Shown: in pieces, positions 1-40,090 of the stretch
Layout: each line of letters opens with the position of its first letter
Numbering within the stretch: the stretch's first letter is position 1
NCBI GenBank assembly: GCA_017889745.1
Contig: JAGGAG010000003.1
Location: 1 to 40,090 of the forward strand
Direction of reading: 5' to 3'
DNA: 40,090 nucleotides
From: Gemmatimonadota bacterium
GTDB lineage: Bacteria; Gemmatimonadota; Gemmatimonadetes; Gemmatimonadales; GWC2-71-9
The notes under the pieces: model-generated
Told to the model about the DNA's origin: nothing
The model's database searches: none
What the model saw: the letters and a program-made list of their open reading frames with translations, nothing else
Translations under genes and position numbers: made by a program

Positions 1-867
1 GTTGCCGAACGTCTCGGTGCTGGACGGAAACGCGAACACGTCCGACGACGCATATGCGGTCGCGAGCTCGATGCCGTGCAGGTAGCCCAGCAGGTGAACC
101 CCCGGGATCCGCCGGGCACGGACGCTGTCGACCAACAGCCCCTCACCCACCATCACCAGCTGCGCATTGCCCCGCACTGGCTCGAGCTGCCGCCAGGCGT
201 CGAGCAGGATATCGAGGTTCTTTTCCGGTGCGATGCGCCCCACGAAGGTCACGAGCGTGTCAGTGGGCCCGATGCCGAACCGCGCGCGCCATGCGTCGGA
301 GCGGAACTTCGGGTGGAACTCCTCTGAGTTGACGCCGCGCGTCCAGATTCCGGTATGGTGCACGCCACGGGAATGGAGATGCGCCTCGTGCACGCGCGTC
401 GGACAGAGCACCTTGTGGGCGTGCCGGTAGAACCACCGCATGTAGGCCCAGCCCGGCCGTACCGCCGTGACGAGCCACCGGCCATACGGCCGGGCGTACG
501 CTTCGTAGTCGGTGTGTGAACTCGCGATGATGGGCAGGCCGAGCGCCTTCGAGGCACGGAGACCGGGGTACCCCATCGCGAACTCGGTCGCGAGGTGCAC
601 CACCTGCGGCTGGAACTCGCGCATGTCGGCGACGAGGTCGCGCACTTTCGGGAAGGCCCACTGGACGTCGGGCGCGAGGAAGAACGGCCGCCCCGGCGAG
701 CGATGCACCTCGGGCCGCTCCACCGCTCCTGGCGGCAACTCGTAGTGTGGCGAGTACACCCGCACCGCATGCCCCCGCGCATGCAGCGCATCGACCAGCC
801 GGCGGAGCGTCAGCGCGACGCCGCTCACCATGGGCCAGTAGATCTCGGAGTAGATCGCGATGCGCAT
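1..867 (-). CDS. GT4-family glycosyltransferase (alpha-mannosyltransferase-like), C-terminus truncated by window edge
   Basis: Reverse-strand reading from ATG at 867: MRIAIYSEIYWPMVSGVALTLRRLVDALHARGHAVRVYSP...LVTFVGRIAPEKNLDILLDAW...VMVGEG...SSDVFAFPSSTETFGN; typical GT4 N-terminal and nucleotide-sugar binding motifs. Open at window start. Confidence 0.88.
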   Translation of the reverse strand, partial: MRIAIYSEIYWPMVSGVALTLRRLVDALHARGHAVRVYSPHYELPPGAVERPEVHRSPGRPFFLAPDVQWAFPKVRDLVADMREFQPQVVHLATEFAMGYPGLRASKALGLPIIASSHTDYEAYARPYGRWLVTAVRPGWAYMRWFYRHAHKVLCPTRVHEAHLHSRGVHHTGIWTRGVNSEEFHPKFRSDAWRARFGIGPTDTLVTFVGRIAPEKNLDILLDAWRQLEPVRGNAQLVMVGEGLLVDSVRARRIPGVHLLGYLHGIELATAYASSDVFAFPSSTETFGN

Positions 868-910
868 ATGCACAAAGCTTCCACGGCGCCGGGTTACAAT
901 GCAAGGGCAC

Positions 911-1351
911 ATGAATCGCCTCGGCCTGTCCCTTGCGGTCACACTCCTTTACACCCCGCCGACGCTCCTGGCGCAGGGTGCGGCCCTGCCGTCGCCCCCT
1001 GAGGGCTTCCTCGGCTACACCTTCTGCCGCAACGGTGTGGCCGAGAGCTGGGTGAGGGCCGACATCATCGGCACCCCCCAGGCCGAGGAGGTGGTGGTGC
1101 ACGAGCAGGTGCACCGTGAGGAGGCAGCCCTCTTCCCCTCGTGCGAGGCCTGGGCCGCGAGCCTCAGCAGTGCGCGCAGGGTGATCGAGATGGAGATCCC
1201 CGCGTACTGCGCGCAGTGGCGGCTGGTGGTCGCTCGCGGCGTGGACGGCGATTCCCTGCAGCGTGAGTACTCGCTCCGGATATCGGCGCAGGCGGGAGCG
1301 ATGGAGAACCGGCTGGATGTGCTGGAGATGTTCCGGCGGGACTGTACCTAG
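911..1351 (+). CDS. small secreted protein with HEXXH motif, putative zincin-like
   Basis: MNRLGLSLAVTLLYTPPTLLAQG signal-peptide-like start; contains VVVHEQVHREEA (HEQVH) and four cysteines; ORF track 860..1351 with internal ATG at 911. Confidence 0.6.
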   Translation: MNRLGLSLAVTLLYTPPTLLAQGAALPSPPEGFLGYTFCRNGVAESWVRADIIGTPQAEEVVVHEQVHREEAALFPSCEAWAASLSSARRVIEMEIPAYCAQWRLVVARGVDGDSLQREYSLRISAQAGAMENRLDVLEMFRRDCT

Positions 1352-1373
1352 CCGGGGCCCGCCAGCTGGCGTC

Positions 1374-2666
1374 CTACGTGAGCCGGATCCCGCCCGTGGC
1401 CCGGGTCAGCTTCTCGGCCGCGCCCGCCAGCGTGCTGGCCGAGGAGGAAATCTCCTCGGTGGAGGCGTTGAGCTGCTGCGCGGCGGCCGCGATTTCCTCC
1501 GCGGCCGCCGCGTAGTCTTCGGTTCCGGCCGAGACCTCCTTCATCCGGCCGGCGATCGTTTCGATCAGCCCGCGTACCTGGTCCGCCGAGGCCGAAATGC
1601 CCCGGGTCCACTGGTCGTTGGCGTCGGCATCGTTGGCCACCGTGAGGAGCCCGTCGGCCGCCGCGTGCGCGGCGTCGCGCGCCGCCATGCCCCCGCGACC
1701 GAGCCGAAGCAGCCGCTCCCGGGCCGTCTGCACCCGCTCGAGCACCATCTGCACCGTGTCGCTGGTACTGGTCGCCGCCTGCGCCGCCTGGGCCGCGAGC
1801 TTTCGCACTTCCTCGGCCACCACGCTGAATCCCTTGCCCTCATCGCCGGCACGCGCCGCCTCGATCGAGGCATTGAGGGCCAGCATGTGGGTTTGCTTCG
1901 CGATCGCCTTGGTCTGGGTGACGAACTTGCTGATCTCGCTCGACGCGAGCGCGAGCGCCTCGGCTTCGGCTGAGCCCTTGTCCACCTCTTCGGCGAGCCG
2001 CGCGAGTTCCGCTGTGCTCGCGTCGAGCCGGTCGCGATGGGAGCGCGCCGCCACCGCGAGCGCGGCGTTCCGGGTGGCGGCCTCGCCGGCCCCGCTGGCC
2101 AGCACCTTGGCGATCTCGAGGATCTTGCTGGCGTCCTCCGCCGCGGCGCGGACGATGATCGCCTGCTGCGCGGCCCGCTCGGTCAGGTCGCCGGTGGTGC
2201 CGGCCACCTCCTGCGTCGATGCCGTCATCTCCTCGGTGGAGGCCGCGATCTCCTGTGCCATGGCGGCCGCCTCGGCGGCGGTGCCGTGGATCGTCTCGAC
2301 CAGGAGTCGGAGCTGCCGCACCATCGCGAAGATGCTCTGGGTCAGCATGTCCTTGCCGTCATTGCGCGATTCCTGCTCGCTGATGGAGCGCAGGTCGCCC
2401 TGCGAGACGCGCATCGCGATGTTCGCCGCGCGTCCGGCCGGCTTCAGCACGTCGTTGATGAAGCGGCGAAGCAGGAGCCAGGTGACGACGAGGGCGCCGC
2501 CGGCCACCAGCAGCAGGCCTGACACCAGCGCCCGGGGGTTCAGCGCGACTCCCGACGCGCGCAGCAGCAGGACCGTCGCGACCAGGTGGAGCACCACGAT
2601 GACGCCGGCGCCCGAGAAGGCGGCGATGTAGAGGTTCCGGGTGAAGCGATGGCGGGCGTCGGCCAT
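1374..2666 (-). CDS. methyl-accepting chemotaxis protein (two TM segments, HAMP-like, MCP signalling domain)
   Basis: Signalling hairpin motif [35 protein letters not shown]; two N-terminal hydrophobic segments separated by a short linker. Confidence 0.93.
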
Positions 2667-2889
2667 GGTCGGGTGTCGGTGGTCCGGGATGGAGGTGCAG
2701 GGAAGCTACTGATCGTGACGCGGCGGGGACAGGCGGGGCCTTCACGCGCCAATACACTCCCGGTTCACAGCGAGCCGGGAGGTGTGAGGTCCACTTCGGG
2801 CGCAGGGCCGAGGGCCAGCGCACTGGATGGAACTCAGCGCGACTGCCGTGACGTCGCAGGCTCTCCAGAGGCGGGGCTCGGGATCGCGC

Positions 2890-3438
2890 TCAGCCCCGGC
2901 CCCGCGGAATGATCAATTCGCGGACCACCGCCAGCAGCAGCGAGGTCGGTCCCAGCAGCCTCGACAATCGGTGACTCCATCCGCCGCCCGCCCCTACCAC
3001 ACTCGAAAGCTGATCACGGAGCGGTTCGACTATAGGGTCCGCCGGGGCGGCCGCATGATGCCTGTCGCCAGGTCCTCGGTGCGTGTCTGGATGGCGCGGT
3101 GTCCCTGTCGACAACGCACGGTCGAGCAACTGCTGAAGGGTGTGCTCACGGAGGAACGGCGCGCCTGCCGGAAATGGTGCGGTGGTCACCGAAACCTCGA
3201 GGCTGTCGAACCGCAGGCGCCGTCCCGGGAGCACGGCCGCGTTGGGCCAGAGCGCGCGCGCAGGCGGGGCCGGCTCGACATAGACCAGCCAGGAGGTGCC
3301 GGAACCGTCGGTAAACGTCACGGAATGGGTCAACGGGTTGCCCCTGGCGAATGGCGGCTTCACCGGCGCGGGCACGGGGTCGGCGGGAAGTACGCGGGAC
3401 GCGCTGCGCTTGTTCGTCTTGGTGGTTCGAGTCTTCAT
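2890..3438 (-). CDS. hypothetical protein
   Basis: 182-aa ORF in operon-like spacing with MCP on the same strand; no recognised family. Confidence 0.45.
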   Translation of the reverse strand: MKTRTTKTNKRSASRVLPADPVPAPVKPPFARGNPLTHSVTFTDGSGTSWLVYVEPAPPARALWPNAAVLPGRRLRFDSLEVSVTTAPFPAGAPFLREHTLQQLLDRALSTGTPRHPDTHRGPGDRHHAAAPADPIVEPLRDQLSSVVGAGGGWSHRLSRLLGPTSLLLAVVRELIIPRGRG

Positions 3439-3478
3439 GTCACGACAATCCCTGATTGAGCGAAGGAAGGAGGTGATG

Positions 3479-3538
3479 ATGTACCGCTCACATCCGGCGC
3501 CCGCAAGTGCGGGAATCTCGACATGCTGGCATTCGTGA
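3479..3538 (+). CDS. candidate small ORF (MYRSHPAPASAGISTCWHS) with near-perfect Shine-Dalgarno
   Basis: AAGGAGGTGAT at 3467-3477 immediately upstream of ATG 3479 (or ATG 3476). Confidence 0.25.
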   Translation: MYRSHPAPASAGISTCWHS

Positions 3539-3682
3539 TTGTGATCACAGGGCGGTGCCTCGATCCTCGGGCGCCGCAGCCCGGCGCGTCACCGGCACCC
3601 GACCCGGTTCTGGCGAGGCAGTCCGCGGCCCTGGGTGGCCCCCGGGAGAGCCGAAAAGCCCCAGCCGGCGTGGTTGGCGCTA

Positions 3683-3701
3683 ACCTCCCATGGTCTATAG
3701 A
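3683..3701 (+). promoter_or_regulatory. putative sigma70-type promoter of leuS
   Basis: TATAGA (3696-3701) about 12 nt upstream of ATG 3714, with a TTGGCG -35-like hexamer about 16 nt upstream of it; predicts an almost leaderless mRNA. The -35 coordinate is approximate. Confidence 0.4.
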
Positions 3702-3713
3702 TTTGCGGGTCCT

Positions 3714-6206
3714 ATGAACCCCAGCGACAGCACCTCCGCTCCCGCCGCAATCCAACCCGATGGCCACGACGGCTACCGGCCGGACCTGGTCGAGGCCAAG
3801 TGGCAGGCCCGGTGGGCGGAGCGTCACACCAACGAGCCCGACCTCGACGGCGCCGCGCGGCCGTTCTACAACCTCATGATGTTCCCCTATCCGTCGGCCG
3901 AAGGCTTGCACGTGGGGAACATGTTCGCCTTCACCGGCAGCGACGTCTTCGGCCGGTTCCAGCGGCTGCGCGGCTTCGACGTCTTCGAGCCCATCGGTTA
4001 CGACGCCTTCGGTATTCATAGCGAGAACTACGCGATCAAGCTGGGCATCAACCCCGCCGAGCTGATCCCGCGCAACATTGCGAACTTCCGGCGGCAGCTC
4101 ACCCGAGTGGGCGGCATGTTCGACTGGCGCCACGAACTGTCCACCACCGAGCCCAGCTACTACAAGTGGACCCAGTGGCTCTTCCTGCAGCTGTTCAAGG
4201 CGGGGAAGGCCTACAAGAAGAAGGCGGCGGTCAACTGGTGCCCCAACGACAAGACCGTGCTCGCCAACGAGCAGGTGCTCAATGGTCATTGTGAGCGCTG
4301 CGGCGCCGCGGTCGAGCAGCGCTTCCTGGAGCAGTGGTTCTTCCGCATCACCGACTACGCGGAGCGCCTGCTCGACAATCTCGACGACAAGTCCAAGATG
4401 GACTGGTCGGACACGACCACGACGGCGCAGCGCAACTGGATCGGACGCTCCGAGGGCGCCGAGCTGACTTTCGAGGTGGACTGGGATCCGGATGACACGA
4501 TCACCGTGTTCACCACCCGGCCCGACACCGTGTTCGGCGCGACCTTCCTGGTGCTGGCCCCGGAGCATCCCCTGGTGGAGCAGCTCACTACCAGCGATCA
4601 GCGGCACGCGGTGGAGGCCTATCGCAAGGCGGCGGCGGCGAAGGATCTCGTCTCCCGCAAGGTCGGCGAGAAGGAGAAGTCCGGCGTCTTCACCGGCACG
4701 TACGCGATCAACCCCGCGTCCGAAGAGCGCATTCCCGTCTGGATCGCCGACTACGTCCTGATGGACTACGGCACCGGCGCCATCATGGCGGTGCCGGCGC
4801 ACGACGAGCGCGACTTCGAGTTCGCGACGAAGTACGGCCTCGGCATCGAGCGCGTCATCGCGGCCCCGGGCGACGACGCGGGCGCCCCGCTCGCGCAGGC
4901 CTATGTGGAGACGACCGGCGCGACGCTGGTCAATTCCGGCGAGTTCGACGGGATGGCGCCCGACAAGGCGAAGCGCGCCATTACCGACTGGCTGGCGAAG
5001 CAGGGACTCGCCACAGTCCGCGTCCAGTACCGGCTCTACGACTGGTGCATCTCACGGCAGCGCTACTGGGGGCCGCCGATCCCGATCATCTACTGCGATG
5101 ATTGCGGCCCGGTGCCCGTGCCCGAGAAGGACCTGCCGGTGATCCTCCCGGCCATCGACGATTTCCGGCCCGACGACACCGGCATCTCGCCGCTGGCGCG
5201 GCACGAGGAGTGGTACTTCGTGCCGTGCCCGACCTGCCGCAAGCGCGCCCGCCGCGAAACGGATGTCTCCGACACCTTCCTCGACTCGGCCTGGTATTAC
5301 CTGCGGTATCCGAGCAGCGAGCTCGATGACCGGCCGTTCGACAGGGCGCGCACCGCGAAGTGGTGCCCGGTGTCGACCTACATCGGCGGGAACGAGCACG
5401 CGGTCCTCCACCTGCTGTACTCGCGCTTCCTGGCGATGGTGCTGCAGGAACTGGGGCACGTCGCCTTCGAGGAGCCGTTCCGGAAGTTCCGGGCACACGG
5501 CCTCATCGTGAAGGACGGCGCCAAGATGTCCAAGTCCAAGGGAAACGTGGTGATCCCGGACGAGTACATCGACCGCTGGGGAGCCGACAGCTTCCGGATG
5601 TACCTGATGTTCCTCGGTCCCTTCCAGGAGGGCGGCGATTTCCGCGATGCCGGCATCAACGGCATCCGCCGCTTTCTCGACAAGGTCTGGCACCTGGTGG
5701 GGCAGAGCCTGGCCGAGGGCGAACGGGGCGGGGAGGTATTGCGCCCGGTGCTGGCCAAGTGGCACCGCACCAAGAAGAAGGTCACCGACGACGTCGAGAG
5801 CCTGGGCTACAACACGGCCATCGCGGCGATGATGGAGATGCTCAACACGATCCGCGAGAGCAGTTGCTGCGAGCATGAACTGGTGGAGGAGTTCGTGGTG
5901 ATGCTGGCTCCCTTCGCGCCTCACTTCGCGGAGGAATGCTGGGAGCGGCTGGGGCACGGCACGTCGGTGTTCGACGCGCGCTGGCCCGGGTACGATCCCG
6001 CGCTCCTGGTGGATGACACCGCAGAAGTGGCAGTGCAGGTGGGCGGCAAGACCCGCGGCCGCGTGACTGTGGCGCGCAACGCCGCCGAAGCAGTGGTCGT
6101 CGAGGCAGCGCGCGCCGAGCCGCGGATCGCCAAGTTCCTCGACGGCAAGTCGGTGCAGAAGGTAGTCTACGTGCCGAACCGGCTCCTCAACCTGGTCGTG
6201 GGCTGA
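3714..6206 (+). CDS. leuS: leucine--tRNA ligase
   Basis: PYPSAEGLHVGN (HIGH motif), KMSKSKGN (KMSKS), editing-domain and C-terminal LeuRS sequences; ORF 3690..6206. Confidence 0.98.
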   Translation: MNPSDSTSAPAAIQPDGHDGYRPDLVEAKWQARWAERHTNEPDLDGAARPFYNLMMFPYPSAEGLHVGNMFAFTGSDVFGRFQRLRGFDVFEPIGYDAFGIHSENYAIKLGINPAELIPRNIANFRRQLTRVGGMFDWRHELSTTEPSYYKWTQWLFLQLFKAGKAYKKKAAVNWCPNDKTVLANEQVLNGHCERCGAAVEQRFLEQWFFRITDYAERLLDNLDDKSKMDWSDTTTTAQRNWIGRSEGAELTFEVDWDPDDTITVFTTRPDTVFGATFLVLAPEHPLVEQLTTSDQRHAVEAYRKAAAAKDLVSRKVGEKEKSGVFTGTYAINPASEERIPVWIADYVLMDYGTGAIMAVPAHDERDFEFATKYGLGIERVIAAPGDDAGAPLAQAYVETTGATLVNSGEFDGMAPDKAKRAITDWLAKQGLATVRVQYRLYDWCISRQRYWGPPIPIIYCDDCGPVPVPEKDLPVILPAIDDFRPDDTGISPLARHEEWYFVPCPTCRKRARRETDVSDTFLDSAWYYLRYPSSELDDRPFDRARTAKWCPVSTYIGGNEHAVLHLLYSRFLAMVLQELGHVAFEEPFRKFRAHGLIVKDGAKMSKSKGNVVIPDEYIDRWGADSFRMYLMFLGPFQEGGDFRDAGINGIRRFLDKVWHLVGQSLAEGERGGEVLRPVLAKWHRTKKKVTDDVESLGYNTAIAAMMEMLNTIRESSCCEHELVEEFVVMLAPFAPHFAEECWERLGHGTSVFDARWPGYDPALLVDDTAEVAVQVGGKTRGRVTVARNAAEAVVVEAARAEPRIAKFLDGKSVQKVVYVPNRLLNLVVG

Positions 6207-6208
6207 GG

Positions 6209-6679
6209 ATGTGGTATCGCATGGTCATCGCGCTGCTGGCGCTCGTCAACTCCCTCGTGGCGACGTACCTCTACCTGTGGAAGACCGGGCGCGCGGGTAC
6301 CCTGGCCTGCACCGGGAGCGGCGGTTGCGCCATCGCACAGTTCAGCCCCTACGGCTGGTTCCTGGGCGTGGACGTGGCACTCATCGGTGCCGTTGGCTAC
6401 GCCGTGCTGCTTCTGGTAGCACTGGTAAGCATCCAGCCGCGGCACCTGGAAAGCCGGCGCGTGAGCGTGGCGCTACTGGCGCTTATCGCCCCCGCCTTCC
6501 TGTTCACGGTGCGGCTCAAGTACGGTGAATGGGTCGTGCTGAAGGTGTTCTGCCCCTGGTGCTTCATCTCGACCGTGTCGATCACCACCTGCCTCATCCT
6601 CGCCTGGCTCGACTGGCGGCGGACGGCTCGGGTCGCACCAGCCCCGGAGGAATCGGCACGGATGCCGCTCGCGGCATAA
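6209..6679 (+). CDS. vitamin K epoxide reductase (VKOR) family protein
   Basis: Multi-TM protein with CPWC redox motif (KVFCPWCFIS) and an upstream Cys pair (LACTGSGGCAIAQFSPYGWFLGVDVALIGAVGY). Confidence 0.85.
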   Translation: MWYRMVIALLALVNSLVATYLYLWKTGRAGTLACTGSGGCAIAQFSPYGWFLGVDVALIGAVGYAVLLLVALVSIQPRHLESRRVSVALLALIAPAFLFTVRLKYGEWVVLKVFCPWCFISTVSITTCLILAWLDWRRTARVAPAPEESARMPLAA

Positions 6680-6701
6680 CCGCTGGCGGTGGGCCGCAGG
6701 C

Positions 6702-7874
6702 TTAATACGTCGGCACGCCCGGGTCCACGTCCTTGCTCCACCGCAAGATGCCGCCAGTGAGGTTCGACACCTTCCGAAAGCCGGCCGCGCGCAGCTGCGA
6801 CGCCGCGCGCAGGCTGCGCACGCCGCCCTTGCAGTAGACTACGATCTCCCGCGCGCTGTCGAGCGAGCCGAGTGTGGCTGGCAGCGTTGCCAGCGGCACC
6901 AGCCGTGCGCCCGGCAGCCGCGCGATGGCCCATTCCTGCGGTTCGCGCACGTCGATCAGGTCGAAATCGTCGCCGCGCCCGATGCGCGCGGCCAGCTGCT
7001 GCGGTGTCAGCTCGGGAATGGTCGCATCCACGCTGTCGTCCTCGTCGTTCAGCCCGCAGAACTGTTCGTAGTCGATCAGTGACTGTATCTCCCTGGTGCC
7101 GCACGCCGGACAGAGCGGGTCGCGCGCCAGCCTGAGCGTCCGGAACTGCATGCGCAGCGCGTCCACCAGCAGCAGCCGACCGATCAGCGGTTCGCCGATG
7201 CCGGTGAGCAGCTTGATCGCCTCCGTGGCCTGGATCACGCCGATGAGGCCGGGCAGCACGCCCAGTACGCCGCCTTCCGCGCAGCTCGGCACCATTCCCG
7301 GGGGCGGGGGCTCCCGAAAGAGGCAGCGGTAGCAGGGTCCGCTGTCGGTGGCGAGCACCGAGGCCTGTCCCTCGAACCGGAAGATGCTGCCATAGACATT
7401 CGGTTTCCCCAGAAGCACGCAGGCGTCGTTGACCAGATATCGCGTGGGGAAGTTGTCGGTCCCGTCGATGACGAGGTCGTACTCCCGTGCGATGTCGAGA
7501 GCGTTGGCCGAGGTGAACCGCGCCTCGTATGACTGCACCTCCACATGCGGGTTGAGCCCCTCGATCCGGTCACGCGCCGAGGCGAGCTTCGGGCGGCCCA
7601 CGTCGGCGGTGCTGTGGATGACCTGCCGCTGCAGGTTGGTCGCGTCGACCACGTCGAAGTCGACGATGCCGAGCCGGCCCACGCCCGCGGCGGCGAGGTA
7701 CAGGCCAAGCGGCGAGCCCAGGCCGCCTGCCCCCACGATGAGCACGCTCGAGCCCTTGAGCCGGCGCTGCGCGTCGAGGCCGAACTCCGGCAGGATCAGG
7801 TGCCGGCTGTAGCGGAGGATCTCGTCGTTGCCCAGCTCGGGCAGCGTTTCCGCGGCGATCGATGTTGCAGTCAT
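6702..7874 (-). CDS. moeB: molybdopterin-synthase adenylyltransferase / ThiF-like E1 with C-terminal rhodanese domain (MoeB/MoeZ type)
   Basis: GAGGLGSPLGLYLAAAGVGRLGIVDFDVVDATNLQRQ; CYRCLF..PCPACG zinc cysteines; C-terminal rhodanese loop VVYCKGGVRSLRAA. Confidence 0.92.
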   Translation of the reverse strand: MTATSIAAETLPELGNDEILRYSRHLILPEFGLDAQRRLKGSSVLIVGAGGLGSPLGLYLAAAGVGRLGIVDFDVVDATNLQRQVIHSTADVGRPKLASARDRIEGLNPHVEVQSYEARFTSANALDIAREYDLVIDGTDNFPTRYLVNDACVLLGKPNVYGSIFRFEGQASVLATDSGPCYRCLFREPPPPGMVPSCAEGGVLGVLPGLIGVIQATEAIKLLTGIGEPLIGRLLLVDALRMQFRTLRLARDPLCPACGTREIQSLIDYEQFCGLNDEDDSVDATIPELTPQQLAARIGRGDDFDLIDVREPQEWAIARLPGARLVPLATLPATLGSLDSAREIVVYCKGGVRSLRAASQLRAAGFRKVSNLTGGILRWSKDVDPGVPTY

Positions 7875-7878
7875 GAGT

Positions 7879-8154
7879 TCATCCCCCGGCGATGGCGGGC
7901 ACGATGATCAGCTCGTCACCGTCCCGCACCACGGTGGCGAAGCCACCGGTGAAGCGAATGTCCTCGTCGTTCAGGTAGAACGTCACGAAGGAATACGGGT
8001 TGCCCTGCTCGTCGCGCAGGCGAGGGCCAAGCTGGGGAAAACGACCGGCGACATCGGACACCACGTCGCCCACCGTGGCGCCGCTGGCCTCAATGGTGCG
8101 GGCGCCGTCCGTGAGGCGGGTCAGGACGGCCGGCAGGGACAGCGTGACTGACAT
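7879..8154 (-). CDS. MoaD/ThiS-family sulfur carrier protein
   Basis: MSVTLSLPAVLTRL...DGDELIIVPAIAGG with C-terminal GG; beta-grasp-like; start ATG 8154. Confidence 0.9.
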   Translation of the reverse strand: MSVTLSLPAVLTRLTDGARTIEASGATVGDVVSDVAGRFPQLGPRLRDEQGNPYSFVTFYLNDEDIRFTGGFATVVRDGDELIIVPAIAGG

Positions 8155-8167
8155 GATGGAACCCTCC

Positions 8168-9430
8168 TCAGCGTGAAGATGGCGACGTGCGCGCCACGAG
8201 ATCCGCGACGTCGCGGAGGCGGGGTGCCAGTACCGGTGCCTCGCCCAGCGAACCACTCAAGGCCTCGACCGTCTTGAGGCCGTTACCCGTAATGCACAAC
8301 ACGACCTCGTCGTTCGGGCGGAAGTGACCCTGGCGCGCCAGTTCGAGCGCGCTCGCCAGGGTGACGCCGCCCGCCGTCTCGGTGAAGATGCCCGCCGTCT
8401 CGGCGAGCAGCAGGATGCCCCTGACCAGCTCGGCGTCACTGACGCTCGCGGCCCATCCGCCCGACTGGCGGATCGACTCCGCCGCGTACGCGCCATCAGC
8501 CGGACTGCCGATCGCGATTGACCGGGCGATCGTGTCCGGGATCTCCGGGATGAGCTGCCCGTCGCCGCGCTCAACCAGGCGTACGATCGGCGCGCATCCC
8601 GACGCCTGGGCGCCGTAGAGGCGCGGGAGCTCTCCCTCCACCAGTCCGGCCGACAGGAACTCCCGGAATCCCTTGCCGAGCTTGCTCACCAGCGATCCGC
8701 CCGCCATCGGGGCCACCACCGCGGTGGGAAACCGCCAGCCGAGCTGCTCGGCGATCTCGAAGGCGAAGGTCTTCGATCCCTCACCGTAGTAGGAACGCAG
8801 GTTGACGTTGACGATGCCCCACCCGAAGCGGTCCGCAACCTGGGCGCACAGGCGGTTCACGTCGTCGTACGTTCCCCGGATCCGCACCAGGTTGGGCGCG
8901 TACACTGACGTGCCCACCACCTTGCCGTACTCGAGGTTGTCGGGAATGAAGATCCACGCCGGCAGGCCGGCGCGCGCCGCCTGCGCGGCGACCGCATTGG
9001 CAAGGTTGCCGGTGGAGGCGCAGCCCACGGTGTCGAGGCCAAACGCCGCCGCGGCATTAATGGCGGCGGCAACGACGCGATCCTTGAACGACAGGCTCGG
9101 GTGCGATACGGCATCATTCTTTACCCACACGCGCGCAACGCCGAGAAGCGGTGCCAGCCTCGGCACTTCGACCAGCGGGGTGAAGCCGGTGTCGGGGGAG
9201 TACGGCGGGTCGCCCTCGAGCGGCAGCCACTCGCGGTAGCGCCACAACGACGGCCCCCGCGAGGCGATCTCCTCGCGGGTGGGCAGGCGCCGGGCGGCAT
9301 CGTAGCGCGGCTCGAGGGGTCCCAGGCATTCGGCGCAGATGGCAACGGGCGCCGCATCCGTCTCGGCGCCGCAATTGCGGCAGCGAAGCGGCAGCGCGCG
9401 CACCCGGGGGGAAACAGCAACGGCGGTCAT
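8168..9430 (-). CDS. thrC: threonine synthase family PLP enzyme with N-terminal zinc ribbon
   Basis: CRNCGAE...CAECLG zinc ribbon, HPSLSFKDR (PLP Lys), GCASTGNLANAVAAQAARAG; C-terminal CITGNGLKT. Confidence 0.88.
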   Translation of the reverse strand: MTAVAVSPRVRALPLRCRNCGAETDAAPVAICAECLGPLEPRYDAARRLPTREEIASRGPSLWRYREWLPLEGDPPYSPDTGFTPLVEVPRLAPLLGVARVWVKNDAVSHPSLSFKDRVVAAAINAAAAFGLDTVGCASTGNLANAVAAQAARAGLPAWIFIPDNLEYGKVVGTSVYAPNLVRIRGTYDDVNRLCAQVADRFGWGIVNVNLRSYYGEGSKTFAFEIAEQLGWRFPTAVVAPMAGGSLVSKLGKGFREFLSAGLVEGELPRLYGAQASGCAPIVRLVERGDGQLIPEIPDTIARSIAIGSPADGAYAAESIRQSGGWAASVSDAELVRGILLLAETAGIFTETAGGVTLASALELARQGHFRPNDEVVLCITGNGLKTVEALSGSLGEAPVLAPRLRDVADLVARTSPSSR

Positions 9431-9463
9431 GCCGGTATCCTTGTCGCCCGACTGGCGGCGACG

Positions 9464-9507
9464 AAAAAAAGCGCCCGCGGCAACGAGGCGCGGACGTCTC
9501 GCTTTTT
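9464..9507 (-). terminator. terminator-like hairpin with T7 tract, between putative promoter and thrC-like gene (attenuator candidate)
   Basis: Reverse strand AAAAAGCG-agacgtccgcgcctcgttgccgcggg-CGCTTTTTTT; 8-bp outer complementarity plus internal GC-rich pairing (e.g. GCGCC/GGCGC). Confidence 0.6.
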
Positions 9508-9568
9508 AGCATTTGTTTAACGTGGCTGCAATACGCGGCAAATGACCACGAATCAGTTGTCGTAATGA

Positions 9569-9597
9569 GAGATACGTGGAACCGGTGTGGCTGTCAA
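9569..9597 (-). promoter_or_regulatory. putative sigma70-type promoter for thrC-moaD-moeB
   Basis: Reverse strand TTGACA (9597-9592), 17-nt spacer, TATCTC (9574-9569). Confidence 0.6.
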
Positions 9598-9614
9598 GCT
9601 GGGATGCGGCAGCC

Positions 9615-10730
9615 CTATAGCAACTTCACGATCCATTCTCCCACCACGTAGCCGATCCCGGCCACGCCGAGTCCTACGAGGAACATGTCCATCCCGCTAC
9701 GGACCACGCCGCGCCCGGTAAAGAAGCTCCTCGCCGCGCCGACCGCGAAGTGGCTCAGCATCGCGAGCGCGAACGACGTCCAGATGACCAGCGGTCCGCG
9801 GCCGAAGAAGAACGGCGCCACGGGGATGAACGCACCCAATGCCGTGGCGGTACCGGTGACCCAGGCCTCCCGCCTCGGAGTGCTCGTGGCCTCGCCGATT
9901 CCGAGTTCCTCGCGCACCTTCTCGGCCAGCGCGCGCTCCGGGTCCTTCATCACTTCGGCGGCCAGCGCGTCGGCCTGGGCCGCGGGGATGCCCTTGGCCT
10001 GGTAGATGAGGCTCAATTCCTCGCCCTCGAGTTCGGGCATGAGCTTGATCTCGTCGCGCTCCATGGCGATCTCGTGCTCGAAGACCTCCCGCTCGCTCTT
10101 CGCGGCGAGGTAGCCCGACGACCCCATCGAGAGCGCATCAGCCACCATACCGGCCACGCCGGCCACCAGCACCGCATGGCTCCCCAGGTTGGCGCCCTGC
10201 GCGCCGATCATGCCGGCCACCAGGCCGAAGTTGGCGGTGAGTCCGTCGTTGAAGCCGTACACCACGTTCCGGAGGAACCCGCCGGCACCCGTCTTGTGCC
10301 ACGGCTCGGCGGCGCCCCCGCCGATGGCCGCGAGCCGTTCCGCGTGTTCCTTGGACTCGCGCGCCAGCTTGAGCGCCGTCGGCCCCGCCGCGCCCTCGGG
10401 CGCCTCGCGATAGAGCGAGAGGTAGCTCTTCACCTCTCGGCCCTCTTCCTCCAGCAGCAGCGGCAGCACCACGCCGGGGCCGATGCGCCGCGCCACCCAC
10501 GCACGGATCCGTGCGTCCCGGGAAGGTGGCGGCACTTTCACGGTGTGCCCCTGCTCGGTGAGCAGCGTCTGCCACGCTTCGACGTGCCGGTCCTCGACCT
10601 CCGCCAACTGTCCGTAAATCTTCGAGCGGCCGGGATCACGCTCGGCCTGTGCCAACTCGCGGTACAGAAACGCCGCGTCGGCCTCGTCGGCGAGGTGGTG
10701 CAGCCAGTCGGCGGGAGGAGCCTGAGTCAT
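9615..10730 (-). CDS. mbfA: MbfA-like membrane ferritin: N-terminal ferritin/rubrerythrin-like domain fused to VIT1/CCC1 transporter domain
   Basis: N-terminus ADEADAAFLYRELAQAERDPGRSKIYGQLAEVEDRHVEAW (di-iron helices); C-terminus FNDGLTANFGLVAGMIGA...MVADALSMGSSGYLAAKSERE (VIT1). Confidence 0.88.
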   Translation of the reverse strand: MTQAPPADWLHHLADEADAAFLYRELAQAERDPGRSKIYGQLAEVEDRHVEAWQTLLTEQGHTVKVPPPSRDARIRAWVARRIGPGVVLPLLLEEEGREVKSYLSLYREAPEGAAGPTALKLARESKEHAERLAAIGGGAAEPWHKTGAGGFLRNVVYGFNDGLTANFGLVAGMIGAQGANLGSHAVLVAGVAGMVADALSMGSSGYLAAKSEREVFEHEIAMERDEIKLMPELEGEELSLIYQAKGIPAAQADALAAEVMKDPERALAEKVREELGIGEATSTPRREAWVTGTATALGAFIPVAPFFFGRGPLVIWTSFALAMLSHFAVGAARSFFTGRGVVRSGMDMFLVGLGVAGIGYVVGEWIVKLL

Positions 10731-10802
10731 GGGCCAAATATAAGCCCCTTCGCAAGATACGTTGCGGCAACGGCTTGCCCGCTCAGCTCTGCGGAGGCCA
10801 TC

Positions 10803-10830
10803 CCGCTTACCGCTCACCGCTCACGCTTCT
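10803..10830. repeat. short heptanucleotide repeat (CCGCTTA CCGCTCA CCGCTCA CGCTTCT)
   Basis: Three consecutive 7-bp units of consensus CCGYTNA plus a degenerate fourth, upstream of the ECF sigma gene. Confidence 0.55.
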
Positions 10831-10875
10831 ACACCCTGCAACGCTCCTCCCGCCTCCCGCATCTTTATCAGTGCC

Positions 10876-11430
10876 ATGACACGAGCGCTGCTGATGGATT
10901 CACACCCGATCGCCAATGCCGAATCGGTGGTAGCCCGGGCCCGGGAGGGTGACGCGGCGGCACTCGAGGCGCTCTACCGGGCCTTCGAGGTCCCGGTCTA
11001 CAACCTCGCCCGCCGGATATGCCGTACCACCGAGGACGCCGAGGACGTGCTGCAGGAGACCTTCTTCGAGGTGTGCCGCAGCATCGGACGGTACCGGCAG
11101 GACGGCAGCCTCTGGGGATGGGTGCGGACGATCGCGGCGAGCAAGGCGCTGATGCGCCTCCGGCGGAACAAGTACCGGGATGCCGATGAGCTGCACGACG
11201 ACGTCATGGAGCACCGGCGCGAGGATACGGCCCTGCGCATGGACCTCGAGGCGGCGCTCGAGCGGCTGGGTGAGACGTCACGCGCGGTCGTCTGGTTGCA
11301 CGACGTCGAGGGCTTTACCCACGACGAGATTGCCGGGATGATGGGAAAGACCGTGAGCTTTTCGAAGTCCCAGCTGGCACGGGCACATACGCGCCTCAGG
11401 AAATGGCTGGGAGAGGAGTCGCTGGGATGA
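10876..11430 (+). CDS. ECF-family RNA polymerase sigma factor
   Basis: DAAALEALYRAFEVPVYNLARRICRTTEDAEDVLQETFFEVCRSI (sigma2) and WLHDVEGFTHDEIAGMMGKTVSFSKSQLARAHTRLRKWL (sigma4). Confidence 0.92.
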   Translation: MTRALLMDSHPIANAESVVARAREGDAAALEALYRAFEVPVYNLARRICRTTEDAEDVLQETFFEVCRSIGRYRQDGSLWGWVRTIAASKALMRLRRNKYRDADELHDDVMEHRREDTALRMDLEAALERLGETSRAVVWLHDVEGFTHDEIAGMMGKTVSFSKSQLARAHTRLRKWLGEESLG

Positions 11431-12035
11431 CACACCTGACGATGGAACAGCTGCTGGAGCTGCGCGAGCCGGGCATCGAACCCGGAACCGCTGCGCAGCG
11501 CGAGCACCTGGAGCACTGCGAGGCCTGCCGGCTCGAACTCGATCGACTGGAGCAGCGTGCCGCGCGCCTGCGCGCCCTGCCCACCCTGCGGCCGGCGCGC
11601 GACCAGTGGCCGCGCGTCGCGGCCAGGGTCAACACCGTGCGCCGGCAGCGGCGGATCCGCTGGGCTACGGCGGGCGCGATGGCGCTCGCCGCCTCGCTCG
11701 CGCTGGCGCTGCTGGTGAAACGGCCGTTGCCGGCGGCACCGGCGACGTCGTCCGAGCAGGAGCTGTCGTCGCTCATGCAGCGCTCGCGCGCGCTGGAGGC
11801 GGCGATCGGCGCGTACGATCCCGATGCACGGGTGCTGGACGGACGGACCAGCCGGGTCGCCTCCGATCTCGAGGATCGCATCGCCGACGTGGACCGGCGG
11901 CTGGAACGCACCGAACTCGCGGCGCCGCCCGGAACGGGCGGGCCCGACGTGATGCAGCTCTGGCAGGAACGGGTGGGACTTCTTGATGCGCTGGTGGACG
12001 TGCACGTCACCCGCGCCAGCAACGTCGGGCTCTGA
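11427..12035 (+). CDS. anti-sigma factor with N-terminal zinc-finger (HxxxCxxC) and one TM helix
   Basis: ATGA overlap with sigma gene; REHLEHCEACRLELDRLEQ; hydrophobic segment ATAGAMALAASLALALLV. Confidence 0.82.
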   Translation: MTHLTMEQLLELREPGIEPGTAAQREHLEHCEACRLELDRLEQRAARLRALPTLRPARDQWPRVAARVNTVRRQRRIRWATAGAMALAASLALALLVKRPLPAAPATSSEQELSSLMQRSRALEAAIGAYDPDARVLDGRTSRVASDLEDRIADVDRRLERTELAAPPGTGGPDVMQLWQERVGLLDALVDVHVTRASNVGL

Positions 12036-12052
12036 GCCCCGAAGGAGACTTC

Positions 12053-13045
12053 ATGTACCGGACACACTGGATCGCACTCGCCCTTGGCGCCGCCGGCGCC
12101 ATGCCGCTTGTCGCGCAGGACGCCCAGCCGCAGCCCAGGTCGCAGGTGCGCATCGAGCGCCATGGCAGCCCGGGGTGGAATGGCCCGGGCGACATGGAGA
12201 TCATGATGACCCGGCGTGCCCGGCTCGGCATCAAGGTCAACCTGCAGGCGCGCGCCAGCGATTCCATCGGGGCCTACGTGGAGGCGGTCACCCCCGGCGG
12301 ACCGGCGGCCAAGGCCGGTCTCGAGGCGGGTGACGTGATCACGAAGCTCGACGGCACCTCACTGGTTGGCGGGAGCAAGCAGGGGAGTGCAGACCGGTCG
12401 CTGCCGGGCATGCGCTTGATCGAGTTGGCGGCGCGCCTGCCCGCCAACGACACCATCCCGATCGACTACCGCCGCGGCAAGGACCGCAAGAGCACGACGC
12501 TCGTGACGCAGGAAGACCCCGAGAAGGTCTTCGTGATGACGCCTGATGGTGACCGGGAGTTCTCCTTCCGCTTCGACGGCGACGGCCCGGAAGGCTTCGA
12601 GGGACAGGCAATGCCCGGCATGGGCATGCGGGTGCCGATGGCCCCCGGCATGAAGATGCGGACGCCCATGGGTGGTGGGGACATGCCGTTCAGGGTGTTC
12701 ATCTCGTCGGAACTGGAGGAGCTCGAACTGGTGCCGCTCAATCCCGACCTGGCGCCCTATTTCGGCGCCAGCGACGGTGTGCTGGTGATCAACGTGCCGC
12801 AGGGATCGACGCTGGGGCTCAAGGGCGGCGACGTGGTGCTGACCATCGACGGCCGGAAGCCGGCCAACACGGCGCAGATGCACCGCATACTCCGGTCCTA
12901 CGATCCGGGGAACACCGTGAAGTTCGAGATCCTGCGCAACAAGAAGACGATCACGGTGTCGGGCACGATCCCGAATCCGCCCGACATGAAGTGGAAGACG
13001 GGTGACAGTGTGAAGGTGAGAACAAAGGGCGCGACGGGTACGTGA
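12053..13045 (+). CDS. secreted protein with two PDZ domains, no protease domain
   Basis: Signal peptide-like MYRTHWIALALGAAGAMPLVAQ; PDZ signatures GAYVEAVTPGGPAAKAGLEAGDVITKLDG and GVLVINVPQGSTLGLKGGDVVLTIDGRKP. Confidence 0.85.
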   Translation: MYRTHWIALALGAAGAMPLVAQDAQPQPRSQVRIERHGSPGWNGPGDMEIMMTRRARLGIKVNLQARASDSIGAYVEAVTPGGPAAKAGLEAGDVITKLDGTSLVGGSKQGSADRSLPGMRLIELAARLPANDTIPIDYRRGKDRKSTTLVTQEDPEKVFVMTPDGDREFSFRFDGDGPEGFEGQAMPGMGMRVPMAPGMKMRTPMGGGDMPFRVFISSELEELELVPLNPDLAPYFGASDGVLVINVPQGSTLGLKGGDVVLTIDGRKPANTAQMHRILRSYDPGNTVKFEILRNKKTITVSGTIPNPPDMKWKTGDSVKVRTKGATGT

Positions 13046-13087
13046 TCGACCGCCGCCTCACTCCTCACACAGTCGTTCTTCCTCGAG

Positions 13088-14806
13088 TCAGGCGGTTAAC
13101 GGCCGCACCTTCCGGCGCTCCAGATCGGGATGGACGCGCCGGGCCAGGTCGATGAACATCGGGATGTCGAGGCTCTGCGGGCCGTCACTCATTGCCTGCT
13201 TCGGGTTGGGATGTACCTCCACTATGAGTCCCGCTGCTCCCGCCGCGAGCGAGGCCTCGGCGAGCGGCGTCACCAGGCTGGCCACGCCCGCCGCATGACT
13301 CGGGTCCACCACCACCGGCAGGTGTGACCGCTCGCGAACCAGCACCACCGCGTTGAGGTCGAGCGTGTGACGGGTGGCGCGCTCGAAGGTGCGGATGCCC
13401 CGCTCGCACAGCACCACGTTGGGGTTGCCCTCCGCCAGCACGTACTCCGCCGCCATCAGCCATTCCTCGATTGTGGCCCCTGCGCCGCGCTTGAGCAGCA
13501 CTGGCACGCCGCTCCTGGCCGCGGCCCGGAGGAGGGAGAAGTTCTGCATGTTCCTGGCACCGATCTGCAGCATGTCGGCGAAGTGCGCGACCAGCGGCAC
13601 CTCCTCCCAGCTCAGCACCTCCGTGACGATCGGCAGGCCGGTGCGCTCGCGCGCCTCGGCGAGATACCGCAGTCCCTTCACCCCCAGCCCCTGGAAGTCA
13701 TAGGGCGAGGTGCGCGGCTTGAATGCGCCGCCCCGCAGCATGTCGCCGCCCGCGCTTGCCACCGCGTCCGCTGTCTCCAGGATCATCTCGCGGCTCTCGA
13801 CCGAGCACGGTCCGGCGATCAGCACCGGGCTGGCGCCACCGAACTCCAGGTGGCGCACCTTGACGATCGAGCCCTGCGGGGCGCGCCGCCGGTCGATGAG
13901 CGGGATGTCCGGCTTCTTCACGTGGTGCGCGGGCGTCGGATGGAAGATCTGGAAGCTGGGTACGCCCTCCGTCCAGGCCTCGTAGCTGCCCAGAATGATC
14001 AGTTGCGCCGCCAGTGCCTCGACTTCCTCCAGCGCCTCGGCGACGCGCGGCTCCGTGGCCGCACCTTCCACGTCGACGTAGAACCGGTAGGTCCACGGCG
14101 CCGACGGCTCGGGCCGCGACTGCAGTGCCGTGAGGTTGACGCCCCGCGCGCTGAAGGCGAGCAGCGTGTGCGCCAGCATCCCGGGGCGGTGATCGAGCGA
14201 CACGATGAGCGAGGTCTTGAACGGGCCCGAGCCGGCGGGAGCCGCTGGCGCGCCCTGGCGGCTGAAGATCAGGAAGCGGGTCTGGTTGGTGGGATCATCC
14301 TCGATCCGTTCCGCCAGAGGCACCAGGCCATGCGCCGCGGCAGCCGGCAGTGCCGCGATCGCGGCCTCGGTCGGGTCGCCATGTGCCGCCACCATCTCGG
14401 CGCTTCCAGCGGTATCCCACGCGCTGACCAGCTCGGCATTGGGCAGGTGCTTCGAGAGCCAGCGCCGGCACTGACCCAGCGCCACCGGGTGCGAGTACAC
14501 CCGCCTGATATCCTCCACCCGTGCGCCCGGCACCGCCATGATCGTGTGGTGAACGGGCAGCAGCGTCTCGTGCGTCAGGGCCAGCGTACCGTCGCCGAAC
14601 GCCTCGTGCAGCAGGTCGTAGGTGGCGGTGACCGAGCCGATCAGGGAGTTCTCGATCGGGAGGCAGCCAGCATCGGCCCGTCCCTCACGGACCGCCGCCA
14701 CCGCGTCCGCCACCTCGCGGCAGGGGATGGCTTCGAGCTCGGGCCACCGGCGTCGTGCCGCCGCTTCACTGAAGGCGCCGTGGGTGCCCTGGATGGCTAC
14801 GCGCAT
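13088..14806 (-). CDS. bifunctional prephenate dehydratase-ACT / 3-deoxy-7-phosphoheptulonate synthase (type I-beta) fusion
   Basis: PDT: IQGTHGAFSEAAA, PIENSLIGSV, DPTNQTRFLIF; ACT: SLDHRPGMLAHTLLAFSARGVNLTALQSRPEP; DAHPS: VLIAGPCSVESREMI, LRGGAFKPRTSPYDFQGLG, QIGARNMQNFSLL, VVDPSHAAG, IVEVHPNPKQAMSDGPQSL. Confidence 0.95.
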   Translation of the reverse strand: MRVAIQGTHGAFSEAAARRRWPELEAIPCREVADAVAAVREGRADAGCLPIENSLIGSVTATYDLLHEAFGDGTLALTHETLLPVHHTIMAVPGARVEDIRRVYSHPVALGQCRRWLSKHLPNAELVSAWDTAGSAEMVAAHGDPTEAAIAALPAAAAHGLVPLAERIEDDPTNQTRFLIFSRQGAPAAPAGSGPFKTSLIVSLDHRPGMLAHTLLAFSARGVNLTALQSRPEPSAPWTYRFYVDVEGAATEPRVAEALEEVEALAAQLIILGSYEAWTEGVPSFQIFHPTPAHHVKKPDIPLIDRRRAPQGSIVKVRHLEFGGASPVLIAGPCSVESREMILETADAVASAGGDMLRGGAFKPRTSPYDFQGLGVKGLRYLAEARERTGLPIVTEVLSWEEVPLVAHFADMLQIGARNMQNFSLLRAAARSGVPVLLKRGAGATIEEWLMAAEYVLAEGNPNVVLCERGIRTFERATRHTLDLNAVVLVRERSHLPVVVDPSHAAGVASLVTPLAEASLAAGAAGLIVEVHPNPKQAMSDGPQSLDIPMFIDLARRVHPDLERRKVRPLTA

Positions 14807-14841
14807 TGGGTCATGCTCCTGTGGTGTGCCGCTCGTGTCAT

Positions 14842-14884
14842 GCCGAAAAAGGAAACGCCCCGCCGGCTGCTGCCGGCGGGGCGT
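14842..14884 (-). terminator. Rho-independent terminator (attenuator) upstream of the PDT-DAHPS gene
   Basis: Reverse strand ACGCCCCGCCGGC-AGCA-GCCGGCGGGGCGT (perfect 13-bp stem, 4-nt loop) followed by TTCCTTTTT. Confidence 0.9.
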
Positions 14885-14905
14885 CGAGGGTCCGTTCAGG
14901 TCGCG

Positions 14906-14986
14906 CTACTGCACGCTACCGGAACCGGACGCAGCTCGAGCCGCGCCGGCGCTGGTAAAAAAGAAGTACCACGACCGTGTATTCAT
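14906..14986 (-). CDS. attenuator leader peptide MNTRSWYFFFTSAGAARAASGSGSVQ
   Basis: Codons ATG AAT ACA CGG TCG TGG TAC TTC TTT TTT ACC ... CAG TAG read on the reverse strand; W-Y-F-F-F run upstream of a terminator preceding an aromatic amino-acid biosynthesis gene. Confidence 0.85.
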   Translation of the reverse strand: MNTRSWYFFFTSAGAARAASGSGSVQ

Positions 14987-14993
14987 GCAGGGG

Positions 14994-15022
14994 AGTCTCG
15001 TTCCGGGGCCGCCGGGTGTCAA
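14994..15022 (-). promoter_or_regulatory. putative promoter of the attenuator / PDT-DAHPS transcript
   Basis: Reverse strand TTGACA (15022-15017), 17-nt spacer, GAGACT (14999-14994); leader ATG only 7 nt past the -10-like hexamer. Confidence 0.45.
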
Positions 15023-15079
15023 GTGCAGGACGCCTGGCGGTCGACCGAGCCGGCCCACTGGCGGAGGAACCACATCGCC

Positions 15080-15328
15080 TCACGACAGTTGGATCTGCCC
15101 TCCGGCGAAGAGGAACTGCTCCATGCTCTTGAGAAGCATTTCCTTGGCCTTGGGATCCCGCACGTTGAGGCCGTAGTGATTGATCATCTGCTGCTGGGCC
15201 TTGATCCACTCCGCCCAGCAGGTGGCACAGATTTCCTGATAAAGCCGCCGTCCCAGTTCATTCTGGAAGGGCTGGAAGCTCATCTGGTCGCGGGTCTGGC
15301 CGCACCGGGTGCAGTTGATGTGAGGCAT
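15080..15328 (-). CDS. yggX: probable Fe(2+)-trafficking protein YggX family
   Basis: MPHINCTRCGQTRDQMSFQPFQNELGRRLYQEICATCWAEWIKAQQQMINHYGLNVRDPKAKEMLLKSMEQFLF. Confidence 0.9.
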   Translation of the reverse strand: MPHINCTRCGQTRDQMSFQPFQNELGRRLYQEICATCWAEWIKAQQQMINHYGLNVRDPKAKEMLLKSMEQFLFAGGQIQLS

Positions 15329-15387
15329 GACGAAAAAGTAGCGTGCTCGTGCACTGGTGGCGAGGCGCCGCCGCTCCCATCGCATGA

Positions 15388-15690
15388 TCATGGGTAGAGC
15401 CTCCCTCGCGCTGACTCGGTACGCCCGAGCGCCCGCACGCCCGCGGCCGTACCCATCCCCGTGCCGACGCCGAAGACGATCGCGGTGCCAAGGGACACGA
15501 GCGGAAGGGCCGAAAGCGGCCACGCCAGCAGGAACGCCGCCGCGCCGGCCACCAGCGGGGCAAAGGGCGACCGCATCGCGTCCACGAAACGGAGCCGCCG
15601 CTGCACGAAGTTGCGTGCAAAGAAATAGCTGCCGATCGCCGATGCGGCGAAGATGAGCAGGGATGTGAGCGCCATGAGTTTGCCTACCAT
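15388..15690 (-). CDS. hypothetical small membrane protein
   Basis: 100 aa with hydrophobic segments (LTSLLIFAASAIGSYFFA, VAGAAAFLLAWPLSALPLVSLGTAIVFGVG). Confidence 0.55.
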   Translation of the reverse strand: MVGKLMALTSLLIFAASAIGSYFFARNFVQRRLRFVDAMRSPFAPLVAGAAAFLLAWPLSALPLVSLGTAIVFGVGTGMGTAAGVRALGRTESARGRLYP

Positions 15691-15826
15691 TGAGAAACCT
15701 CAGTTGAGCCTGAATCGTACCGAACGCGTTTCAGTACGGAACAACCGTCCGGCGAGTTTCATGCGTATCGCTTTGGCGGCAACCCGGCCAGTATTCCGCA
15801 CCAGCCACGTCCGGAGACGCACGGCA

Positions 15827-16246
15827 ATGAGCAGCAAGCATCCGGTGGTCAGCATCCCCGACGTGGGCAGTATGGACCACGCGTGGGATGTCCTCGGTCC
15901 CTGGGAGGTCGATTTCGAGCTCCTGGAGCAGAATGACCGCGTACCCGGCGAACTGGCCTTCAACTCGTGGGACGAGGCGGAGTTGCGCCTGGACGAGGCC
16001 CGGGCGTCGGTGATGGGCGTGCCGGCGGTGGTGCGCCTCGAGCGCGACAGCGAGATCGAGCGAACGGATGCGGGCGGGGGGGCGCTGGAGTGGATGATGG
16101 GCGCGTCGGGCGCCCCGTGGTCCTTGCGCTGCGTCATGTGGCCCGGTGACCTCTACCTTCGCGTCGAGCACGCGGAGCATGACGAGGAACTCTTCCGGTT
16201 GCGGGCGCGCCGCACCCGCGAGTACTACGCCGCCAAGTATCCCTGA
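15827..16246 (+). CDS. hypothetical protein
   Basis: MSSKHPVVSIPDVGSMDHAWDVLGPWEVDFELLEQ...; ORF 15653..16246 with a more likely internal start. Confidence 0.5.
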   Translation: MSSKHPVVSIPDVGSMDHAWDVLGPWEVDFELLEQNDRVPGELAFNSWDEAELRLDEARASVMGVPAVVRLERDSEIERTDAGGGALEWMMGASGAPWSLRCVMWPGDLYLRVEHAEHDEELFRLRARRTREYYAAKYP

Positions 16247-16253
16247 GGTTCCG

Positions 16254-17249
16254 CTACCAGCGGAGCGCCACGCTTCCCCACATGAAGCCGGATCCGAACG
16301 CGGTGCCGACAACGAGGTCGCCGGCCTTGAGCCGGCCCGCGCGCGCGCACTCGTCGAGCGCGATCGGGATCGTCGCCGCGGTCGTGTTGCCGTAGGACAT
16401 GATGTTGTTGTAGACCTGGTCGTCACGCAGGCCGAGGGTCTTCTGGACCATCTCGGAGATGCGCAGGTTGGCCTGGTGCGGCACCAGGAGCGTGACGCCC
16501 TCCAGTGACTCCCCCACGCCGGTGAGCACGGCGCGCACCGACTCGGGCATGCGCACCACCGCGTGGCGGAACACCTCCTTGCCGTCCATGTGGAGCCAGT
16601 GGCGTCCCTGGGCCATCAGTACCGGGCTGATCCTCGGGTGATACATCGAGCCGGGGGCGTCGACCCAGAGCTTGTCGGCGAAAGCGCCGTCCGAGTGCAG
16701 GTCGAACCCCAGGATACCGCGGTCCTCGCCAGCGGACGGCCCGAGCACGACGGCGCCGGCCCCATCGGCGAAGATCACCGCCGTGGCACGGCCGGCCGTC
16801 GAGGCGTCCAGGCCGGTCGACTGCACCTCCTGGCCCACCACCAGCACATGCCGGAACAGGCCCCCCCTGATGTAGGCATCCGCTGTCGCGAGCGCATAGA
16901 TGAACCCGCTGCATTGGGCGCGCACGTCGAGGGCGGGAATCGGCCCCAGGCCGAGCCGGTGCTGCAGCAGCACGCCATTACCGGGAGCGAAGTGGTCCGG
17001 CGTCGACGTCGCCAGGACGATGGCATCGATGTCTCCATCGGCGAGGCCTGAGGCCGCGATGGCGCGCCGGCTGGCGCGCTCCGCCAGGTCAACGCCGGTC
17101 TCGCCCTCGCGCACCCAGTGCCGCTGGCGGATACCGGTGCGTTGCGTTATCCACTCGTCGGTGGTGTCCATGACGGCGGCCAGCTCGTCATTGGTGACGA
17201 TGCGATCGGGGACGGCCATGCCGGTGCCGAGGATGACGCTTCGTGTCAT
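16254..17249 (-). CDS. fabH: 3-oxoacyl-[acyl-carrier-protein] synthase III
   Basis: DTTDEWITQRTGIRQRHW, active-site region ALDVRAQCSGFIYALATADAYI, VPHQANLRI, YNNIMSYGNTTAATIPIAL. Confidence 0.96.
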   Translation of the reverse strand: MTRSVILGTGMAVPDRIVTNDELAAVMDTTDEWITQRTGIRQRHWVREGETGVDLAERASRRAIAASGLADGDIDAIVLATSTPDHFAPGNGVLLQHRLGLGPIPALDVRAQCSGFIYALATADAYIRGGLFRHVLVVGQEVQSTGLDASTAGRATAVIFADGAGAVVLGPSAGEDRGILGFDLHSDGAFADKLWVDAPGSMYHPRISPVLMAQGRHWLHMDGKEVFRHAVVRMPESVRAVLTGVGESLEGVTLLVPHQANLRISEMVQKTLGLRDDQVYNNIMSYGNTTAATIPIALDECARAGRLKAGDLVVGTAFGSGFMWGSVALRW

Positions 17250-17358
17250 GGGTTGCTGGAAGAGGGTGGCAGGAACTGCACGGGAAAGATGTTGCCCATC
17301 GGTGCACTGATTGGCAAGAGCGGGAGGCGAAGTGACGAATCACCGGGAGAGACAGGGC

Positions 17359-17580
17359 ATGCACGAGGAAGAACGGGACGACGAGGAGCAGGCCGACACG
17401 GAGCAGGAGCTGTCCTGTCCCTATTGCGGCGAGACCGTGGCGATCACCGTCGATCCAGCCGGCGGGGCGGAGCAGGAATACGTCGAGGACTGCCCGGTGT
17501 GCTGCCAGCCGTGGCAGGTGCACGTGGAGGTCGACGCCGACGGGCGGGTCCACGTATGGGCCGACGCCGCCGACGAATGA
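17359..17580 (+). CDS. CPXCG-motif cysteine-rich protein
   Basis: SCPYCGETVAITVDPAGGAEQEYVEDCPVCCQPWQVHVEVDADG. Confidence 0.85.
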   Translation: MHEEERDDEEQADTEQELSCPYCGETVAITVDPAGGAEQEYVEDCPVCCQPWQVHVEVDADGRVHVWADAADE

Positions 17581-17598
17581 CCGGGTGAGGTACCCGGT
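17580..17598. other. perfect hairpin between convergent genes (possible transcription end structure, no T-tract)
   Basis: ACCGGGT-GAGGT-ACCCGGT. Confidence 0.35.
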
Positions 17599-17613
17599 CC
17601 CTGGCCGGGGTCA

Positions 17614-18825
17614 CTACTCGTAGCGCAGGGCCGTGATCGGGTCGAGCGACGCCGCCTTCCGCGCGGGCCAGATCCCGAAGAAGAGCCCGACTCCGGCGCT
17701 GAAGGCGAACGCCACGGCAATGGATGCGGGCGAGATCAGCGTGTTCCAGTGCATGAGCTTCGAGAGGGCGATGGCGGCACTGACGCCCAGGATGATGCCG
17801 ATGGTGCCGCCGCTGATGCACAGCACGAGCGCCTCGATGAGGAACTGGAGCAGGATGTTGAGCTTGGTGGCGCCGAGCGCCTTGCGCACGCCGATCTCCC
17901 GGGTGCGCTCGGTGACCGACACGAGCATGATGTTCATGATGCCGATGCCGCCCACGATGAGGCTCACGGCCGCGATCGAAGCCAGCAGGGCGGTGAACAC
18001 CTGCGTCGCGGCCTGCTGTGTCGCCAGGAACTCGCGCTGGTTCCGCACCATGAAGTCATTTTCCGCGCCGGGACGGATCTTGTGCTCCCGACGCAGCACC
18101 CGTTCCATGTCCACCATGCCCTGCTCCAGCGGCACGTTCTTGTCCACCTCGACGGTGATCGTCCGCAGCCGGTCGCTGCCGAAGACCCGGAAGCGCGCCG
18201 TCTGCAGCGGGATGAGGACCTGCTCGTCGGGGTTCTGGAAACCCTGCGAGCCCTTTTCGCTGAGCACGCCGATGATCTCGAACGGGATGCCGCGCACCAG
18301 CAGCGTCTGGCCGATCATCGCGGCGGGATTGGCCCCCAGCATCTCCGGGACCTGGGAGCCGAGCACGGCGTAGCGCTCCCGGCTCTCGTCGTCTCCCTGC
18401 GTGAACATCCGGCCGTACGGCACCGCGTAGTTGCGCACGGCGGCGTAATTGGCGGTCGAGCCCACCACGTTGACGTTGATGTTCTGGTTGCCGTACTTCA
18501 CCTGAAGCGACCGGGAGATCTCCGGCACCACGTTGGTGATCAGCTTCGCGTCGCGCTTGAGCGCTTCGGCGTCGTCCACCGTCAGGCTCACCCGCTGGTC
18601 GCTCGCCACGCCCCGCACGTTCATCTGCCCGGCGTACACGTTGAGCAGGTTCGCGCCGAGCGAATTGATGCGCTCCTCCACCGCCTTCTGCGCGCCGCTG
18701 CCCAGCGCCACCATGGTGATGACCGCGCCGACGCCGATCACGATGCCGAGCATCGTGAGCGCCGCCCGGAGCTTGTTGGCCCGGATGGACTGGAACGCGA
18801 CCGCAACCGTTTCGCCGAGCTGCAT
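17614..18825 (-). CDS. ABC transporter permease, MacB/FtsX type
   Basis: AFQSIRANKLRAALTMLGIVIGVGAVITMVALGSGAQ...; VGGIGIMNIMLVSVTERTREIGVRKALGAT. Confidence 0.93.
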   Translation of the reverse strand: MQLGETVAVAFQSIRANKLRAALTMLGIVIGVGAVITMVALGSGAQKAVEERINSLGANLLNVYAGQMNVRGVASDQRVSLTVDDAEALKRDAKLITNVVPEISRSLQVKYGNQNINVNVVGSTANYAAVRNYAVPYGRMFTQGDDESRERYAVLGSQVPEMLGANPAAMIGQTLLVRGIPFEIIGVLSEKGSQGFQNPDEQVLIPLQTARFRVFGSDRLRTITVEVDKNVPLEQGMVDMERVLRREHKIRPGAENDFMVRNQREFLATQQAATQVFTALLASIAAVSLIVGGIGIMNIMLVSVTERTREIGVRKALGATKLNILLQFLIEALVLCISGGTIGIILGVSAAIALSKLMHWNTLISPASIAVAFAFSAGVGLFFGIWPARKAASLDPITALRYE

Positions 18826-18827
18826 GG

Positions 18828-20369
18828 CTACCGTCCTGCCGGCGCCGACGGCCGCGCGGTGGTGCCACTCGCCGACGGCGTGGTGGATTGCCGCATGCCC
18901 GGCATGCCGCCGCCCGTCATGGTCTGGATCCGGTTCTTGAACTCCTGCTGCGAGTTGATGAGGCTCGCGCTCGGCAGCACGAGCACCGAGTCACCGGCCG
19001 TGAGCCCCGAGATCACTTCGCTGTAGTCGAGATCGGTGAGCCCCGTGCGCACGTTCGCCGCCTTAGGGCCTTCCGACGTGGCCAGGAACACCACGTAGTT
19101 GCCGCCGAACTGGTAGTCGCTGCCCTGCGGCCGGGGGCGCCCACCGCCGGCCCCGCCGCCGTTGAGCGCCCGCATCTTCTGGAGCAGCGCGCGCTCCTCC
19201 GGCGTGGGCTGCTCGCCGTTCCTGAACTTGGCGAAGATGGCGCGCATCTGCGCCTCGGTGACGCCCTCCGGGAGCTTCACCACCCGGCCATCGGGCGTGG
19301 TCATCGTATTGCCCGCCGTCTTGCCGGCTGCCGCCGCGGGCGGCGCACCGCTCCCGGCACCCATCGAGACCTGGCGTGACGCCGCCGTGTCGCCCTGCGG
19401 CGGCGCCGGCTGGGCCCCGGCCAGCTGCGCGTTCACCTGCTCCATGGTGAGGCCCAGCACGCCGGCCGCCGATGCGACGTCCTTCTGGGTGCGCAGGGCG
19501 GAGTTCGGCACCGCGAGCACGCTGTCGCGCCGGCCCACATGGATCTCCACCTCGGAGTTCATGCCGGGGCGCAGCAGCCCCTCGCGGTTGTCGATGCGCA
19601 CGAGGACCGGGAACATGGTCACGTTCTGCTGCACCTCGGCCAGCGGCTCGATCTTGAGCACTTCGCCCTGGAACGGCCGGTTCGGATAGGCATCCACCGT
19701 CACCGTCGTAGCCTGCCCCGCCTTGACCTTGCCGATGTCCGTCTCGTCCACCAGCGTGCGCACCTGCACGAGGTTGAGGTCGGCCATCTTCATCAATACG
19801 GTGCCGCCGCCGGCGTTGAACGTGGCCGAGGCCACCACCTGCCCGCGCTCAACGCCCTTCTGGATGATGACGCCGGTGATCGGCGCCCGCACGTCGGTGT
19901 CCTCCAGCGCGATCTGGTTGTTCTCCACGTCAATCCGCGCCCGCACCACGGCGGCGCTGGCACTGGCGTAGTTGAGCTGGGCCGTCTCGTACTCCTGCTG
20001 CGTGATCGTCTGCGCATCGCGCAGCGTCTTCGACCGGTCCAGCTGGGTCCGGGCGTTGTCCAGCTGAGCCTGCGCCAGCGTGAGCTGGGCCTTGGACTGG
20101 TCGACCGCATTCTTCGCCTGGCGAGGATCGATGCGAATGATGAGCGTACCCCGCTTCACCAGCTGGCCCGTCTCGGCCAGGATCTGCAGCACCTCACCCG
20201 AGGCGCGGGTCTTCACCTCGACCGTCGTGTCCGGCTGGATCGCGCCCGAGGCCTGCGCCGAGACGACGATGTCGCGCTTCTCCACCGCCAGCGCCTGGTA
20301 AACCGGCTTCGGCACCGGCTTGGAACAGGCGGCTGCCAGGAGCACGACGGACAGGAAACGGATACGCAT
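18828..20369 (-). CDS. HlyD/MacA-type periplasmic adaptor with a long low-complexity/helical insert
   Basis: VVSAQASGAIQPDTTVEVKTRASGEV, coiled-coil hairpin, IQKGVERGQVVASATF; insert rich in A/G/P with GVTEAQMRAIFAKFRNGEQPTPEERALLQKMRAL. Confidence 0.92.
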   Translation of the reverse strand: MRIRFLSVVLLAAACSKPVPKPVYQALAVEKRDIVVSAQASGAIQPDTTVEVKTRASGEVLQILAETGQLVKRGTLIIRIDPRQAKNAVDQSKAQLTLAQAQLDNARTQLDRSKTLRDAQTITQQEYETAQLNYASASAAVVRARIDVENNQIALEDTDVRAPITGVIIQKGVERGQVVASATFNAGGGTVLMKMADLNLVQVRTLVDETDIGKVKAGQATTVTVDAYPNRPFQGEVLKIEPLAEVQQNVTMFPVLVRIDNREGLLRPGMNSEVEIHVGRRDSVLAVPNSALRTQKDVASAAGVLGLTMEQVNAQLAGAQPAPPQGDTAASRQVSMGAGSGAPPAAAAGKTAGNTMTTPDGRVVKLPEGVTEAQMRAIFAKFRNGEQPTPEERALLQKMRALNGGGAGGGRPRPQGSDYQFGGNYVVFLATSEGPKAANVRTGLTDLDYSEVISGLTAGDSVLVLPSASLINSQQEFKNRIQTMTGGGMPGMRQSTTPSASGTTARPSAPAGR

Positions 20370-21124
20370 CAGGTGGTCCTCTCGGTCAGAAAGTCACGCT
20401 CGACGCGCCCATCCTTCAGGTGGACCTGGCGCTTCGCGTGCACGGCGATGTCACGTTCGTGTGTCACCAGGACGACGGTCTGGCCCCCTGCGTGGAGCTC
20501 GTGGAACAGGGCCATGATCTCCTCGCTCGTCGTCGAGTCGAGGTTGCCGGTCGGCTCGTCGGCCAGCAGGATGCTCGGCTGGTTCACGAGAGCTCGCGCG
20601 ATGGCAACGCGCTGGCGCTGGCCGCCGGACAGCTCGTTCGGGCGGTGGTGCATGCGGTCGCCGAGCTGCACGCGGCGCAGCGCCTCGGACGCGAGTTCCT
20701 TGCGCTGCTTCGAGGGCTTGCCGGCATACACGAGCGGCAGCTCCACGTTGTGCAGCGCAGTAGCGCGCGGCAGCAGGTTGAACGTCTGGAACACGAAGCC
20801 GATCTCGCGGTTCCGGATGCGCGCCAGCTCGTCGTCGCCCAGCTCCGAGACCCGGAACCCGTTGAGCCAGTACTCGCCCGCCGACGGCGTGTCGAGGCAG
20901 CCGATCATGTTCATCAGCGTCGACTTGCCCGAGCCCGAGGGACCCATGATGGCCACATACTCGTTGCGGCGGATGTCGAGGTTCACCCCCCGGAGCGCGC
21001 GCACCGTCTCGGTGCCCATTTCGTACTCGCGCTCGAGGTTCCGAATGACGATCACGGCATCGGCCGGGGTATCCGCCGGCAACTGCGCCATCCGCTCGGC
21101 GGTGTCGAGCAGGTGCTTGCTCAT
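20369..21124 (-). CDS. ABC transporter ATP-binding protein, MacB/LolD type
   Basis: GPSGSGKST Walker [16 protein letters not shown] signature, [13 protein letters not shown] Walker B. Confidence 0.97.
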
Positions 21125-22455
21125 AGCGGCCTCCCCACGATGGCTTCGATCTGGGCCAGCGCCTGCAGGTACCCGAACCGGGCGTTCACGACCTCCAGCT
21201 CGGCCTGGGTGAGACTCTCCTGCGACACGAGGAGGTCGACGATCGTCGCGACGCCCAGGCGATACCGCTCGGCCACCACCCGCAGGTCCTCCCGCGAAGC
21301 CTGCAGGCTCTGCTGCGAGATCTCGATCTGCAGCCGCGCCGCCTCCAGCTGTGCAAACTGGCCCAACATCAGCGACTGGACCTGGTGCTCGGCGTCGGCG
21401 GCGTTCGCCTCGGCCACCTGCAGGTTGCTGAGCTGCAGGTCGACGTTCCGCTCCCGCGTGAACCGGTTGAAGATCGCCCAGTTGAGGCTCAGGCTGGCCT
21501 GCCGCTGGTTCTGGAGGCCGAAGTTATTGGCGTTGTTCCCGTTGTAGGTCCAGCTGCCGCCCAGGGCCAGCTGCGGCCAGTAGGTGGACTTGGACGCCTT
21601 GTACTGCGCCCGGGCCTGTTCCAGGCTTGCGGCGCTGCTCTGCACCGAGGGCGACCGGCGCATTGCCTCGTCGAGGAGTACCGTCGTGTCGATGACGGCC
21701 ACCGGGTGATAGAAGGCCGAATCGTCCGCCGCGCGCACCCGTCCGTTGTACCCGATGAGGCGCGCGAGTGCCGCCTCGGCCGCGATCAGGTCTGCCTGCG
21801 CCTGTGACAGCGCCACGCGGGTATTGCCCACCGTGACCACGGACCGGAGTGAATCCGAGCGCGTCGCGGTGCCGGCATGCAAGCGTACCACCGCCGCCCT
21901 GAGCTGCTCGTCGGCGCGTTTGACGCTCTGCTCCCGCACCGACACGATCTCGCGCCCCGCCAGGGCCGTGAAGAACTGGATCGTCGTGTTGAAGCGTTGC
22001 TGGTAGCTGGCGTTCGCGAAGCTGGCCTCCGCCGCCGTGACGCCGGCCTTCGCGGCCTTGCTGTCGTTGCCGCGGCGGAACCCGGTGAACACATCCCAGC
22101 TCGTGCTGAGACCGAGGTTCACGGTCTGGGTCTCCGTGTTCGCCCCGATGAACTGGCCGGTGTTGGGGTCGACGCGCCCCGTACCCTCGGCATAGAAATA
22201 GCCGGCGCTCGAGTTCGCGTTCAGGTTCGGGAGCCAGTTGCCGACCGTCACCTTCTTCTGCGCTTCGGCATTCCGGATCGCCGCCTGGGCCTGCACCACC
22301 GAGGGCTGCACCCGGTTGGCGAGCGCGATCGCCTCCTCCAGGGTCACCTCGGGGACGGTGCCGGGCGTCACCAGCGTCGCATTGGGCTGCTGCGCATGCA
22401 GCAGCCCGGGCACCAGCGCCAGCAGCAGCCCGAGCCTGTTATGGGCCATTCGCAC
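21121..22455 (-). CDS. TolC-family outer-membrane efflux protein
   Basis: [24 protein letters not shown]..., repeated OEP helical pattern, [48 protein letters not shown]. Confidence 0.93.
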
Positions 22456-22825
22456 GTCCTGCCTTCCGTTCCCGCTCGTGCTTCTGCCGCATCTCGTCGT
22501 ATTCCTTCTGCTGCCGTGGGTCGAGGAAGCGCGCGATCTCCGAGCGCATCGCGGTCCGCACCGTGTCGAGCCGGGGCCGGATCTCGCTCATGAGCGAGTC
22601 CATCGCCGGGGTGTAGCGGTCGAGGACCGCCTTTACACTGTCCTGCTGCACGGGCGTCAGGGCGAGGTTGCGCGTGAGGTGATCGAGGTACCACGCCGAG
22701 CGCCCTTTTCCGGGCGGCGACGCGGGGGGGTGCGTGGCGTACGCCATCAGCGCCGCCCCCGCCGCGGCGCCGAGCACGAACGTGGCGAGCAGCAGGGCGG
22801 CCGCGCGCCGGGTCGATGAGATCAT
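22439..22825 (-). CDS. membrane-anchored periplasmic LTxxQ-like (Spy/CpxP-like) protein
   Basis: MISSTRRAAALLLATFVLGAAAGAALM TM; LTRNLALTPVQQDSVKAVLDRYTPAMDSLMSEIRPRLDTVRTAMRSEIARFLDPRQQKEYDEM. Confidence 0.65.
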   Translation of the reverse strand: MISSTRRAAALLLATFVLGAAAGAALMAYATHPPASPPGKGRSAWYLDHLTRNLALTPVQQDSVKAVLDRYTPAMDSLMSEIRPRLDTVRTAMRSEIARFLDPRQQKEYDEMRQKHERERKAGRANGP

Positions 22826-23157
22826 CGGGCCTCCAGCAGGCCGGCAAGCAGGATCTCCTGCGCCGGAACCGAATCGGACACGAGCAACTCGGCCACCGTG
22901 GCGGTGCCTGCGGCACCAGCCTTCGCTTCCTGGTACCACAAGGCCGCGACACCCAGCAGCACGATCGCGGCGGCCGCCGCGATATTCGGGCGCAACCAGC
23001 CGGCGAGCACGTCGAACGTGCGCTCCTGGCGAGTGAGCGCCACCGACGCGCGCACGCGCGCCAGGAAGCCTGCCTGGTCGGCGCCGGTCAGCGTCTCCCG
23101 CAGCAGGGCACCCAGCGCGGGGTCGCGCTCAGGGTCGAATGGGTTGATTCCGCTCAT
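22822..23157 (-). CDS. putative anti-sigma factor-like membrane protein
   Basis: Overlaps sigma gene stop by 4 nt; single TM IAAAAAIVLLGVAALWY; soluble N-terminus; no zinc-finger seen. Confidence 0.5.
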   Translation of the reverse strand: MSGINPFDPERDPALGALLRETLTGADQAGFLARVRASVALTRQERTFDVLAGWLRPNIAAAAAIVLLGVAALWYQEAKAGAAGTATVAELLVSDSVPAQEILLAGLLEAR

Positions 23158-23711
23158 CGCATCTCCTCCCGCACCGTCCCCAGTTGGTCCCTGAGGGCAC
23201 GTCGTGCATGAAACAACTCGGAGCGCACCGTACCCTCCGGGGCTCCCATCAGGTCCGCTATCTCGGCGTGCGAGAACCCTTCCGCGTCGAACAGCGTAAC
23301 CACCAGCCTCTGTCGCTCCGGCAAGGTCGCGAGCGCCCTGCGCAGGCGGTCGCGGAGCAGGGCCCGCTCGGTGTCCTGCTCCGGACTTGCCCCGGTGGCC
23401 GGTGCGTCGGGACTCACCATCTCGGTTTGCCGCACCGAGCGCCGGCGGGCCAGGTCGCGGGCCGCATTGACCACGATGCGCATGAGCCAGGGGCGGAACG
23501 GCCGCGCGGGGTCGAAGCGCTCCAGCGATCGCCAGGCCGCGACGAGCCCGTCCTGGGCCGCATCGTCGGCATCGTGCTCGTCGTGGAGAATCGAGAGGGC
23601 CACCCGCCGGGCGGTGTCTCCGTGGTGTTCGACCAGGAGGCCATACGCTGCCTGGTCGCCTGCCGCGGCCGCCTGGGCCAGTTCGCCGTCGTCTGCGTCC
23701 CTATTACGCAC
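23154..23711 (-). CDS. ECF-family RNA polymerase sigma factor
   Basis: GTG start 23711: VRNRDADDGELAQAAAAGDQAAYGLLVEHH...DDAAQDGLVAAWRSLERFDPARPFRPWLMRIVVNAARD...LPERQRLVVTLFDAEGFSHAEIADLMGAPEGTVRSELFHARRALR. Confidence 0.93.
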   Translation of the reverse strand: MRNRDADDGELAQAAAAGDQAAYGLLVEHHGDTARRVALSILHDEHDADDAAQDGLVAAWRSLERFDPARPFRPWLMRIVVNAARDLARRRSVRQTEMVSPDAPATGASPEQDTERALLRDRLRRALATLPERQRLVVTLFDAEGFSHAEIADLMGAPEGTVRSELFHARRALRDQLGTVREEMR

Positions 23712-23731
23712 CAGCCTCCTCAAACGTTGAG

Positions 23732-23761
23732 CGGGGCCCCGGCTCAGTACCGGAGGCCCCG
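23732..23761. other. GC-rich hairpin between HD-domain gene and ECF sigma gene
   Basis: CGGGGCC-CCGG-ctcagta-CCGG-a-GGCCCCG; no T-tract. Confidence 0.4.
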
Positions 23762-23782
23762 CCGTTCCCGGTGTTGCGCACC

Positions 23783-24364
23783 TCAGGGGGTGCCGAGGCC
23801 CAGCAACCGTTCGTGTGGCCTCAGGGCGGCGATGAGGATGGTGACGAGTTCCTCGAGCGGCACCCCCAGCTCGTCGGCGCCCAGCATGACGTCCTCCCGG
23901 CTCACGCCACGGGCAAACGCCTTGTCCTTGAGCTTCTTCCGGACGCTCGACACCTCGAGGTCGGCCAGGCTCTTCGAAGGCCGCACCAGGGCGCAGGCCA
24001 CCAGGAACCCGGCAAGTTCGTCCACCGCAAAGAGCCCGCGCGCCATCAGGCTGTCCCGCGGCACGCCGGTGTAGCTGGCGTGGCCCAGGATGGCGCGCTG
24101 CATCGGCTCGGGGAGGCCGCGCTCCGCCAGGATGCGGACTCCCTCGGCAGGGTGCTCCTCGGTGGCGGAGTGCTGCGCGTTGGGGAAACGCTCGTAGTCG
24201 AAGTCGTGCAGCAGCCCGATGAGGCCCCAGTCGTCGGGATTCTCGCCATACCGCCCGGCGAGGGCCCGCATCGACAGTTCCACCGCGTACATGTGCCGGC
24301 GGAGCGGCTCGGACTGGGTGTACTCGTGAACGAGGGCGAGAGCCTGGTCGCGGGTGATCGTCAT
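23783..24364 (-). CDS. HD-domain hydrolase
   Basis: RRHMYAVELSMRALA...WGLIGLLHDFDYERFPNAQHS..GHASYTGVPRDSLMARGLFAVDELAG; start ATG 24364. Confidence 0.88.
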   Translation of the reverse strand: MTITRDQALALVHEYTQSEPLRRHMYAVELSMRALAGRYGENPDDWGLIGLLHDFDYERFPNAQHSATEEHPAEGVRILAERGLPEPMQRAILGHASYTGVPRDSLMARGLFAVDELAGFLVACALVRPSKSLADLEVSSVRKKLKDKAFARGVSREDVMLGADELGVPLEELVTILIAALRPHERLLGLGTP

Positions 24365-24407
24365 GGGTGGGGAAGTTACTGCGCCGGCGAGGGGGGGTAA
24401 GGCGCAA

Positions 24408-24436
24408 GGGGTGAAGGGCATCGCGCCCCTCACCCC
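24408..24436. other. hairpin between SGNH-hydrolase gene and HD gene
   Basis: GGGGTGA-a-GGGC-atcgc-GCCC-c-TCACCCC, one internal mismatch, no T-tract. Confidence 0.35.
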
Positions 24437-24471
24437 CCGCCTCAGTCCTCGAGGGTCCCGGCTTGCGCCAT

Positions 24472-25704
24472 TTATGGCACCGCGGGGATCTCGGTGGCGA
24501 AGAACCGGTTCACCACTGCGATCATCGAGTCTGCTACCACCCGGTGGGTTGCGGAGCTCGGGTGGAACCCGTCGAGGGAGAACCAATTGCCGAAGTTGAT
24601 CGAGCCGCCGGTCGGCACCGCGGCGAGGCTGGGGAACGCCGGAATGCCGCCGTCCTGCACCTGCAGCTGGGCCAAGATCTGGCTAACGTCCACCACTGCC
24701 CAGCCGTGCAGAGCTGCCTGGTCACGAATCAACTGGTTCATCTGGTCGGTGGTGTTCCGCACGTAGGCATACTCGGCGGGAGTGACCACCTGCAGGGTGT
24801 TGCTGCAATCCAGCGCGAACGGCGTGAAGGGTGGTGACGAAGCTCGCAGCAAGCCCGCCACGCCGATGGTCCAGGGCACGAGCACCGAGTCGCCCTTCGA
24901 CCCCGGGATGGCGGCGTTGGGCGCGCAGTTGTTGTCTACCGTGACGGTGGGCGGGAACTGGGCTGGAAACCCGCAAGCACCGGTCTTGAGGCACCAGTAG
25001 GTGCTGCCCCGCGACGTGTACGGGATCAGTGTCACGTCGGGAATGGTGAAGGCCACCACCTGCGTGTTCAGCGTAGCCACGCTGTCGGCGAACTTGGTGT
25101 AGTTGTCCGCGAACACCGGGTACGGCGTGACCGAATCGGGGTCGCCGGGGTCGGGGGCGGACGTCACGGCACCGAGCACGTCGTTCGACCCGATCTCGAT
25201 GCTGAGGAGCGTCGGCTGCGCCGCTTTCACGGCGTTCCAGGGCGTCTGGCCACCGAGGAAGAAGATCTGCAACCGCTCGTAGGTGCTGGTCGGAGACCCG
25301 ATATTGGTGAAGAGGTCGGGCGTCGAGAGGCCCGGCGCCGCGAGGTTGCCGAGGTGGTACGGGATCGGCGTCTGGCGGAGGGTGCACCCGGAGGCGGTGG
25401 CACCGCCGACCCTGGCCTGTGTCACGTTGTTCGTAAACGGCGCCGGGCACCCCGGCAGGTTCAGGCTCGGGCGGGAGAAGCTCGCGCCCGCCTGCTCGGC
25501 CACGAGCACCGGGAACGCGCGCCGCTGAGTGCTGTCGTTGATGCCGGCCGACTGCAGACCGGCAGAGATGCTGGTGCCAATCGCGACGAACCGGGTGAAC
25601 AACCTGTTGTTGTTCGAGAGGTCGGGCGGGTCGAGGGTCTCATTGGTGTAGCAGCCTGCCACGACGGGCAGGGCGAGTGCAATGAGCCGGAAGCGACGGA
25701 ACAT
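24472..25704 (-). CDS. SGNH/GDSL-type hydrolase, putative lipoprotein
   Basis: Signal with LIALALPVVAGCY lipobox; RFVAIGTSISAGLQSAG block I, IEIGSNDVLGA block III, FSLDGFHPSSATHRVVAD block V. Confidence 0.85.
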   Translation of the reverse strand: MFRRFRLIALALPVVAGCYTNETLDPPDLSNNNRLFTRFVAIGTSISAGLQSAGINDSTQRRAFPVLVAEQAGASFSRPSLNLPGCPAPFTNNVTQARVGGATASGCTLRQTPIPYHLGNLAAPGLSTPDLFTNIGSPTSTYERLQIFFLGGQTPWNAVKAAQPTLLSIEIGSNDVLGAVTSAPDPGDPDSVTPYPVFADNYTKFADSVATLNTQVVAFTIPDVTLIPYTSRGSTYWCLKTGACGFPAQFPPTVTVDNNCAPNAAIPGSKGDSVLVPWTIGVAGLLRASSPPFTPFALDCSNTLQVVTPAEYAYVRNTTDQMNQLIRDQAALHGWAVVDVSQILAQLQVQDGGIPAFPSLAAVPTGGSINFGNWFSLDGFHPSSATHRVVADSMIAVVNRFFATEIPAVP

Positions 25705-25721
25705 GAGCTCGGTTCTCCCGG

Positions 25722-27095
25722 TCAGAAGGTGGCGGTCAGCGTGACGCTGACCAGGTTGGCACCGGCATTGAAATACAGGCCATTGGTGATGGGGCCGCCG
25801 GGTTCGAGGGCGACCGTGCGTCCCCGGCGGTTATAGGCATCGACGAGCATGTAGGCGGCATCGATGTAGAACGTCTTCGAGATCCGGGTGCCAAAGCCGA
25901 CCGAGTAGTCGTTCCGGCTGGCCTCGGGGAGGTTTGGTATGACCGACTGATCGGGCGCAGCCGCCTCGTGGAAGATGAACCCGCCCCGGAACACCGTTCC
26001 GTGTTCCTTGTTGAGCAGGAGTTCGGCGCCGAAGCGCCAGGTCCAGACGCTGTTGTCGTTGAGCACCAGCGACTGATTTGGCAGGATCTCGAAGTCGAGC
26101 GGGATCTCGTCGAGCACCTCCCACCAGGTGTACTGCGCATCGAACATCACGGTCAGGGCCTTCACGGGGGTCACCGCGACGCCCATGACCAGCTGGTTGG
26201 GCAACCGGATCGAGGTGGACACGCCCTGGGTGACCAGCGATCCGCCGGTCTCGAACTGCGGGGCCAGCAGCGCGTCGACCGGGGTACCGGCCGGAAACCC
26301 GAGCGGGTTGCCGGCCGTGAGCACCAGGCCCGTCGGGTCCTGGGTGAACTGTGCCTCACCGCCATCCGCAGTGACCTTCTGCCGACCGAGGTAACGCACA
26401 CCCAGCGACACCTGCTTCGTGAGGTCGAAGGTGGCGCCGAGGTTGTAGCCCACGCCCCACGCGCTGCCGGTGATGTTTGCATCGGCGAAGTCGGTGCCGT
26501 AAGGAATGCCGAGCATCCCGAACGTGACTCCCGGCGCGGCAAACTGCTGCGAGAGGTCGAGCTTGCGCTCGAGGTCAACGCTCAGGTGGGTGATGTCGAG
26601 ACCGGCGCCGATCTTGAACTTGCCGAACTGCGCCGCTGCTGTGGGCTGCAGGTAGATCGCCTTCAGTGACGTCTTGTAGCCGAGGAATCGGCCCTCGAAC
26701 GTCTCTTTGTCCCACTCCGTCGTGAGGCCGTAGGGGACATAGACGCCGAACCCCAGTGCGTAGCGCTTGGCGACCGGGGCCACGAAGTACAGGTTGGGGA
26801 CCGGGTACGCCTTGCTCAGGAAGTCGGCCTGAATCTGGGTGTTGTCGTTGGACCAGGTCGTAAATGGCATGATGACCGTGCCACCGAGGGAGCCGCTTGT
26901 TGGCAGGCCCGCAATTCCCGCGGGGTTGAAGTACATGCCAGAGGCATCGGCACACGGCCTCGCCGCCGCCGTGCCGCCGCGCCCCATGGTGCAGGCCCCC
27001 TGCTCGTAGACACCGTACCCCTGGGCGTGAGACACCGCGGGTCGCGCCAGCAGCAGTGCAGCCGCCAGGGCGAAGCACACTTCGGAACGCCGCAT
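25722..27095 (-). CDS. OmpP1/FadL-family outer-membrane transporter
   Basis: GYGVYEQGACTMGRGGTAAARPCADASGMYFNPAGIAGLP...; C-terminal beta-barrel ending SVTLTATF; start ATG 27095. Confidence 0.9.
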   Translation of the reverse strand: MRRSEVCFALAAALLLARPAVSHAQGYGVYEQGACTMGRGGTAAARPCADASGMYFNPAGIAGLPTSGSLGGTVIMPFTTWSNDNTQIQADFLSKAYPVPNLYFVAPVAKRYALGFGVYVPYGLTTEWDKETFEGRFLGYKTSLKAIYLQPTAAAQFGKFKIGAGLDITHLSVDLERKLDLSQQFAAPGVTFGMLGIPYGTDFADANITGSAWGVGYNLGATFDLTKQVSLGVRYLGRQKVTADGGEAQFTQDPTGLVLTAGNPLGFPAGTPVDALLAPQFETGGSLVTQGVSTSIRLPNQLVMGVAVTPVKALTVMFDAQYTWWEVLDEIPLDFEILPNQSLVLNDNSVWTWRFGAELLLNKEHGTVFRGGFIFHEAAAPDQSVIPNLPEASRNDYSVGFGTRISKTFYIDAAYMLVDAYNRRGRTVALEPGGPITNGLYFNAGANLVSVTLTATF

Positions 27096-27193
27096 ACGCG
27101 AACTCCGAATAATGGGATCGACTATGAGGGAATCTTGCACAGGAGCCGGTCGCGCCGGGCTGTGAGCAACGGTAGCGCGCAGAACAGCCCGTG

Positions 27194-27535
27194 TCAAAGA
27201 GAAGCTGCCGGGGCCGCGCTTGCGGAAAGCGGAACGTCGGCCGCCGGCTCGCCATCTATGCTGAGGGCGAAGCGGTACTGGCCGGGGCGCGGCAGGGGCA
27301 CGTCGAAGGCGAGGACCGCGGCGGCCTCCACATCCGTCACGCCGGCCGGCGGTTCGCCGAACTGCACCGTGCCCTCGCCGCCGAGCAGTTCGTTGTCCTG
27401 GTCGTCGAGGAACCGGATCCGGAGCGCGTGCACGCCGATTTCATTGCGCTGCGCGCGCAACCGGATCACCAGGTGGGTGCGGGGGTGCAACGCCGGAAAC
27501 CCGCCCACCCACACATGCCGGAAGATCCCGAGCAC
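27194..27535 (-). CDS. DUF6941-like protein (N-terminal start unclear)
   Basis: Open frame extends upstream (DFAVLADYALFDQQGKLSVLGIFRHVWVGGFPALHPRTHLVIRLRAQ) toward the end of the cyclophilin gene; no ATG/GTG found there, so the annotated start is uncertain. Confidence 0.5.
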   Translation of the reverse strand: MLGIFRHVWVGGFPALHPRTHLVIRLRAQRNEIGVHALRIRFLDDQDNELLGGEGTVQFGEPPAGVTDVEAAAVLAFDVPLPRPGQYRFALSIDGEPAADVPLSASAAPAASL

Positions 27536-27600
27536 CGACAGCTTGCCCTGCTGGTCGAACAGGGCATAGTCGGCCAGTACGGCAAAGTCGACGTGCAGGC

Positions 27601-28050
27601 TCAGCTCACGCGGATGGACGTCACTTCATCGCCCTGCCGGATCGCGTTCACCACGTCCATGCCCGACGAAACCTGCCCGAACACCGTGTGCTTGCGGTCG
27701 AGGTGGGGCTGCGGCGAATGGCAGATGAAGAACTGGCTCCCGCCGGTATCCTTGCCCGCGTGCGCCATCGAGAGCGTGCCGGCCACGTGCCGGTGGGTGT
27801 TCTTCTCGGTTTCGCACTTGATCTTGTAGCCCGGGCCGCCGGTCCCGGCGCGCGGGTCGCCCAGCTTCTTCGAGAGCGGGTCGCCGCCCTGGATCATGAA
27901 GTCGGAGATGACGCGGTGGAAGCGGGTGCCGTCATAGAAGTCGCTGTTGGCGAGCTTCTCGAAGTTGGCGACGGTGTTGGGCACCTCGTCGTCGAAGAGC
28001 TCCGCGACGATGGTGCCCTTGCTGGTGATGATGGTAGCGGTCTTGGCCAC
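27601..28050 (-). CDS. peptidyl-prolyl cis-trans isomerase, cyclophilin type
   Basis: [71 protein letters not shown]. Confidence 0.97.
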
Positions 28051-28086
28051 GATGCCTTCCGGAAAGGAGTGGCCGGAAATCTACTG

Positions 28087-28893
28087 CTAAGGCGACACGT
28101 TGTCCGGGTCCGTCACGATCGGGTTCACCATGTCCGGGTCGGTCGGCGATTCGTTCCCCGGCTGCTGCACGTCGACGTCCTTGGCCATGTTCACGTTACC
28201 CGGTTGCTGCACGTCGACATCCTTGGCCATGTTCACGTTGCCCGGCTTCTGCACGTCCACGTCCTTGGACACGTTCACGTTGCCCGGCTTCTGTACGTCC
28301 ACGTCCTTGCCCACGTTCACGTTGCCCGGCTGCTGGACGTCCGCATCGTTCTGGAGCCGGACGTTGTCGGGATAGGCCCCGGCGACGCCGACGATGTCGG
28401 GATCGACGACGGGTCCACGTCCCGCGATCTCCGACTGCCACGCGATCAGCTGGCCGGAGTACTTCTGGTAAAGCTGCAGGTTCGCCGCCATCGCCGGCGT
28501 GATCGCCGGCGCGCCGGGGTTCTGCTGCGAGTTCTGGTACGCCTGGGCGGTGAGCATCAGTGCCAGTTCGCTGAGCACGCCCTGGCGGGTGGTGAGACCG
28601 GCATTGTTGTACGACCGTTTCACCTGGGGGATCTGCTTGAGCCGCGCAATGACCTCGTCAACCGTCGGGTTGCCCGCCGACGCCGCGACGATCTGGTCGC
28701 CGAGTCCGGGGGTCGTGGCGATCGCGCGGGCGAGGGCGTTCCGCGCGTGCACCACCGCCTCGATCTCCGCGGCGGAGAAGCGGAAGTTGAGCGCGGCCTG
28801 GAGATTCGGGTTCTGCTGCGCCGGCGCGGGCGCTGCGGCGAGCAGCATTGCCGACAGGAGCAGCGTGCTGCGGGCGCGATCGAGCGAAATCAT
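28087..28893 (-). CDS. secreted protein with C-terminal 14-aa tandem repeats
   Basis: Signal peptide MISLDRARSTLLLSAMLLAAAPAPAQQ; repeats NVNVGKDVDVQKPG / NVNVSKDVDVQKPG / NVNMAKDVDVQQPG x2. Confidence 0.8.
   Translation of the reverse strand: MISLDRARSTLLLSAMLLAAAPAPAQQNPNLQAALNFRFSAAEIEAVVHARNALARAIATTPGLGDQIVAASAGNPTVDEVIARLKQIPQVKRSYNNAGLTTRQGVLSELALMLTAQAYQNSQQNPGAPAITPAMAANLQLYQKYSGQLIAWQSEIAGRGPVVDPDIVGVAGAYPDNVRLQNDADVQQPGNVNVGKDVDVQKPGNVNVSKDVDVQKPGNVNMAKDVDVQQPGNVNMAKDVDVQQPGNESPTDPDMVNPIVTDPDNVSP
28157..28324. repeat. 42-bp coding tandem repeat, four units plus a partial fifth
   Basis: Units at 28157-28198, 28199-28240, 28241-28282, 28283-28324, each beginning CCCGG(C/T)T..TGCACGTC..CGTCCTTG..CACGTT. 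Confidence 0.9.
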
Positions 28894-28924
28894 GTCATCT
28901 CTCCTTGCCGCGTGACCCGGTGCG

Positions 28925-29593
28925 TCAGAGTTGCGCCGAGGGACAGAGATCCACCAGCACGCATTCCCCGCACCTGGGTCGCCGGGCGATACAGGTGCGC
29001 CGTCCATGGAATATCAGCAGGTGCGACAGCAGTGCCCAGTCGCGCTGCGGGAACAGCGCCATCAGGTCGCGCTCGATGCGCTCCGGATCGGTGTTCCGCG
29101 ACAGCCGGAGCAGGCGGGAAAGCCGGCCCACGTGGGTGTCCACGGTGACCCCCTCGTTGATCCCGAAGGCGTTGCCCAGAATGACGTTAGCCGTCTTTCG
29201 CCCGACGCCGGGGAGTACCTTGAGCTGCTCCATGGACGCGGGAATGTCCCCGCCATGCCGATCGACCACAGCATTCGCCATGCCGATGAGGCTCTTCGTC
29301 TTGTTGCGGAAGAATCCGGTCGACCGGATGATCTCCTCCACCTCTTCCGGGCGCGCGGCCGATAGCGCTTCCACGTCGGGATAGCGCCTGAAGAGCGCCG
29401 GCGCCACCAGGTTGACCCGTGCGTCGGTGCACTGCGCCGAGAGGATCGTGGCACACAGCAGCTCGAACGCATTGCGGTGATCGAGCTCGCAGTGCGCGTC
29501 CGGGTAGCGCTTCTTCAGGCGCTTGAGAATTTCCCGCGCGCGCGCCTGCATGGCGACCTTCGATTCCCGGCCGCGGGGCCGCGACGCGGGCAT
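28925..29593 (-). CDS. nth: endonuclease III
   Basis: LLCATILSAQCTDARVN, LPGVGRKTANVILGNAFG (HhH), VDTHVGRLSRLL, C-X6-C-X2-C-X5-C Fe-S cluster (CIARRPRCGECVLVDLC). Confidence 0.96.
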   Translation of the reverse strand: MPASRPRGRESKVAMQARAREILKRLKKRYPDAHCELDHRNAFELLCATILSAQCTDARVNLVAPALFRRYPDVEALSAARPEEVEEIIRSTGFFRNKTKSLIGMANAVVDRHGGDIPASMEQLKVLPGVGRKTANVILGNAFGINEGVTVDTHVGRLSRLLRLSRNTDPERIERDLMALFPQRDWALLSHLLIFHGRRTCIARRPRCGECVLVDLCPSAQL

Positions 29594-31341
29594 CAGTCGC
29601 GTCCCTTCGAGGCGAACGCGAGGAATCCGTCGAGGTCGCGTGCGTTGAGCACGTCGTCCGGCCCGAGCCCGCCCTTCCGCGCGATGCCGACGCCGAAGTC
29701 CGCGTAGCCGATGCCCGCGATGTTGTGCGCGTCCGCCCCGATCGACAGCGGTGCGCCGGCGGCCTTCACCGCGGGCAGCACTCGCCAGTCGAGGTCGAGC
29801 CGGTGCGGATCGGCGTTGATCTCGAGCGCCACCCCGCGCGCGGCGGCCCGCTCGATGACCGCGTCCATGTCGAGCTGGTATGGGTCGCGCGACAGCAGCA
29901 GGCGTCCCGTGGGATGCCCGAGGATGGTGAGGCGCGGGTCGTCGAGGGCGCGCAGCACCCGGGCGGTCATCTGCTCCGCGTTCATGTTGAAGCGGCTGTG
30001 CACCGACCCGATGACGAAATCGAGGCGCTCGAGCACCGGTGCCGGATAGTCGAGCGCGCCGTCCTGGAGGATGTCGGCCTCGACACCCTTGAGGACGTGC
30101 ACGCCGTCGAGGCGCGCGTTCACGGCGTCGATCTCGCCCCATTGCCGCTCGAGGTCGGCCGCCTGGAGCCCGCCCGCATAGGCGGCCGACTGACTGTGAT
30201 CCGTGATGCCGACGTAGCGGTAGCCCTGTTCGCGACAGGCGATCGCCAGCTGCTCCACGGTGTTGGTCCCGTCGCTGTAGTTCGTGTGGCAGTGCAGGAA
30301 GCCGAGCAGGTCGTCGCGCTCCAGCAGGCGGGGCAGCGCCCCGCGGGCCGCCAGCGCGATCTCGTCGCGACCCTCGCGCAACTCCGGCGGTACGAGCTGC
30401 AGTCCCAGCGCCGCGTAGAGCGTCGCCTCGTCGGGCGTGGGCACGAACTCGCTGCCGCGCCACAGGGCGGCGCCGCTGAGCGCGTATCCGAGGCTGGCGG
30501 CATGCGCCGAGAGCTGCCGCAGGTGTGCCTCGCTGCCCGTGGCGTGCAGCAGCACCGCACCGAGGTTCACCGGCGTCGTGACGATGACCTGGGCCGCGCT
30601 GCCGCCGGCGAACCGGAGCGTCACGCGGCGCTCGTCCTGGCCGGCGAACTCGCTCACCCCCGGCAGCTCGCTCAGGAGGCCGAAGATCTCCCCGGGGAGT
30701 GCTTCGCTCGTGAGCACGATCACGACGTCGCGAACAACTTCCATGCGCCGCCGCACGTCGCCTGCCACGATCGCCTGCCGCACCCCCTTGAGCTGGCCCA
30801 GTGCCGCTCGCAGGGCACCCGCTTCCTCGGCCGCGTGATGCGACAGGCGCCAGGCACTCGCCCGCCGCAGGAAGCGTATTCCCTTGAGGATGTTCTCCGC
30901 CGTCTTCTGCCCGAAGCGCGGCAGCTTCGCGAGGCTGCCATCGAGCGCGGCCTCCTCCAGTTCCGCTACCGAATCGACCCTGAGCGTCTCGTGGATGAGC
31001 CGGACCTTGGCCACGCCGAGCCCGGGAATCTGGAGCATGTCGACAAGGCCGGGCGGCACTTGGTCGCGCAGTTCCTCGAGGAGCGAGGCGCGCCCGGTCG
31101 TCACCACCTCAAGCACGATCTGCAGCGTCGCGGGCCCGATGCCCTTGGTCGCGGCGAGGGTGCCGTCGGCCAGTGCCGGCGCGAGTTCGCCCGGCAGCCC
31201 CGCGATCGTCTTCGACGCGGTGCGGAAGGCCCGGATCCGGAAGGGGTTTTCGCCCTTGAGTTCGAGGAAGGACGCGATCTGCTCGAGCACCTGCGCGGCG
31301 CTTTTCTTGTCGACGTGGGAGAGCGGGCCGGGTGTGGTCAT
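29593..31341 (-). CDS. polX: DNA polymerase/3'-5' exonuclease PolX (Pol beta-like core plus PHP domain)
   Basis: ENPFRIRAFRTASKTIAGLP N-terminus, HhH segments, C-terminal PHP FLHCHTNYSDGTNTVEQLA, YVGITDHSQS, VIGSVHSRF, ILGHPTGRLLLSRDPY, GADAHN. Confidence 0.95.
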   Translation of the reverse strand: MTTPGPLSHVDKKSAAQVLEQIASFLELKGENPFRIRAFRTASKTIAGLPGELAPALADGTLAATKGIGPATLQIVLEVVTTGRASLLEELRDQVPPGLVDMLQIPGLGVAKVRLIHETLRVDSVAELEEAALDGSLAKLPRFGQKTAENILKGIRFLRRASAWRLSHHAAEEAGALRAALGQLKGVRQAIVAGDVRRRMEVVRDVVIVLTSEALPGEIFGLLSELPGVSEFAGQDERRVTLRFAGGSAAQVIVTTPVNLGAVLLHATGSEAHLRQLSAHAASLGYALSGAALWRGSEFVPTPDEATLYAALGLQLVPPELREGRDEIALAARGALPRLLERDDLLGFLHCHTNYSDGTNTVEQLAIACREQGYRYVGITDHSQSAAYAGGLQAADLERQWGEIDAVNARLDGVHVLKGVEADILQDGALDYPAPVLERLDFVIGSVHSRFNMNAEQMTARVLRALDDPRLTILGHPTGRLLLSRDPYQLDMDAVIERAAARGVALEINADPHRLDLDWRVLPAVKAAGAPLSIGADAHNIAGIGYADFGVGIARKGGLGPDDVLNARDLDGFLAFASKGRD

Positions 31342-32009
31342 GCCCGGAGCGCTGCCGCGGTGCCTGGATGCTGCTCGAGCGCCTGCGAACGCCAGCCGAG
31401 CTCGATCAGTTCCGCCGCGCCGGCGATCGAGTAGAGGCCGGCAGCCGCCCCGCCGGGCAGCACACTGCTGAACGGAGCGGAGTCGAGTCGTGCCGGCCCG
31501 GGCAGGCGCGGACCGGTCGCCTCGACGACGGTGAAGCCGTCGCGATCGGCATGAATGCCCAGCACGCCGAGCACGCGCAGGTCGCCCGCGGGAGCGTGGT
31601 GGACGAAGATGCCGTCGAGCGGCTCGTGCGCCGCGCCTTCGAGGGCCTGCGCCCAGACCCGGCGCTCGGGAAGCTGCAGGTACCAGGCGAGCGCGTCATC
31701 GTTCAGGTCAGGGGGCAGTTCGGTGCTCAGCAGCAGTTCCAGCCCCGCCCGGTCCAGCGACCGCACGCTCCGCGCGCCGGCCCAGAACAGGTACGCGTGG
31801 TGGACCAGCGCCGCGAGCTGGTCCATGCCCTCGCCGACGCCGCCCTCGGGCCGCAGGTCGCGGATCAGCGAGGCGCTCTCGCGAACCATGAGGAAGGCAT
31901 CCCGGTCGCGCGGGTCGCGCCCGGTCCTGGCCAGGGCGTCGCGGATGGCCGGGAAGCGGTCGTCGGCGAGGGGATCGAACACGAGGTCGGACGGGGTGGG
32001 GCGGGACAC
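31338..32009 (-). CDS. hypothetical protein
   Basis: 223-aa ORF overlapping polX start by 4 nt; no family recognised. Confidence 0.6.
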   Translation of the reverse strand: MSRPTPSDLVFDPLADDRFPAIRDALARTGRDPRDRDAFLMVRESASLIRDLRPEGGVGEGMDQLAALVHHAYLFWAGARSVRSLDRAGLELLLSTELPPDLNDDALAWYLQLPERRVWAQALEGAAHEPLDGIFVHHAPAGDLRVLGVLGIHADRDGFTVVEATGPRLPGPARLDSAPFSSVLPGGAAAGLYSIAGAAELIELGWRSQALEQHPGTAAALRA

Positions 32010-32025
32010 GAGTCAAAGATAGGCG

Positions 32026-32820
32026 TCAGGTGAGAAACCCGGCGACCGCCTCACGGAACGCCTCCGGCTGCTCGACGTGAGGGCAATGCCCGCACGGCGA
32101 CAGCAGGTGCCACTCGGCACGGAGCAGCCGCGCGGCCTCCTCGGCCGCCCAGGCGGGGATCACGTCTTCCTTGCCGTGCAGCACCAGCGCGGGGACATCG
32201 AGCTCCGCGAGTCGCGGCCGGAGGTCGTAGTCGCCGAGGCTCGCCCAGACTTCCTGCTGCGTCCGCGCGATGATGCGGAATGCGGTGAGCTTCCGCACCA
32301 ATGTCGGATCGACGAAATACGGCACCACCGAGAGCTCGAACAGCCGGCGCTGGTAGGCGTCGGGGTCGCGCTCGCGGAGCCCGCTGTCGCGCAGGGCGGC
32401 GCGCTCCGCCTGGAGTGCCGGGCTCATGTTGCGGGCGGAAAACGTGGCCTCGAATTCCTGTCGCGCCGCGCGCCAGGCCGGCGCCGGCGACACGAGCGCG
32501 AGGCGCGCCACCCGCTCGGGGTGCTCGGTGGCATACAGCATGGCAAGGAGCCCGCCCCAGGAGTAGCCGCAGATCGTCAACTGTTCGAGGCCCCACGCCT
32601 CGCGGAGCGCGTCGAGGTCGGCGACCTGCTCGCGCCAGCCCACCGGCGTGCCGCTCGGCACCGGCGACTGGCCGCCCCCGCGCTGGTCGTAGTAGATGAG
32701 GGTGCGGCCTGTGGCGAGGAGATCAAAGCCGGGGCGGAGGTAGTCGTGGCTCGCGCCTGGGCCGCCGTGCAGCATCACTACCGGTGGTCCCTCACCGACG
32801 CGGCGCTCGAAGAGCGGCAC
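32026..32820 (-). CDS. alpha/beta hydrolase, S33 proline iminopeptidase-like
   Basis: VVMLHGGPGASHDYL, YYDQRGGGQS, ICGYSWGGLLAMLYA nucleophile elbow. Confidence 0.9.
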   Translation of the reverse strand: MPLFERRVGEGPPVVMLHGGPGASHDYLRPGFDLLATGRTLIYYDQRGGGQSPVPSGTPVGWREQVADLDALREAWGLEQLTICGYSWGGLLAMLYATEHPERVARLALVSPAPAWRAARQEFEATFSARNMSPALQAERAALRDSGLRERDPDAYQRRLFELSVVPYFVDPTLVRKLTAFRIIARTQQEVWASLGDYDLRPRLAELDVPALVLHGKEDVIPAWAAEEAARLLRAEWHLLSPCGHCPHVEQPEAFREAVAGFLT

Positions 32821-32840
32821 GCCGCGGACGACGCGCGTGG

Positions 32841-33296
32841 TCAGAGGAGCACGGCCAGCGCGTCGGCCACCTGCTTCACCGCCGCCTGTTCGTCGGCGGT
32901 GAACGGATCGGGCGCATCACTGTCCACGTCGATCTGGCCGAGGATCACGCTGCCGCGGCGGATCAGCACCACGAGCTCGGAGCGTGTCCACACGTTGCAC
33001 GCGATGTAGTTCTCCCGCGCGCGCACGTCAGGCACGTTCTGGTCGGAGGCCGTCGCCACCGCGGTACCGCAGACGCCCTGGCCCACCGCGATGCGGGTGT
33101 GCTCCGTGTCGCGACCGGCAAATGCCTCCAGTACCAGTTCCTCGCCATGGAGCATGTACATGTACACCGACGTGTACGGGCTGCCCGCCGCCTGAATCCG
33201 CTCCGCGGCCAGCCGGAGCATCGTCCCGCGATCGACCTGGCGGGTGAATGCGCCGCGCAGCGCGGCCACGATCGGCTCGGGCTTGAGCACCGCCAT
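32841..33296 (-). CDS. GAF-domain protein resembling free methionine-(R)-sulfoxide reductase
   Basis: IAVGQGVCGTAVATASDQNVPDVRARENYIACNVWTRSELVV...ILGQIDVDSDAPDPFTADEQ. Confidence 0.75.
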   Translation of the reverse strand: MAVLKPEPIVAALRGAFTRQVDRGTMLRLAAERIQAAGSPYTSVYMYMLHGEELVLEAFAGRDTEHTRIAVGQGVCGTAVATASDQNVPDVRARENYIACNVWTRSELVVLIRRGSVILGQIDVDSDAPDPFTADEQAAVKQVADALAVLL

Positions 33297-34558
33297 CAGG
33301 TCCGCGCGCCCAGCGTGACCGTGACGGTCAGCGGCTTGCCGTCACGCTGCACGGTGATGGGCACGACGTCGCCCGGCTTGTGCGACCGGAGCGCGTCGGT
33401 CATGGCCTGCAGGTCGTTGACCTGCATGTCGCCAATGCGGGTGATGATGTCATCCCGCTGAAGTCCGGCCTTCTCCGCCGGGCTGCCGGGGCGGACGCCG
33501 CTGAGCTTCACACCGGTCACGTCACCCGCCATGTCGGGGACAGTACCGAGATAGGCGCCATAGCCCGGCGTCTGCGCCTGTCCCGCCGCGACCTGCGCAT
33601 GGGGCGGCTGGTCCACAAAGGTCAGCTGCGTCGGACGGTCGCCGAGTTCCCGCAGCAGCGCCGCGGCGAAATCCGACACCTTGAGCATCCCGGCCACGTT
33701 GATCTTCTGCCAGTCGTCGGTGGTGCGGTGATAGTCCTCGTGGAGGTCGGTGAAGAAGTGCAGCACCGGCTTCTTCACGGCGTAGAACGCCGACTGGTCG
33801 CTCGGGCCATAGCCGTCCCCGCGCATCTTGAGGTCGAAGCCGAACGACTTGTTGAGCGAGTCGAGGAGCGGCGTGAACTGGGTCGCGGTCTCGGTGCCGT
33901 AGATGATCAGCTTGTCGTTCCGCAGCCGGCCCACCATGTCGAAGTTGATCATCGCCATGGTCTTGGCGAGCGGCACCGCGGGTTGGCGCACGTAGTAGGC
34001 GGAGCCGAGCAGGCCGAGTTCCTCGCCGCTGAACGCCACGAACACGATCGTGCGCGCCGGTGGATTGAGGGCCATGCGCTGCGCGAGATTGATGATCGTC
34101 GCCACGCCCGACGCGTTGTCGTCTGCTCCGTTGTGTGGCTTGCCCGTGCTGTCAGGGTCGAGGGCACCGAAGGCGCCCCCGCCGAGGTGGTCGTAGTGCG
34201 CGCCCACGACGATGACTTGCTCGCGCAGGACCGGATCGGTGCCGGGCAGCAGGCCGACGACGTTGCGGCCCACGCCTCCGGCCGTCGCGACCTTCTGCGC
34301 TGCCCCGCCCTCCACCTTGAACTCCTGGAACCATCCGCCGGCGGGCGCCTGCAGGCCCACCTGCTTGAAGCGCTGCTGGATGTAGGCCGCGGCCGTGTCG
34401 GCGTCGGGCGTGCCGGTAAACCGGCCCTCGAGGCGGTCGTCCGACAGGAACTTGATGTCGTCGAGCATGCGGGGCAGTTCGACGGCGGCACTCTGCGAGA
34501 GCGCCACCGAGGGAAGCGCGGCGAGGACGAACAGGCTGCGTACAAACACTCGGAGCAC
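33296..34558 (-). CDS. M28-family metallopeptidase with C-terminal PDZ domain
   Basis: VVGAHYDHLGGG, NGADDNASGVATIINLAQ, VFVAFSGEELGLLGS; PDZ GVKLSGVRPGSPAEKAGLQRDDIITRIGD; likely GTG start 34558 followed by signal peptide. Confidence 0.93.
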   Translation of the reverse strand: MLRVFVRSLFVLAALPSVALSQSAAVELPRMLDDIKFLSDDRLEGRFTGTPDADTAAAYIQQRFKQVGLQAPAGGWFQEFKVEGGAAQKVATAGGVGRNVVGLLPGTDPVLREQVIVVGAHYDHLGGGAFGALDPDSTGKPHNGADDNASGVATIINLAQRMALNPPARTIVFVAFSGEELGLLGSAYYVRQPAVPLAKTMAMINFDMVGRLRNDKLIIYGTETATQFTPLLDSLNKSFGFDLKMRGDGYGPSDQSAFYAVKKPVLHFFTDLHEDYHRTTDDWQKINVAGMLKVSDFAAALLRELGDRPTQLTFVDQPPHAQVAAGQAQTPGYGAYLGTVPDMAGDVTGVKLSGVRPGSPAEKAGLQRDDIITRIGDMQVNDLQAMTDALRSHKPGDVVPITVQRDGKPLTVTVTLGART

Positions 34559-34660
34559 TGGAGACCCTTTCAGGGGAAGGACCAATGTTAGTGCCCCGCG
34601 GGGCCGGGTCTCAACCGGGAATCCGCGGATGGCAAGCGCCTTGCACATCCAGCCGGTCTG

Positions 34661-34736
34661 GACCGGGTGGAGTCACCCGGTCAGGTTACCCGATAACCTA
34701 TTGTGGTGCAATGTCTTAACTGGACATTGGAGGCAC
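34661..34736. other. array of three consecutive perfect or near-perfect hairpins (structured RNA or operator candidate)
   Basis: GACCGGGTG-gagt-CACCCGGTC (34661-34682); AGGTTA-cccga-TAACCT (34683-34699); GTGCAATGTC-ttaactg-GACATT-ggag-GCAC (34706-34736). Confidence 0.5.
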
Positions 34737-34774
34737 TGCAAGAACTGTCGTCAACGAAAGCAGCCCTGCTGTGA
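34703..34774 (+). CDS. candidate micro-ORF translationally coupled (GTGA overlap) to HEAT-repeat gene
   Basis: GTG GTG CAA TGT CTT AAC TGG ... GCC CTG CTG TGA = MVQCLNWTLEALQELSSTKAALL*; stop overlaps GTG start at 34771. Confidence 0.3.
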   Translation: MVQCLNWTLEALQELSSTKAALL

Positions 34775-36291
34775 CCGGTGCGCTGATGAGTCAACCTGCG
34801 GCGGCGATTGCATCGACGTTGAGCTCCGTGCTCGCGCTGCTGCGTGCCCAGCCCCCGCGCCGCGAGGACCAGGCCCGGGCCTTCAAGGCGTTCCTCGTCG
34901 CCTTGGGGGACAGCCCGCTCGAGCTCCGGGTCACGGAGTCGGGCCTCGATCTGGGCGGTCTGTCGGTGACCACGGATCTCCCTGGCGTGGGCGAACTGGC
35001 GGCGCACCTCCGGGGTCACGGCATCGCGTCGGTTCGGCTGCCCGGCGGGCTCGCGCCAGCGGCCATGCTCTCGGTACTCCGGGCACTGTCGTCACCGGTG
35101 GGGCGCTTCGACTCGGTGGAGCATCTCATCACCGACATCGACCCGGAAACCCGGCTCCTCGTGCACATCGGCGCGGCCGGCGAGGAAGGCGGGGAGCCTG
35201 TGGATCAGGCCCAGGGTTTCATTGCGGGCGATGAGATCCTGCATGGCACGGCCATGACTGAGCGGGTCGGCGCGGCGCACAGCTACCGGCACCTGGGCCG
35301 GGTGCCCGGCGAGCAGCGGGACGAGGCGCTGCGCCAGCTCATTGCCGATCCGGCGGGTCCTGAGGCCCCCGGCCGCCTGGAGGCGGTGGTGGCAGGCGTC
35401 GATTCATCGCTCCGCGACGGCGACTACGAGGCGGTGGTCACTGCGGCCGCGGCCGTGGCACGGCTCGCGGGCGAACTCCCCGACGGCGAGCTGCGGCGCA
35501 GCTACCAGATCGCGATCCGGCGGATGCTGCCGTCCAAGGCGGTGGAACACATCGCGAAATTGACGGGGGGACCGAGGCGGCAGGATGCCCTCGAAGTGCT
35601 CAAGCACGCCGGCGCGGATGCCTCCGAGACCCTCCTGCACGAGCTGGTCGAGTCGGAATCGATGGAGCAGCGCCGCGCGCTGTACAACGCGCTGCGCCAG
35701 GTGAACACGGCGTCGCCACTCCTCGGTCGCCTCCTGCTGCACGATGAATGGTTCGTGGTGCGCAACGTCGCGGAGCTCTGCGGCGACCTGCGGGCCGAGG
35801 ACACGATTCCGCAGTTGGCGCGGCACGTGAACCATTCGGACGAACGGGTGCGGCGCGCCGTGGCCGGCGCCCTGGCCAAGATCGGCACCGCGCTCGCGGT
35901 GGAGCCGCTGCGGCAGATGCTCCATGACGCCGCGCCCCAGGTGCGGCTGCAGGCGGTCCAGGGCCTGGACGGAACCCGCTCCCGCGGCCTCGCGATGTCG
36001 CTCGCGCTCGCGGCCGAGGAGGAGACCAACTCCGACGTGCTGCGCGAGCTGCTGCTGGCACTGGGTCGCATCGGCACGCCCGACGCGGTCCAGGCGCTCG
36101 CGCGCGCGGCGGCTCCGGGCCGCCGCCTGTTCAACCGGCGCCCGCTGGCCACCCGCCTCGCTGCGATCGCGGGCCTGCGCGTCGCGGGGAGTCCCCCGGC
36201 GGCCACTGCGCTGCAGGGACTTCTCGGCGATGATGAACAGAGCGTGCGGGACGCAGCGCAGGAAGCGCTGGCGGGAATGAAGAGAGCGTAA
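34771..36291 (+). CDS. HEAT-repeat protein
   Basis: Repeated helical pairs e.g. DTIPQLARHVNHSDERVRRAVAGALAKIGTALAVEPLRQMLHDAAPQVRLQAVQGL; start GTG 34771 or ATG 34786. Confidence 0.82.
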   Translation: MTGALMSQPAAAIASTLSSVLALLRAQPPRREDQARAFKAFLVALGDSPLELRVTESGLDLGGLSVTTDLPGVGELAAHLRGHGIASVRLPGGLAPAAMLSVLRALSSPVGRFDSVEHLITDIDPETRLLVHIGAAGEEGGEPVDQAQGFIAGDEILHGTAMTERVGAAHSYRHLGRVPGEQRDEALRQLIADPAGPEAPGRLEAVVAGVDSSLRDGDYEAVVTAAAAVARLAGELPDGELRRSYQIAIRRMLPSKAVEHIAKLTGGPRRQDALEVLKHAGADASETLLHELVESESMEQRRALYNALRQVNTASPLLGRLLLHDEWFVVRNVAELCGDLRAEDTIPQLARHVNHSDERVRRAVAGALAKIGTALAVEPLRQMLHDAAPQVRLQAVQGLDGTRSRGLAMSLALAAEEETNSDVLRELLLALGRIGTPDAVQALARAAAPGRRLFNRRPLATRLAAIAGLRVAGSPPAATALQGLLGDDEQSVRDAAQEALAGMKRA

Positions 36292-36376
36292 ACGGTCAAC
36301 GGTAAACGGTGAACAGGAAAAACGGGGCCCGACATGCGGCCCCGTTTACCGTTGACCGTTCACTGTTCATGCTTCA
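36291..36376. repeat. inverted heptanucleotide repeat array enclosing a terminator hairpin
   Basis: Left AACGGTC AACGGTA AACGGTG AACAGGA, right CCGTTTA CCGTTGA CCGTTCA CTGTTCA; 19-bp perfect inverted repeat 36291-36309 / 36342-36360. Confidence 0.85.
36320..36347. terminator. bidirectional terminator hairpin between convergent HEAT and M42 genes
   Basis: AAACGGGGCC-cgacatgc-GGCCCCGTTT, 10-bp perfect stem. Confidence 0.65.
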
Positions 36377-37444
36377 TCTGGGCACGAAGTCCATCTCCTT
36401 CTTGACCCGCCTGCAGAAGGCCGCCAGCAGCTTCGCGGCGTTCTCGACATCGTCCAGCAGGACCATTTCGTTCGGGCTGTGCATGTAGCGCAGCGGCACC
36501 GACACGAGCCCCGTTGCCACGCCACGGTGGCTGTTGAAGATCGCCTCGGCATCCGTATGGGTGTCGCGCGAAGCGGCCTCGATCGAGTAGGGGATCTTCT
36601 CCGCCTCGGCGGCCTCGATCAGCTGTTCCGCGACCATGCTGCTGAGCGATGCCCCGCGCCCAATCACCGGGCCGCCGCCCAGGCGGTACTCCCCGTGCTT
36701 CCGCTTCTCGAGGCCGGGATAGTCGGTGGCATGCGTCACGTCCACCACGAGGGCCGCGACCGCCTGCAGGTCGGACGCCGAGGTCCTGGCACCGCCACCG
36801 GTGTGAGAGATCTCCTCGCGCGTCGTGGCGACCGCCGTGACCGCCGCCGCCGTGGGGCCGCCCGCCTTGAGCAGGCGGAGTGTCTCGAGTACCACGAAGG
36901 CTCCCACGCGATTGTCGAGGCTCCGGCTCACGAGGCGGCCGTTGGGCATCTCGAGCGGTCCGGCTGCGAGTACGCCAGGGTCGCCCATCCGGACGTGCGT
37001 CTCGGCTTCCGCCCTGCTGGTGGCACCGATGTCGATCCAGAGGTCCTCGATCTTCGACACCTTCTCGCGCTCGTCCTTCTCCATCAGGTGGATCGCCTTC
37101 TTGCCGACCACCCCGACAATGTGGCCCGTGCGGCCCAGCAGCGTCACCCGCTGCCCGACGAAGACCTGCGCATCCCACCCGCCGATCCCGTCGAAACTCA
37201 GATATCCCTGGTCGTCGATGTGGGTGATGATGACGCCGATCTCGTCGATATGACCGGCCAGCATGACTGCGGGCCCGCCGCTCCCCGCCAGGGTCGCGTA
37301 CGAGTTGCCCGCGACGTCGCCGCGGACGGCAGGGGTCAGCTTCCCCGCCTCCACGCGCCAGAGGCGCGCCGGCGCAATTTCGTAGGAGGATGGCCCGGGC
37401 GTGCCGAGCAGTGTCTTGAGGAACTTGAGTGAGGTGTCGTCCAT
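36374..37444 (-). CDS. M42-family metallopeptidase (glutamyl aminopeptidase/endoglucanase-like)
   Basis: LLGTPGPSSYE, MLAGHIDEIGVIITHID, RSLDNRVGAFVVLETL, ATTREEISHTGGGART, DVTHATDYPG; start ATG 37444 (or 37453). Confidence 0.93.
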   Translation of the reverse strand: MDDTSLKFLKTLLGTPGPSSYEIAPARLWRVEAGKLTPAVRGDVAGNSYATLAGSGGPAVMLAGHIDEIGVIITHIDDQGYLSFDGIGGWDAQVFVGQRVTLLGRTGHIVGVVGKKAIHLMEKDEREKVSKIEDLWIDIGATSRAEAETHVRMGDPGVLAAGPLEMPNGRLVSRSLDNRVGAFVVLETLRLLKAGGPTAAAVTAVATTREEISHTGGGARTSASDLQAVAALVVDVTHATDYPGLEKRKHGEYRLGGGPVIGRGASLSSMVAEQLIEAAEAEKIPYSIEAASRDTHTDAEAIFNSHRGVATGLVSVPLRYMHSPNEMVLLDDVENAAKLLAAFCRRVKKEMDFVPR

Positions 37445-37477
37445 GGCCGGCAAAGATATCCCGATCCGCGTTGTTCG

Positions 37478-39103
37478 TCAGGCCGGTGCCGCGGGGGCAC
37501 CCAGAGTGAGGTGGCCGAGGCCCTGCCGCATCGCCTCGATGTCGAGCTCGCGCTCGATGTGGTGCATGACGTCGTCGCTGATCTCGCCGTTGTTCCGCAG
37601 CGCGATGAGCGCGCGGCGCTCCGCCGTGAGCGCCTCCTGGCGCAGCCGGCGCTGTGCGTCGGCCTGCTCCACGCTGCACTCCGGATCCAGTGCCGCGTCG
37701 GGGTGGAAGCGCTGGAGCCGGTGCTCGTAGTGCGCACGCACCTGGGTGGCGATCGACGGCGGCACCCAGTCTTCCTGCGCCACCTGATCCACCCGCGCGA
37801 TGGCGGCGCGAGCCGCCTGTTCCCGGGCCAGGCGCTGCTCCTTCTCGAAGCTGTCGTCTTCGTTCGAGAGGCCGAGCAGTCGCGCGAGGGGTGTCAGGGT
37901 GAGGCCCTGGGCCACCAGCGTGCCGAGAATCACGACGAACGTGATGAGGATGAGCTCGGATCGGTGGGGCATCGGCGCGCCGCCCGCCACCGTCAGCGGC
38001 AGCGCCAGGGCGGTGGCCAGGGAGACGATGCCGCGCATCCCCGTCCAGCCCACGATGAAGATGTAGCGCGCCGGCGGCAGGGGGTTCTTCTCCCGGTACC
38101 GCCGGCCGAGCCGCACCAGCCGCGCGCCGATCGGCATCCAGAGCAGCCGCACCACGATGGCCGCGAGCGTGATGATCACGCCCCAGCGCAACACCTGTCC
38201 CGTGCTGCTTGCGGCCAGCGAGCGGCGCAGCGGCCCGAGCTGGAGCCCGATCAGGATGAAGATCACGCCGTTCAGCAGGAAGATCACGAGTTCCCAGACG
38301 CTGCGTGCCTCCAGCCGCACTATCGGCGCTACCTCGGCACTGAAGTGCTGCCGCACATACAGCCCGCCAGTGACGCACGCGAGCACCGCCGAAGCATGCA
38401 GGCGCTCGGCCGCGATCCAGGCGACGTACGGTCCGAGAAGGGTAAGCGCGATCTGGCCGTAGCCTTCGGGCATGTGCCGGATGGCCCATCGCGTGGCCCA
38501 GCCCGCGGCGAACCCGACCAGCACGCCGACGACGGCGACCACGACGAAGTCCGCGACGGTGGCACCGAGCGAGAACGTGCCGGATACGAGCGCCACCACG
38601 GCGGCGCGGTAGAGCACGAGCGCACTGGCGTCGTTCACCAGGCTCTCCCCCTCGAGCACCGTGATGACCCTCCGTGGGACCCCGATGCGGCTCATCACCG
38701 CCGTGGCCGCCACCGCATCGGGCGGCGACACGATGGCGCCGAGGCACAAGGCCGCCGCCCAGCTGATGCCTGGAATGATCGTGTGCGCCACCCAGCCGAT
38801 CACCAGGGTGGTGAGCAGCACCAGCCCGATGGCGAGCGCGCCGATCGCCCGGAGGTTGCGCTTGAAGTCCCGGAGCGAGGTGAAGTAGGCGGCGCTCCAC
38901 AGGATCGGCGGGAGGAACACCACGAACACCAGGTCGGGTTGGAGCGCCACCTCGGGCATGCCCGGAATGAACGCGATGGCGAGGCCGCCGAGCACGAGGA
39001 GGATCGGATAGGGCACGAGCAACCGGCGAGCGAGTGCCGTGAGTCCGAGCATCGCGGCCAGGAGCACGACGAAGAGCTCGGCCCGCGCGAAGGTCTCGCT
39101 CAC
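37478..39103 (-). CDS. Na+/H+ antiporter, CPA1 family
   Basis: LALVLGG..IPGMPEVALQPDLVFVVFLPPILWSAAYFTS, SWAAALCLGAIVSPPDAVAATAV, LEGESLVNDASALVLY; GTG start 39103. Confidence 0.93.
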   Translation of the reverse strand: MSETFARAELFVVLLAAMLGLTALARRLLVPYPILLVLGGLAIAFIPGMPEVALQPDLVFVVFLPPILWSAAYFTSLRDFKRNLRAIGALAIGLVLLTTLVIGWVAHTIIPGISWAAALCLGAIVSPPDAVAATAVMSRIGVPRRVITVLEGESLVNDASALVLYRAAVVALVSGTFSLGATVADFVVVAVVGVLVGFAAGWATRWAIRHMPEGYGQIALTLLGPYVAWIAAERLHASAVLACVTGGLYVRQHFSAEVAPIVRLEARSVWELVIFLLNGVIFILIGLQLGPLRRSLAASSTGQVLRWGVIITLAAIVVRLLWMPIGARLVRLGRRYREKNPLPPARYIFIVGWTGMRGIVSLATALALPLTVAGGAPMPHRSELILITFVVILGTLVAQGLTLTPLARLLGLSNEDDSFEKEQRLAREQAARAAIARVDQVAQEDWVPPSIATQVRAHYEHRLQRFHPDAALDPECSVEQADAQRRLRQEALTAERRALIALRNNGEISDDVMHHIERELDIEAMRQGLGHLTLGAPAAPA

Positions 39104-40090
39104 TTGTGGCCGTCCCGCCGGGCACCGAACATGAGATCCTCGAGGTCGATCTCCCGCTCCGCGTCGGCGAGCGTCTGGTCCGTGATGGTTCCCGCGCGCC
39201 ACAGGCTGATCACCGCCTGGCGCTGCGCCTCGATGAGTTCGCTGCGCTGGCTGGCGAGGGCGTCACGTGACGCGTGCGCCACGTCCGGGTCTACCCCGTC
39301 GAGGCTGCGCGCGCGATCCTGCCGCGCGGCGTAGTACGCCCGGTTCATGTCCACCAGCTGGGGGTCGGAGGGGCCGGCCAGGTGGATGGCATCGAGCCGC
39401 GCCACCGACGCATCGAGTGCGGCTCGGCGGGCGAGCAGGAGTTCGCGGGCGCCCTCGCCGTCGCCCTTGAGGCCGAGCCAGCGAATGAGTGGCGCGAGCG
39501 TCAGGCCCTGGAGGACGAGCGTCACGAGGATGACCGCGAACGAGATGATGACGATGCGCCCGCGGTAGGGAAGGGACTCTCCGGTCAGGGAGACGGTGGG
39601 CACGGCCAGCGCTGCCGCCAGCGTCACGATGCCGCGCATGCCGGTCCACCCGGCCATCAGCATCCACCCCCGCGGTGGCAGCGGAGCCTGGCGCCGGCTC
39701 GGCAGGAGCAGGCGCGCTCCGTAGGTCGTGAGCGGCAGCCACGCGAGCCGGACGAGGATGACCGTGGCGCACACCGCCACGGTCGCCAGCGCGATGGCCC
39801 CGAGCCCGCCCGGCGGCAGGTCGACCGCGAGCTGCGGCCATTCGAGGCCCAACTGGACGAAGATGAACCCGTTGAGCACGAATACGAACAGTCGCCACAC
39901 CTCGTCGGTCTGCACCCGCGTCGCGGACGACCCGCCCGTGAGGAAGTGCCGTCGCATCGTGAGGCCGCAGGCCACGCAGGACAGCACCGCGGATGCACCC
40001 ACCTTTTCACCCAGGATCCACGAGATGTACGCGGCGAGCACCGTCAGGGCCACGTTGCTGACGCTGTCGCGCGTGAGCCGTGACACCAGG
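39100..40090 (-). CDS. Na+/H+ antiporter, CPA1 family (N-terminus beyond window)
   Basis: SVSNVALTVLAAYISWILGEKVGASAVLSCVACGLTMRRHF..., WTGMRGIVTLAAALAVP; same architecture as the downstream gene. Confidence 0.88.
   Translation of the reverse strand, partial: LVSRLTRDSVSNVALTVLAAYISWILGEKVGASAVLSCVACGLTMRRHFLTGGSSATRVQTDEVWRLFVFVLNGFIFVQLGLEWPQLAVDLPPGGLGAIALATVAVCATVILVRLAWLPLTTYGARLLLPSRRQAPLPPRGWMLMAGWTGMRGIVTLAAALAVPTVSLTGESLPYRGRIVIISFAVILVTLVLQGLTLAPLIRWLGLKGDGEGARELLLARRAALDASVARLDAIHLAGPSDPQLVDMNRAYYAARQDRARSLDGVDPDVAHASRDALASQRSELIEAQRQAVISLWRAGTITDQTLADAEREIDLEDLMFGARRDGHK

Follow-up and report, generated by a model that had tools for sequence, protein, structure and literature searches.

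A probable ribosome-mediated transcription attenuator with a predicted leaderless aromatic leader peptide ahead of a prephenate dehydratase-DAHP synthase fusion gene in Gemmatimonadota

The question raised by this locus is how the gene of a PDT-ACT-DAHP synthase fusion protein is regulated. The gene (572 aa; 13088-14806, minus strand; PF00800, 1.2e-55; PF01842, 8.3e-9; PF00793, 6.6e-78) joins the Phe branch (prephenate dehydratase, PDT) to the entry step of the common pathway, and a preliminary description of the region before it had proposed ribosome-mediated attenuation through a short leader peptide. The DNA analysed (the window; 40,090 nucleotides) is one entire contig of a fragmented metagenome-assembled genome from a soil bacterium of the Gemmatimonadota, and its closest relatives among the genome contigs searched were metagenome-assembled genomes of the Gemmatimonadales. 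The anatomy of the region and its conservation strongly support the proposal, and we consider it very probable that the fusion gene is controlled by a ribosome-mediated transcription attenuator, the leader of which is predicted to be translated as a leaderless mRNA.

The leader ORF (MNTRSWYFFFTSAGAARAASGSGSVQ*; 26 codons) was found on the minus strand at 14906-14986, from the ATG at 14986-14984 to the stop codon TAG at 14908-14906, and an ORF occupies the same position at 17 orthologous loci. The peptide begins with MNTRSWYFFFT, and the putative regulatory codons TGG TAC TTC TTT TTT (W Y F F F; W6-F10) are located at 14957-14971 (minus strand). Thus, the ORF, the codon run and their coordinates are as the preliminary description gave them, and the locus has what an attenuator calls for in this respect, a small leader ORF in which codons for the pathway's own products stand in a row. 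The run of five aromatic codons occurs once in the 40-kb window when both strands are counted, and no short ATG-initiated ORF with five aromatic residues in seven codons was obtained in 100 shuffles under a dinucleotide model. A codon run is present in the orthologues as well, at a nearly fixed spacing: the last aromatic codon and the core of the antiterminator (see below) are 7-9 nt apart in 16/16 orthologues.

Promoter-like boxes, which were absent from the preliminary description, precede the leader ORF; the start coordinate of the region given there (15022) is the first base of the -35 box. The predicted sigma-70-type promoter (14994-15022, minus strand) consists of TTGACA at 15022-15017, a spacer of 17 nt and GAGACT at 14999-14994. 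In the alignment of the orthologues, the TTGAC box was found in 16/16 sequences with a spacer of 17-18 nt, and a -10 box of the form TAnnnT in 15/16; the window's own -10 box is poorer than those of its relatives. The distance between the -10 box and the ATG of the leader is exactly 6 nt at 13 of the 16 loci and 7-9 nt at the other three, being 7 nt in the window. In Streptomyces lividans, the distance from the -10 box to the transcription start site averages 6.3 nt, and the leader peptides documented as leaderless in that species include trpL1 (PMC8079986). From these two spacings, the leader RNA is predicted to start at or next to its own AUG, namely, as a leaderless mRNA. Leaderless leaders are also known for trpL of Sinorhizobium meliloti (PMC7298713) and, according to the account of Morbach 2000 given in PMC4046766, for ilvBNC of Corynebacterium glutamicum. 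A gene for an Fe(2+)-trafficking protein (PF04362; 15080-15388, minus strand) with no obvious relation to the attenuator adjoins it upstream.

An intrinsic terminator (14846-14884, minus strand) lies between the leader ORF and the structural gene, which starts at 14806, in the arrangement expected of an attenuator. Its 13-bp stem (14884-14872 with 14867-14855), the loop AGCA, the U-rich tail and the gap of 21 nt between the leader stop codon and the stem were all borne out as they had been described, and 90% of the cells are paired in the alignment of 16 sequences. As for the antiterminator, the complementarity of GCCGGCG (14950-14944) to CGCCGGC (14878-14872) that had been reported is real, but the pairing extends over 15 bp, with one mismatch and one bulge, and not over 7 bp, which makes for a much stronger antiterminator. 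The 5' arm, GCCGGCGCGGCUCGAG (14935-14950, minus strand), pairs with 14888-14872 (minus strand); this 3' arm, CUCGACGCCCCGCCGGC, which was assigned by folding and alignment, overlaps the 5' arm of the terminator, so that antiterminator and terminator are mutually exclusive. The antiterminator is continuous with an inner hairpin (Q; 14890-14930, minus strand), in which 14930-14922 pairs with 14897-14890 and the stop codon is in the loop; compensatory changes were found for this hairpin at alignment columns 68/108 and 69/107. Most orthologues are predicted to form a further hairpin of the 1:2 (protector) type, in the window UUACC..GCCGG-CGCGGC [UCGA] GCUGCG-U-CCGGU..GGUAG (14916-14958, minus strand; 5' arm from the last Phe codon), with a mean z of -1.8 versus dinucleotide shuffles and a z near zero in L005, L120 and L123. 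It is the least supported of the structural elements; its role would be that of the 1:2 hairpin in trpL. The mini-hairpin UGGUA/UACCA, in which the codon run had been placed, is not kept by the orthologues and was dropped as a conserved element.

The conservation of the codons and the terminator in relatives had been named as the test of the attenuation reading; a leader and a terminator were found at all of the 17 distinct orthologous fusion loci (the window included), 16 of which were taken into the alignments and folds. When the transcript was cut before the 3' arm of the terminator, the minimum free energy (MFE) structure consisted of the antiterminator, in a pairing equivalent to that of the window, plus the inner hairpin in 16/16 orthologues (mean z = -3.7). 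By these predicted folds and by pair counts, the exclusion between antiterminator and terminator is conserved: 77% of the alignment cells of the antiterminator with its inner hairpin are standard pairs versus 31-49% when the arms are slid by 1-3 columns. Seven of these pairs have changes on both sides, a number reached in 18 of 500 shuffles; the covariation is modest, since the GC-rich arms scarcely vary. A covariance model (R1) searched against 299 genomes of the class gave strong matches (E = 1e-16 to 1e-28) in the fusion clade only, all of them before the fusion gene, and its weak matches outside the clade (E > 0.001) had no aromatic leader. Therefore, the RNA itself is confined to the clade, and the wider set of loci described below shares the architecture but not the RNA.

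From this anatomy, the following mechanism is proposed. The transcript would begin with the leader AUG or right beside it and would be translated as a leaderless mRNA to give the leader peptide. A shortage of charged tRNA-Phe (perhaps also of tRNA-Tyr and tRNA-Trp) would make the ribosome stall on W6-F10 with a footprint reaching only to about 14958-14947, so that little or nothing of 14950-14935 and the inner hairpin would be covered; that segment and the inner hairpin would then form one long hairpin, tying up the terminator's 5' arm while the 3' arm is still to be made, and read-through would follow. With aromatic amino acids in good supply, the ribosome would reach the UAG at 14908, cover and break the inner hairpin and part the arms of the antiterminator, and, by analogy with trpL and pheL, the terminator should win. 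Moving the stall mask from the first to the last Phe codon lowered the pairing of the antiterminator in the window from 0.86 to 0.57 and did not abolish it. Equilibrium folding with masked ribosome footprints, a model that permits pairing across the ribosome, did not tell the stalled state from the finished one: under any mask, the terminator prevailed in most orthologues when the RNA was full-length, and the antiterminator when it was cut. Thus, the choice between the two structures would have to be kinetic or steric.

The mechanism is of a known kind. In Escherichia coli, the Phe leader pheL precedes the prephenate dehydratase gene pheA and mediates attenuation by charged tRNA-Phe (PMC11802643); the present leader likewise lies ahead of a prephenate dehydratase gene but differs from pheL in having no Rfam match, in being predicted to be leaderless, in the Trp and Tyr codons mixed in, and in the DAHP synthase fused to the target. 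The closest known system is aroR of C. glutamicum, an aromatic leader peptide (Phe-Tyr-Phe) before the DAHP synthase gene aroF with ribosome-mediated attenuation (PMC11802643, PMC4046766). The likeness is one of layout; aroR belongs to another phylum, and here there is also a Trp codon and the target is the PDT-ACT-DAHP synthase fusion. In S. lividans trpL1 and leuL, S. meliloti trpL and C. glutamicum ilvBNC, the transcript starts at the leader start codon, as is predicted for the present locus, but those systems concern other amino acids, genes and phyla. In a 2010 survey of attenuators, Proteobacteria and Actinobacteria were the only groups named as having leader peptides, and Firmicutes was added to them (PMC2965389), and no Phe or Tyr elements were found in a survey of Actinobacteria (PMC1262725). 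No report of leader-peptide attenuation in Gemmatimonadota was found in the full-text literature searched, which mostly excludes subscription journals.

Other readings of the same elements were weighed. The small ORF might make a trans-acting peptide, like peTrpL of Sinorhizobium, with the terminator serving only for release; leaderless attenuator peptides with functions in trans do exist (PMC7298713), and the tail of the peptide (AGAAR..SG.G.V) appears to be conserved in most orthologues. However, the tail overlaps the antiterminator and the inner hairpin, which explains its conservation, and L004 has lost 1 nt downstream of the codon run, which puts the tail in another frame while the RNA arms and the approximate position of the stop codon are retained. 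As judged from these sequences, it is the RNA that is kept and not the tail peptide, which argues for a cis-acting RNA, and we regard the trans-acting peptide as unlikely. Control by a T-box, a riboswitch or protein-dependent antitermination, to which aromatic genes are subject in some other bacteria, is more improbable still: no family of Rfam 15, the leader-peptide families included, attained its gathering score here (nothing but weak, unrelated matches came up at E <= 10), and the RNA is almost wholly taken up by the leader ORF and the attenuator. We give practically no credence to the hairpin being a mere terminator of the upstream gene with an accidental aromatic-rich ORF. That gene shares the strand, and about 58 nt separate its end from the -35 box, but a promoter-like site and the conserved aromatic ORF precede the terminator in all orthologues, and chance does not readily supply such a run, as seen in the shuffles above.

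Within the attenuation reading, which amino acids are sensed has to be considered separately. The codon runs of the 17 fusion leaders encode SWYFFFT (window), SWFFYFS, VWFFYFT, YWFFFIG, SWFFYFT, FGFFFSFT, FGFCFFT, FWFFYFT, FCFLFT, RYFYFT, SWPFYFS, SWFFGYFT, GWFYFYFT, FWFFYFS, FYGFFFFT, RFFYFT and LFSYFT. The sensing of all three aromatic amino acids by one leader, which the preliminary description had raised and called unusual, is supported only in part: Phe is universal (17/17), but Tyr is present in only 14/17 and Trp in only 10/17. On the protein tree several gains or losses of Trp are needed; thus, in these leader sequences, Phe is the fixed component and Trp one that comes and goes. The same attenuator may sense Phe only, the Trp and Tyr codons being tolerated neighbours without a signal, a version to which we give a little less than an even chance. 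Phe is the sole residue common to every fusion leader, the runs of L115, L007 and L008 are without W or Y, and the ACT-PDT half of the target is an enzyme of the Phe branch; moreover, C. glutamicum aroR, with its Phe-Tyr-Phe leader, responds to Phe, and Tyr availability is without effect (PMC11802643), which is our main reason for caution. On the other hand, Trp opens the run or stands close to its start in those 10 leaders even though TGG is two changes away from TTC, the W-bearing leaders need 4 changes on the tree versus a shuffled mean of 6.2, so that Trp is not randomly scattered, and the composition of leaders follows the gene, those of DAHP synthase genes being dominated by Tyr and those of PDT and fusion genes by Phe (see below). 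We therefore regard the sensing of Phe, Tyr and Trp by a single leader as plausible but unproven.

Similar leaders are not confined to the fusion gene. Before separate PDT genes of the same order (Gemmatimonadales), 14/14 leaders (for example, VTRAFTFAFFFFGFP and MPLRSSHFCFIFFFATHS) have a terminator 19-33 nt after the stop codon, and a promoter of the leaderless type lies 5-10 nt from the start codon. In the upstream regions of a further 80 DAHP synthase genes, 17/80 were positive on the sense strand versus 0/80 on the antisense strand, with runs including YAFYYYF, WYRYGWY and WFRFYRY. Over all the loci fetched, a terminator followed 46/49 aromatic-rich ORFs of the leaderless type versus 8/64 others, a rough comparison that contains nested starts and related loci. 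Phe-dominated leaders (F > Y) made up 29/36 of those of PDT and fusion genes versus 8/29 of those of DAHP synthase genes (Fisher p = 3.6e-5, ignoring kinship; the leaders were compiled by hand). Leaders of F, Y and W with terminators, predicted to be leaderless from their sequences, are spread across the Gemmatimonadota ahead of genes for PDT or DAHP synthase and occur in some Chloroflexota as well. Attenuation in several gemmatimonadotal families, apparently always leaderless and with a codon mix following the enzyme, suggests that this strategy arises or spreads more widely than has been described. The natural series of leaders with one, two and three amino acids could also be used to test how a single leader integrates several signals. 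As for the window's own genome, no leader was seen near its two trpE-like genes and its second DAHP synthase gene (L334).

Several individual loci were also recorded. Leaders of the leaderless type that are rich in Tyr or in Trp plus Tyr, with terminators, were seen before DAHP synthase genes of several Gemmatimonadota families (L103, L105, L107, L108, L109, L261, L272, L282, L284, L289, L292, L306, L310, L324, L325 and L329). In Chloroflexota, four DAHP synthase loci (L013:1726, L014:2635, L038:2626 and L046:2567) have the same layout with very short leaders (YFYFRCPA-like, 11-12 aa), the 3' end of which (CCGGCA) has its complement, TGCCGG, further downstream but ahead of the terminator. In Anaerolineae, the leaders YWSFFYAYFY (L017:2417) and LGFFFYAYFY (L021:2386) are accompanied by a terminator, and that of L017 lies directly before an ORF resembling, by eye, an AroH-type chorismate mutase joined to PDT, followed by a DAHP synthase gene. 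Elsewhere in the window, a SAM_alpha (SAM-II) riboswitch (9487-9559, minus strand; 40.8 bits), with a hairpin and a T-run after it, was found upstream of a threonine-synthase-like gene (9430-8168, minus strand; named by eye).
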